The position numbers and the translations under genes are program-made. Below the pieces are notes generated by a model that saw only the letters and a list, made by a program, of their open reading frames with translations, had not been told where the DNA came from and ran no database searches. This document shows positions 1-64,000 of a stretch of DNA of 64,000 bases, piece by piece (the first letter of the stretch is position 1; every line of letters starts with the position of its first letter). The stretch lies in the NCBI GenBank assembly GCA_021234155.1, contig JAJEKV010000025.1:16299094-16363093 (forward strand), in the 5' to 3' direction. This DNA comes from Isoetes taiwanensis. Its lineage: Eukaryota; Streptophyta; Lycopodiopsida; Isoetales; Isoetaceae.

Positions 1-24
1 TTTGTATCAATGTTCATCTTGCAG

Positions 25-181
25 GCACACAAGTACATTATTCTTGCTGCATTTAGGGCTTGCAGCATGGTCTTCGCCCTTATATATGGAAGGCTTGCAA
101 AATGTGGAGTTTGGAGAATGTGTTCAACAATTTTTCAGGTATGCATGTTGTATTCTGGGGAGCAATAATTTCGGAGGATAA
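25..181 (+). pseudogene. PPR protein fragment, copy 1
   Basis: An open stretch follows a splice-acceptor-like AG and reads like the end and start of pentatricopeptide repeats: an AAFRACS stretch, a GRLAKCG stretch (compare the usual DMYAKCG) and, after a one-base shift near position 135, GMHVVFWGAIIS (compare GMDVVSWGAMIS). PPR proteins bind organelle RNA; this piece is too short and frame-broken to be functional. The same piece recurs at 2186-2265. The family call rests on motif recognition only. Confidence 0.5.
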
Positions 182-1390
182 ATTTTAAACTCATCTTTCA
201 AAGTAATGACAAATTTTTATAGTGCCATTTAATGACATGTTAAAGTCAGATCGTCATTCAACCAAGAGATAAATTAGATAACGCAAAAATTTGTTTAAAT
301 TGTAAACATTTAGAAGATTTGCACACAAATCTTGGAACTTACTAGTATGATCCACAAATCCTGATACTTGCAGTTTGGTCACTAAAGCAAAATACTTATC
401 AAATTAACTTAGAACTAGCTTAACTATAACATGATCTTTCTTTAGCCATTCAAACCACATACCACATGAGCTTTAATCTCCAATGTGTCTGCTATAGATA
501 TGTTTGCATCAACATCAAACACTTGATTGGCTCTTAGAACCACATTGCCAGTTTTCTTTAAAAGATTTTTTTTGCACTATAATAAAGATCATATAAACTA
601 GGCAAACAACAAATCTTATATCTCTAACATATAACTGTATTACGAGGCTAAGGGGCAGCTTAGTAGTATCCCATTATTTATAGAAAATTATAATTATATT
701 TAGGATTAAACATGTGTAAGCTCCAAATATTTTAGAAGGGTCTCAACATAAATAATTTGAATGTTGAGGGAGTACTTTTTCTACTATATTTATAATCAGG
801 TGTGAGCTCTGCCGGCGCAAAATATCTGGAAAATCAGACTCAGTTTGTCATACAAAATGCTATGTTGAGGACAATTTTGATGACAAAAGGTTACGTCCAT
901 TTGTCGTACTTTGCTTTGAATGAGTTAAAATTCCACTCATGTAACAAGTTGTGTGGCCACCATATTTTGGATAATATAGAACAATAAGTTTATGTTATTT
1001 CCTTTATTGCCTTGATGTACAAGTGTAATGTTCATAAGAAGGGCATGTATCTTAACCTTGATGACATGCAACTTGTACCATAAAATAAGTCGACAACATT
1101 AGGCATTAAATATTTCCTCAGAAAAAAAAAACTTGCATTGCTTTTCATCATCAAATTAGCATCAAAACAGTTTTAGTTCCCAATCAAGCTCGTATATTAG
1201 TTTCTATATATAAAACCCTAGTACAATACACTTAAATTTCAGTCCTTTCCGTCTACAGGAGAACTCTAGTTTTTTCTATGCAAGCTCAGTGTTCACTGAG
1301 CATCCATATTCCTCTTAGTCTGGCTGGGTAACTGTTATGCATTTGTATGCACATTATGGCCACTGTTCAATTGGTCAATATTAACATTAG
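105..1390. repeat. Tandem duplication, copy 1
   Basis: This segment is repeated about 2.07 kb further on. Copy 2 begins near 2180, runs in register to about 3114, and then resumes at 17745-17995. Shared landmarks include the PPR scrap, a small ORF beginning MSSAGAKYLENQTQF (802-987; copy 2 at 2862-3047), the line ending gggcatgtat (1041-1050), and the stretch around 1205-1390 with tctacaggagaactctag. The small ORF is not recognised and is probably not a gene. Confidence 0.8.
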
Positions 1391-2179
1391 AGTGGTCCCG
1401 GAGACCATTCCTGGTCCATGGACCAGAATTGGTCCAGTTGACCCACTGCCACTTAAATCAATATATCTGGGAATAGAAGTTTTAATTTCGTGATATATTG
1501 CCACCATATCAATCTACTTGATTCTTAATGACCTCGAGAATTTCAAGACTAATGAACTCATCTATATGTTATAGTGATTGTTCAAATATTAGAGAATTTG
1601 ACAGTTTCTGCAACAGTCCAGAACTGCATTCTTGGGTTTTCCTAGCATAAACAGGCCTAAACTTTGTTAAAATTGGAAGTATTTGTCAATTTATGATAGA
1701 ACACATTGATTTATATGTTTTCAGCTTTGATTGCTATCATCTAACATCCATGGAAGCTGGCAAACCCTATTTTGTTCAAAAACAGTGCTTACGGTTTAGG
1801 AATTAATTCTCTCTTATTATTATAAAATTTGGCTTAATTCTTGTGGCCATGGGTTCTTAATTATATGAAGTACAATTTTATGTTTTTTTTTGAGTATTCA
1901 TAAGTTATATCAACTTCAAAATCTAATAGAAAATTTCCTATACAGATTTAGGACAAAATTATAAGTTAAAATGCTCCAAATTCACCACCTGTAAGTATCA
2001 CGAGGGTAACGAATGATGCATTTTATATCTACATAGAAAATTACTCGATCAACTTGTGTATAGTGTAATTAGGGTTTAACCATGCAATTAACTAGATTTA
2101 AAGATGATGTACAGCTATAGGATTAACACATTAAAGGTTAAAAATTTGAGTTAATTCTAAAATTAAAGGCTGAAAATTA
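1391..2179. other. AT-rich spacer between duplicate copies
   Basis: No gene is recognised. A near-palindrome with ggtccatggacc at its centre lies near 1410-1435. The remainder is AT-rich and without long open frames. Confidence 0.5.
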
Positions 2180-3114
2180 ATTTGAGTCTGGAGAATGTGT
2201 TTTAACGCTTTTTCAGGTATGGATGTTGTATCGTGGGGAGCAATAATTTCACAGGATAAATTTTAAACTCATCTTTCAAAGTGAATGGCAAATTCTTATA
2301 GTGCCATTCAATTGCATGTTAAAGTCAGATCGTCATTCAACCAAGAGATAAATTAGACAACACAAAAATTTGTTTAAATTGTAAACATTTAAAAGATTTG
2401 CACACAAATCTTGGAACTTACTAGTATGATCCCCAAATCCTGATACTTGTAGTTTGGTCCCTAAAGCAAGTACTTATCAAATTAACTTAGAACTAGCTTA
2501 ACTATAACATGCTCTTTCTTTAGCCATTCGAACCACATACCGCATGAGCTTTATCTCCAATGTATCTACTATAGATATGTTTGCATCAACATCAAACACT
2601 TGATCGGCTCTTAGAACCACATTGCTAGTTTCCTTTAAAATATTTTTTTGCGCTATAATAAAGATCATATAAACTAGGCAAACAACAAATCTTATATCTC
2701 TAACATATAAAGGGGCAACTTAGTTGTATCCCATTGTTTATAGAAAATTATAATTATATTTAGAATTAAACATGTATAAGCTCCAAATATTTTAGAAGGG
2801 TCACAACATGAATAATTTGAATGTTGAGAGAGTACTTTTTCTACTATATTTATAATCAGTTGTGAGCTCGGTCGGCGCAAAATATCTGGAGAATCAGACT
2901 CAGTTTGTCATACAAAATGCTATGTTGAAGGCAATTTTGAAGACAAAAGGTTACGTCCATTTGTCATACTTTGCTTTGACTGAGTTAAAATTCCACTTAT
3001 GTAACAAGTTGTGTGACCACCATATTCTGGATAATCTAGGATGGTGAACAATAAGTTTACATTATTACCTTTATTGCCTTGATGTACAAGTGTAATGTTC
3101 ATAAGAAGGGGCAT
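2180..3114. repeat. Tandem duplication, copy 2 (left part)
   Basis: This is the second copy of the 105-1050 segment. It stops matching copy 1 immediately after gcatgtat at about 3118. The rest of the unit (copy 1 bases 1051-1390) is found at 17745-17995, so a large insertion split this copy. Confidence 0.8.
2186..2265 (+). pseudogene. PPR protein fragment, copy 2
   Basis: The frame reads VWRMCFNAFSGMDVVSWGAI followed by a short tail and TAA. GMDVVSWGAIIS is a characteristic junction between two PPR motifs. This copy keeps one frame where copy 1 needs a one-base shift, so it is the less decayed of the two. It is a fragment only. Confidence 0.6.
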
Positions 3115-3141
3115 GTATATAAAGCCCGGGGAATTCACCTT

Positions 3142-4685
3142 TGATTGGCGTATAACCCATGAGAGTTCAATTTGGGGAAGGGAAATGGATAATAATAAAA
3201 CAAAAGCTTCTAGGAAATTAAAAGTTGAACAAAGGCAATTCTTCTTTATTAAGGAGGACAAAGGTTGAGTACAAGTACCACAATGGAGATTACCATTACA
3301 AAAAGACTTCCCATTGGCCTTATGTTACGTGATAACACACCCCACAAGTCACAAGGTGGCATAGTAGATAGCAATGCTATAATTCTAGTGCCCAACTAAG
3401 AATTGTAAAACCCATCACTATACACGACTTCCAATTGAACAACACATTGACATGGTAAACCAAAACAACATAAATAATGCATCATATCGCAAAATTTTAA
3501 ATATTAACAATATGCATGTAGGTGACAACATTAAGATGTAACAACAAACTAGAAACAAAAAGGAGGCACAGAGCAATGAAGTAAAGCAACCTACTCCTAA
3601 CATGCCAGCCCTGCTTCTTCTGGATTGCATAACATTGCATGGCGTTGTATTTTCATAGCATGAACCATCCCATATGATACAGTCATAAGCAGTCAGAATT
3701 CATGGCAATGTAATGTAATGTACTACTATTTTGTTCACATGTCGATCTTTCAGAAAACTTTTAGCTTTGCATCACAAAATTATTAATTTATTTAAGGTAT
3801 ACAAGTACTTTATTGCCACAGCCTTCGCCACCGCCAATGTCAGTATATTAAGGATAGTTGTTGTGTGTCAGTTTTAAGCAGTGTGATGAATGTACGCTTT
3901 CAAATCATATATAAAACATAATCGTCATGGACTATATTGAGTACTTGTTATCAATCTAACAGTTATGCAACATCTATGCGTGGCATTTTGCAATATGATT
4001 AATTCTCATCTAAAAGTTGCATGTTCGACTAGCTTTGCATAAGTTGTAATTGTTTATTAGCTACAAGAAATTTGGCCGCCGCGAACATTTCTCTTACCCA
4101 CTCACTTATAGTTTAAAAAATTGTGTGAATCTGGAACAGTCTGTGGTATAACCCCTCCCAAATGCTCTTCTTGTGAGAATATTGTGTGGTATGCCCTCCT
4201 CCTGAATGCTATTCCTGTGAGTTTAGAATGGTGTGAACATTTAATGTATGCTCGCCAAAGTTGAATTAAAGTTTTGAAGCTTTGTAGTCAAAGATAACAT
4301 TGTAAGCAATATTTCCTATTAGAATGTCTGGATGAACCTTGAAATGTTGGTGCTAAAGCCTGGGGCTTAACCTTCACCATAACATACTACAACTGTTGAG
4401 CTTCTTAATCTAATGTGCTGGTTCTATTCAATTCTATTCGACAATAGATTCAAAATTTAATGCCACACGTTTGCTTAATGGATACTAAAGGGAACTATAA
4501 GTCACCATATTGAGGGAATTGAACTCAATGAGGATTCCCTTCGCCATTTGCCAAAATATTGCTCAAAATTGTCCTACAATGAGCAAAGCTTGGGAATTCA
4601 CCATAAAATGCTGTGTCGTGAGGGAAATGGCGCGGTCGCACCATTTGCCATGTCCAGAACAGTTATAGTGAGCATCTAGATTGGC
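3142..4685. other. Left non-coding arm of the 14.6-kb element
   Basis: No gene is supported. Short open frames on both strands lack recognisable domains. The stretch around 4055-4110 (a run of agaaattt, then gccgccgcgaacatttctct) recurs at 38925-38970, so it contains an older dispersed repeat. Around 4620-4660 the first ATGGCGC and CCATTTGCCAT motifs of the adjacent satellite appear. Confidence 0.5.
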
Positions 4686-4689
4686 ATAG

Positions 4690-5275
4690 CTTGGTAGATT
4701 GTTTCTCTATGGGTGTCAATACACCCAATGCAAATGCAAATGCAAATGGTACCATTAGTATTTTGCCTCTTTACGGGTGTCACAACTCACAACACCAAAT
4801 GCAGATGCAAATGGTGCCACCATTTGCTTGGTAGATTGCTTCTCTATGGGTGTCAATACACTCAATGCATATGCAAATGGTGCCATGGCGCCATTTGCTT
4901 GGTAGATTGCTTCTCTATGGGTGTCAATACACCCAATGCACATGCAAATGGCGCCATTTACTTGGTAGATTACTTCTCTATGGGTGTCAATACATCCAAT
5001 GCACATGCAAATGGCGCCATGGCGCCATTTGCTTGGTAGATTGCTTCTCCATAGGTGTCAATACACCCAATGCAGATGCAAATGGCGTCGCAACGCCATT
5101 TGCTTGGTAGATTGCTTCTCCGTGGGTGTCAATACACCCAATGCACAAGCAACTAACGCCATTTGCTTTGTAGATTGCTTCTCGTCGGGTGTCAATACAC
5201 CCAATGCATATGCAAATGGAGCCGTGGCGCTATTTGCTTGGTATAGTGCTTCTTTTCGCGCCAATTCAAATGCAT
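4690..5275 (+). repeat. Satellite of about nine 62-73 bp units with ATGGCGCCAT palindromes
   Basis: Each unit reads ttggtagattgcttctc, then gggtgtcaatacacccaatg, then gcanatgcaaatggcgccat. Unit starts are near 4690, 4828, 4899, 4961, 5031, 5104, 5167 and 5237, with a diverged unit near 4758. Each unit contains two palindromes: gggtgtcaatacaccc and atggcgccat. Two copies expand to ATGGCGCCATGGCGCCAT. Period close to a multiple of three leaves long open frames on both strands, which are artefacts of the repeat. Confidence 0.9.
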
Positions 5276-5659
5276 GGCGCCAGTTGCCTGCTTGTTCGTC
5301 TGATTTACCTGCTTGTTCGTCTGGTGTGCCGTTATTGATGCCTCTTTGTTTCAGTTGTGTTACGCGTGGATCCATAGTTCCAGTCCGAGCAAATAATTAT
5401 GATGACAGACAGGAGATGGTGCATGGAAGTAATGAGGATGAGCACGTCTGCTCCTACAGGCTCCAAAAGAGATTGCAGAAGAGAGCTTTACTTGCTTGTA
5501 AGAGAGATGTCTGGAGAATCTGAAGGAATTTACCAGCCAGGTATCGTTGTGAATATGAAGAAGGTTCTCAAGAACGGTCACAATGATTGGCTCCGTGTGG
5601 TCCTTGAGGACACAAATGAACAAAGGATCACAACAACAAGAGAATGGTCATTTAGCGAA

Positions 5660-6095
5660 GTGGGCTTGCGACGTTCCTGCGACGTGACGTCGCAATTTAC
5701 GTGACCATGCGACGTCAATGCGACGTCACGTCGCAGAAACGTCGCATACGACGTGTACTGCGACGTCTGACACTCGTGACCTGGCAGATCTGTCACGCCA
5801 GGTGGATGTCAGCGCCAAGTGGACGACAGTTGCCACATTTGCGACGTCACGTCGCATTCGACGTCGCATCCCTTGGTCTATCTGTCACGCCAGGTGGACT
5901 GGGGCGCCGCGTGGACGACAGGTGCCACGCAAGGTGGATGTCTGCGATGTGACGTCGCATGCGACGTGACGTGACATTACAGAACGGATGACATGTCAGT
6001 ACGTATTTGCCACGTGTACTGCCAAGTCGTAGGTGACCTGGCAGGTGACCGTTGACAATACGTCGCGTGCGACGTATACAGCGATGTCAAAAACT
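5660..6095. repeat. Left subterminal CGACGT array of the CACTA element
   Basis: Many copies of (T)GCGACGT and its complement ACGTCGC occur, often as gcatgcgacgtgacgt palindromic clusters, mixed with tgtcacgccaggtgga units. Dense short motifs near each end are where CACTA transposases bind in other plants; here the role is inferred from position. Confidence 0.75.
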
Positions 6096-6120
6096 CATTT
6101 CTTAGTTGGGTGAACATGTG

Positions 6121-7011
6121 TGGTCTTCTGGCCACGGAACTTGCTCCCCAGGGCAATGTCGACGTCCTGAGTCCATTGGCAGAGACGAATCGCGGTTCCG
6201 GGGAGGGGAGATCGCTCGTCCGTCCCCAGCGCCTTGGGGAGAGGAAATTCGGGGCAAGCAGCTTCCGAAGGGATTTTAGGGTCCGTGCTCTGGCGTCAAC
6301 ACCCCCACTCCACATCAAGTCACGGCGCAAGGTCCCGGCCAAATCTGACAAGGAGAGGGCCTCCGAAACGTAAACCCTGTGAGTTGCCAGGTTCTAGAAG
6401 GGTTTTCGTTTTGGGGGCCGAGCTTTGGTCTTCTGGCCACAGAACTTGGTCCCTAGGGCAATGTCGACGTTCTGAGTCCATTGGCAGAGCCAAATTGCAG
6501 TTCCGGAGAGGGAGGTGGCCCGTCCGGCCCCCCGGGCCTTAGGGGAGAGGAAATTCGGGCAAGCGCTTTGGGGATTTTAGGGTCACCGCTCTGGCATCAA
6601 CACCCCCACTCCACGTCAAGACACGGCGCAAGGTTCCGGCCAAATCTGACAAGGAGAGGGCCTCCGAAACGTAAACCCTGTGAGTTGCCAGGTTCTAGAA
6701 GGGTTTTCGTTTTGAGTTTTGGTCTTCTGGCCACAGAACTTGGTCCCTAGGGCAATGTCGATGTTAGAAGGGATTGGCGAGCCAAATTGTAGTTCCGGGA
6801 GGGGAGGTCGCCCGTCCCGGTCCCGGGGGCCTTAGGGAGAGGAAATTCATAAAGCAGCTTCCCGGGGATTTTAGGGTCCGTGCTCAAGGTCAACACCCCC
6901 ACTCCACGTCAAGTCACGGCGCAAGGTCCCGGCCGAATCTGACAAGGAGAGGGCCTCCGAAACGTAAACCATGTGGGTTGCCAGGTTCTAGAAGGGTTTG
7001 CGTTTGGGGGG
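6121..7011 (+). repeat. Three tandem ~300-bp repeats inside the CACTA element
   Basis: Units start at about 6121, 6426 and 6720, each with tggtcttctggccac, followed by gggcaatgtcg, a ggagagg...aaattc segment, ccccactccac and a ctccgaaacgtaaacc segment. A diverged partial fourth unit follows at 7012-7060. The GC content is clearly higher than the surroundings. Open frames through the repeats have no recognised domain. Confidence 0.85.
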
Positions 7012-7061
7012 CCGAGTCTTGGTCTGTTGTAGTTGGGACCTAGCCGAGAAGCGGACGAGAA

Positions 7062-7845
7062 GCGAGCAATAGGAAAAGCGGCGGAGCGGAGTTTGGGCTG
7101 TCCTCCTCCCGATGTGGCAATTAGAAGTCGGGGGACGCTTTTGCAGTGGCAAGACATTCATAAATTCGTAATTAATGCATTGTACGAAAATAAATTCTGA
7201 TTTTTTGCCAGCTGGATTCCTAATTCCCAATTTTTGGAATTTTTGGAGAAGGTCTAGGTCAAAGGATTAGTATTAGAACGGTCGGAACAGCCCGTTGCGG
7301 GGCAACCAAGCTGGCACCCTCCCCCAAGTCAAACGAGGCCAGGACCTTGCAGGGATCCCTCACAAGAGGGGGCCTCCTCAAACGGACCCGGGGAGGCGGG
7401 ATCCAAAAAGTTCCCGCTTTGAGGCAGCCCTTTACAGGCGGCTCCCGGGGGCCGCACGCTAATGACCACCCTCCCGGAGCCTGGTTCCCCTATCTGACCG
7501 TTAGATCCTCCGTTCAGGGGCCCCTCTTCGGGAAGGCCTCAGGACTGTCTAAATAAGCCTAGGGACAAACTTTAATGAGCATCACATTTAAAAAAGACGT
7601 CAAAAAAAAAAATATAAAGTCCATAACGTCGCTATAACAAAATACGTCGCGGAGACGTCGCATGCGACCCTCTGTAATTTTTTTAAACCGCGTGCGGCCG
7701 GCTTTCCCGCTCCTTTTCTTTTCGCTTCCTCTTCGAGCTTTTTGGGCGATCTGCGGCGCTACTACCCTGATCGACCTGCAAGCAACTATTCTAAGGTTAG
7801 TACATCATATTTTTTAGATTGAATAGGTTTTTTGGATTGAAAGGT
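7062..7845. other. GC-rich CACTA interior without recognised gene
   Basis: No recognisable coding sequence. A short cluster of gacgtcgcatgcgac occurs at about 7650-7668, resembling the subterminal arrays, followed by an exon/intron-like transition near 7795 (aaggttagta). Confidence 0.4.
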
Positions 7846-7860
7846 GCATGCCTAACCTAG

Positions 7861-8735
7861 GTTTTTTGTGTTCTTCATTTTTCTTCTTCTCTTATTTCTT
7901 CTCATTTCTTCTCTTCTATTCTTTCCCCTTCCTTTCTTCTTCCCTTCTCTACTTTCCTTCTCTTCTTTCCTTCTCTTCTTCTCTCTTCTTCTTCTTCTCT
8001 TCTTCTCTCATTTCTTCTCTCCTTCTCTCATTTCTCTTCATATTTCTCTTCTTTTCTTCTCTTCTTTCCCTTCTCTTCTTTCTTCTTCCCTTCTTCCCTT
8101 CTTCTCTTCTTTCTTCTCATTTCTTCTCTTCTTCTCTCATTTCTCTTCATATTTCGTTTCCTTCCCTTCTCTTATTTCTTCCTTTCTTCCTCCTTCTATT
8201 CTTTCTCTTCCCCTTCGATTCTATTCTTCTCTTCTCTTATTCTATTCTTCTCGATTCTATTCTTCTCTTCTCTTATTCTATTCTATTCTTCTCTTCTCTT
8301 ATTCTTATTCTCTTCTCTTATTCGATTCTATTCTTCTCTTCTTCTCTTCTCTTCGATTCTATTCTTTCTTTCTCTTCTTCCCTTCTTCGATTCTTTCTTC
8401 TTCTCTTATTTTTTTTATCTCTTCTCTTCTTCTCTTATTTTTCTCTTCATATTTCTTTTCCTTCCCTTCTTCCCTTCTTCCTCCCTCTATTCTTTCTCTT
8501 CCCCTTCGATTCTATTCTTCTCTCCCCCCCATCATTTCTTCTTCTCTCCTTCGAGCTTTCCCTTCCCATCTTCGACCCTTCCCTTATTTCTTCTTCCCCC
8601 CCTTCTCTTGTTTCTCCCACCCTTATCTTCTTCTTCGATTATTTTTTTCTTTTCTTGATTTTCTATTTTTTCCGCTTTAATTTTTTTATTTTTTTCGATC
8701 TTCTTCTTTTTTTGTTCTTATTCTTTTAACTTTTT
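7861..8735 (+). repeat. Polypyrimidine (TTC/TCT-rich) tract, ~875 bp
   Basis: Almost uninterrupted pyrimidine run made of ttcttctctt, ttccctt and ttctattctattc blocks. Long open frames through it encode only Ser/Phe/Leu and are not genes. Its 3' end (ttgttgcag, 8734-8742) looks like a splice acceptor, so the tract could sit in an intron of the decayed transposase gene. Confidence 0.9.
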
Positions 8736-8859
8736 GTTGCAGGTTTGGCAGCTGTCCCTTTTTACTTGGGCCCGGCAGGATCTTGTCTGCACACGTTCTT
8801 CATTTGGTAAGTTCATCACACTTGCATTTTTTTTATAGCTTTAAATAGGTTAAAAAAAA

Positions 8860-9350
8860 TTGACGGAGTCGCTTGTTCAAGGGCATGGGTCGGCTCCACC
8901 TAGAGTGGAGAGGACCATGTGTACCCGGGTTCGAAGTCCACTTCCACTATGATCAAATTTTATTTTCCTAGGTTAAGGAGTGGCTTGTTCAAGGGCACGG
9001 TCGGCTCCACCTAGAGTGGAGAGGATCACTTACCCGGGTTCAAGTCGACTTCGACTTGTTATTTGTTAGGTTTAAAATAAAATTGTAGTGGCTTGTTCAA
9101 GGGCATGGTCGGCTCCACCTTGCGTGGAGAGGACCAGATGTCCGGGTCCAAGTCCACTTTTCTTCTCATTCTTAGGTAGAGGTGGCTACGGCAAGGACAT
9201 GGTCGGCTCCACCGCGAGTGGAGAGGACCAGGTGTTCGGGCCTTAGTTCACGTTCATTGTCAGTTTTAGCTAGAGGTAGCTAGGGCAAAGACATGGTCGG
9301 CTCCACCATGAGTGGAGGGGACCAGATGTTCGGGCCCTAGTCCCACATTT
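8860..9350 (+). repeat. Five tRNA-like hairpin repeat units
   Basis: Units start near 8865, 8965, 9083, 9178 and 9275. Each contains a hairpin GGTC-GG-CTCCAC-(5-nt loop)-GTGGAG-AG-GACC. The stem is conserved while the loop varies (CTAGA, CTAGA, CTTGC, CGCGA, CATGA; the second unit has GATC for GACC). A GGGTTCGAAGTCC-like segment follows in unit 1, close to a pol III box B, and weakens in later units. In unit 1 the flanks GTGG and CCAC can pair like an acceptor stem. No unit is a convincing tRNA gene. Confidence 0.7.
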
Positions 9351-9429
9351 CTTATTATTTTTGTTAGGTACATGACCTAGTCATAGTCTTGTTTTTATTA
9401 TTTTAATATTGCGTTGATCTATCGATTTA

Positions 9430-10130
9430 TGTCAAAGGCAAAGAGTGGTCAAGGAACTGAAGATGACTTGCGAAAAAGTTGGAGGCGATTGGTCAAAAGT
9501 CCCTAAACCACTTAATCTCCACAAGGAAGATATCAAGGTATTTCTTATTTTTTTTGCCATTCGTTCACTTTAACTTGTGATAATGTTGTGTGCCTTGCAA
9601 TCAGATTGCATTCGAACGTGCAAAGGATCCAGAACAGAAACATAGAGCTCGGACCGACAAAGCAACTAAAAGTGAACGAAAGCCGTCTCATTTGGGCTCC
9701 AGCGGTCGGAAAGGGTTTCACCATAGATTCGTAAGAGCTATATTAGTTCACATTAATTTTAATAAGAACTTTAAATGTCATTAGCTAATACTCGTTATGT
9801 CATAGACCGGCTATCTGGGTTTTCCCCTAGCAAGCAAAGACGTAAAAATAGCCACGGAACGGGAGTTTGTTTATCCAGATCAACAGTTATACGAAGAGGG
9901 AACCGTCCCACATCACGGGAATGCGGGGGTGCGTTGTAGAAAATTATTATAATTCTATGAACTACATTAATGCCATATTCTTTTGGTTTTATAGGAAGCA
10001 AAGTATGAGATGAATCAAGCCCTAGGCGAGGACATGGGGCGGGGTCGACGAGGATCTCTGCAAACTATGGTGGAGGGCCATCCAATCGCAACCCCGAATC
10101 GGATGACTACTCCACTGAATCTGACATAGA
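9430..10130 (+). pseudogene. Decayed CACTA transposase exons
   Basis: Short exon-like pieces lie at 9430-9537, 9604-9732, about 9805-9930 and 9994-10130. The second reads QKHRARTDKATKSERKPSHL then GSSGRKGF, similar in layout to the basic segment of plant En/Spm transposases (K/R-rich, then a His-x-x-Gly-Ser turn). The third reads TGYLGFPLASKDVKIATERE. The last ends in LNLT and a TAG. The family call comes from this layout and from the CACTA ends; sequence support on its own is weak. Confidence 0.45.
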
Positions 10131-10199
10131 TTAGCTCTAGGCTAAAAGGGTGGATACTCCCCTTAACGAGTCTTTTGTGATTATTTAAAAATATAAATA

Positions 10200-10360
10200 C
10201 AATTCACTTTTGTGATTATTTAAAAATATAAATATAAAAATACTTTTGTGATTACTTTAAAATATAAATATAAAAATATAAATGCCATTTTGCTCCTTGT
10301 ACATCATATTGTAAACATTTTTTTATTTTTTTTATTTTTTTTTTATTTTTTTTTCATACA
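10200..10360. repeat. AT-rich short repeats and T/A tract
   Basis: Repeats of cttttgtgattatttaaaaatataaat (shown in part) at 10143-10290, followed by a tttttatttttt run at 10318-10352. No gene. Confidence 0.7.
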
Positions 10361-10681
10361 CGTCGCATGCGACGTATCCACGTGGCTTTTTTATTGCCAC
10401 GTGGCTTTTCGAATTACACGTGGATTTTCATAATTTTTTTGCGTGACGTCGCATGCGACGTATACACGTGGATTTTACGGCACACGGGGATTTTTTTGAT
10501 ATTCCACGTGTATATTCCACGTGTCACGTCGCATGCGACGTCTGAGTCACGTCTGTGTCACGTCTGCGCGACGTCTGTGCGACGTCTGCCGACGTCGCTG
10601 TCGCGACGACGCCGCATGCGACGATGTCTGCGGAGGACGTCCGGCGGCGACCGTCGACGTCGCCGCACGCCGCTATATAAC
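10358..10681. repeat. Right subterminal CGACGT array of the CACTA element
   Basis: Repeated acgtcgcatgcgacgt palindromes alternate with ccacgtggctttt/cacgtggatttt units, then a run of (c)gtctgcgcgacgtct motifs. It mirrors the left array, as expected for CACTA subterminal regions. Confidence 0.75.
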
Positions 10682-12029
10682 GTCGCTAAATGACCTTTTT
10701 CTTGTTGTGGATAACTATCTACTATGTGGACTGGAAGTTTTTTTGACCCCACTTTGATGTCTGCTAATATTGCCAATGTACCTAGTTCGGCCAAGAAGCA
10801 AGGCTGGGCGCTGCCTTCTTATAACAACTTTGAAGAAGCGAACATGAAAGGACCAGATGAAATCTTGAGGGGCTACAATATTCTTCGTAAGTGTATGAAC
10901 GAGTTGAAAAAACTCGCCTTCATTCGTTGTTAAGGCATTAGCCTCTCAGAAACCTCACATCATTGTAGACATGGCCTAGCTTCAGACAGTTACCAAGAAG
11001 AAGTCAAGACAAACTAAAGAGGCTACTGCAGCAGAAAAAGACTCCTCTTCCAGTACTGAAGATGTTGGCCAAGAACTAGAGGGCACTGTTGGCAAGGGTA
11101 AAGGTAAGAGGAAGGATCACAAAGATCCTGATAAAGAAAAGAAAGAAAGAGAAGATAAGAAATCGAAGGACAGGAAAAGGAAGGAAGGAAGAGGGCAGAA
11201 GGAAGGAAGGGCAGCACAGGAAAAGGAAGGGAAGGGGTAACAGAAGAGATCGAAGGAAAAAAAAAAAGAAGAACAAGAAGAAGAAGAAGAAGCACAGGCT
11301 AGAGACCTCTGAGAAGGCTAGCACCCTTAAAAAAAACGGAGAGAAATTCAGATGCCTAGCCCTGATGCAAGTCCAAGCAGGATGGAAAGGAACAACGTGC
11401 AGGCGGTTGGAAGTGGCGGTGACAATCCTGCAAGCCCATCACATACTAGAGATTCTGCAGGCACACCGTCCAGAAGGGTTACCTTCGAGCAGCCTAAAGA
11501 GCGCAAGCTAACATTGAGAATAGCCCAGCACTTGCTCGAAGTGCCTTCGAATCTTAAGGTGGAAAGGTCAGAAGAGGAAAAGACGGCAGAAACAACGTTA
11601 CAGAAGATCTATGACCATCGCCATCTTTTTCCTTTGGCCATCACATTCATCAAACAAATAAACGTGTTTCAGCTATACCAAAGGCCACCAAATCTAACAT
11701 CTAGGCCAAGGAATATGGAGCACATGAAGAGGTTAGTGGATTCCTCCCAAAGAGACCCATATCCTGTGTTTACTCCCGCTGGATGTGATTCCATTTCATC
11801 CCCTTACAAAAAACTGGTCCTTTGGAAAACTGGGGATGACCTCATGGGGATGCACTATTATATAATATACAAGTTGATTTTGCGGCGGCGTTGCCGCCGC
11901 TATAGTTCGAAGGGTTTTTTACGAGACTTTGAATTTTGAACAATAATATCTAGTTTTGCTTTGATTTACCCCAATGTATGTAGATTCTTTCTTCTTTTTT
12001 TTTTCCAAAGGCAGATAAAACATCAAGGC

Positions 12030-13627
12030 TCTGAAACACAAACTTATCTATTTGGAACACTATTTGGATCGAACTCTATTGCATCTTTAATAATTAAGGG
12101 GATTTTCCAAAAAGTTTGTACAACGACAAATTCAAACATAGAGCTTCTACTCCACTGCAAAATTCATGCTGCATCTGAAGGCTAAGACCAAACTATTAGT
12201 CTGCTCTGAAATCGAGGCCATTCTATTGCGGATAATTCCACTGTAGAATTCTGCTTACCATGGCAGAACATTCTTTTTTCATTTACTGTAGTAAGTAGTC
12301 ACTATAGCAAGATTGTAGAAATTAAGAGAGTATCTAAACAGCATGTCATGTTGCCTTTACTAGAATGGCGTTTAGCAATTGATGTCATACAAACTTTTGT
12401 CATATCATTTTTTAAATTTGTTGGATTCCTCCGGATTCACTTTTGCTGTATAGCAGGCCTCTGACAAAAGTCTCTTCTGACAGGCATGAACGCAAATGGG
12501 ACAAACTGTCATAGCTCACCTCTCTAATTCAAGCAGAAGTTTACAATATGCTGCATGCCAGAGACGACTTTGGTCTTCGGCCATGTTTTTATTTCCAACA
12601 CCCATTATCCGACACTGCCGCCAGCGGCGGCCTTCAAAATCCACCTTGTTAGACCATGCACAAAGCAGAGAACACAGCAGCCGAAGCCATTGCTAGGCAA
12701 ACAGGGAAAAAGCTAATAAGCTAGAACGTCCTCTGCCTACCTAATCCACAAAATTGTAAACCGCAGCTGCTTTATTCAAAACCTTAAAAAATAATTTTAG
12801 CTGTAGAAATACCTTGTCGAAACAAAGCTCAAACCCATCTTTCAAGGATCGATTTGTGAATTCGATCTTTGACTCAGGGTTTTTCGTGCGGTTTACTGCA
12901 TTTTTTTTTTAAGTTTAACAGAGTTTGTGAACAGAATTCGAATGATAACAGGCTAAGCGCTAGCTTTCAAGCTTGGCGATGTGAAAGAATTAAAGCTGCA
13001 CTTAAGCTAAATAGGTAGCTTCACTAACCTAGGAATTAGCCGAAGAATGTACCTGTATTTATATGGCATCGCCTCACTTCCTGGAGCCTTTGCTGGTACG
13101 AAGGGGTTGGGTACTCTGCTCACAGAGCTGCCAGTTTTTGGCCGACGGAATCATGAATCCAAATGGACGCCGGAAATTTGTGCAGAAGACGAACCAAAAG
13201 CTCCGGAAAACGGTATGGATCAAGCAAAGCTTTCAACCAGATCAAGCCCAATCTGATCCGGCAAAGAACCCCAATTGAAGATCAACGCGCGAACCTCTGT
13301 GGCAATCAGCAGGGGAAGATTTTTTTCTCAGATTTCACGAAAGGGTAACTGCCCCAAATAACTGCCTTGGCTGGTTCAGGGGCGGCGATAGTTTCTGCAA
13401 AAACCCCTCAAATTCTTCAAAATTGAAACCAGAAATTCTGCATCAATGCTTCGAAATTGAACCAAGCGCCTACCGCACTACTCCAGCAAGCCTATAGCAC
13501 CTTAAGAATTGCACAATCAAGTGCTGAAGGCAGGATCGCGTGCATAGGAAGGCACTAAAGTGCCCTGTTTTCCCTAGAGAAATGTTAGCCCTCCATTCTA
13601 ATCTAGCTTGCTGACGTGGATTTTTTT
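12030..13627. repeat. 1.6-kb tandem repeat, copy 1
   Basis: Starts at gaaacacaaacttatctatt and ends at ctagcttgctgacgtggatt. Copy 2 follows directly. The two are nearly identical, differing by small indels such as 13 bp near 12194/13794 and substitutions near 12615/14222. Open frames at 12496-12696 and 13047-13256 are shared with copy 2 but resemble nothing I know. On the - strand a TATAAATA-like motif near 13060 could be a promoter element. Confidence 0.9.
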
Positions 13628-13628
13628 C

Positions 13629-15243
13629 AGAAACACAAACTTATCTATTTGGAACACTATTTGGATTGAACTCTATTGCATCTTTAATATTTAAGGGGAT
13701 TTTCCAAAAAGTTTGTACAACGACAAATTCAAACATAGAGCTTCTACTCCACTGCAAAATTCATGCTGCATCTGAAGGCTAAGACCAAACTATAGTTTCC
13801 CAAAATTAGTCTGCTCTGAAATCGAGGCCATTCTATTGCGGATAATTCCACTGTAGAATTCTGCTTACCATGGCAGAACATTCTTTTTTCATTTACTGTA
13901 GTAAGTAGTCACTATAGCAAGATTGTAGAAATTAAGAGAGTATCTAAACAGCATGTCATGTTGCCTTTACTAGAATGGCGTTTAGCAATTGATGTCATAC
14001 AAACTTTTGTCATATCATTTTTTAAATTTGTTGGATTCCTCCGGATTCACTTTTGCTGTATAGCAGGCCTCTGACAAAAGTCTCTTCTGACAGGCATGAA
14101 CGCAAATGGGACAAACTGTCATAGCTCACCTCTCTAATTCAAGCAGAAGTTTACAATATGCTGCATGCCAGAGACGACTTTGGTCTTCGGCCATGTTTTT
14201 ATTTCCAACACCCATTATCCGACACCTGCTGCAGCGGCGGCCTTCAAAATCCACCTTGTTAGACCATGCACAAAGCAGAGAACACAGCAGCCGAAGCCAT
14301 TGCTAGGCAAACAGGGAAAAAGCTAATAAGCTAGAACGTCCTCTGCCTACCTAATCCACAAAATCGTAAACCGCAGCTGCTTTATTCAAAACCTTAAAAA
14401 ATAATTTTAGCTGTAGAAATACCTTGTCGAAACAAAGCTCAAACCCATCTTTCAAGGATCGATTTGTGAATTCGATCTTTGACTCAGGGTTTTTCGTGCG
14501 GTTTACTGCATTTTTTTTTTTAAGTTTAACAGAGTTTGTGAACAGAATTCGAATGATAACAGGCTAAGCGCTAGCTTTCAAGCTTGGCGATGTGAAAGAA
14601 TTAAAGCTGCACGTAAGCTAAATAGGTAGCTTCACTAACCTAGGAATTAGCCGAAGAATGTACCTGTATTTATATGGCATCGCCTCACTTCTGGAGCCTT
14701 TGGCTTTGGTGCAGAAGGGGTTGGGTACTCGCTCCGCAGTAGCTGCCGGTTTTAATCGACGGAATCATGAATCCAAATGGACGCCGGAGATTTGTGCAGA
14801 AGACGAACCAAAAGCTCCGGAAAACGGTATGGATCAAGCAAAGCTTTCAAAAAATTGTCCAGATCAAGCCCAATCTGATCCGGCAAAGAACCCCAATTGA
14901 AGATCAACACGCGACCCTCTGTGGCAATCAGCAGGGGAAGATTTTTTTCTCAGATTTCACGAAAGGGAACTGCCCCAAATAACTGCCTTGCTGGTTCAGG
15001 GGCGGCGATAGTTTCTGCAAAAACCCCTCAAATTCTTCAAAATTGAAACCAGAAATTCTGCATCAATGCTTCGAAATTGAACCAAGCGCCTACCGCACTA
15101 CTCCAGCAAGCCTATAGCACCTTAAGAATTGCACAATCAAGTGCTGAAGGCAGGATCGCGTGCATAGGAAGGCACTAAAGTGCCCTGTTTTCCCTAGAGA
15201 AATCTTAGCCCTCCATTCTAATCTAGCTTGCTGGCGTGGATTT
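13629..15243. repeat. 1.6-kb tandem repeat, copy 2
   Basis: Second copy of the 12030-13627 unit, ending at ctagcttgctggcgtggatt. Both copies together separate exon-like segments of the element's gene (ending about 11900 and resuming about 15390), so they sit in an intron or represent an insertion that later duplicated. Confidence 0.9.
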
Positions 15244-15799
15244 TTTCCCCCCTGTACAGCTCATCTTTTCTCTCACTTCCACAATTTTATATGATGGAGA
15301 TAGTGAATGGAAGTCACTCAGTTTTGGCTGCTCAACTTGTATGTAAAAGACTCGGTACATGAAAGTTCCAAGAACAGATGGCAAAGATTTATGAGTTTTG
15401 GAATTGCCAGTCTTATCTGGTACACTCAACGACCAAGAATGCCTGCAGCTTAGTTGTGAAGTCAATGACATCGCTGCCAAGACTATCTTCAAGGAGCCTT
15501 ACATTGACAAAATAACCCACCTGCGCACTGTTATGCTCTCTGCGGGATGTCTGATCCATCGAGTCGTGGTCAATCACGATCAGAACCCTATAAGGTAGTT
15601 AGTGTCATTTGTTGGCTTTTTTATTATGAAATGGCGTTGTGGCGCCATTTCCTCATCAAATGGCGCCACGGTGCCATTTCCTTCTTATTTGCATTCAAAA
15701 CTAAATTCTTCTTGTTTCTAGCGTTATCTGGCTTTGGATGAAGTTACCATGCGTGGTAAGCAACCGAAAGATTTAACCAGTGGGTCTTCATGTCTGAAG

Positions 15800-17276
15800 T
15801 TATTTTTCAGCTATTCCTGTCCCTATGGAACTTATGGAAGGCTAGCAAGCTAAAAGATAACAAGGGACAAATTATCATCTGTACCTGGGCAAAAGACAGT
15901 GACTATTTCAGTCAGACCTACCTGAGGTGCATGAGGGGTCTCGACTATGAAGACAACCGGGTTTTGTTCCAGGAAGTGCTGGATGGGACCTACATGAAGG
16001 TCACTAGTGATTATACAGGTGAGCACTTCTTCAAGACAAGGGCAAAGACAGTAAGATCTATAGCGTTCTTGAAGAAGGAGATTTTTGAATATGTGAAGGA
16101 GAATTTCCCCAAGAAGTATACATCCTTCACAGATTTCAGGACTGTCGTATCGGGCTTTGACGATGCCGACTTGATTTCCATGGCTACTTTGCATAGTAAG
16201 TGGGTTACAGAAGGAGTGACCAAGAAAGGAGTTTACGGTAATGTGCCGCTTGCTTTGGCAAGATTTATACTAAATGCTGTCTTGCAGAGAGAGGATACTG
16301 AAGACTTCCGTTGCGAAGTTGAACTGACAGATAGCAGAGAGCAAATTGTCTGCACTCCTGTACCAGTATCTCTGATTATTTTGAACACTAGAGGCATGAG
16401 TCAATGTGGGACAAAACCACACTATCTAATTTTTTTAATAAAGCTGTAAAGAACATCACAACTGATTCTTTCTGGATAGTGTGCTTTGCAAGGCCAGAGC
16501 ATAATTTTTTGCTTTCTTCTGTGTTGGATAACATGGACTCCAGGTCCAGAGTTTATATTGGCATATATGAGAACGAATACACGAATCCGCCCGCCACAGG
16601 GATTTAGGAGCCACATGCACTTGTATATATCACAAAAATTTAGCCCACTACTGATGCTTCTGTCGATGAAATTGATCTCAGATTCTCGTCCAGTCATCCT
16701 CAAGAACTGCCACCAGTTCCAGCACGTAATGAAGAAGAGGCAGATGGGGAGAGCGAGGCCATGGCTCAGAAACTCTTCAACAACAGATTCAGGTATAACT
16801 GGCAAGGCTTGCCAGGGGACGTAATCATAAGAAACCAGCTGGGGCTTGCCACATGTTCTTATCTCGTGCAGAAGTTGATATAGCCAGGAACAGTAGTATT
16901 TGATTACTTCTCCTGTGGTTCGTTTGGCCAGGCTGCATTGATCCATAAGAGATTTTATATTGTGTTCGAAAGTGACCCGACTAAGCGGCAGTGCCTGCAG
17001 GGCATTCTTGGTAGGCTTGACCGCCTCATGAATCCTATCATCGCAGCAGTCCTTGTGACCGAGAAACAAGGTGCTGTTGTTGAAGAAGTTGTAGATCAAT
17101 CAAGTCATGTGATAAAAGATGTTCCCGATGTTGACTATGATGTGATCAAGAATACTGAGTTCAATCTGGACATTCTCAACGATCCCAACTTCATTGCCAC
17201 AGGGTTTGAGACATTTCAAGGAGATCCTATGGCCGGGCCATCCAGCCATGGCACTGGCACTGGAGAACCTTACTGA
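15800..17276 (+). pseudogene. Beta-class N4/N6 amino-methyltransferase-like domain
   Basis: Read with frameshifts near 15835 and 16370, this segment has the circularly permuted order of beta-class DNA amino-methyltransferases. A possible motif IV region comes first (SYSCPYGTYG at about 15809-15840, where DPPYGT would be expected), then a long middle (15840-16390), then FFNKAVKNITTDSFWIVCFA (about 16420-16490). C-terminal parts resemble motifs X and I: NQLGLATCSYLVQKLI, a TAG stop, then PGTVVFDYFSCGSFGQAALI and HKRFYIVFESD (about 16835-16980; compare GDVVLDPFxGSGT ... GRxxIGIExD). The catalytic DPPY is not preserved as read and stops occur, so this copy is inactive. Known enzymes of this fold transfer methyl groups from AdoMet to adenine or cytosine amino groups; a DNA substrate here is only inferred. 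Confidence 0.55.
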
Positions 17277-17459
17277 GTAAACTGAATTCTCTCCAGAAAT
17301 GGAAATGAAAATTGTACAATAACACTTTTATTTACCGACTCTCTCTTCCAAGTCTTAGCTTGGTGTGGCAAATATATGAATATACAAAACTATGAATATA
17401 CAAATTTTGCTAATTTTGTAATCTAATGTTTCTTTAGCTCCATTATCTGCACTGTCAAT

Positions 17460-17530
17460 ATTTTTAATGGCGCCAAGAAATGGCACTTTAGATACATTTT
17501 TTAACTTAATGGCGCCATAATTGCTCAAAA
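17460..17530. repeat. ATGGCGCCA motifs at the 3' side of the element gene
   Basis: The sequence aatggcgccaagaaatggca and, 35 bp later, aatggcgccataattgctca repeat the palindromic core of the satellite at 4.69-5.27 kb. Similar motifs lie at 15630-15680 between exon segments. Confidence 0.6.
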
Positions 17531-17744
17531 ATTGGTCATAAAATGGACTAAAAAATCATTTCGCCCCTAATTGAAATCACGAAATTTCTCATTTTAATGA
17601 AATTGTGCTTTCTAGTGCAAAATATATACACAAAGGGGTCAAATTGCCTTTTTAAAATGCGTATACAAGGAGGGTTTTTTGCTACCCTTTGAACGCGGAT
17701 GCCATACCCTTCTTATGTATAAGTGCATTTTTCGGGGTATTAAG

Positions 17745-17995
17745 CTCGATGACATTGCAACTTGCACCATAAAATAAGTCGATGTGCCAGATAAACAATG
17801 TCAAAATATATAAAACCCTAGTATAATACACTTAAATTTCAGTCCCTTTGTCCCGTCTACAGGAGAACTCTAGTTTTTTCTCTGCAAGCTCAGTGTTCAT
17901 TGAGCACCCATATTCCTCTTGGTCTGGCTGGGTAACCTTTATGCATTTGTATGCCCGTATGGTCACTGTTCAATTGGTCAATATTAATATGTTAT
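17745..17995. repeat. Tandem duplication, copy 2 (right part)
   Basis: Matches copy 1 from about 1051 to 1390, with about 100 bp missing after agtcga. Landmarks are accataaaataagtcga, then aaaaccctagtataatacac, then ctacaggagaactctag. It completes the copy interrupted by the 14.6-kb insertion. Confidence 0.8.
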
Positions 17996-20265
17996 AGGTG
18001 GACGTCGTCTGTTGTTTGCTTGTGTTGTTTTGGTTATTTATGTATTGGTTATTTATGTATGTTCTGTTATTGGATATGGCACCTAATAAAGGACCAGATC
18101 TATTTAAGATAGACAACCACTAAATGGCTGATTTTTCTTTATTTGCATGCTGGTAAATTTTAAATTCTAAGTACATGTCACTCTAATTGCATCCAATCCA
18201 GCATTTGAGACTGTTGAACTTATTGCAGCATTTTGTTACTTCTTGCTCTATTAAGTCTCATCTCTTGATCTGGAGTGTCATCTCTTAACATTGCTCGACT
18301 AGAAGTGTGCCATTATGTAATCTAAAATGATGCTATTATTAATTGTTGTGGAGTACAATAATGTAGAACCTCTTCAATGGAGGCCGTGGAAATAATATAT
18401 AAAAGAAGAAAGCAAAAATATGGTAAAATAGAGATGGTTTGCTTATCAGATCAGTTGGTTTTACAATGTAGTAAATGAGATGACTGTTTTTTAGTAAATC
18501 TTCTTGAAAGTTCTTGTTGTGCATGTTTTTTAGTAAATCTTCTTGAAAGTTCTTGTTGTGCATGTTGCAGATGCAATATTTGCTTGGGAGATAAACACAA
18601 AATTGTCAAAGCTTTAGAAAAAAGCAGAGGGTTATCGTACCTATTTACTTTCTGTTTGCGGGTTATGTTACCGAAGAGTTTGTCAATTGTTGTAAGTTAC
18701 TTTTTGAATAATGAGAGGATGATTATATGCTGAGTAGGTTTGTTTGTATGTCGACATCAATTTTTTCATCATTGTTTATGCCATTTTCTTCGGGAGAAAT
18801 GATAAAGCATCGAGGGAGACAGTGTACCCATAATGTAAGATGGTTATTTGATATGGATTTATAGATGTAGAAGTATTCGAGTTGCTCTACGACACCTTGG
18901 GACTTTATGAGGTTGAATAGTCAAGGTCAACATTGTTTTGGCAAAGTATATGCTTGAGTAGACCTGCTTGAGTAAATTCTAGTCAATTCAATATTACAGA
19001 CGGACCTCGCACAGCACTTTATAACCAGTTCAGGTGCAGACATATTCAGAACATGAATAACAATATCTGGTCTCGCACAAATGCCGTAAGAACATGCATC
19101 TCAATGAATATAACCATTAATAAGAGACACAGAAAATGTTTCAAAGTATGAAATTATCTTACCAGATGGAACTTTTCGAGCTTTTGCTCAATCCGTCCCA
19201 GATTTGCATTAGTTGCGAATGGATAACTTGCCAATTTTCGTTCTGGCCAGAGATACAGCAGCTAAGAGGGATGATCTGCCTACATTTGAAATGCCCTGCC
19301 CAAATGAGAAATGTGAGTAGAAGGCAACCAAAACTTCCGCAGCACATGCTGATTTAGACAGTATCTACATACATCATTCCAGCATAACCTCCTCTCCCTT
19401 AAAGCTTTTGTTAAAATCTAAACAGAGCAAGCTTGTAAATGCTAGCTTGAAAAAAATGATTATATAAACCCCAATGACCTTAATATCCACAAAGATGAAC
19501 TTATGTATTAAAATTACCATTATTTATGTACTATGAATAATCCAGATGTACTCTTCCTCCTTCCAGATGTATTATCCACCAGACGAGGTCTGGCTCTTAC
19601 ATTATAAATGATGGAAAGGAAATGAGTATGAGTGATAAGACTTAATACTGGAAATAAAAGAACAAAGAACCTTGGTCTTAATGCCGCTGAACTCAGTTGT
19701 TTTTATACCATTTCTCCTCCATGCTAGATGATCGGTGTAGTAGCAGAAGAAGAAAGAAGAAATCATAGTGCAAAAATAAAAAAGCGAGTTCGAATAGAGA
19801 AAGACATGGCATGTGGTGAGAGCGGCATCAACAGAGGCTTGATAGACTACAAAGGTAGAAGAGCATGCAGATCCGGCCATGCAAACTCAAAAGCAAACCC
19901 TAAAATGAAAATGCAAACATTTTCGGGCTACTTTCAGGATATTCTAGAAAGTGCCACGTTGGTGATTCTGGGCTTTGTGCATGGGCATATGGCGCCACGT
20001 GTCTTTACATGCGGGCTTTAACTCCTCCATTAAATATGTCGCTGTTCTTGTCACAAATTCGACCGGATCTATGTGCGCTTTTACGCTTTGCTTGTAAGTG
20101 CTGATTTGCTTGTAATATTTTACTCTTAATTTGATGCTCTGTAATCAATCCTAGGGTGTCTTATGCACGAATGAACCAATGTTGTGAACTAATAATAGAT
20201 GCATCTAAGCACTAGTATATATTTGTTGTTTCATTTTTCAAGGTAATACTACAAATGAGATAGCC
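17996..20265. other. AT-rich region upstream of the bZIP gene
   Basis: No gene is supported. A 38-bp tandem repeat (ttttagtaaatcttcttgaa...) occurs at about 18486-18563. An open frame at 19728-20021 has no recognised domain and probably overlaps the promoter or 5' leader of the bZIP gene. Confidence 0.5.
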
Positions 20266-21525
20266 ATGGATGTGCCAACCACGTCGAGACGCGATGATCT
20301 ACAGGTTTTGTTAGAGATGGAATTTTTATGGCATGATGATGTTGATAATGTTGAGCCATGTGGCCCTTTGTTAAAGAAGGGATCACATAGACCTACTACT
20401 AGTGATAGTCTAACAATGTTGGACAAAGATGGTGGCACGATGGATTGCCCTCTAGCACCCTCTGGGTCTTTAAGCTTTGAATTCTCCCACGCTTTTCCTA
20501 TTTTGTCAGAGGAGGTGCAATTTGATGGTGTTATACAACCTTATGACAATTGGTCATTGGAAGACAATGATAATCCATCAATATCTTCTGATGGAAGCAG
20601 TGCTAATGAAACTCCAATTGAAGAGCTTAAATGTGCAATTCTTGATTCATTTGCAAGTGCGCTTGACATTCAAAACATAGAAGAAAGTGAGAATCCAATA
20701 CAAAGACAACTTGAGAATTCATTTCAAAGACAACAAGGGGGGACAGAAATTGTCAATTTGCATGTGGACTCTAGGCGAGCTAAGAGGTATATAATATGTT
20801 TTCTTCTTGATGCTATACCTAAGTTCATATATTTTTCCCTTATGCTATACCTAAATTCGAATGTATACTTTCTAATCCAAATGTCAATTTGCATGTGGAC
20901 GGTATATAATATGTTTTCTTCTTGATGCTATACCTAAGTTCATATGTTTTTCCCTTGTGCTATACCTAAATTCGAATGTATACTTTCTAATCCAAATGTA
21001 TATACTTTCTAATCCAAATGTAGATATTATTTTTTATCTATTAGGTTTAATAAGGTCATTTTTATGTGTAGAATCCTTGCCAATAGACAATCTGCGCAAA
21101 GATCTCGCATAAGAAAACTAGAATATATATCTAATCTTGAGAGGCGTATGGAAGTGTTGCAGGTGCGTATTCTTCCAAACAATTTACACACTTTTCAAAA
21201 TAGCTTAACAAAGCTCATGCTATTATTTGTGCGGATTTGTAGAAGCGAGTATCGATCCTTGCTGCACAAGTCACATACCTTCAACACCAAAGAGCATCGT
21301 TGAGCATGGACAATAGTATATTGAAACAAAGGGTAATTGCTACGGGAGAGAAACAAAGATACAAAGATGGTAATTTTATTGAAATATTGAAGTTGCATTT
21401 TGGAGTTTTTTCTTTTGCTTTTTCTTTTTTAAGAAAACAATTTCATTATGATAGTTCAAAATGAACAACTGGGCAGGGAGCTAAAGCGTCTTCTCAATAT
21501 AGTCAATCGAGGAGATTGTTTGTGA
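20266..21525 (+). CDS. bZIP transcription factor (group E-like), four exons
   Basis: Exons 20266-20786, 21072-21162, 21243-21369 and 21455-21525 join in phase at AG|GT sites to a 269-residue protein with one terminal TGA. Residues 1-170 are acidic and Ser-rich. The basic region reads ILANRQSAQRSRIRKLEYIS, with the invariant N-x7-R spacing, then a leucine zipper (LERRMEVLQ, KRVSILAAQVTYLQHQRASL, MDNSILKQRV, ending EQLGRELKRLL). The RQSAQRSRxRKLQYISELER signature is that of plant group E bZIPs (AtbZIP34/61 type), nuclear DNA-binding regulators of pollen and vascular genes in Arabidopsis. The start was chosen as the first ATG of the open exon; an upstream non-coding exon is possible. Intron 1 carries an internal ~100-bp duplication. 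No lesion is seen. Confidence 0.92.
20805..21010. repeat. Internal duplication in bZIP intron 1
   Basis: The block starting ggtatataatatgttttctt and ending tttctaatccaaatgt occurs twice (about 20786-20883 and 20900-21020), with the last part repeated a third time. Confidence 0.75.
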
Positions 21526-23764
21526 ATGAACCATAGTCAATGAAGGATGCTAGTTGCGATTTAGATCGAGTGCATGTTTTGAATAAGTACTAAGCATAAA
21601 TTTTGAAGAGATATGTCTATTGATATTGTATTGTATTTTATGCTAATGCATGGAAGAGCTTATACAACAGTAGTGATGTATTATTTCTTAACTGGTGAAA
21701 CTAAGAAGTGGAGATGTTTTGAGCCTCAAAACTATATAGACAAAATGAAAGAACTTCCATTAGATGTTTTGAGCCTCAAAACTATATAGACAAAATAGAC
21801 AAAATGAAAGAACTTCCATTATCCTTCTCAGAGATTCAGACAACGATAGATCCGTTTATAAGACCATTGTAAAAACTTGGAACTTTTGGTCTTCTTGGAT
21901 TACAAAAGCCAATTCAATTCAATTTTCATTATCCTCTTGAGAGATTAGGACAACTATAGGACTAAAGATAAGTTCATTGTTATTTTACAAAGCTCTATAT
22001 GTCTTTGGGTTAGACAAAGTCGACTATTAAGATGTGTAGTCTTAGGCATTCAACTATAGGACTAAAGATAAGTTCATTGTTATTTGACGAAGCTCTATAT
22101 GTCTTTGGGTTATACAAAGTCCGACTCTGAGATGTGTAGTCTTATGCATCCATTGGTTTGTCGTGGAATGGTATTCTTTATTTCATTTTGTCTATTCTAT
22201 TCTATTCTATTCTAACAATGTCTCTTGAATGATATCTTTATGATGTTTTTAACAAATTTGATCCTAGATATCTTTATGATGTTTTTAATAAATTTGATCT
22301 TCTTTTTTGGGGTTTCAAAGATAGATAAATATTATTTTGACATCCACGAGGACCCTACAACGGGCCATGAGACGAGTCTATACATAGTGCGACTCCAGGC
22401 GGTCGAGGACCCGCCATGAGACGGGTCTATGCATAGTGAGACTTTGGGCGGTCTCGAACTCGAGACATAGATGTTCTAGGACTAATGTATTATCATTAGA
22501 TTAAAAAAAATATTGTATTAACAATATATTTTATTTTATTTTTTGATCTATTGATATAATATTATACTTTGTTATGTGGCATACACACATAATATTTGAA
22601 TCTAAGAGGAATTACATGGATGTTATGAACTCTTGTGGATTTTTAATATTCCCTCACCCTAACCTTATTTCAACGATGATCATCAATTATAAGTAGATTT
22701 TATGTTGTTATGACATGATTGTTACAGTGATTTATTATAGAAATTGAAGAAGAGTTGGTTGATTACTAATGGTAAATGATTGTCATTGCTTATGTTATTG
22801 TTCAATTATTGGGATGGCCTAGTTGTTTCATTTAATCCAACTTCATATATAACAAGTTATATATAGCATCTAAGTTTGAGTCCTCAAAGGATCATGGGAT
22901 GTAAAGTGAATGGGGGACGAGTGTGGGGGACAATTGTGGTGTGCATCCAAAAGACTAGTTGATCTCCCAACGTGTTAAAAAATGCTCCTCTATGGATGGA
23001 GAAGCTTTTGCATGTACATGCCACATTAGCAAAATTTATCATAAACTATTGAATCTTCAAAGTTTATGGGTGGGAAAATTTAGAAATTACTCGAAAAACA
23101 ACCTTTTTCTACGACCATCCCTTATGTGTTACTCTAGAGAATGGACTTAGGCTTATTATGCTAGATCATATGCTCAATTTGCAAATCTTAGTATGAGAAT
23201 GAAATGTCCGACACAAGGGTTTTTATTGTATGTTTGCATTGTGTGAAGAGTTGGAGAAATTTACACTATATGCAAAGTACAATTGTTTCAAAGTCCAGAA
23301 ACCAAGACTATAACTTCAATGGATACACAGGACAATACTGAACTGACAATATGACAGTAAGCAACATTGAACTAGCTACATCGGGTTCATTTTTTAATAA
23401 TATATGTCGCAAGCCACAAAGTGGTTCTTGCTGAAGGCATTACCACATTGGTTATTTATGTCTTTTTTATTTAATATATTGGTGGAGAGATCTACAATGC
23501 ATTTCTTTAAGACTTTTGCAAAGCTTTAGGTGCGATTGTGCATCAATTGTAACATCCTTTTCAAGTATTGCAACAGTTGCAATTGAAAGATTTATTATTT
23601 ACTATTTGAAAGTGTATTATTTGTTCGTTGATTGGTTGCTGTTTGGTTTTGTGCTACATATTCTAAACGAGTGCACCCTGGACTACCACTGTCGTCGGAT
23701 CCATCGATTCTACGGTCCATACCGTATGTTGGAGCCTGGGCACCTCTCGTTTTGCTTATAGTCA
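21526..23764. other. AT-rich sequence downstream of bZIP with short duplications
   Basis: No gene. Two short blocks are tandemly duplicated: gatgttttgagcctcaaaac at 21711/21764 and caactataggactaaagata at 21950/22052. A (TTCTA)n microsatellite lies at 22189-22214. The segment 22340-22510 has paired gccatgagacgggtctat-like repeats and a gtctcgagttcgagacc box-B-like motif on the - strand, suggestive of a tRNA-derived SINE, weak. Confidence 0.5.
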
Positions 23765-23769
23765 TTTAT

Positions 23770-23965
23770 GATTGGCGGCGCCTATGATTTTGAAATATGA
23801 AATACGAGTTTGCCTAAGGTTTTGATGGAATATCGAGCCTCTATACGACTTCGCCTAATCTTTTGGAATATGAAATACGGGGGCTCGAACCTCTACCAAA
23901 ATAACTCAAAGTCTTAATGAGACTACTTTAACCAATTTAACCAGTGAGCTAACGTGCTTTTTTAT
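23770..23965 (-). mobile_element. tRNA-derived SINE-like sequence
   Basis: Read on the - strand it begins near 23965 with a tRNA-like head: TTAGCTCACTGGTTAAA (compare box A, TRGCnnAGYnGG) and, about 45 bp on, GGTTCGAGCCCC (canonical box B). A non-tRNA body follows, with an internal repeat (aatacgagtttgcctaagg on the + strand, twice). The spacing of A and B boxes is that of a pol III promoter. The 3' end is not defined. Confidence 0.55.
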
Positions 23966-25600
23966 CTTAAATCTATGTTTTTTTGTTTTTTTTTTTTTAA
24001 CAGCGCATTCAATTATTTTTGGGATATGATTTATGGTTTCAGGAATTATATCCATATCAAATCCCCCTGAAACCCCCTGTTATTATGCTACATATTAAGC
24101 CATGAGGTTTAATAGAGAACAAAGAATTATAAGCTTTCCATAGATCGTGGCTATGGCAATACTTGCCAATGCCATTAAACAATATAGAGGATATATTCTT
24201 TCTCCTCCTCTTTTTTAAATATCTAGTACATAAGCCTTTTGAGCAGTAGCAATCCTTTCTGATTGAACCCACTTCATATGATATGGAATCCGAACACCCC
24301 AAATAGGTCGTATAGATCGGAAATTTTATGTTGTAGATCCACGAGAAGAATACTATTGTCTTTGTATTTGTAGACAATATGGGCACTCTAATCTTTCTCA
24401 GCATCTTTAGTATCCATGTTGATTTATGCATTTGCAAATTCGTCAAAGGAGTTAGAGTCGCAATCAAGGAGCCTTTGGTCACCAAGCTGAGTAATCAAAA
24501 TAGGATGATTCTATAAACTGAAAACCCAATTTCTATTCATGGTATTTTTAGTTTATCAGATGAAAATTTGGTATTTATATGCTTAATGGAGTCTATCATC
24601 TAAATTTAAAAAGTGATTCACAAGCAATACTATAAGTCCCCATCACAATTCATGTTGCTTTCGTAGTTGCTTGATCTTCTTCTTCTGGTCCTTCCGGGAC
24701 AATGAGGGCCTCACATTATGGCTAAAGCTCTTTAATAAGTTAAGTTCATTGCCTCCTTGAAATTTGAACCAGCTGAAACATCGTACTGTATATTCTTCTC
24801 TCGAGCTTCTTCTTTCTCTTGTAACTTAATCGGCACCAGAACCCCAACTATCAAGTTGAACTTAATATCTACTTATGGGATCTCGCTTACTACTATAATA
24901 AAAGTAGTACCACACTTATTACTATGGTGAATCCTTTCTTTGCCTTGTCATATTTACGTTAACAATTTATGCATGCCATATTTTTCATTACCAAAGCACA
25001 ATTTCACATTACCAGAAACATGAGTGATCAGAAATAAGCTTTGTTACAATAAAACAGTTTATGTCAAAGACTATCCATGCTAATATAATAAGCTGTTATA
25101 TTCATAATTATGGTATCTAAACTAATCTACAATGTATCCTGATCATTTTAGCATATGAATAAAGTGCCCTACATATCTGTACAAACCTACGAATCGGCAA
25201 GAGCGAAATGTACTTCATGCATGACCTTGCAAGCATAAAAGCACAATAAATGTGAGCAAAACCTGATTCTTTTTGCTTCATAAAATGGTGGAAGGCTCTT
25301 GATCTTTTGGTCCTTCTTTAGGTCTGTTTTGGAATTGAAGCCTCCTCCACAAAATCGAAATGCAAGACCCATAGATAATCCAGCAATTTGCCTCTTACCC
25401 AACATGCCTCTACTGCAACAGTAGGGTCTCCAATCTTCACAATCAACAGCCCTATGGGATAGATTTGATTTTAAGTACAGAGACCTCAAATAGCTATTAC
25501 AATCCCATTTTCGAAATACTCAATTTTTATTAAATTGGAACGTGGTTATACCTTTTGCATCCTCTGCTTTCCCTGATTGATATGCTAAAAGCCCTTGATA
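23966..25600. other. Region without a confident gene
   Basis: A 142-codon open frame on the - strand (24057-24485) and another at 25187-25489 are not recognised. Neither has a clear domain, and neighbouring frames also look partly coding, so these may be scraps of an old element. The latter ends at a GT-like donor after CCACCATTTTATGAAGC, which could mark a real exon of unknown identity. Confidence 0.35.
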
Positions 25601-25639
25601 TCATGCTTTATATGTCTATCTGGGGACTGAGAAAGAAAC

Positions 25640-26201
25640 AGATGAAGAAAGGCCGAAAAAGCAGACGGATCTTAGCTTCTTGCTCTGCCCTTGAAGCTCC
25701 ATTGGATCTGCAAGCTTGATCTGCAACAATGAATCTGAAGAACAGGAGATCTGCAACAAACAGGGGCTCGATCTGTAGCAAACAGAAGCTCCATGTGCAA
25801 GAGGCAAAAAGACTGCCACTGCAGACTGTGAAACTCTCTACTAGCAATGACTACCTAGCAGCCAAGAATAGCTGCCTTGCAATGTCTGTACCACGCCGTG
25901 CAGATTCTGAAATAAGTGACAAAATCAGCCAGCGAGATCTTGGAAAAGTATTAGGTGTTCACCCAAGAAACCTACAAAAGGCAAAGAAAAAGAGGGAAGA
26001 GATCGATTACAATGGTGGGAAATGGGTTTCTTATAAGAGGACTAAAAGATTCGATGCAATTTCAGATGAACAGATAGAAAAGATTCAAAATTTTTAGATT
26101 GAGAACACCAGAGTGTCTCCTAACACAAAGGATGTTAGAACTAGAAGATTGGAGAGAAATGTAAGAGAAAAACATGCTGCCCATTTCTAGAGGAATCACA
26201 G
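25640..26201 (+). pseudogene. HTH N-terminal exon of a transposase-like gene
   Basis: The open frame 25729-26097 encodes a basic protein. Its core SQRDLGKVLGVHPRNLQKAK followed by KKREEI looks like a helix-turn-helix. Past a TAG the same frame continues with IENTRVSPNTKDVRTRRLE up to a GT donor at 26202. The same arrangement is found at 41.9-42.5 kb, where the stop position is Trp (FWLDNSKVSPKIGDV). This copy is therefore broken by at least two stops (26096 and about 26188). A DNA-binding role for the transposase is inferred from order and from the homologous locus. The next exon of the model begins at about 27839. Confidence 0.6.
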
Positions 26202-26608
26202 GTTAGTTTATTTCTGTTATTCATGTTTTCTTAGTTATGGTGCTTAGTGTGGTGGTGCATGTGGTGGTTATTGTGTTGTACAGTGATTGTGGTGTACTGT
26301 ATGCAGCATGTGAATTGTGGGTAGTTGACTCTGAAATACAGCTAAATAATATTTAATGTTGGGAATATTAGAACATGACAGAATTGAGTATTCCTTTACT
26401 GGGTCTGTGTGTACAGTCTAAAAATATTTGAGAATGACAGATAACTAACTGATCCTAAAAAGTACAAACTTTTGTTGAATAAAGACAAATTTTTGTCAGA
26501 TGAAAGTACAGCTCTGTTAGAAAGTATAATATATAAAAAAAAGGAGCATATCTTACAAAATTTGGCTTTCCATTGAAAGCTCTGTACCCGAGAACTAAAT
26601 TTACATGT

Positions 26609-27133
26609 ATTTCCTAAGCAGCAGGAAATGCTGGTATGACTGGCTCGACTTCTGGTGCATCCAAAATTACTGTTTTCTGCACTAAAGCATCTAAGCTTTC
26701 TGCAGTCATCTAGGATCAGGTTTGCTAGTGCTTCCTGGATCCCCTCGTGGTAAGAACGCAACCCTGCCAGTAATTCCCGCTGTTGCTGACTCAGAGCCAG
26801 CAAGTGCCTAATAACCCATGTTATACCTGTCTTTGCAGCAGCATGTAACATAAGGTCATGGACCTTGTCTGAGAGCTCACTTCCTGTCAATCCAACCCAA
26901 AAAATAGCCATTGAAGGCCCAGCATCCCGTCTGCTGTATGGGTTTAAGGTGGCTTCGAATTGAGCAAAGAAGGTGGATTTAGGCATATCCACCTTCAGAG
27001 ATTGGTCACGAGCCCTGGTTAAAGCATGCCGAAGGCCCTCCTCGTTCACTTTAGGTAGGCCGTACCCGTATTGAGCTTTGAACATCCCTCCCATTGCCGG
27101 AATGAACTTATAAGCTTGAGAACGAAACACCAA
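26609..27133 (-). CDS. Unrecognised ORF inside the transposase intron, opposite strand
   Basis: From its first Met the frame runs AMGGMFKAQYGYGLPKVNEE, then GLRHALTRARDQSLKVDMPK and STFFAQFEATLNPYSRRDAG, and a helical Leu/Ala-rich part ending LANLILDD. After a one-base shift near 26700 it continues to a natural-looking end (MTAESLDALVQKTVILDAPE, then VEPVIPAFPAA and TAG at about 26610). It lacks signal or membrane segments and matches no family I know. It lies inside the intron of the + strand transposase gene, which suggests an accessory ORF of the same mobile element, though capture or chance cannot be excluded. Confidence 0.4.
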
Positions 27134-27269
27134 AAATCAGACATAGGAACAGGATTTAGGACCCAGATCCTTTAATATTATTAGGAGAGGAATGTAATTA
27201 TTATCAGGGTGTACGAATTTCAGAAATGTTATGAGAGCAGGCTAGGCAAATTTTTTATGGCAAACGAAA

Positions 27270-27815
27270 TAGGATCAAAGTGATGTGATGTGATGTGTGG
27301 TGTGGTGTGGGGTGCGTTATATCTATGGTGTCATGTGGGTGTGTGCATGTTAAATGTATGATATGTGTGGATTCAATTTTATTTATTCTCCCCCCTCACC
27401 ACACCACCACACCACACCACCACCACACCACCACCACACCACACCACACCACCACACACACCACACCACACCATACCACCACACACACCACCACACCACA
27501 CCATACCACCACACACCACCACACCCCCCTTCCCCACCACACTCCACCACCACCACCACCACCACACACCACCGCCACCACCACACTCCACCATCCTGCA
27601 CAATGCCCTACAACTCCTTGCTACCACCACACATTTGGTGTATGGTGTGTGATGAATGGTGTGGTGTGGTGAATGGTGTGCTGTGGTGGGGTGTGTGTGG
27701 TGGGGTGTGGTGTGATGTGTGGTAATGTACACAGCACTAAGGTGCTCGTTCTGGTGAATATGATGAGTGTGGGGCATGGTATGGTGCATGGTTTGGTGTG
27801 GTATACACATCCTAA
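27270..27815. repeat. CA/GT-rich array with inverted arms
   Basis: A TGTGGTGTGG-rich arm (about 27270-27330), a CCACCACACCA core (about 27394-27600) and a second GTGGTGTGG arm (about 27640-27800) follow one another, so the core can pair with either arm. Open frames on both strands through it (His/Pro/Thr on one, Val/Trp/Gly on the other) are low-complexity artefacts. It lies in the intron upstream of the transposase exon. Confidence 0.9.
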
Positions 27816-27833
27816 CAGTTTAGTGTTCATTTC

Positions 27834-29696
27834 ATGCAGATGCTATTGTTCAAGAGGTTCAAGGACCAACATCCACAAATTAAGATTCGTCTTCGAGTTT
27901 TTGAGAAGCTAAAACCCTGGTTTGCTGTGAAATTGAAGGACTTCAATAGTTGTTGCATTCAGCACGTGAGGATGCAAATGCTAGTGGATGAACTCAATGG
28001 GATGAGAACCAAATATCCGAAGAATTGCACTTACACCTGCGATGTTTGTAGATCACATGAACTTGGTCAATGCAGGGCACACCAGCATAAAATTGCAAGT
28101 ACAGGAAGCCTGTGGAGATCTATATTGTGTTCAAAGAGTGAATTAGATGAGTTTCACAAGAAGACGTGCATCCTTGGAGATTGTGAGCTGTGTGGAATCA
28201 AGAAGTTTCAGACCTGTCCCATGGAAGAAAGTGGCAGTAACAGGAAAGTGAAATGGGAGTACATTGACTATGAAAAAGACAACGTCTCGAGTTCTGGTAG
28301 CAGACTGACTCATCAGTACAATGAGACAGAACCCAAGGAGCTTCTAGATAAACTGAAAGAGCATCTAAAAATCTTTCCACTGCATAATTTCAGGTACCAA
28401 TGGCAGGCAAAACAATTTAAGGAGCTTCTGGAGAATTTCCCAGCAGATGCATGTCTTTCAGTAGTGGATTTTGCAGAGAACTATACATTCGAGGAACAAG
28501 AGGAGGTGCAGTCGATGCGCTGGGTCAATAACCAGATTACCATTTTGGTTCAAATAACATATCAGTACGGCTCAGTGGTATATGAGCTTATCAAGGAAAT
28601 ACATTACTATGTATCAGATGATAGGGAACACGATACTTTGTTCATGCAACACTGCTTCATGAAGCACCACAAATATCTGGAGCAGAAAGGAAGGGTGCCA
28701 AAGAGACATTACGTGTTTTCAGATGGTGCAGCATCTCAATTCAAGGCTTCTATACCATTTTACTTTGTGGCTAGGTACACAAACGACACTGATGTCTATA
28801 TGATGTGGATTTTTTTTTGTTCTAACCATGGGAAAGTTGAACACGATGGCAAAGCTGCTGAGTTGAAGAGATGGTTAAGACAACTACAATTAAAATACAG
28901 CAGCATAAAATTGAGTAATGCTCATGAAGTGGTAGAAGTTGCCGAAGAGATGTTTACTTGTGGAACATCCGAGTGGATGAACACATCTGAAACCAGCAAA
29001 GAGGAAGGATATAAAAAGGTTCTTTTGGGAAGTCAAGGTGGAGGATATAGATAGAAAGAAAGCATGGGGTATAGAAAGGATTTTGGACACTAGGCAGATC
29101 CATTGCGTACATGCATTCAATCCTGAATCTCCATTGCAGTTGCACACGAGGGAACTTTCATGCTTCTACAGCTATTGCTTGGATAGCATGTGAGAGTTGT
29201 GTGAACAAGCACTATGGAAACTTCAAGTTATTGTACCATCTTCCAATGTGCATGCTGACATTGAGGACCGTAAATCCAGCAGATCCTTGTTCTCCTCCAA
29301 TCCCACGATGTTAGTAGAGGCACTTAGAGTTGGTGATAATTTTGCTGTCGTTGCTCCGAAAGGGAATGATGAGGGTTCTAAATTTTGGATTCTGATGTGC
29401 ACAAAACCAAAATGGATAGTGGAGAAAGACTTCCAGCTCAATGGAACATGGTACCTCGTCGGTGATAGTGTCATAGAAGGTATGTATTACAAGAAGGGCG
29501 CAAGATCAACCGTCAGCTATGATCTTTGCAGTAAAGACGCCTTAGACATAGTATTCACAACACAGATTTGTGCAATCAGACTTCACATGCCACCAACTAA
29601 ACGTCAAAACATGACTGTATATAGGCTGGATCCTTTAGATGAGAAGAAAATTTTATAAAATTTACCCGAAGTTCTTTCTGATGAGGATGAAATGTA
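27834..29696 (+). pseudogene. DDE-type transposase-like gene, catalytic and C-terminal part
   Basis: An open frame of 406 codons (27834-29054) follows a splice acceptor at 27838. It has a Cys/His-rich zinc-binding segment (CTYTCDVCRSHELGQC, later CILGDCELCGIKKFQTC) and then an RNase-H-like core. Candidate acidic residues are D212 in SVVDFAENY, the aspartates of VSDDREHD, D297 in FSDGAASQFK and D338 in NHGKVEHDG. A one-base shift near 29040 and a TGA near 29190 separate a C-terminal part (to 29657) that starts VGDNFAVVAPKGNDEGSKFW. The DFAENY, SDG..QFK and HGK..DG motif set is one I recall from transposase-like proteins common in aquatic animals; Sola-like affiliation is possible but unchecked. 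It would cut and join element DNA. It is inactive as read. Confidence 0.65.
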
Positions 29697-29915
29697 AAAC
29701 CATTCTGTAATTTTCAGAACTCATCTGAAGTTTTGTGCTTCAGCTGTGAAAATGAGTTTGTCTTGATTTCTTTTGAAGATTTGAATTCTTTTGAACACTT
29801 GATCCCTTTGTTTGTGAGATGAATTGAATATGAATTTTCATTCAAATGAATCGAGGTTACAGTAACAATTATATACATAAGAAAGATATACAGTGATTTT
29901 AAAGTACGAGGTGAC

Positions 29916-30890
29916 TCATGCACCTACATACTTCCCAATACATATGTTCCTCTCAGTTCCAGCTTTTGTTGCTTCTAATCTTAAAATTTCAAGCATGAAC
30001 ACTCTAACATCAACTAGATCCTGGTCTGAAATGTCAACAACCTGCAGTTAACCACACTTTGTCAATAACAGAGTTTGGTTTGTCTGCTGCATTTGAGTTG
30101 ACTTACTAGATTAGGCAACAATATATTCACTCCTTTCAAGTACCCCCTCACAAATTTGTGCATAAACGAACATACGGCAGGGCCACATGAATGACCATCG
30201 GTTTGAAAAGGCGTTCTAGAAATTTTCACAACATCTGAGGTTGTAAAGCTGAAATTATTGTGTCCAAGCAATTCCAGGAACCTGCATTCAAAGTTTGTTG
30301 TCATTGTGCTACAACAGCAAAATGCAATGAGCAAGCGCTAACCTCTCAATATGTCTGCTTCTGCCATGCAAGCCCGAGCTATCAAAGTGATATATCCCTA
30401 GTTTATATCTCTACGCGAGACACGCGCGGCTTACAATCAGAAAACATGTCCAATGATGTCCGTCACAAGTAGGCACAAACATGTACTGGCACTATCCAGA
30501 TTCACATGTTTTCTTATTGTTTTGTAACTATTTGTGCCTTTGGACAATGTCGAGTGAAAAAGAGGGTCAAAGAAATGAAAGAGATGGCTCATTCCTTGGA
30601 GCATCAAGTAGTATTCCATGTATCTGCAAACATATGCATATGATGGCACAATCCTGATGATCAAAAATCAGATGAAAGTATCACCTTGAGAAGAGGGGGA
30701 TCAATTGATCATTGAACCACTGCGTATCAGCTTCCAAAATTTTGATGTCGGTGGAGCTAATCACGACAGTTTCAGTTCCACTCAGCACCACTTCCAAATG
30801 TGTATGTGGCTTTAGATAGACAGGGACTGTCGAAGCTCTATCATCTCTAGTTCTAAACACACACGAGAACATTTGCTCACAATCCATTCA
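29916..30890 (-). pseudogene. Ulp1/SENP-type (C48) cysteine protease domain
   Basis: On the - strand the exons are about 30887-30685, 30626-30486, 30485-30343, 30281-30107 and 30041-29916. The first ends LEADTQWFNDQLIPLFSR, matching the W-(L/F)-N-D start of Ulp1 domains. The third reads FVPTCDGHHWTCFLIV (catalytic His) and YHFDSSGLHG (catalytic Asp). The fourth reads TPFQTDGHSCGPAVCSFM (oxyanion Gln and catalytic Cys). The last ends GKYVGA and TGA. Exons 3-4-5 join in phase. One TAG lies in exon 3 and exon 2/3 needs a shift or unusual splice. C48 enzymes cleave SUMO-like conjugates; related domains are carried by several plant transposons. It follows the FCP1-like domain on the same strand and ends about 220 bp from the convergent transposase gene. 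Confidence 0.75.
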
Positions 30891-30982
30891 AATATTTTAA
30901 ATTGAAAAAGTACAACACATATCATAAATTTTTTTTTTACTTATATTGTCTTTCAAAGAGTTTAATAAGAATCCCACATGTT

Positions 30983-31795
30983 CTACATTTGATTTTCTTT
31001 CACATAAGCAGGCACACTTTCTGCAGCCAGAAGTCCTTCCAGCCATGGTTTGAGTTGCTCCAAAAGAAAATTGGAATCCAACCTGTCGAGAGCAAAACTA
31101 TTTGGACATATCATGGTGTTCGGCTGGTTGGCAGAACCCTTATATCTGCTGTCATCTATCAACAATGTGTTTTTCACTTGGTATTTCCACTATTTCTGGT
31201 ACACTTTGGACAGATCCTTATGGAAAATTAACCACTTTTAATTTTGTGTTGGTGCAGTCATCCTGATTCCAAATAAAAAGAAATCTGCCCTTATATTCCT
31301 GCAACAGCTTTCTCATCAACAAGTCAACATTACTCTTAGCCATGCTGGACCACAATGCAATCTCAAATTTTGAAAAACACCATTCTAAGAACTCCTATAA
31401 TCCAGGTCTGGAAACTGCTGCCTTTTGAAGGTTCAATTTCTGGAGGGTCACTTCGGGCTCGGCCGATGCAGGGATCCTCTCTTTCAAATCATAAAACTTG
31501 CCTAAAACCCCATTAAAATCCAGAACAAGGAGAATTTCAGTTAACCTCTTGGTTTTTCTTTGTTGAGGTTGTATTGGACTTGATGAGCAGGCTGCATCTT
31601 GTTCAGGATACAGGGTTTCTTTGTCAACTTCATCACCTGCATCTGCCTGTGGCTCATGTTCAGCAGCAAAACTTTTGCCTGGTGAAGGATCCCATGCAGA
31701 ATGAATCTCAAGGGAATAAATTTCCCCCCCTAAAACAGATGCACTGGGAATCTCTTCGGAGCTGCAGCAGGTTCTAGAGTATCTGTAAAACAAAT
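30983..31795 (-). pseudogene. FCP1/NIF-type (HAD superfamily) phosphatase domain
   Basis: Read on the - strand: an acidic/Gln linker, then LTEILLVLDFNGVLGKF (motif I, about 31490-31535), RPGL-stop-EFLEWCFSKFEIALWSS (about 31345-31415), a MAKSNVDLLMRKLLQEYKG stretch, FLFIWNQDDCT, DLSKVYQK, and NTLLIDDSRYKGSANQPNT (about 31115-31175) ending EGLLAAESVPAYVKENQM. This is the order of NLI-interacting-factor/FCP1-like phosphatases, whose plant members often have LNG in place of DxD in motif I. Here the second Asp is Asn (DFNG), so catalysis is doubtful even before the TAG at about 31395. It lies between the zinc-finger segment and the Ulp1 domain on one strand, apparently in one gene, which would be an unusual combination. 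Confidence 0.7.
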
Positions 31796-31840
31796 CCAAA
31801 ATCAATAGAGTCTGCAGATGAGGGTTAGATATGATAATAT

Positions 31841-32400
31841 TTACCTCAAATGGTGTGATAGACATGGAATGTGATACTGGTGACTGCATTCTGCTATCAC
31901 AACTGGCAACATTTTACCCTCCCATTTCAGACACCGTCCACAAAATGGACAACCTTCGTCACCCTCTTCTTCTACCTCAGGAAGCATTGAAAGTGCAGGA
32001 TCTAAAGGAGTGTCATGACCACTACACTCAGAAAAAATCTCAAATCTTTGCATTCGAGGTTGCAGCTCCAGCAGTAAGGCTTCACATGCCTTTAGCTCAA
32101 TTTCAGTTCCTGCTAGTTCCTTATTTAATTGATTCAGCCCAGGCAACACTGTACCATTTAGCTCTTCATCCTTCAGTTCGCTTACAACCCGAATACCCTC
32201 TGCTGCTTTTGGATTTGCTGTCATGAATGATTGCCATCTGTGCAAATCAGCTCAAATTTCTGATGCTTTATGCTCCATCAACTCAATCTTTCTTTTGATA
32301 TCATTTTTACGATCCTCGTTTGCTTGCAATCGTTGCTTGCATCTATCAAACCTAGCTGATGTTGCAGCCAACCATTCCTTCACAAGTCTGCCATAGTCTA
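31841..32400 (-). pseudogene. Coiled-coil and zinc-finger N-terminal segment of the same gene
   Basis: After an acceptor near 32400 the - strand frame reads DYGRLVKEWLAATSARFDRC, then a Lys/Glu-rich helical stretch ending HKASEI, a TGA (about 32254), and continues ADLHRWQSFMTANPKAAEG. A coiled-coil-like part leads to a zinc-finger-like motif CPFCGRCLKWEGKML followed by ECSHQYHIPCLSHHLR (about 31845-31950). The frame then meets a GT donor (GAG|GTAAAT) and resumes at about 31790 in phase with the linker of the phosphatase domain. Zinc ligands C-x2-C ... C-x-H-x2-H-x2-C are visible; the ring type is not identified. Confidence 0.6.
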
Positions 32401-32464
32401 CAAAATAAAACACTACATATATGTCAGCCTCCTAACATAGTAAGCTACGTACTGATGGAAGACC

Positions 32465-33325
32465 ACAATCACACACCACACAACACAAGGTACTCTCTAC
32501 ACACCACACCATATACCACACACCACACAACACACAACACACGGCACAGTACACACCACACAACACGCTGTATACACTACACAACATAGGCTGTACTATC
32601 ACTACTACTGGCGGCACAATAACCTACACCACACCACACACCACACAACATACGCCACAAGACACCACACAACGCTCACCACTATTGACTCAAGACAAAA
32701 CTTACACCACACCACACACCACTCGAAGATAGTACACACCACACAACACACTTCACACACCACACAACGTTCACCACTATTGGCGGCACAAAACTTACAC
32801 CACACCCCACCCCACTCGAACATAGTACACACCACACAACACACTTCACACAGCACACCATTCACCACTATTGGCGGCACAAGACCTACCACACACCACA
32901 CCACACAACATGCACCACTATTGGTGGCACAATAACCTATACCACACCACACACCACACCACACAGTACATACCACACACATGGTGCATACACCACACAA
33001 TATTCACCACTATTGGCGGCATAATAACCTACACCACATCACACACCACACCACACAGTACATACCACACAACACGGTGCATATACCACACAACATAGGC
33101 TGCACTATCACCACTATTGCCAGCGCAATAACCTACACCACACCTCACTTGCTACTACTATCACTCCACATATGCCACGCGCCACAATATAGCAACACTA
33201 TTAGCACCATTGGTAGCACAACGCCTCACTCCACCACGACGGAGACACACCACACCACAAATGCTAGCATTATTCTCATCACTACACCACAAACAACATG
33301 CAACAACTCACCACTCACCAGACCA
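32465..33325. repeat. CACCACA minisatellite upstream of the zinc-finger gene
   Basis: Dense caccacaccacaca sequence with an interspersed longer unit containing caccactattggcggcacaa near 32680, 32768, 32864, 32918, 33006 and 33109, giving a period of roughly 55-105 bp. It lies directly upstream of the first recognised exon (- strand), probably in an intron, and resembles the array at 27.3-27.8 kb in composition. Confidence 0.85.
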
Positions 33326-35895
33326 CACATACCTCATCTCTTGTTTGAGGAGAGATTTCATCGTGTAACTAGTGGCATTCAATTCTGACTCCATTACGGT
33401 TCAATCGGCAAGAAGCGGCAAAAAAACAGAAGAAGAGGTGATTATTTCTTAATTCGAAATGAGGGACAATGACGTGGTATAAAATTCAAAATAACCGACG
33501 CTCATTAATTCACACTCCCGCAATCTTCGCTTCGGTATGCACCACCCGATTCTACCACAAAGAAGGTGCAAAAATGTGGCGTCAAAATGCGCGTTTTTGA
33601 TACACCACAGTGTGCTTTTACCCTTATTTGGTGTTGCTTTCGTTGATGCTTGCAGGGTCTTCTCTTCGAAAAATGGAGGAGGATGGTGTTGCTTTCTCGT
33701 GAGGTGAAGAGATAAAAAAAGCCAAAAAAAGTGTCTGATAGGGAAATGCAGTAAAGAAAAAGAAAAAAAACCTTGTGTGGTTTTGTTGTGTGCTTCTGCT
33801 ATAATGTGTCATCTTCTTGAATGCTTTGAATGTCCGCATATGCATGATGCATGGGAATAACCCCCGAACCTTTAAGGGGAGGACATGCCTTTAGGTTGCG
33901 CTCTGCGCAAGGGGTTCGATTCCCCTGGCTTGTTTGTCTGTTAAGTATAGCTCTTATTGTATGCAACAGGAGGCAGATAGAATGACTAAGGCGTCACGAA
34001 CAAGCCAAGTACAGAGACATTAGGAGTCAACGTTGTATTCATTTGCATTTATATGGTTAGTGTACTAAGAAATAGAGCCACACAAGTGTTTGATCCCGTC
34101 AAACACTTATGTAGAACAAGCGGTTACAGCCCAAACAGAATGCCCATGATGGCAACAACACATACAAGAGGCATCATTCCTGCATGCCTAATATCCCAGC
34201 AATAGTAGCAAAATTGCATGAAATTGCAGAACAAGGAGATGGAGACCACGAAGTGGTTGGTGATGGAAGTAGCACAAAGAGGACGGCAAACGTCTCTTGC
34301 AATCTGTAAACAGAATGTCCATGATTCTGGAGCCAGCAACAAGGTTTTGCAAGATAACAAATAAGTATCATATCGATATGATAACAAGAACTTGAACTCC
34401 ATTTGCTGCATCGCCATGTGGCATGCAAATACACTTATCATCATTATATTACTCTTCGTTTTCTTATCGTTTCAATATTGTTGGTTTCAATATTGTTGGA
34501 CGATTGTGTTATCCATGCTAGGCCGTCTCCCAGCCCCCCTGTGAGTGGAGGGCATGCACGAATCTCTCTAATCTACTTTTACGTAACAGCACGAACATTG
34601 GTGCAGCCATCATGCTAGATTCGTGAGGCACTTTGACCATTTTTTTACTGAGCAAGAGAGGTGGAGGCCTCCGATGGAGGCAGACGTCGGTTTTGAATCT
34701 TCCATCAGAGAGCAGGTCTCTCTTTTAATTAATTCGAAAGTTTCCCTTCTCCCTTGAATAAGGGAAAGGCCCCCTGGGCTTTTTCGTAAGGGAAAGCTAG
34801 CCGACGCGCGAAGCGCGGAGGCCTGCTTGACCTTCCGGAAAGAAGCCCGGGGGGCCTTTGCCCTACCAGAAAGAACCCTTACCTTCAATTCTGCTGCCAT
34901 AATGCGAGGTAAAATCAGTAGAATACGGGGTAGAAACGGTTGAATGCAGGGTAGGAACAACAGAATGCAAGGTAAAAATTTGAGCGGCATGCGAGATGCA
35001 CAATCTGTGTTTTCAGGAAAAGAAACACAGACACGTGTCAAAACACTATTGGACAGGGCAGCAGAATTGAAGATAAGGATTCTTTCCCTAGAAAGAATCA
35101 GCTCCTGTATAAAAATGGCATACGGAGGGGATGGCCTCCTTCCGAACTTCTTCAATTAATTTGAAATTACCCTCATCCCTCGTAGAAAGAATCAACTCCC
35201 GCTCCCGTATGAAAATGGCATACGAAGGGGATGGCCTCTCTTCCATTTAGTGTTTTACCCAGGATAATTCCAATGTCAAGATTTAGTGGTTCTGCACACT
35301 TGTGCGAAATGGAAAAAGTATGCTTTGCACAAGCTGGAATAAGTTTGGTATGGTGTAACTGCTAATGGTTGCAACTGCCACTACTTCTCGAGAGTGGGTC
35401 ACAAACTACCCATTATGCACTTTTCAAGTTTCCTTTTGTTCACATGTAACTTCCAAAAGAATGAAGTTCCAACCATATCTGTATGCTTATAGTTATGTAC
35501 AATAAGGTAACATCTATAAACTATCATGATCAGTATCTGCACAATGATATAGCAACCATAGAATTGCAGCATAATCTTGGTGATTGATTTACTAATGCAA
35601 ACGAAAGTTACACCCAAACAGAAGATTGGCTTACATGTCCATCCAGATTGGTGGAGATCACCTTGATTATCTATACAAACTTGAAATAACTAGTTGAGTG
35701 CCAGATTAGAGATAATTGGTATCTCTGTATACAAGCAGTGATTGATTTGATTTTATCTTGTCTGCAAAGAAAACCAATCCCCTGTTCTTCACAAGATCAG
35801 ACAACCGGAGAAGCTCAAATTTGAGATTGAGAAGCAGGAAAAAAACCATAGAACAATCTCATCTGCAGATCACAGAATCATCCTCAATCAGCTGC
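33326..35895. other. Region without a recognised gene
   Basis: No coding sequence is supported. A GGGTTCGATTCCCC box-B-like motif occurs at about 33911-33926 without a matching box A, so no tRNA is called. The segment 34610-35260 has open frames on both strands and a repeated phrase (tcccgtatgaaaatggcata-like, at about 35106 and 35203); its ctttccggaaagaag and gaaaggccccctgggctttt words are palindromic. It may be a decayed repeat. Confidence 0.4.
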
Positions 35896-35899
35896 TGCT

Positions 35900-36385
35900 C
35901 TAGTTATAGAATTCCATAAGTTCATCCAAGTTGAGATTTCGAAGAGATGGGTCATTGTTGTGAAGAAGCCAGAGGATATGCTCAAAAAGGATAGCATCAC
36001 AATCAAGCAAAATAAAACACCCTTCTTCAGCACCAGACCTGTGATCAAAACCTGTGAATTCTCCGACCTTGGTCCTTTCAAGTAAAGACTGGACAACTCC
36101 ATGCTCCAGGATCTGTGGCTCAACCCTGAAAGCTTGCCTTTCTTCTCCTACCAAAAGGGTCACCATATTTTTCGTCTTTCTTGAACTGTAAGGAAACAGA
36201 GTCTTGTCCCTTCCTTCCTTGTATGAAGCCGAAAAACAGAGCATTCTTGTCGATCCAATTGGCGAAGACGCTAAATCGTTATAGCCGAATTCGTTATGGC
36301 GCTTATGCGGCCAAATTATATCCCATCCACGAATTGCTCTTCCAATTCTCATGTTCAGACTCGATGAATCGCTAAAAACTACCAA
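35900..36385 (-). CDS. SAUR-like auxin-responsive family protein
   Basis: An intact single-exon frame of 161 codons. The C-terminal half carries the SAUR-type domain: NMVTLLVGEERQAFRVEPQI, then LEHGVVQSLLERT, then FILLDCDAILFEHILWLLHN and LNLDELMEFYN. The ILFEHMLWLxHNDxxSLxxLNL ending is a feature of one plant SAUR-like subgroup. The N-terminal 75 residues are basic and variable, as usual. Family members act in auxin-linked growth, and some inhibit PP2C.D phosphatases at the plasma membrane; for this protein the role is not known. SAUR genes typically lack introns, which agrees. No lesion is seen, and codons read cleanly from the first Met. Confidence 0.85.
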   Translation of the reverse strand: MVVFSDSSSLNMRIGRAIRGWDIIWPHKRHNEFGYNDLASSPIGSTRMLCFSASYKEGRDKTLFPYSSRKTKNMVTLLVGEERQAFRVEPQILEHGVVQSLLERTKVGEFTGFDHRSGAEEGCFILLDCDAILFEHILWLLHNNDPSLRNLNLDELMEFYN

Positions 36386-37950
36386 GACAAATTTTCAGCA
36401 GCTTATGCAAGAACCAAATCAAGACATGTTTACAAGCGGATCCAGAAAAATTTACAAACGGATTCACAAGAAATTACTAAGGATGAATAGATCAGCGGCT
36501 TACGCAAAAACAAGAAATATTTATAACTGGTCCAAATTCTCGCCGCTTATCACAATTTTTAGCCGCCGATCAAGATTTTGAGCAAGAAAGGAAAAACATC
36601 AAGCAGATGATCCAAAAAAGAGGTAAAAAATATTACCGAAAAGAACAAGAAGCACGTCAATTTATAAAGAGCTGGAACCTGCAAAGCTGTAGGACACAGA
36701 GGGCCCAGCCGGAAAAGTTCTTATAAGTAAGAAAAGAGGGCAAAGTACTTACAAAGAAACAAAAATTTACTCACCTCTCTTAAATTCCAAGCCGCGCCAT
36801 TAGCTGCGAAGAAATTAAGAGTGCATGACAGCTTCCACTGGCAAATTAGTTCTGCTTTTTCTGCTGCTTCAGACGCACTTACCTGCAGACCGAATCTACT
36901 ACAGAGTTTCTACCTATTCAAGGAATATCGGACCTACTCATTGACTATTAGATACTTCTTCAAAATTTTGATCAAATAGGAGCTGATTTTACTCGTTTGA
37001 TCCTACTTAATATTGCAAGTGGCTCGCCATAGTTATGAATCCTGGCTCGCCGTAGTTATGAATCCTTAGCTAAGCCATAGCTGGTTGGTAAACGAAAACA
37101 GAACGTGCTCGCAAATAGGGCATTTATGATGTAAGACAATTGACCTATTTTTTTGCACAATGCTGATATTGTATTGTATGTATTTGTGTATTGTATTGAT
37201 TTGCATTGCATTGTATTGTATTGCAAGTTAGCGATAAAATAGAATCAGGCACCATATGCCATGGAAATGGATGTGCGCATTTTTATCCCATTATCTTCAC
37301 CAGCTTGTGCAAAATGGAGATGTGCAGACCTCTCTCTTTGTAGGCCATCTCTGGTCCCATTCCAAATCTGGTAATGTCAACTGTAGGAAATAGAATGGTA
37401 TAACTGGGTAGCCTCAATCCATGGAAATAATCACGGACGTGTAGATCTAGTTGATCTCGCCACATTGACGTGCCTAGCTCTGATGTCTTCTCGGCTAAAC
37501 ACATGCTACAATTGCAAGACAGAGCGAATCCAAAAAAATGGCAATTGTGAGCACTCCATGAACCAAGCTTAACTATGCAGTTATCAAGTGATGGTGTTGG
37601 GTAGCAGGTTGTGAACACACTTACGTATGTTGTTGTTAAATAGAACAACATATTATGTACATACATTGTTGTACTACTAAACACTTCGATAAGATATCAC
37701 ATTGTTCTACTACTAAAAAGGTTCGATTAATACATAGTTGGTATTTGATTGATTGAATATCTTATATTGGCTATTGGAGTCCTAAAAAGAAGCTAATATA
37801 ATAAGATAGTTCAGCTACGCCCAGTGGTGATCTAGCCATGTTGACTTTAGGAGTCCTACGAGAATACTTTAGAATCATGTTGCATTTTAATGTACACTAT
37901 ATCCACCTGTTGTTGTCAATGTCATTGTGTGATGGCTAGCTCTTCTCAAT
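36386..37950. other. Region upstream of the SAUR-like gene
   Basis: No gene recognised. A tattgtattgcattgtattg-type simple repeat lies at 37168-37225. An open frame at 37283-37684 (- strand) has no known domain. Confidence 0.45.
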
Positions 37951-37954
37951 GGCT

Positions 37955-38390
37955 GAGGATAGCCTTATTCTGGTTTGGGTTGACCTTGCCCTCTGGGATC
38001 CCCAAATGGGATCCCCTCCTCCGGGATCCCACAGTCAACTGCGCAGTTAATGGGTTACTGCGCAGTTTTGGGACATTTTTTGCCCTTATTCGTGCAGGCT
38101 TGTCACAGCGGCGCTCGTCCTGCTTCCTCTTCTGCGGCTACCTGATCTTCTCCTCCAGCCAAGTCCAAGCATCCACGAATACATCTTGCACGATTCCATG
38201 GAGGATCGAGCGAGAAAAAACAATCGAAAGTTTGCCCGAATTTCCCCTACAAGGGGCAGGATTTTTGCGTAGTTACTGCGCAGTTAGGGTGCTTACTGTG
38301 GGATCCCACCCTTCGAGATCACACTTCTTGGGGATCCCATCCTCCGAGATCACACCTTCGGGATCCCTGAAGCTAGGGTAAGAATATCAA
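37955..38390. mobile_element. Possible MITE with GGGATCCC / ACTGCGCAGT inverted arms
   Basis: The left arm has gggatcccacagtcaactgc, then gcagttaatgggttactgcg. The right arm, reverse-complemented, has gggatcccacagtaagcacc, then ctaactgcgcagtaactacg. Several extra gggatccc palindromes (37997-38035, 38300-38368) extend both arms. No coding domain lies between. Exact ends and target duplication are not clear. Confidence 0.5.
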
Positions 38391-40440
38391 GCGCCCTTGT
38401 CAACAAGTGCCACCTTATTTTGCACTTAGTCAATATATTGTCTTTGTGCAAGCTACATGACAAACAAGTAAATACCTTTAAGATGAGATGTTGTTCTATA
38501 GTAAATAGATGATGTTCTATTCTATTCTATTCTATAGTAAATATAGAAAACAAATTTGAGAGGATCGAAGTATTATAGTATTGGCAATTCACCTAGTTTA
38601 AGGAGTATTTTTCGTATATAAAGCATGACTTCGTATATATAGTTTCTATAATAGATGAGACTTCTTTTCTTTATCATCTCTTGAAAGTCACATCCAAGTC
38701 CCGAGATTGTACAAAGTATACCACATGGAAAGTTGCGACAACATTTTTTTGTTGGGGATTAACCTCATGCTGCCATGTGGCATCCTCCCCCTTCTAGAAT
38801 GGGAGTCAAATTCAACATTCTGGCAACAACAAAATCTTACAAATTTACATGCATATATAAATTCGTAAATAAGGTGCTACATTTAGTATATAGCAATACT
38901 TTAACTTCTACCATAAATTATATCTACAAGAAATTTATCGCGGCGGCCGCCGCGAACATTTCTCTTTGTCAACTCACTCTTGCAGGGTAGATTTATGTAA
39001 ATTTGGAATGGATGAATTTGTAAGTGTGAGACTTGATGCTTCGATAATATGAGAAGGTCATAATGATGTGTGCTTAAATCATGGTCATAATATGTGCCTT
39101 ATCATGATTCAAAAACGGCATGGCGCTGATACAAATGCTAGCCTTTTGCTTAAATGGTCATGAAAATATGGCCTCTATAAAAATTTAAATGGCTAAATTG
39201 TAAGGCCCAAATCGTGTTATTGTCTGTTGCCGTACACGGCTTCTAAATGACCTAACAACAACCATCTAGTAATACAGTGCTATTATACAAATGATCCATG
39301 CATATAAGAACTGTTCAAGCACAATGATATGGTCATATGCTTCAAAACTATTCAAGAGTGGATGCAAAAATATTTTTAAGAGTTGAGATGATCCATATAG
39401 AGTAGCCAGCCTTGGAGATATCAGGAGCACAGATGTAAGGCCGCATCCGGATAAACTGACTAAGCGTTTACTGAAAAAGGAATGTCGAAGAAGAATCAGC
39501 AGGCGGTCGCAGATCAAACAGTAAAGAAGGATCTGAAGGAAGGATCGGAAGCAAGCATCAATCCGATCTGAAGAATAGTTGAATCAGGTAGAAACATACT
39601 TAACAATAAAAAAACGGATGAAATTTTATATAAGGGTTAAGAGAGCCCCGTGGTTACCGCTATATATGATCCACTTATTTGTCGCGAACATGTCTCTTAT
39701 TCACGAACATATGGGATTTGAACCCACGCTATTGCCTTGTGTTCATGTGCCCATATATGATAAATGAAAGTTGTTTTCAATCATTATGGGAATCTCAATG
39801 AAAGCTGTTTTCAATCACCATGGGTTGTTTTCAATCACCATGGGAATCTAAATGAAAGCTGTTTTCAATCACCATAGGATTCCCACAAGCTGTTTTCAAT
39901 CACCATGGGATTCCCACTTTGTTATTGTGGCATTTTTTGTCACCATCCGGTGGTAATCAGTGGGTTTTGAGCCTGGGTGGGGTTGCCCATAACCAATGGC
40001 TTAACCACTAGGTTGCCAGCCGCGACGATTTTTTCATTTTCTTTTTTCCACCATCCGATGGTAGTCAGTGGGTTTTTGAGCCTGGATGGGGTTTTGAGCC
40101 TGGATGGGCCACAGGCGCGATGGATGTTATTTCTTTTTCTTTTACCTCGTTTAACCATCCGATGCTAGTCAATGGGTTTTGATCCTAACATCCCATAACC
40201 AATGGATTTACCACTAAACCATCATTGCAATGGATAGATTTTATTTTTTCATTTTGATAAAACACAAATGAGGGGAATCTCATGGTAATTAAATAATAGA
40301 TCACGTATCATATGGGCAGATAATAGTACCTGTTAAAGGTGGACGGGATGTACCTCATTTGAAGTCCAATTGTTTTATCTTTTTCTTACGTAACATGTAA
40401 TGAAAGTTGAAGAAAACATGCTAGTGATAACTGTGAAAGA
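38391..40440. other. Repeat-bearing region without a gene
   Basis: Contains a (TTCTA)n run (38513-38533), an 18-bp perfect palindrome tcgcggcggccgccgcga (38936-38953), four copies of gctgttttcaatcaccatgg (39790-39915), and three diverged ~100-bp units starting ccatccg(g/a)tggtagtcagt (39945, 40052, 40155). On the - strand near 39700-39735 is gcgtgggttcaaatcccata, box-B-like. No open frame has a recognised domain. Confidence 0.55.
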
Positions 40441-40455
40441 TGGAGAGGACGCACC

Positions 40456-41140
40456 TTATTGAAAGTCCAGTTCTTTATCGTTTTCTTGCATGACCTGTAC
40501 AAAAAAAAAAGATTGAGGAAAACATACCTCATCAACACAATAACTCCTTGTAGACAATATTTTGGTGCATCTCGTAATGTTCTCTGGTGAGAGTAGGATG
40601 AGAGCATCTTCTCTCGTTCGCATGCGAGTAAGCGCAGTGTATAACTGGCCATGTGCGAAAACCTCGGTACATAGGTCGATAACGACACCATCCAATGTCA
40701 ATCCTTGGCAGCTATTGAAAGTGGTTGCATATGATAGTCGAAGGGGTAATTGACGTCTATGAATGGTCCAAGGCTGATTCTCCGGTTGATAAAAGAAGTC
40801 AGTTCTAGAGATCAGATACGTACATGCATCTTCTTGACTCGCCTCATCTAATACTCTTACTATTACAAACTTCGTGTGCATTGATACGACCATAACTCTC
40901 ACATTTTTCACTAGACCTTTTTCCATGTCTAGCCGTTCCATAATGTAGCATATTGCACCTACCTTAAGCTTTAGTTCATGGCCAGGTATTCCGGAATGTG
41001 TGAAGTTATTAAGGAAATCTGATGTTGCATAGGGGTGGTCATGTATAATTTCATCTTGTTCGGTGATGTGACCATGATTATAATAAGATTTGTCATAATT
41101 AGGAACTCTATTAAGAATGCGATCATTAAAACTACGCTCT
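40456..41140 (-). pseudogene. Helitron Rep/helicase C-terminal remnant (PIF1-like)
   Basis: The - strand frame reads FLNNFTHSGIPGHELKLKVG, AICYIMERLDMEKGLVKNVR, then TIHRRQLPLRLSYATTFNSC, QGLTLDGVVIDLCTEVFAHG and QLYTALTRMRTREDALILL. This is the end of the PIF1-type helicase of plant Helitrons (compare RRQFPLxLxFAMTINKSQGQ, VFSHGQLYVALSR), covering helicase motifs V and VI with the arginine of motif VI present. Upstream in frame is a TAA near 41145, and no Rep domain is seen, so only the tail survives. Rolling-circle transposition is the family's role. Confidence 0.85.
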
Positions 41141-41159
41141 TATTGATAGTCGACAAAAG

Positions 41160-41890
41160 GTTCTATATTAAATTGCGTCTCTTTTCTTATTTATAAAGCA
41201 TGTGATGTTATAGTGGCCTAAATAAAAGGCCTTTGTCCACTTTTTTTTGTTCTTTATCTTTAGTGACTCAGATAATTTTTATTCCAATAATAGTTTACCA
41301 CAAAAATCTCTTTCTTTATTAAAACTTTTGTGTTGGCCCTTTTTAAAATAGAAGACCTTTGCTTATTTTAGATTGCATCTTTTCTTTGTTTATGAAGCAT
41401 GCCATGTTGTGGTGGCCTTTCAAAAAATAAAAGGCCTCTGTCCACCTTTCTGTTCTTTATCTTTAGTGACTTGGATATTTTTCTTCTAACAATGGTTTAC
41501 CACAAAAATCTTTTTTTTTCTTAATTAAAACTTCTTTTTCCACTAAAAAAGTTTGAAAAAGTATTTGCAAACATATTCAAGACCCTAAACTCCCACACAT
41601 ACATGTATATTCTGACATGAATTTTATTTCATTTACTATGAAGTCACATAATTTCTTGACAATTAATACATCTCCACACTAATTTCTTCTTAGTTACTGC
41701 CTACATCTACAATACATCCAGAATATACATGTAAACAAATATACATGTACGTGTTGCCATGAAATAATTTGACATTTCCATGCAGACTGCATCTACATTA
41801 CATTCATAAAGTAAAGAAATCTGTTATAAACTTTACATCAGTGTTACAAAATAAAAAACATCTTTATTCTGCAAAAAAAAAATGCAATTA
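41160..41890. other. AT-rich spacer with a short duplication
   Basis: A block containing ccacttttttttgttcttta, then tctttagtgactcag, recurs at 41430-41510 about 195 bp away, together with the preceding aaaaggcctttgtcca. No gene. Confidence 0.6.
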
Positions 41891-41898
41891 CAGCTAAA

Positions 41899-42640
41899 TT
41901 ACAGAGCAGCTCGTACCTGTGTAATGTCAATATATTGAATTGGTTGTGTCCTCTTCTGCATGACATCTCCAATTTTTGGTGAAACCTTTGAGTTATCTAA
42001 CCAAAACTGAGCAACCATATCCTTCATAGCCTGATCTATAGTATTTGTTCTTGGATTTCGACCTGCTAATGCCCACAGATTTGTTCCACCTAGTGACATT
42101 CTTTTCCTTCTCTCCACTGCTAGTTTCATATTTCTAGGATGTATTTTCAGCAACTTAGCTGCTAGTGAAGTCTTCTGTAATTCTCCTTCCTCTCCAACCA
42201 CCATAGATAGTACAGAATGCTTTGCAGCAAGTTTGTCATTGCTATTTGCATGTTTGACATCTTGGAGGCCATCCTTTAAATTCTTTACCAGATCTGTTTT
42301 CACGATAGCCTCTTGAGGCCTTCCAATGACTGGCTCAAATAGGAATTGCAATCTTTTGTCCTGCAATAATCTTCTTGCAAATATACTTTGTTGTTTTGGA
42401 GTCAAATTAGATACCTCATTCATTATGAGATTTACAGCAGCATTCACCTTTCTTCTAATTGGCTTTGTCACGTATCCACCCCTACAAACCTTCTGTTTCG
42501 ATTTTCTTTGCCTGCTTGTAACAGTGCTTTCCGAAACTTCATCAACAGGAGGATTGAATCTGAACCCTTTGCTGACCTCGAAGTGCTTGCATGAGAGTCC
42601 AATCCTTCTTCCATAGTTTCTTCTTCAACTGGTGCTTAAC
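41899..42640 (-). pseudogene. Second copy of the HTH transposase-associated protein
   Basis: An open frame of 190 codons (42471-41899) contains NDKLAAKHSVLSMVVGEEGE, then KTSLAAKLLKIHPRNMKLAV and ERRKRM, then VAQFWLDNSKVSPKIGDVMQ. It parallels the frame at 25.73-26.2 kb (LAAKNSCLAMSV..., RDLGKVLGVHPRNLQKAK..., NF-stop-IENTRVSPNTKDV). Upstream, after an AG near 42640, the frame begins DVKHQLKKKLWKKDWTLMQ and needs a one-base shift to reach YVTKPIRRK. No catalytic exons follow on this strand before the Helitron remnant, so this is an isolated N-terminal piece of a related element. Confidence 0.6.
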
Positions 42641-43064
42641 ATCCTGCACAAAAAATCAGATTATTAACCAGATTTGTATTACTGCTTGAAGGAAATGGAT
42701 TTCAATTTCTTCAAGATACATTTGATTCTTGACATGCATTCGATTTAGGAGCAGCTATAATCGATTTGGGGCAAGTTTTCCTTGAGGTAGAATCCGGAGC
42801 CATGTTTGATTGATTGAGGAAAGTTCAAAATGTGCGCCAAGATTTCGGGAGAATTTGGTATAATTATGGAAAATATTGGACGTCAACCACCTTTATTAAT
42901 GATAGGCAACTCCATGTAAAATTCAAAATGTACATTACAAATACTTTAACCCAGTTCAATTTTCTACATTAATATACAAAAAAATTCAATTACTCTTTTA
43001 TGCTTCTACCCTTGTGACAAAAATAAACTTGTCAAGCAAATAAAATTGCCTACTAAGATTAATA

Positions 43065-43100
43065 CTAGTTATGGTGCCCGGCGTTGCCGGGCTTTACTAC
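43065..43100 (-). mobile_element. Helitron 3' terminus
   Basis: On the - strand the sequence is GCCCGGCAACGCCGGGC, a 7-bp stem with a 3-nt loop, followed by ACCATAA and CTAG, then T. A GC-rich hairpin a few bases before CTRR with a following T is the Helitron 3' end. The element body would extend to higher coordinates; the TC 5' end was not identified. Confidence 0.75.
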
Positions 43101-45930
43101 AATTTGAAATAGTGGTTGCTTGATTGTTGGCTACTATAAAGAATGTGGCAATTTTTGTATTTGACAAATGCTAAAAAGGAAGGAAGGTGTGAATGTAGGT
43201 GTGGGTGTGAGTGGCATATTTTGTGCTGATTTGCTGTGTAATAGGAATGCCAAAGAGTTGCCTCTAGTTACATCGTGAAATGCATCATGATATGAAATAG
43301 ATAGAAATGTTAAGAAAACACTCCTAGCATACTCCATCCCTTGATTGAGCCCTTGATTACGTACACAAATCCATCAATACCACTATAAAGAATGATGTTC
43401 TATTCATTGTGATCGGAAATATTAGTGGTGAGTCTATTAGTGACTATATATATGTCCATTTTCTTTTTACATTAATGATAAAGTGTCAATGTACATTGTT
43501 GTTTGTGCTTGATGCATTAGACTTTTCAATATAGCAAAATTGTAGAGATGTGCTAGATTATTATCATTAGCTAAGAATAGTTTGAGATGAGACTTAGAAT
43601 AGTCTTATGTATTAGATGAATTTAGGTAGGACCTTCTTATTATAAGTATCTTGTTCATCTGTGTAATTAGGACCAATGTATCAAATGTCTAAGATGATTT
43701 TCGTGTTGATTGTGGTATTAGTGCATTGTACGTGGGAAAAAAAAAAAAGAAAAAATAATATTAGATAAGGAATTTTGAACTGTAGAATCGAGAAATTTAA
43801 CCATAAGCAAATGATATCTAGCAATGCATGGCTTTGACTATGACATGTTATATGGGCAATGGTGCATAAACAACAAAGTGTCTGTTTGATTTGTTGGTTG
43901 GTTGCAAGAGTTACCCGCTCTTGCTAGTTTTAACGAATTGACTACTTACAAATTACCAAATGAGGTGTACTTATTTTGGATGCAAAGATCTTTCACTCGA
44001 TCATATAAAATGTTTTTGCTAACCTCAATGAATTGAGTCGCCTCTAATAATAGTTGCTCGCAATCTTAAATTCTTTAGGGTATCTCCAAATTGCCTTTGA
44101 AGGTTGTTGCTTTGAGGATATTGGGTGAAAAGAAGGAGCATTAAGTATTCTTTATGGTAAAGAAGTCAAGAACTCGTTTACCACTGGGCAAAAGGTTTTG
44201 AGGTCCAAAAATTAAAGCCTTCAACAATCTAGCATTCCCTGCTTTTGAGATAGTTCGGAATCATTTTTTGACCTTAGCATTCCATTCCACGCTTCCACAA
44301 CTTCTCAGAGCACCATCTGTGCATGACTTGGCATTATACATACTTGAGGTTCTAGATAAACGTCTGCAATTACTGAGCCCTCAGTAGTCATTATCTCTGC
44401 TTGTCTAGTATCATCATTACTGCAAAGGTTTTTCCCTTGAAAACCTTTCGAGGCAGGGGTTTTTTAATCCTAGTAGTAATGATTGTACTAGACCATTGTA
44501 TGGGTCCCATGACCTATTGGTCTCCGTGGACGTTAAAAAAACTATTCTATTCTATTCTATTCATTGGAAAGGGGATTCAACATAATACCTAATGCTAGAT
44601 CTGTTTATGGCAAAGTATGCTGAATCACAAACACAGAAACATGTAGTATAGCAATGAAACGGAATGGTTGAGAAATAGAATCTAGTAAGACAATACTAAA
44701 TAGGTTGCAATGCAAAGCCTCCAAATGTCTTCAAAGGCCAATGTGAAATGTTAAGTACCATATATCGTTCACCATAGGCAATAAAATTGCTGTCAATTAT
44801 ACATCAATTATACAATTGCAATTAAGATGGAGAGCACTCTCCTGATAAAAAGTGCTATAAAAAACAGTCATTTTACTTTTCCTTAGCCTCAAAGAGAGAC
44901 AGAGCTACCTAAGAAATTTGTTAAGCACAGTTATATATGGCAACCATGACGTTCTAGACACACTTACAATACCTAGCTATACTTTGTATGTAGATGTTGG
45001 TGTTGTGTTTTGGGGAGGGAGGAGGGAGGAGGGAGGGTGGTTCCCTAGGGGTCTATGATATGTTTTACATTTACAGTTGCAACATGAATTGAATGATACA
45101 TAAAGGTAGGCCAGCTAATGAAATGCCAAGTGGTTGTTGACATGTTGAACCCCCTCATAAGGTGTCAAATAATGTCATCATGTTGGAATTTTAGAAAAGT
45201 GGAATTAATGAGGTGTGACATTGTGAAGTAGGTGAGTGCAAGTCTCAAAATGCGGTGTGAATTGCTTCCTGTAAATTCTAAAAATATATAATGCTATAGT
45301 AATATTTGAAGAACTTCAGAAGATAATTTTTGTGGTATTAAAGTACCATATAGTCTTCAGAAGATCGTTTTCATAGTATTGAAGTACCATTTAGGGTTGT
45401 GCGATATTGGTGTAAGGAAGCTTATTTCTGTAGTATTGAAGTACCATTTAGGGTTGTGCAATATCATTGTAAGGATGCGCTTGTAAGCAAATTGGCATGA
45501 AAGTTGTATTAATTTGCTATCATGCTACATTTGCAAAAGCATTGAGTAAATGAAGATATATAAATTGGTGAGAGCCTATCAAGATAAACAGATCTATAGG
45601 CCATGTAATTAAAGTATTGCTCAGATTGATTTTGGTGTTACATGGCCATAACCATAACCTCTATGGAGTAATTTAGGGCCATTAAGAATTGTCCATATTC
45701 AGAAAATACACATTTACCTTGTCTTTGCAGTGCCAAAATATCACCACCATTCTAAAATTTCAAATGAAATATGGATGGAGCTATAACAAAATCTCATATG
45801 CTAGAGAACACTAGGCTTCTCATTCATCTCAGCAGATTTTCTACAATGGTGGATAGTGGGTAGCCGCACACATGCGAACTACCCACAAAAAATAAAGGGA
45901 AAATCCAATTATATCATTTGGACCCCAAAA
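43101..45930. other. Long AT-rich region without a gene
   Basis: Possibly the body of the Helitron ending at 43065 plus other repeats. A (TTCTA)n run lies at 44543-44563 after gttaaaaaaac, like the tail of an RTE-type LINE. A gggagg-rich run occurs at 45014-45042. At 45325-45480 a ~57-90-bp unit (agtattgaagtaccatttag) is present three times. Confidence 0.5.
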
Positions 45931-46247
45931 ATACAATGCTAACAGATGTTCGGCTGGTGTACCTGCCGAAAGCTTATCACCGGGATTAAAAAACCCCGCC
46001 CTTTCGGGTTTTCGAGGGAAAACCCTAGTGATAAACCTTCGGCAAGGGGCTTAGACAAATGCAAGGCAGAGAAATCACTCCCAAAACCCACGAATGGAGA
46101 AGTCGAAACAGATGCCGCACGCCAACCTGTACCTGCACATCACCAACACCACAAAAACGAAACAAAACAAACCTCTCAGAGTGGAGGGGCTGATTACGCG
46201 CGTGCCACGCGACAAATATAATAAACAAAGAAGGGGGGGAGGGTGGG

Positions 46248-46425
46248 TTCAAAGAGAAAGAGGTACTGCTGAGAGAGAAGAGGAAGCGCCGATGAGATGT
46301 TGATGCAGAAACGCGCCTAAAATAGCGAACTCCCAACCCGAACGGGCATGCGCCGCCCGCATGCATGCAAAACATGCATGCTCGTCCCATTCTAGAATGG
46401 CGATCCGATGTCTCGGATCGATGGG
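46248..46425. repeat. Direct repeat, copy 1
   Basis: Starts ttcaaagagaaagaggtact and ends ctcggatcgatggga. Copy 2 is at 46608-46785 and nearly identical. It includes gcatgcatgcaaaacatgca, itself an inverted repeat. Open frames on the - strand through both copies (MGRACMFCMHAGGACPFGLG) are identical for the first 48 residues and then diverge, so they are unlikely to be genes. Confidence 0.85.
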
Positions 46426-46440
46426 ATTCTAGAATGGGAC
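46384..46440. repeat. Nested hairpin GTCCCATTCTAGAAT ... ATTCTAGAATGGGAC
   Basis: Outer arms (46384-46398 and 46426-46440) are perfectly complementary over 15 bp. Inside, CGATCCGA-tgtc-TCGGATCG forms a second perfect 8-bp hairpin. In repeat copy 2 the right outer arm is missing after gatggga, so copy 1 is the complete form. Confidence 0.8.
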
Positions 46441-46607
46441 TCGCATGGAACCAACAAACCGCCCGAATACCAAAGAACTTCCTTACAAACTAGGATCGAG
46501 GACGAAGGTCACAGGATGAAGGCTAAAGGCTAGTAAAGGACAGCAGGAAAGAAACGCCAAATTGGCCAAACCAAGCAGGAAGAAGCCCCTCCCCTGCCTG
46601 GAAACAA

Positions 46608-46785
46608 TTCAAAGAGAAAGAGGTACTGCTGAGAGAGAAGAGGAAGCGCCGATGAGATGTTGATGCAGAAACGCGCCTAAAATAGCGAACTCCCAACCCG
46701 AACGGGCATGCGCCGCCCGCATGCATGCAAAACATGCATGCTCGTCCCATTCTAGAATGGTGATCCGATGTCTCGGATCGATGGG
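46608..46785. repeat. Direct repeat, copy 2
   Basis: Second copy of 46248-46425, offset 360 bp. It ends at gatggga, where copy 1 continues into the right arm of its hairpin. Confidence 0.85.
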
Positions 46786-47430
46786 AACATGATAAAATAA
46801 TTTAAAAGTACGTAGTTGTCTCTACAATTAAAAAATTCTATTTGTCTTGGCAACATTCCGTATGTCTGTCAGCTCTATCTGTTGTGCTCCTTGAGGGTTG
46901 GAGCAGCAATTATAGATTCAAGCTCAATATTCTGGCAAGCTGACTCAGAAGTACCAAAAAACCATAGTTTCCAATGGTTCCCCCTAATGTTATGAGGCTT
47001 TGCTAAAATCCTCTTGTATCTGACCTTCCGAGTACCAGAGTCAGGAGCTGCTCCTTTAGATAGTTCAAATAAAGTTTTCATACTCATTTACCCAAAGCAA
47101 TTACTGCGCAAAGGCCTTATTTGTCACAAAATGTAGTAACTTACGTTAACCATCTGGCATGGTGATATCAAGTCATGGCTTGTAACTATTTATGAATAAA
47201 CTGCTTTCAAAAGAGTTAGCTCTCCTTCCAAGCAACCATTCATGTTGTTAACAATTTGAGATCATATGTGGCTTCCAAATCAAAGAATAGATTCAATGGA
47301 ATAAAGAGGTAATAGTAGGACATGGAGAAATTGCATAGCAAACCATTTATTTATGCAACCTCTAAGAAGGCATGATAATATTCCTTTTTGCATATTATTC
47401 TTCAAATCATGCTTGATAAATGAGCAGAGT

Positions 47431-48062
47431 AAGAAGCAGCAGAATCTTATAGACCCAGGCAAAGCATTTGAGAGACAATATCAAACTGCAACTGCTGGAG
47501 ACCGGCTTGAAGAAGCTGGAGACATAAATCGTTCACTTTCACAACTTGGTTAATGTGACAGTACTATGTTTGAATATTAAGTTAATGTCAAAAACATTCT
47601 AATAACCGCATTTGTGAGGTGCAGGCAGAAGCAGCACAAAGAGAAAACAGAGGCATATACCATACCCTAATTCTCAGACTCACATTTTTACTGCCAGAGT
47701 AGATAGGTTTGTGTGATATGTCCTACCAATGGAAACTGACAATTGAGTAATAAGTACTTTTACCATTTTATTAGTCAAAGTCTGACAGAAATTTGTGCAA
47801 AAGTGAGATTCAAAGCACATTAAAGACTGCAAAGAGAGCAAAGGCTATTTGCAACAAAGCAATTATTAATGAAGAGACTACAACTGATGGCAACCTACTT
47901 AGGGAGGAGATATAGTGATTGAAGGTCAGTGATTATCCGCTGTTATATACCTTAAATATTGCTCTCCTGTTACAGAAATGTTATTCTCCTTTATAATTTG
48001 GCAGGAAGAACTCAGGAGAATAAAATCTAAGGAGATTCATCAAACTGGAACCAATGGCTGCA
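47431..48062 (+). pseudogene. Kinesin-12-like motor domain fragment
   Basis: Four exon-like pieces read in kinesin order. 47431-47548: NLIDPGKAFERQYQTATAGD, then RLEEAGDINRSLSQLG (compare LVDLAGSERQ...GDRLKEAGNINRSLSQLG). 47625-47700: RGIYHTLILRLTFLLPE (compare HIPYRDSRLTFLLQES). 47805-47918: EIQSTLKTAKRAKAICNKAI, then INEET (compare STLKFAQRAKAIKNKAVVNE). 48005-48062: EELRRIKSKEIHQTG. The NKAxVNE...LREQIxxLKEEL ending is typical of plant kinesin-12 (phragmoplast) motors. Key residues are lost: switch II DLAGSE has become DPGKAF, and TAG/TAA stops close pieces. Only the second half of a motor is present. Confidence 0.7.
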
Positions 48063-50385
48063 TATTTAAATGTACGGAATGGCCAAAGAAGTTACAGCCT
48101 ATTGCGCTTCAGTTTAAACCATTCACTTACTATTCTTAGTGTGGATTCCATTCCTAATGCAAATCACATTTTGATTGCAGATTCCATTACCAAAATGGAC
48201 ATAGATATTGATGATGATGTTGATGTTACACATGGACTGAAATGACACTATGTCACAAACTTTTTGTATGTCCGAATGCTCCAGAGATTTTCTATCGGCA
48301 AAATATGTAATATTGTTGATTCAGTTAAAATGAAAGACCTGCTTGAATAAGCGCCAAGCTAAGAAAGGAGATGATAATTCTAAATCGAGATAAAATGCCT
48401 TCAAAGAGGTCTTAACCTAAAAATTCAATGCCCAAGTCTCAATCATAAGAGAAGAAAGAAAAGATGGTATTACCTCGTACACTTCTTTGTAGCTTCTTTG
48501 TAGCTGAAAGAATGCTATGCTATGGTCAAACAACCTTGTGAACACCCAAGGATAACTCCATATCAACTATGATCTTTTGAAAATGATTCTTGTCCTCACT
48601 GTACACCCCAGTGTGGTTAAGATAATTCCAGTCCATACATTGAGTGTTTTGTCTTCACCTATATAACAGGATTTACTGATATTAGAAAGGTCAATATGAC
48701 ATAGTAATAATATGGAGAAACAACTTATCCATATCAAGAAAATAGTACAAAGAAAAGAAGAGACTTTTGGTACTCTTATCTGATGAATATCTCAACATCC
48801 TTCTACTGCATATACCACCGCTCTATTTTATCTTCTAATCAGTTACCTTTTATATATGACATGATATTTGTATGCATAGAACGATTCTCTGCAACATGTA
48901 AGTCTGTGTATTGCAAAAGCTAGAAGGATAAAGCTAGAAAATTTATGCATGTTACCTGAGAGACTTAAGCTTGTCTGATGAGCATTTACTTTGAAAAACA
49001 GATGCAATCAAGAATGTTTGGTAAGTTGATAAGTTTTAACTTCACAATTTGGTAAGTTGCTAAGCTAAATTTCAACAATGTAATACGTACCTATACAAAA
49101 CAATGGAGTTGCAAAGATGGAGTTGCTCGCTATGACATGTTAAGCATTTGGGGCATCTGAAAAAACAACTCAGATTTAACCAGACATACCAATAGGAAAC
49201 AAATGGACTTGCAAAGATGGGGTAACATCTCGAGACATTGGCAACTCACTGCGATATGTTAAGCATTTGGGCATCTCCAACACAACTCAGACTTAGAATT
49301 GGGCAAAATAGTAGATATTACTTGGCACGAATGCTGCGATTACTTTGGTCTGGAAGGAAATAGCATGAGTAAAATCTGTTATCAGGTTGGAAACTTTGGC
49401 CTCTTGCTTCTAGCAATATTGAAGCTCAAACAGAGAACACTGGAACATCCAAATGAAGCAGGACATTGCCTTTCTGCTGGAATCATCATATCTTTAAATC
49501 AAAAGAATGCTCTCAAAACTCATATTTTTTGCACAACTTCCTATCTCCAAAGCAAATAAGCTGTTCAACTTGATAGAAGTCCAAAGAACAAGTCAAAGTT
49601 TATAATCATATTATGTTCATGCTCAGACTTAAAGAAGGGCAAAACAATAGATATTATCCAGCATGAATGTTGCCATTACCTGTAGTTGAGTTGGACTGCC
49701 TGTAGTTGAAATAGCAAAGTGAACTCTAGTACCAGGTTGAAAACTTTGGCCTCTTAGCAATATTGAAGCAAGAGCAGTGAATACTTGCAACACCCAAAGG
49801 TTGGCGATCTCCTAGAGGATCTGCCATGCATCCTCCATACCATAAGCTTCTCCTGCAAGCAAAAAACACTAACACGGAACGCCATGCTTCAAAATATTCT
49901 CCTATTCTAATCGCAAGAGAGAGGCTTCACCCATCTCACGCAGTTTTAGGATAGTTTGCTAACAACCTCGCTAGAAGCTAGTTTTTATTATCATCTCAAA
50001 AAACATGATATCGAGTACAACAATGGGTTGAATGTGCACCCATGAATAGATAAGTAAAAATTTATTATACCTTCGAAAGCAATCCGGATCAGGTCTAAAG
50101 TTAACTTCTTCCAGACGCTTATTGTTCTACTTGTTTTCAACAGAGGCATCACACGGATCTGAAACCCCAAAGAAACAACGGATGCAGATATCTAAATAAG
50201 AATAATATTCTAATAGAGAAACCATGCACTGGCCCACATATTATTCAAATATAGTGTCAGTAGTTGCTACACATATAACATCAGTGTTAGTGTTAGGACC
50301 CACTGGTGACATACACAATATACTAGGATGTTGGCCTTAATTTATAAAGGCACCAATTTATAAAGGCACAGTTGTTGTAAATCCA
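48063..50385. other. Region without a recognised gene, containing a diverged duplication
   Basis: The block 49289-49450 (ttgggcaaaatagtagatat ... gaaactttggcctcttgctt) recurs at 49622-49790 in diverged form, and a shorter block (ttgcaaagatgg ... ttaagcatttgg) at 49112 recurs at 49210. An open frame at 49299-49559 is part of this repeat and has no known domain. Confidence 0.5.
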
Positions 50386-50391
50386 ACACAT

Positions 50392-50775
50392 AGAATACTA
50401 TGATAGCAGCTTATGCTCAACATGGGAAGGGCAAGGATGCAGTTAATTTACTTCGTCAAATGCAACAGCATGGCTTATTTCCAGACAGAATCACAGTAGT
50501 ATTCCTTCTACATGCGGCAACCAAGCAGCCCTAGCAGAAGGTAAGGAGGTACGTGATCTAATACGAGAAATTGGGCTTGACATTAATGTGAGCAGCATTC
50601 TTTTTGCATGTGCAGGTCATGCTGCAGGAAGGCAATTCATGCTCAGATAAAGGAGAGGGGGTTACATCTAGATGCAAGCATAGGGACTGCCCTTGTAAAT
50701 ATGTATGCTAGCTGTGGAAGCCTTGAGAAGACGTACAAATTGTTTTCTCTGGAATGGCTCACAAAAACATTACAA
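50392..50775 (+). pseudogene. PPR protein pseudogene
   Basis: With frameshifts it reads NTMIAAYAQHGKGKDAVNLL, RQMQQHGLFPDRITV, GKEVRDLIREIGLDINVSS, and then IHAQIKERGLHLDASIGTAL and VNMYASCGSLEKTYKLFS. These are plant PLS-type PPR motifs (compare AMIAAYAQHGxGKEAL, GTALVNMYxKCGSLE). The wording resembles PPRs of seed-free plants. Frame changes near 50500 and 50700 and lack of flanking motifs show a fragment. Confidence 0.75.
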
Positions 50776-51019
50776 AGCCATGGTTGAATTTATACAACTG
50801 GCTAAGTAAATTTATAAGATTGTAGAACAAAATCCATTGTTTAATGTCAAAACCATTGTGAAACAAAATCCATTGTTTAATGTCGAAATCAATTGAATGG
50901 TCCCTCGTTCTAACTAATTTATTTAAGTACAAATTGGCTCTCTAAAGGGCATTATCTACGACCTTAGGAGCATCATCCAATGATAATATAATGTGGTTGC
51001 TGGCCTAGTAACGTAGCTA

Positions 51020-51673
51020 GTGCCACTATATGTGGCAACAATGGATCAAGAAATAATAATTATACGTGGCAACAATGGATCAAGAAATGGCATTATTATT
51101 GACAATATAGATGACATAATAAATGGCATTGATATTGGCGACATAAGTGACACTCGTATTGAGGAAGTAGACATTATAAGTGTCCATAAATTTGCTATTA
51201 GAGGTGACAATATATGTGGCATAATCTGTGACAAAAATATTAGCATTATGAGTGGTGTTATTAGTGACCTTATATGTGAAGTTATAAGTGGAACTATAGA
51301 TGGTGGTACATGTGACTCTATAGGTGATCTCACCAATGACGTTAATAGTGGCATTATGCATGATGTTATAGTTGGCTTTATAGGTGACACTATGTTTGAC
51401 ATATGGGTGACAAAAGTCCTGACACTGTATTTGACATGAAAGGTGGCATTGTAGGTGACAAAAGTTAGAACACTAGGTTTGACACCAAAGGTGACATTGC
51501 CATTGACGTTATAAGTGACAAACATGCTGACATTATTTATGACGTTCTCATTGCCACATTTGTGTCACCGGGTTGCCTCACCCATAGCGTCAGTTAAAAA
51601 AAAAATTCGAGTTGCCATTTTAGGCCAAATATTGACACAACTAATGACACTAATGAACCCCTTCTCTTGTAGT
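51020..51673 (-). mobile_element. CACTA-type subterminal region and terminus
   Basis: The right end, reverse-complemented, reads TACTACAAGAGAAGGGGTTC, then ATTAGTGTCA, close to a CACTA terminus with the first C changed to T. Inside are many degenerate tgacattat-agtggcat units, as expected for subterminal repeats. No matching left end was found. The repeat spacing keeps frames open on both strands (51020-51439 +, 51046-51525 -); these are not considered genes. The words agagaaaccatgcactggcc occur both at 50216 and at 51677, just beyond the end. Confidence 0.55.
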
Positions 51674-51729
51674 AAGAGAAACCATGCACTGGCCCAGTAT
51701 GCTCAAGCTCCTTTGCATGCTCACAAATG

Positions 51730-52165
51730 AACTAAGAAGCAGAGTTGAATGAAAACCCTGATCGGAGGCACCCCTGGAAGAATAGAAACAGTGAAAATGC
51801 ACATCGTCTAAAAAATTATGAAGCAAATGCCATCCAAATTCACAGAAGCAAACTTACAGCGGCGGATTTCCACAGAGATAAGATCCTATTTCTTATTTAT
51901 GGCAGATCTTATCTAATTTCATGCCGTTCATCGTGGGATACGCATGCCGGATCAGGAAGGGTCAAAATCAGGAAGGGGCAAAATTGAAATCCCAAATCAA
52001 GGCCAAGGAAGTTTTCTCGATTTTTGGCAAATCAGAATTATTTTCCGGCCGCCAAAACCTTCGAAACCTTAGGAAATCAAATTAAGGAAAATTTCCAAAA
52101 TGTTTTTGGAACCCCGGAAAAACCCAATTTAAACAATAGGATAAATTCCAAAAAAAAAAAAGGAA
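51730..52165. other. Spacer, no gene seen
   Basis: No recognised feature apart from an A-run at 52152-52162. Confidence 0.4.
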
Positions 52166-52169
52166 TCGC

Positions 52170-53460
52170 CCACATATTTTTTCATTTTTGAATGATGAAA
52201 AGCAAGTTTATTAATCATAGGTCAGCATTACAAGATGTACAAATCTCATCTAACTATGCAAGCACAAGAGAACGCTCCCGAAGCACGAGCCTGAAGCATT
52301 ATGTGCTCACTCCAACATAGGAGACTAATGACAAGAATTAATTTGAAGATATTGAATCCAAATATGGTCTCTCACTTCTTCCCTGAGATAGGAAGGATCA
52401 TTCCATTAGTATCTTAGCCTGGGCTACAACAATGACTCTAAGAACAGGTGAATAGATGCCTTGGAAAATGTGCCGTCTAGGATGCTCCCAAATTGACCAC
52501 AGTAACCAATGAGACCCGAGATGAAATGCCTTCTGTTTATCTAGGGCCTGTGCGGCTGGATAAGATGCTAGGAGAACAGATTAGCAATCTAGTGTACTGT
52601 TAAATAATGCTTGAATAGAATCATGCTGGTTGAAATGCTCAAGTGTGTCGACATCTGAAAGGCAAAGCAGGCATAATGCAGAGTTGCGAGGGTTATAGTG
52701 ATGCCGCAAGGTGTTTACACGCAAACACCTGTAAGACTTGCCACCAAAGTACAAGTAGTTTAGGATGGAGCAACTTATCCCAAAGCCAGCATCATGTGCA
52801 AGCCCACATGGGTTTTGGGATCTATAATTGCCATCCATTTGGCAATGGGAAGGGATGTGGAGCTCAGAGCAGACGACATATAGAGCGGGAAAAGTACTTG
52901 CCCTTGTGAATATCCTCGTGACAACCCCATGACACCCTTTCCATGACACCTACTTCTACTATGAGAGGCAAGTTCTCTGCCACCTTCTCACATACATTTA
53001 TATTCCAATGTGAGAGTAAGAATTTTGCTTGAAACACAGGCCATGACAAGGGGCGACGACCTTCATACCATGCTTCAATAGAGACAACACCTGCTAGGGC
53101 CCACTGTCTCTGCGCAAAGGGATGAACAAATGCAGCGAGTGGAGGTGCTAAGGGGTCTGATGACAATGGCGCCCATCACCACAGAATATCTAAGAGAGCA
53201 AGGGTGGAAGGGCACGGCCAAAATAGATGTCTGACCGCATCCCATGCTGCCAATGATCCTCGAAGGAAAGGAGATGCATTTGGAAAAGGCTCAAGAGGGT
53301 GAATTAGAGCATAGAAAAGAACTGGTTTGACTGCCTTCTTGCCTAGAGGAGTACAATGACCGAGAGAATATTTGAGAAGGCGAAGGTCAGAAGAGTCATC
53401 TTCACCATTCAGGAGCCTCCAAATGAATTTTGAGATGAGGACCTTACTCGCATGGATAGG
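52170..53460 (-). mobile_element. Non-LTR retrotransposon (LINE) 3' remnant
   Basis: On the - strand: KVLISKFIWRLLNGEDDSS near 53440, then frames ending CVNTLRHHYNPRNSALCLLC-type sequence (RVNTLRHHYNPRNSALCLLC, then LSDVDTLEHF; about 52625-52720). This is the zinc-binding segment that follows reverse transcriptase in plant LINEs (zf-RVT; compare CPLCxxxxETxxHLFxxC), with the last His/Cys altered. An aataaacttgc motif and a short A-rich end occur around 52180-52215 on the - strand. Frameshifts and stops are present and no RT core is seen. Confidence 0.7.
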
Positions 53461-54320
53461 TTTTGTACATACGAAATAAAACTTCTAGACGTATAAAGTC
53501 TAAAAATATGTATTTTGGGGTAAAAAATATATTTTCTGTATTTTTCACTCACCGGCCAGAAAAAAATTTGCATAAGCGAAACTTCAGTTTTGCTTACGCG
53601 AAAATAAGTTCATGTAAGCAAAATATTAACTATGCGTAAGCAAAAAAAAAAAAAAAACTAGCAAAAAGGCACGCCAGGGGCTGTGGTCGAGTTATGCAAT
53701 GTCATGAAGGTCCCTTTTTTCTTTCCTTTTGTAAACTCTTATGCTTGTTACGCACACATAGAGACTTTAGTTAGGTCAAATTTATTAGGCATCATACTCC
53801 ATCAACTTATTCTTCTATGCCAGAGGTAGACACATCTAGGTAAATCCAAGGAATTTGGTCATATAAAGATGAATGCAAACTTATTACCCTTGCAACCTTG
53901 CAAATATGCATTTCATATCAGGTCTATTAAATCCTGCTATGCTACTTAAAGACACTCCTTTCATGTACACCCCAGAAGCAAACTAGTGTTTGGCATTGAA
54001 GAACCTCCTTGCAAACATACAAAGTAAATATTTACTTTGCATCTTTATTATATTTGAATGGATAATCCTTTTAGTGAAGCGTTAATAGGAAGCTTTGAAT
54101 ACAGTTTTCACATGCACAACACGCATGGAGTTCACATATGCAAACGGATTTGTAAGAAGAAACTTAAGGGACATGGATCTCAACTGTCACTAAATTTCAT
54201 GTGATAGCTTACACTAAGAGCTCCAGTTGAGGATTAAAGTCATTCTGAAATAAGAACGAATATATGAAGATGATGCTTATAAGAAGATTCCATATACACC
54301 ATATTAAAGAGAAATAAACA
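53461..54320. other. Region downstream of the BCCP exons
   Basis: No gene. An A-run lies at 53643-53659. I searched the - strand by eye for the biotin-attachment motif EAMKLMNE and did not find it. Confidence 0.4.
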
Positions 54321-54604
54321 ACTCAAAGCTGACCCATCTCTCCAAACTGCAATTGCACATGGGATTGATGTCCTGTGCCAGCATTTTGCAGAATATAGGG
54401 TACTGAATACTTAGAATTTGTCCATGAACTTCCTTCAAACAGAAACGAAGAGATAATGTAACATTGACACTCCAATGCTTTTAAAACTGTCACATCAAAA
54501 TCAATTAGAAGAGAAGAGATGACACTTTTCACTAAAATGGAATCTATGCATGAAAAAAATAAGGTGGCCCATATACTTCTATTTGCAATATGCAGATTTA
54601 AGTC

Positions 54605-55912
54605 CACGACTTGGCCTTTCTGAATTTTGTCTCCAACCTGAAAATGGGAACAAAGTCAAGGTTAAAAAACATAACTAAAGAACAGGAAAAGTTGAATGTA
54701 AATTCAGAAGATGTTTTAGTTTTGCAACTTCACAAGGAATGGCATAATCCAAGGATATGTTGGAAAAGTAAAGGCATTATATAATTTTACAGTATTATTG
54801 GGGAGAAGAAAAATTGAGGCATATCACAGATGCAGTGAAAACATCTTAATAAAAGGAATGAGTCATTACCTTCACAAATGGAGGCTCTCCAGATCCAGAA
54901 GTCCTGTAAAAGGTTCCTGCCATTGGTGAAAGCATTGGCGGGAATTCATTTACAGGTGCAAAAGGAGGTGGAGGCAAAGATGGCAGTGCATCCTCAGTTG
55001 TAGTGGCAATGGTAGAAGGAGCAGCAGGAACTGGCTGGACTTGAGCAGGCATTGATTGAAATGCTGGGTATGGATACATTGTATGAGCCATAACATGAGG
55101 TCCAGGAAAGCTTTGAGGCGAAGGCGTAGGAAAGGCCTCTTGCTTTCTGATTGATATTTCATAGTCCTTATACTTTAGTTCCAGCTCAACAATGCCTTTT
55201 GAATCAACAAGTCTGTAGTGGACAAACTTTGAAGCATTACTTTCTGGTAATATTTAAAATGTAAAATCTCTGACAATCTTACTTGATCAGGCTGACAACA
55301 TCGGAAATAAAGCTAAAAGCTTCTGTTAGAGATGCAGAAGCTAAAGAAGGGGCAAGATCATTGAGCTCAGCCACTTCGGATTTTGTTGCGCCATCATCTG
55401 CAAAATGAACATGACAAGTATTGCTGCTTATAAAATGTCAAGCAACAAACAAAAAAACAGATCAAGGAAATGAGATTACCTCATTAGGTGTAAGAATGCT
55501 GACCTCACTAATAGACCCTTTGCAGGTTCTGACTGTGCCGACCCTGAAATTGATGGTGACACAAAACAGAAGCAAAAAGAGAAAACTAAGTCAAAAGCAG
55601 ACTATGAAGGCTAAAAGTTAACATCAGTAAAGAGAACTTGAAAAAGCAAACCTACACAGATTATAATGTAGCAATGATACAAAACAAGAACCTTCTACCA
55701 ATTTTTTACCAAAATTCTATGATGAAAAAGGAGCTTTAGCTTACATGAGGAGCATTGCAGAATGCACATTGGAAACGAGCACCAGAAGTGTTACAAAAAT
55801 TTGACAATTGCTGGGGATGCTGCGCTTTAAGGCAATATTGCATGTTTCTATATCCATGTTGAGAAGATCTGGGGAACAGAGCAGTGTCAGCACCATTGAT
55901 GGCCCATCTGAC
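54605..55912 (-). CDS. Biotin carboxyl carrier protein of plastid acetyl-CoA carboxylase, 3' part missing or unassigned
   Basis: Exons on the - strand: 55912-55745 (transit-peptide-like, ending ARFQCAFCNAPH), a small one within 55547-55517 (SEPAK; edges uncertain), 55397-55283 (DDGATKSEVAELNDLAPSLA, then SFISDVVSLI), 55212-54870 (KLVDSKGIVELELKYKDYEI, then SIRKQEAFP, a Pro/Ala hinge, then PPMLSPMAGTFYRTSGSGEP and PFVK) and 54637-54605 (VGDKIQKGQVV). Splice phases from 55397 on agree. BCCP carries biotin for the biotin carboxylase and carboxyltransferase steps that make malonyl-CoA in plastids. The expected CIIEAMKLMNE with the biotinylated Lys does not follow: the frame reads DLNLHIANRSIW and runs about 95 codons to a TGA. 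Either the last exons lie elsewhere or the gene is truncated. The 5' exon (perhaps MARIYRRKMTSLAISS at about 56777) is not settled. Confidence 0.7.
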
Positions 55913-55929
55913 CTGTTGATGGCGCACCC

Positions 55930-57000
55930 AAAACTACCATGATTTTCTCAAGCTATAGAATATATTTCTTCAGGCCGATTTTAAATCTGCAATCCCAACA
56001 AACCCATCAAGGTAAACGCAATATTTCCATTGCATGCATTGGATTTAAGGGTTAGACTTAAGAAAAAGAGGCTTCAGAGAAAGCAGGCCCACCTAAGCGG
56101 CCGAAAGGTGGCTTCAACCAACCTAATATACCGTAAAATGTTGGTCCATAAAGTTGTTTTATCGCAATGCCATATTCCACCTTCTTCACTTTGTTTTTGG
56201 ACAAGAAACCCTTAGCAATCATCTACAATTATTGTAGAAAGAAAACAAAAGGAAAAAGTAGTTCCATGTGGACAAAGTTTATTCACAATGCATGTTAGAT
56301 CAGGTAAACAATTTTTCCAGACATCATCTTCAGTATCTTTGGTGCCATACAAGATCAATGAAAACGTAAACCTGTTAGGCAATAATATAGGAAATGTTTG
56401 AAAATAATGAACTTGAGGAGGGCAAAAATGGTAATGAAAATGCTAAGAGAGAGGATGAAGTCTACACTTGTTGCACATGAGCTGGAAAATGTGTCAAAAA
56501 ATAGGACTTGCAATAGCTCCAGAAGCATGTTGGAGACTTAAAAATATATCAAAGTATGCATGAGAAAGGTTTAACGAATTGTCCATATACACTACTCATT
56601 GGTGGTACCATCATTTTACAGGATGAAGCCTGTCTTATATCCAGCACAAATTCCTGCTTGAATAGATATCTTGTATTTATGTCTGATAAAACTCTTATAT
56701 CCAGCACGCGTTCCTGCTTAAATTGCACAAGGGTTTTACCTGATGAAATTGCAAGAGACGTCATTTTCCTTCTGTAGATCCGCGCCATATTATTCTCAGT
56801 GTCGACATAACCCTAACCCATTTTGATGGTCATCGAAGAGCATAAAGCGAGGAAGCTTGATTTTGATTCTACACATAAAATATCTCAAACTACGGCAGTA
56901 CATAAGAAGAATATGGAAGGAAACCAGAATCTGAATGCCTGTAAAATTTGCAAGAAAATAAATTACCTGTTACTGGTGCAGGCATGTAGCCGGATCTAGA
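55930..57000. other. Upstream part of the BCCP transcription unit, exons unclear
   Basis: Near 56788-56730 the - strand reads MARIYRRKMTSLAISS followed by a GT donor, a plausible transit-peptide start, but its phase does not match the 55912 exon simply. At 56610-56740 a phrase (tcttatatccagcacaaatt / tcttatatccagcacgcgtt) is duplicated. Confidence 0.35.
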
Positions 57001-57103
57001 TCTATAGATTGGATATTGGCAAAAGAAGAAGGTGTAGACAATATAAGAAAGGCAACCCATAAATCGTAGCTGAAATCAGGAAAAAGCTAAATAATATAAA
57101 AAC

Positions 57104-57265
57104 CATGTTCATTGCCTCTGCTGCCTGCGAGACTCCCAAGCGAGCGACATAGGAAGAACCGGCGTACTTCTCCATATCTCTGTTTATTTTTTCGTCAATT
57201 TCTGATTTTCTCCGTTTAATACGAAAGGAACCGGTTTTGGATTTAGGAGCAACAACGACGCCCAT
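57104..57265 (-). CDS. Unrecognised first exon (MGVVVAPKSKTG...)
   Basis: After a Met in good context the - strand reads MGVVVAPKSKTGSFRIKRRK, then SEIDEKINRDMEKYAGSSYV and ARLGVSQAAEAMNM, with a GT donor at about 57103. It is basic and helical and I do not recognise it. It lies just downstream of the 57.40-57.60 promoter-like region and upstream of the BCCP exons on the same strand, so it may be the first exon of that unit or a separate small gene. Confidence 0.4.
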
Positions 57266-57404
57266 ATAGGTTCTTACCAGATCGGAATCCTTTGGCTCTG
57301 TTAGTATGAGGAGAGGAAGAAATGAAAATTGCGGATAGTCACAGAAAGAAGGAATTGGACGAGCGAAACCAAAAAAATAAAGGCTCGATGGACGGAGGGA
57401 GTTA

Positions 57405-57600
57405 TTTCGCGACCTTCTCCATCTCCGTGCTATTTTTAGCCATTTTTTCTAATTTTCTCGGCCATTGATTCGTAAAAGAGAGGATCTGAAGGTGCAGAAC
57501 ATGCCACCTCACGTTTTGCTTACTTGGAACTGCTACGTGGATAGCCTAGAATTGCAAGGAGGGTTGCACGCTTGGTTAGGCTGGCGTGCTAAAAAAAAAA
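57405..57600 (-). promoter_or_regulatory. Upstream region of the BCCP-side gene, repeated inverted at 62.65 kb
   Basis: Reverse-complemented, this reads tttttagcacgccagcctaa ... ctatccacgtagcagttcca ... gccgagaaaattagaaaaaa ... agcacggagatgg. The + strand at 62645-62820 reads tttttagcacaccagcccta ... ctatccacgtgtaatttcca ... gtcgagaaaattagaaaata ... agaacggagatagg. Position just 5' of an open first exon suggests a promoter and leader; no TATA box is evident. Confidence 0.5.
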
Positions 57601-57604
57601 AAAA

Positions 57605-57773
57605 AAATTATATCCAAGTCTTGGCCTAAAGAGAGCTGCACCTGTTTTCTTTGGGGCTGCTTATTGAACCTTTAAGTCCTCAATCTGCAGATTAGGAATG
57701 GTAAGGTTAAAGTCTTAATGGTTCCTTTTTGGGTTCTAGAAAGACTTAAGGTATTTTTTTATATTACTCCAGT
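57605..57773 (+). repeat. 165-bp direct repeat, copy 1
   Basis: Begins attatatccaagtcttggcc and ends gaaagacttaaggtattttt. Copy 2 at 62488-62646 has only a few differences. Confidence 0.9.
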
Positions 57774-57901
57774 TCCCTGGTTTTACCTCGGACCATGATT
57801 TGGACATAGGTGCTTTTATTGATTACTCTTTACATGTTATGTTTTTCTTATGTGTGTTTAACATCTGGCCATGATTTAGATATTGGCCCATTTATTCTTT
57901 A

Positions 57902-57904
<3 letters not shown>

Positions 57905-57937
<33 letters not shown>

Positions 57938-58620
57938 AAGGAAAGAAGTTTCTGTATTAATCAGATAGGAAGAATTACAATACAGAGATCCCTCTATGGA
58001 TCAGATATAAGTTAAGTACAAAGGATCCCATCTGGATCTGAATCATGTCTGTAACTAAAGAACACATGAGCCTCTCTCAACCTCTTCTTCTGTCTCAATT
58101 AAACAGAGTACTATAGGAGCCAAGTACCCATTTTCCACAGCTACAAACAAATCTTGAATGCTCCAAAAACCTCTTGCAAAACTAGAAATGAAGATGGAAA
58201 GAGATGAAGAGTAACCTGAACAGTCTCCCGCTCTGTTCAGGGAATCCCATACTTCAAACTATGATCAAATTATACAATTTTATTACCGTATGTGAGATCA
58301 AAAGGAGATCTTTGCATTGTCGAGTGCGCCCGGTCGGTAGACACAGAATCGGGCTAGACACACTACACCCGACCACGGTAACTCTCCCTAAAATCTGGCT
58401 CATGATATCCGGTCTTGATATGGAAGCATCACTGGCACAATAGATCCCTAGCTCGGAAATCTCAAATAACCCAACATTCTGTTATAAAACTGTAATCTGA
58501 GATCAAGAATTTACTCAACTTCTTCCAAGAAAAACACCTCCAGATCTTTCTGCTAGCAAGAAAGAGCAAGAGGAGGGGAAAAAAACCAAATGATCCGAAA
58601 ATCTTTACATTTGACATGTT
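57905..58620 (-). mobile_element. Retrotransposon 3' end (poly-T on + strand)
   Basis: A run of about 28 T (57909-57936) is followed by gaaggaaagaagtttctgta, ttaatcagataggaagaatt. On the - strand this is ...AATACAGAAACTTC TTTCCTTC then poly(A), a typical 3' tail of a non-LTR element. A truncated body probably extends to about 58.6 kb; no RT domain is seen. Confidence 0.5.
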
Positions 58621-61600
58621 ATGGTTCTTTACACATTCTTACATATTTATTTACATGATATAGGACATGGAAAACACAATGTTGAATTGATCCAGCTCTA
58701 GTTGTGATGTGGAGAGAGTTCTGGCAAATATTTGAGCGCATAGCACCATTGTCACTGAACTATACTGACAACTCTGGTAATTTCAATGTATCCACCTACC
58801 TACCTGGGTTTTTTGGTAATGGGTTTTCCTGGGTAGTGTAGCAGAGAAAGAAAAAAACATTTCAATATAAGACAAATTTGAGTCAAATCTATGGCCACGA
58901 GCCTTTACAAAACTTCAAAAAATTCTCTATATTTTTGGGCATTCAAGTCCATGATATTGCTAAAAGCAAGGTTCAACAAGAAAGATATTGTACGTGTTTC
59001 CAAATGCTATAGATTCCTAGTGCTAATATACACCATGGGACATATTCTAAATGCACTTTTGTAAGTACTAGTTCTTCCTTTTATTTTGGATATGAACATA
59101 TAACTAAAAGTGAGTAGAATAGCAATAGTGAGGGTAGGCCCCTGTGTTACAGCAGGGTCCTACTCTCCTTGTTGTAACATCATTCTAGATTTTTTTTCCT
59201 AGTCTGAATACGCAGGTGGCCTTCTAAACTACGGTTGGAGGCAGGATTGTTTTATTATTATCGATGCACATACTTTGAGCATTCGCCAGGCTGTGCATAA
59301 CCTCACGTACATTGTTAAATGGTTGATTTGGAAATATTCTGGTCTAGAAATAATATATATTAATGGAAATATTCTGGGCTAGAAATAATATATGTGAAAA
59401 ATATGATTTTAAGGCGTGGAATGAACATATTTGATTCTAACAAGGGATTAAATGTCGGATTAAATGTGCACAAACATATTGTAGCATGGGTTCACTTATA
59501 TGAATGTCCGTTTATTCCATGTATTATGGCGTCAAGTTCAAGTTTTATTTTTGACCATTGATCTGGCGGATATTCTCGGTATTGTGCCAGATCAATGGCC
59601 CTTAGAATTTTGAGAGAAAAAATGCATGCCAATGTCAATGGTGCAAACCGAACACATGGTTGAAGCAAAAATAAAAGAGAAGCGAAATAGAAAACAAGCA
59701 ATGGTGCCATAGCATAGCCTTCTGCCATGCCGCCCACCCGAATCCCCTCGCATTGGCTCTTCCTGATCTCATGCCCGGTCGGAATGGCTCACCCGGGGCT
59801 GAAACAGACCACCGGCCAGCCATATATAGTGTCCAAAATCTACGCTTTTCGTTTTTGCTTGTAGTCGTTGGTGACTCCAATGTCTCCAGATCTGACAGTG
59901 GCAACAAATCTTGGTCTTCGTACATGGATGGGCGATTGGGGAAGGATTGGCGTGGCTACATCACCCGAATATTTGGCATCGGTTGCCCTGCAATGGGTAA
60001 TCCATTTGAAGCTTTGGAGTTGTGGTTGATTCCTAAGGCCGTCAATCGAGGCAAAGAGCCTCCACCGTTTTGTGCTTCGCAGCGAGCAGGTTTGGCTCCT
60101 ATGAATCGAAAGCCCGTGAGGAGCGACAATGGATCATCGCCCGGACCGCCCATCCCCGGTATGTATAGCTGCTGCCGCTTCATTGCATGAGGAATTTGTG
60201 CCCTTTTCGCACAAAGCGTAACTTAGGCTACAACAACTTGCATGTGTACCAGGGGAGAAATCGGTTAAGTCTCCAACGGCCCGTCTTCTTCGCCGCCGCT
60301 CCCACTTTCGTACACTCCAGGCCGCAATGCGCCTACATGCCCTGCGCCCCTCCTTCTGCCAAAAAAAGAAGGCAGCATGCCTTCTTATCCACGCCCTAAA
60401 AAAAAGGCGCCAGTTTCTTTCCCTACTCTTCTTAACCTTTCCAAACAGCCTTCGCAAAAGAAGAATTGCCAACCCAAAATAGTAATAACCATGCAAGCTC
60501 CTCTCACATGGCAAATTATACCATTTTTAATACAATACTATACGGAAATCATAGGCCAAACCACTGCCTGAAAACCCTCCACAACCCCAAAACGAAAATA
60601 GCATACTATATGGCTCAATAAAATTCTTAATCTAATGCACCATGTGCATCCATTTCATATTTAATGTCTACTATATGATACTTATCTACGTAAGGAAAAT
60701 GCTATTCTTTAGTAGCATGCATGCATGCCACTTGTCATTATTAGAGTTTGCATGTAAAAGACCTTTTATTTGGAGTTCCTATATTTGCATGCCAAGTGTG
60801 ATTGAAACGATTAGCTCACATGCAAACTTGTTGCAAAGGGGTTATGTCATGGAAAGTAGCAATCTATTTACCCATGTATTTGCTTTTGTTCTCAACCAAT
60901 TTTTACCACATGTTCAGGAAAATATGGACGTTCAGATTTCTTTTAGAAATATCAGGGTATCCATTCATAACCCTAATCTGCCTGCGCCATATTCAGCGGC
61001 TTGAAGAGGGAGAGATTGGCCAAAATCTATCTCATCTATTTCTAACTTTTGATCTCATAGAGTCTACAATCAGAATTTCTGTTTCTTGCATCAAAAGCTG
61101 GTTCTACAAAGCTTTTTGGTTGATTAAAGCCAATTTCGATTTGGGCTAGATCTTATGTGCTCTGTAGTGATTTTGCTAAGGGTAACTCTGCATCAGTCTC
61201 GGAGGTCTGCTATGGAGCCATCAGAAAATGTTTACTGACATTGTCTCCCTTATGCATACAATGCTTCCTTTTGAGGAAGCCAACATTGATTCTGAAATTC
61301 TTTTTCAACCAAATGTGGATCACTCTACACCAACTCGATCTGTATGGACCGGAGTCTTCAATACAGGTCAGTTTAATCTTGGCTCCCATTCTTCAATAGA
61401 TTGGACTCAAGAGCAACAAACTTTATGGAAATAAGGTTTTATCTCAAACATATGATAGTTAAGCTATGCTCTATCCACATTAAAGTTAATTTTGAAAATA
61501 TGAGATGGTCGTGGCCTTTTTAGAAGAAAATATTGTCATATGCTTCATTATACACATCTTGTTGGGATATATTTGACTTATTTACCATCCTCAAACATGT

Positions 61601-62480
61601 TGTTATGGCTGACTATCACATTACTCTAGTTTTGCTATGCTACTGCCTCCATTTCCAAGATTGACATAAACTTGACATAAACTTATCTGCAGCATTTGAA
61701 TGCATATACCACGTTTATTAGTGGTCGTATATTTGATGTACATAGTTGTCATAACCTGGCCTACATATTTCTGATGCAATTTATTGATTTATGACATGTT
61801 AAGATACAAACGTAACAATTTAATTGAGCTTGACTCGTATTACATTTTGAACAGATCACGGTGAAGGGTGATAAACCGTGGTGTTCCATTGCTTACCTGT
61901 TGGCCCTCTCATTGTTACCCTCTTTAGGCTAACCAGTGTCTGTTTGGCTGCAGGTAACCGGAACTCCATCTCCGTTATTTTTGTCCTTAGGATGAATGTT
62001 ACAAAATACTACGTGGTTATTTGAGCAAACTTCTTGCTACAAATAGTACAATTGGCACAGATAAGTACCCTGCTATCTATTCTGTTTGGCACATGAAATT
62101 TCAACATTTAAGTCTTATCTTCAAAATGCAGAAATAATGTGGATTCTGTTGAAGACATACATCGTCTGATTTTATGGGAACTTACACTGCCCATTTTGGT
62201 TACGGATTTACTGCTGCTACAACTAGAATTACAGGAAAGTTATCTTGTTAGAACATTTTTCCTTTACAAATTGTACTTTGACTTAGAACAAGTATCCAAA
62301 AATAATGTTTAATGGAAACTTAGTTATTTCAATGTCTATATGGCAGAATTAGTCAATATCTAGACATGCTTTGACAAACTGTATGAATTTTATATGATGT
62401 TGAATTCTATATGATGTTGTATACGCATTGTTTGAATATAAAGTTTGAAGGTATCTTTGTCCAATACTCTGACAAGTTTA
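58621..62480. other. Region without a recognised gene, including a GC-richer island
   Basis: At 59635-60514 GC content rises and frames are open on both strands: 59753-60190 (+; contains GCPAMGNPFEALELWLIPKA), 59635-59925 (-; begins MYEDQDLLPLSDLETLESPT) and 60134-60514 (-; Arg-rich). I recognise none of them. An open frame at 61228-61434 (MFTDIVSLMHTMLPFEEANI...) is also unknown. No element ends were found. Confidence 0.4.
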
Positions 62481-62487
62481 TACTTAT

Positions 62488-62646
62488 AAATTATATCCAA
62501 GTCTTGGCCTTTAAAGAGCGCTGCACTTGTTTTCTTTGGGGCTGCTTATTGAACCTTTAAGTCCTCAATCTGCAGATTAGGAATGGTAAGGTTAAAGTCT
62601 TGATGGTTCCTTTTTGGGTTCTAGAAAGACTTAAGGTATTTTTTTA
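62488..62646 (+). repeat. 165-bp direct repeat, copy 2
   Basis: Same sequence as 57605-57773, immediately followed by the inverted copy of the BCCP-side upstream region. Confidence 0.9.
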
Positions 62647-62820
62647 GCACACCAGCCCTACCGGGCCTACAGCCTTTCCTCAAATTCTAGCCTATCCACG
62701 TGTAATTTCCACCTCATCAAAATCTAAAGTGGCATCAATCTACACCATTGAATCTCTAGCTTCATAAATCAAGGGTCGAGAAAATTAGAAAATAGCCAAG
62801 AAAATAGAACGGAGATAGGA
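62645..62820 (+). promoter_or_regulatory. Inverted copy of the BCCP-side upstream region
   Basis: Diverged copy, in opposite orientation, of the 57405-57600 segment (see that entry). If it is a promoter it would drive transcription rightwards into 62.8-64 kb. Confidence 0.45.
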
Positions 62821-64000
62821 TGAGTCGCAATCCCTCTCCCAATTCCCTATTTTATTTCTCCTCCTTTCCATTTCTTCCCTGCCTCCTCCGTTTCCTGCTT
62901 CTTTCCATCAATTCATCGCCTCTCTGTTTCCATCTTTTTGCTATGGCGTTTTTACCCTGGCTTTGCTCTGTTTTGCATTTTTCCGTGTTCTTCTGTCCGC
63001 TTGGGCATTTTTGGGGCCTTTCGCTGGCTATGGCAGTCCTTTAATGCAGCTACGCCGAGCTTCGCTCGGCTATTTAGAATCTGCAATATTGATAGCTTGC
63101 CGTCACTGCCAATCATGTCCGCATTTGTTCTATTGTGTTATCCTTTCGATTAATACTGCACATTTACAGGTGACGGTGAAGGCTTCTTTAAGCCCAGGGT
63201 AGGCTGTGTGTGTTGTCCTCAGTTTTGGCTTTGCCATCTCATGGGGCTGTTGTGCCGCTCTTCTAGACTTCTTGATTGCTTCATCATTGCTCTTAGGCGT
63301 TTCATTTCCGTAGCATGCGCCAGACTGACCGACAGGATTTAGTAGTAAGGTTTTCATTGCGAGCATTTTCATTCATTTTCCATCCATTCCCTTTCCATTC
63401 ATTTTCCTATTTGTTTCCCTCAACCAGACGATCTTTCTCAGTCATGGCCTTGGTCGTTTTGTGCCTTTGAGTCTTGTGGCGGAATTATGTTTTGGTGTTG
63501 TAGAATGTCGGATGGATTTGCAGCACTCTTAAATAAGCCTTTAGACTCTGGAGGTTTTATTGGCAGAGCAGGTTTACCTTGCAGAACTCTTTATATAAAT
63601 GATGTGAAACAGAGTTGCTTGGGACACTATTCAAATTGAGAACATTTCAATGGTAATCTTCTTCTTATTGAATTCATTTGTTAAGATATTATGTCTACTG
63701 CTAGATGAGTAGACATCTAGGCTTATCATTTAATTATTTGGCGTAATTAAATCTGCTTGATAGTTAATTCAGACACATACATCGTTGCTGGTTAAGACTC
63801 CATCTTTTATTGCTGCTTTAGAAATCATTTTTATACAGGCCTCAGCTAGGGAAGGTGATGTTAATGCCCAACGAATGTTTGGTTGATGTGCCAGTCTTCT
63901 TGTGTCTTACCTTATTCATGGGTATTACCCTTGCTAGGCGGCCAGATCGAAGAGGGTATTATCCGGGTTTTATCTCCAGTTACATCCAAAATGATGACTC
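62820..64000 (+). other. Possible 5' part of a rightward gene, unrecognised
   Basis: The sequence after the promoter-like copy is pyrimidine-rich (tcccaattccctattttatt, ctcctttccatttcttccct), like a plant 5' leader. An open frame at 62820-63044 is hydrophobic and has no known domain. Downstream, gcatttacaggtgac-like and similar AG/GT words suggest introns. Nothing here resembles BCCP or the MGVVVAPKSK exon. Confidence 0.35.

Follow-up and report, generated by a model that had tools for sequence, protein, structure and literature searches.

A locus of Isoetes taiwanensis that is very probably a decayed copy of a large DNA transposon with a transposase and a convergent second gene

The locus described here lies within a window of 64,000 nucleotides from Isoetes taiwanensis (contig JAJEKV010000025.1), and raises the question of whether a transposase-like gene on the forward strand and a second gene that converges on it from the reverse strand belong to one mobile element, and to which kind. 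A first-pass annotation had placed the locus at 25640-33325; the locus itself was confirmed, while its edges were displaced, as homology starts at 25811 and the element ends at 33623. Inverted ends and a 4-bp target duplication were observed, together with a transposase gene in two exons and a second gene convergent on it, and the locus is very likely to be a degraded copy of a large DNA transposon of cut-and-paste type carrying both genes. Its features, in window coordinates, are as follows.

25811-33623, no strand: transposon copy (family A), delimited by repeat edges common to copies
25811-26201, + strand: transposase exon 1, part; basic, helical region of DNA-binding type (putative function)
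26202-27839, + strand: transposase intron, GT..AG at 26202 and 27838-27839, donor CAG/GTTAGT
26396-27136, - strand: antisense open frame within the transposase intron, common to family A copies
27840-29697, + strand: transposase main exon, with cysteine-rich part, catalytic core and C-terminal part
29916-30043, - strand: second gene, last exon with stop, following an AG acceptor (CTGCAG)
30065-30667, - strand: second gene, SENP/Ulp1-like protease part, the His, Asp, Gln and Cys of the motif being readable across more than one frame
30968-31565, - strand: second gene, HAD phosphatase part resembling NIF/UBLCP1, its frame broken in this copy
31758-31759, no strand: internal deletion of ~436 bp relative to seven long copies
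31844-32374, - strand: second gene, coiled coil and RING-like zinc finger
32450-33330, - strand: intron of the second gene, holding CACCACA-rich simple repeats; approximate boundaries
33335-33394, - strand: second-gene exon 1 start, 20 residues remaining
33602-33623, - strand: right terminal inverted repeat; from the right end it reads GGGTAAAAGCACACTGTGGTGT in this copy

The first-pass annotation had found no terminal repeats, yet these exist and were seen when other copies were aligned: the genome search that it had proposed, for copies spanning both genes with their edges compared, returned inverted ends as well as target duplications. The terminal sequences of the family A element are GGGTAAAAGCACGYTGTGGTGT, the inverted repeat common to both ends being 22 bp long with the end motif GGGTRAAAGC. 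Both termini were readable in nine of the 19 family A copies for which both end regions were examined, and a perfect 4-bp target duplication (AGTT, ATGG, CATT, ATGT, AGGT, AAAT, AGAT or ATAC) was present in eight of these nine, the ninth showing a 3-of-4 match. A copy of sister family B, b1019, is likewise flanked by GCCA/GCCA. Furthermore, a 31-base right-end motif, allowing up to 3 mismatches, occurs in 373 genome copies, as opposed to none for the reversed control. Termini were sought in k1078 and k1045, copies of the distant family D, and none was defined, and right ends were absent from the slices examined of copies C1048 and C1037. CACTA/EnSpm elements have CACTR ends and 3-bp duplications. 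CACTA-type ends were at first suspected from CACTGTGGTG and were ruled out once the true end was located 11 bp further out; membership of that group is excluded by the GGGTRAAAGC ends and the 4-bp duplications.

The window copy is dead, being truncated, internally deleted and broken in its reading frames. It lacks the left ~615 bp including the left terminus, both of which are retained in other copies, while its right terminus is at 33623; some 720 bp of the second-gene exon 1 region are lost compared to copy c977. An in-frame stop (26095-26097) interrupts transposase exon 1, and the frame of the main exon is broken from about 29.0 kb onward.

The proposal that the two genes form one large DNA transposon was upheld by common termini, 4-bp duplications, collinearity and the recurrence of the pair in a sister family. 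Seven long family A copies were chosen by a transposase match and a right-end motif within reach of each other, a choice that favours complete copies, and both genes were present and collinear in all seven. The last exon of the second gene was matched in the same seven and only partly in c1036 and c212. Sister family B, whose transposase is ~60% identical to that of family A, carries the same second gene, which was seen in two of the five copies sliced (b1025 and b1019); in b1019 the RING part was unmatched and the Ulp1 part reached chance level only. Copies with a single gene, which would count against the proposal, were not encountered among the seven long family A copies, but in family B copy b938 has no second gene within 18 kb; none was found in 10-kb slices of b1064 and b1070, which are perhaps too short to reach it. 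A chance juxtaposition of unrelated genes or fragments, for example host phosphatase and Ulp1 pieces beside a transposase, might be suggested by the resemblance of the NIF and Ulp1 parts to host-type enzymes, but is highly improbable given that all seven long copies are collinear, that the duplications enclose the two genes and that family B has the pairing too.

The transposase motifs DFAENY, SDGAASQFK and HGK.EHDG, previously reported from the letters, were recovered in open reading frames at 27816-29054 on the + strand, with the C-terminal part extending to 29697 in shifted frames. The putative catalytic residues are the D of DFAENY, the D of SDG and the E/D of EHDG, separated by 84 and 38 residues, and this D..D..E/D spacing suggests a transposase of DDE/DDD type; the motifs are retained in families A and B and in the distant k423. 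A single-sequence fold of the window transposase gave a pLDDT of 31.7, too low to read the presence or absence of an RNase-H-like core. The intron, which holds long GTGG/CACC simple-repeat tracts at 27.28-27.8 kb, appears from our reading of the frames to occupy the same protein position in families B and D. The transposase exon has at least 111 matches in the genome (102 of 11,284 candidates scored).

As to the superfamily, membership of Sola, as a Sola2-like element that acquired an accessory gene, has a somewhat better than even chance of being correct. Sola elements duplicate 4 bp of their target and have ends 11-1124 bp long, a range that includes the 22-bp ends seen here, and are described as uncommon in flowering plants (PMC10741241), while for Sola2 elements of slime moulds the reported ends measure 12-21 bp and the duplications are A/T-rich and 4 bp long (PMC3627910). 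The Isoetes element resembles published Sola1 and Sola2 elements in its 4-bp duplications, its short inverted ends, its large size and its DDE/DDD-style motifs, but this likeness concerns published descriptions of duplication, end length and motif style rather than a comparison of transposase sequences. Accessory genes are also reported for Sola, including one opposite (antisense to) the transposase of a Sola1 element of Ectocarpus (PMC12477816). Those described in the accounts consulted are Fanzor or ParB-methyltransferase genes, whereas here the accessory gene combines RING-like, NIF-like and SENP/Ulp1-like parts. A literature search returned no paper joining Isoetes, Sola and transposon.

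It is less likely that the element represents a superfamily of eukaryotic two-gene DNA transposons not described before. In favour of this reading, the transposase has no relative in Pfam, NCBIfam or the PDB, and none was confirmed in viral or bacterial/archaeal contigs; but these libraries cover eukaryotic transposons poorly, the contig scans rest on short conserved patterns, and the motif set is presumably one that occurs in aquatic animal proteins, as the first-pass annotation also noted. PDB profile matches of the transposase to a mannanase and an interleukin (E 0.019 and 0.048) were judged meaningless.

A Ginger or Mutator element equipped with Ulp1 is scarcely credible. Mutator-like elements make 8-11-bp target duplications. 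The Isoetes element has a 4-bp duplication and no MULE or integrase Pfam match. Both groups are known to carry Ulp1, in the Mutator-like case within plant DNA transposons, and Ginger1 shares the 4-bp duplications (PMC2836005). In Ginger1, according to the same source, Ulp1 is fused to the transposase, whereas it lies in a separate gene here; the Gypsy-type integrase, CCGG/CCGT targets and TGTNR ends of Ginger1 are moreover absent from the Isoetes element.

For the second gene, the zinc-finger, NIF and Ulp1-like segments earlier proposed on the - strand were found at 32374-31844, 31565-30968 and 30667-30065, respectively. With the transposase part extending to 29697 and the second-gene stop codon at 29918-29916, the convergent gene ends lie ~220 bp apart, and the last exon bears out the distance first given. 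The NIF part is recognized by PF03031 (E=4.3e-16) in an open-frame family A copy, and that of copy c1081 matches UBLCP1. Its catalytic DxDx reads LDFNGV in family A, with the first Asp kept and the second replaced by Asn, so that phosphatase activity is doubtful. The Ulp1 part stayed below the Pfam cut-off in the window copy (0.099) as well as in c985 (0.0093), and that of c985 matched SENP5 (E=0.0076); its His-Asp-Gln-Cys set is readable in c985 and the window, while the Cys region looks degenerate in b1025. The RING part gave a Pfam value of 0.0036 in the window copy and 0.003-0.007 for the best RING-type models, all under their cut-offs, and a match to RLIM (E=0.041); the pattern C-x2-C .. 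C-x-H-x2-H-x2-C .. C-x2-C is readable in family D. In the window copy, it is alignment with better-preserved copies alone that makes the Ulp1 and RING assignments firm. The protein resembles UBLCP1/SCP (NIF-family) phosphatases and SENP proteases in its domain matches, but differs from them in that the parts are joined in one transposon-borne gene and in the Asp to Asn change in family A. Values of dN/dS lay clearly below 1 for the second gene of family D, at 0.17-0.56 (0.87 for one nearly identical pair), and for the NIF part of family A, at 0.24-0.45; they were a near-neutral 0.60-1.03 for the family A RING part.

Convergent two-gene pairing recurs in divergent element families of Isoetes taiwanensis. 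In distant families the convergent gene is shorter and has a coiled-coil/RING-like part, which profile comparison relates to that of families A and B (probability 94.3, E=9.6e-8). Pairwise searches of the RING and N-terminal parts between family A and distant families remained at chance level, and an N-terminal domain common to their second proteins was rejected, since profile comparison found no match (probability 1.3). Neither NIF nor Ulp1 parts were found in the distant-family slices read; families A and B may have gained these parts, or the other families may have lost them. Of 113 places with the shorter gene, at least 43 are no more than 12 kb from a transposase place, compared to 0.24 expected, and 42 of these are convergent; a further gene-pair count gave at least 32 of 102, with about 0.2 expected. 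Both counts are lower bounds, as the lists contain best-scoring candidates only. Before counting, 8 of 121, 9 of 111 (transposase exon) and 5 of 128 matches were dropped as secondary fragments of counted copies, and 150 of 151 matches of one further list were used.

These elements represent a numerous, diversified and perhaps recently active DNA transposon group in a lycophyte, and the union of RING-like, phosphatase-like and SUMO-protease-like parts in one transposon gene is documented by copies rather than by chance adjacency. The N-terminal part of the transposase would bind the GGGTRAAAGC ends, and insertion by the enzyme would proceed through cuts staggered by 4 bp. Produced along with the element, the second protein would act on post-translational marks: the coiled coil and RING-like finger, common to distant families, may add or read ubiquitin or SUMO, while in families A and B the SENP-type protease part could strip SUMO from the transposase or from silencing factors, and the UBLCP1-type phosphatase part could act on the proteasome or Pol II. 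A broader and decidedly tentative proposal, which we think probably does not hold in full, is a two-gene superfamily new to land plants or altogether, combining a transposase with a convergent coiled-coil/RING protein, which in one lineage would also have UBLCP1-like phosphatase and SENP-like SUMO protease parts, a kit altering ubiquitin, SUMO and phosphate marks to escape silencing. The second protein offers a route to a direct test of whether transposons carry SUMO/ubiquitin enzymes against host silencing.

The intronic antisense frame has no match in Pfam and, with E values up to 1e-3 allowed, none in the five slices of family B; it is under weak constraint in family A. Finally, b1019 hosts a nested small element with the same end motif and AAGC on either side, where b1025 has uninterrupted sequence.

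The transposase exon of the element was found to have at least 111 matches across the host genome (102 of 11,284 candidates scored), the searched assembly comprising 1,658,258,908 bases and the window corresponding to G000:C1029:16299094-16363093. A DNA search with window 24200-26900 returned 40 places, 37 of the 39 outside the window starting at window 25810-25822, while many places returned by a search with 33000-36000 stop at, or a few bases past, window 33623. Nine of ten other family A copies run ~600-735 bases further left (c212, ~356), and since this sequence is common among them, the copy in the window, which lacks the left terminus, is truncated on its left side. This terminus, GGGTAAAA, opens seven of the ten other copies, is slightly altered in c908, changed more in c1030 and absent in c212. 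The ends of family A copies, inverted to one another, are GGGTAAAAGCACGYTGTGGTGT, and the 31-base motif of the right end, allowing up to three mismatches, occurs 373 times genome-wide versus 0 for the reversed control. The proposal of the first-pass annotation that both genes form one large DNA transposon, for which it had seen no terminal repeats, is thus borne out by the genome search for further copies and the alignment of their edges, in which inverted ends and 4-bp target duplications were found. Of note, genome slice L022 contains a family A copy of ~3.4 kb with both ends kept and an internal deletion.

End regions on both sides were obtained for 19 family A copies, with both termini readable in nine. 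Identical 4-bp flanks were present in eight of these (AGTT, ATGG, CATT, ATGT, AGGT, AAAT, AGAT and ATAC, the last around a copy whose right terminus has one base changed), and the ninth, C1026, is flanked by TACT/TATT. In the sister family B (ends GGGTGAAAGCATGTTGTAGTGG), whose transposase is 58-66% identical to that of family A, copy b1019 has GCCA on either side. Its left terminus contains a 321-bp element (slice L034, 796-1116) with AAGC on either side, the uninterrupted site of which was found in family B copy b1025. These elements therefore insert with defined ends and duplications, the 4-bp stagger being directly evidenced by the matching flanks and by this nested element, which has ends GGGTAAAAGCATGTTAGGGTG, shares its end motif with the host family B terminus and is likely a non-autonomous partner. 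The 4-bp duplications and short ends also fit Sola as described in PMC10741241 and PMC3627910, which makes Sola a candidate superfamily; its plant examples include Physcomitrella and Capsicum according to PMC9033089. The duplications and ends speak against Ginger1, as described in PMC2836005, and the duplications and short ends against Mutator.

Two features interrupt or overlie the transposase gene, as follows:

26202 (GT) to 27838-27839 (AG), + strand: transposase intron between the N-terminal exon and the main exon
26396-27136, - strand: antisense open frame in this intron, common to family A copies, under weak or no constraint given its dN/dS of 0.40-1.77

The antisense frame has no Pfam match. 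The main exon carries the motifs VVDFAENY, SDGAASQFK and HGK.EHDG, with 84 and then 38 residues between the D, D and E; the transposase has no relative in Pfam, NCBIfam or PDB sequences. The more distant family k423, which matches the A/B transposase at 43% over 182 residues (E=6e-47), has an additional GT-AG intron between HGK and GEHDG. The transposase would act by DDE chemistry, its N-terminal exon presumably binding the element ends. Long simple-repeat CACC/GTGG tracts, mutually inverted, are located in introns of both genes (27280-27820; 32450-33330), and their transcripts might make hairpins.

Transposase, second gene and right end are collinear with the window in all seven long family A copies compared (c1028, c1036, c1081, c212, c35, c977 and c985). 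The second gene is antisense to the transposase and convergent with it; its last exon, matched in the seven long copies, stops at 29916 and, in the reading frame of other copies, the transposase runs to 29697, in agreement with the ~220 bp previously noted between them. The product comprises, in order, an N-terminal domain, a coiled coil, a RING-like finger, NIF and SENP/Ulp1-like parts, and the last exon. The NIF part of c1081 matches PF03031 (E=4.3e-16) and UBLCP1 (E=0.00024), with HAD_IIID1 and dullard-like models both under cut-off, while the SENP/Ulp1-like part of c985 is under the Pfam cut-off (0.0093) and matches SENP5 (E=0.0076). The second protein might alter SUMO, ubiquitin or phosphate marks on the transposase or on silencing proteins. 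Judging from its residues, the phosphatase part may be inactive, Asn replacing the second catalytic Asp, and because the protease motif of b1025 is also damaged, in some of the families the extension may work through binding.

The second gene has the same orientation in b1025, with N-terminal, RING, NIF and Ulp1 parts matched at 28-44% identity, and in b1019, where the N-terminal and NIF parts are matched, the Ulp1 match is at chance level and the RING part is unmatched to the family A gene. Second-gene and transposase pieces of a third family (L036 3163-4197, - strand) directly adjoin b1025. Family B also has an open frame, MANFTSWMLQ..., on the + strand downstream of the transposase (L034 5038-5940; L033 5507-6118). 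The distant families, reached via the neighbour of b1025, possess a shorter convergent gene with a coiled coil and a RING-like finger (RLIM match, E=0.041). Pairwise, its N-terminal and RING matches to the A/B gene do not exceed chance, and the five distant-family slices yielded no NIF or Ulp1 part (chance hits, E of at least 0.27). Profile comparison matched the A/B coiled-coil/RING part to the distant gene (probability 94.3, E=9.6e-8) and returned no match for the family A N-terminal domain (probability 1.3).

When one second gene from the distant families served as query, at least 43 of 113 second-gene places had a transposase place no more than 12 kb away, 42 of the 43 convergent (shifted controls: mean 0.235, maximum 2). 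In families A and B, a NIF place occurs within 12 kb of at least 32 of the 102 transposase places, and 31 of these pairs are convergent (control: 0.205, maximum 2). dN/dS is 0.35-0.52 for the transposase core, and 0.24-0.45 and 0.60-1.03 for the family A NIF and RING parts, respectively. In distant family D, values are 0.17-0.56 for the second gene among six copies, except for 0.87 in one nearly identical pair, and 0.29-0.43 for the C-terminal part of the transposase among three copies. The two convergent genes are long associated and under constraint. Family D copies C952 and C1088 differ by ~1%, suggestive of recent movement provided that the two are not segmental duplicates.

The window copy itself bears deletions of ~436 bp at 31758 and ~720 bp near 33336. 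Its transposase exon 1 contains a stop, the reading frames of its transposase, NIF and Ulp1 parts are disrupted, and we infer that it is not able to move on its own. Its surroundings include:

35900-36394, - strand: frame of a SAUR-type auxin-responsive gene (PF02519, E=2.3e-8), separated from the element by ~2.3 kb
40456-41139, - strand: C-terminal frame of a Pif1-type helicase (PF21530, E=3.5e-7), adjoining the next feature
41899-42624, - strand: another N-terminal transposase exon, broadly similar to that of the element (31% identity, E=7e-16)

No match to a catalytic exon was obtained next to this second exon, and the adjoining Pif1-type frame probably belongs to a Helitron.
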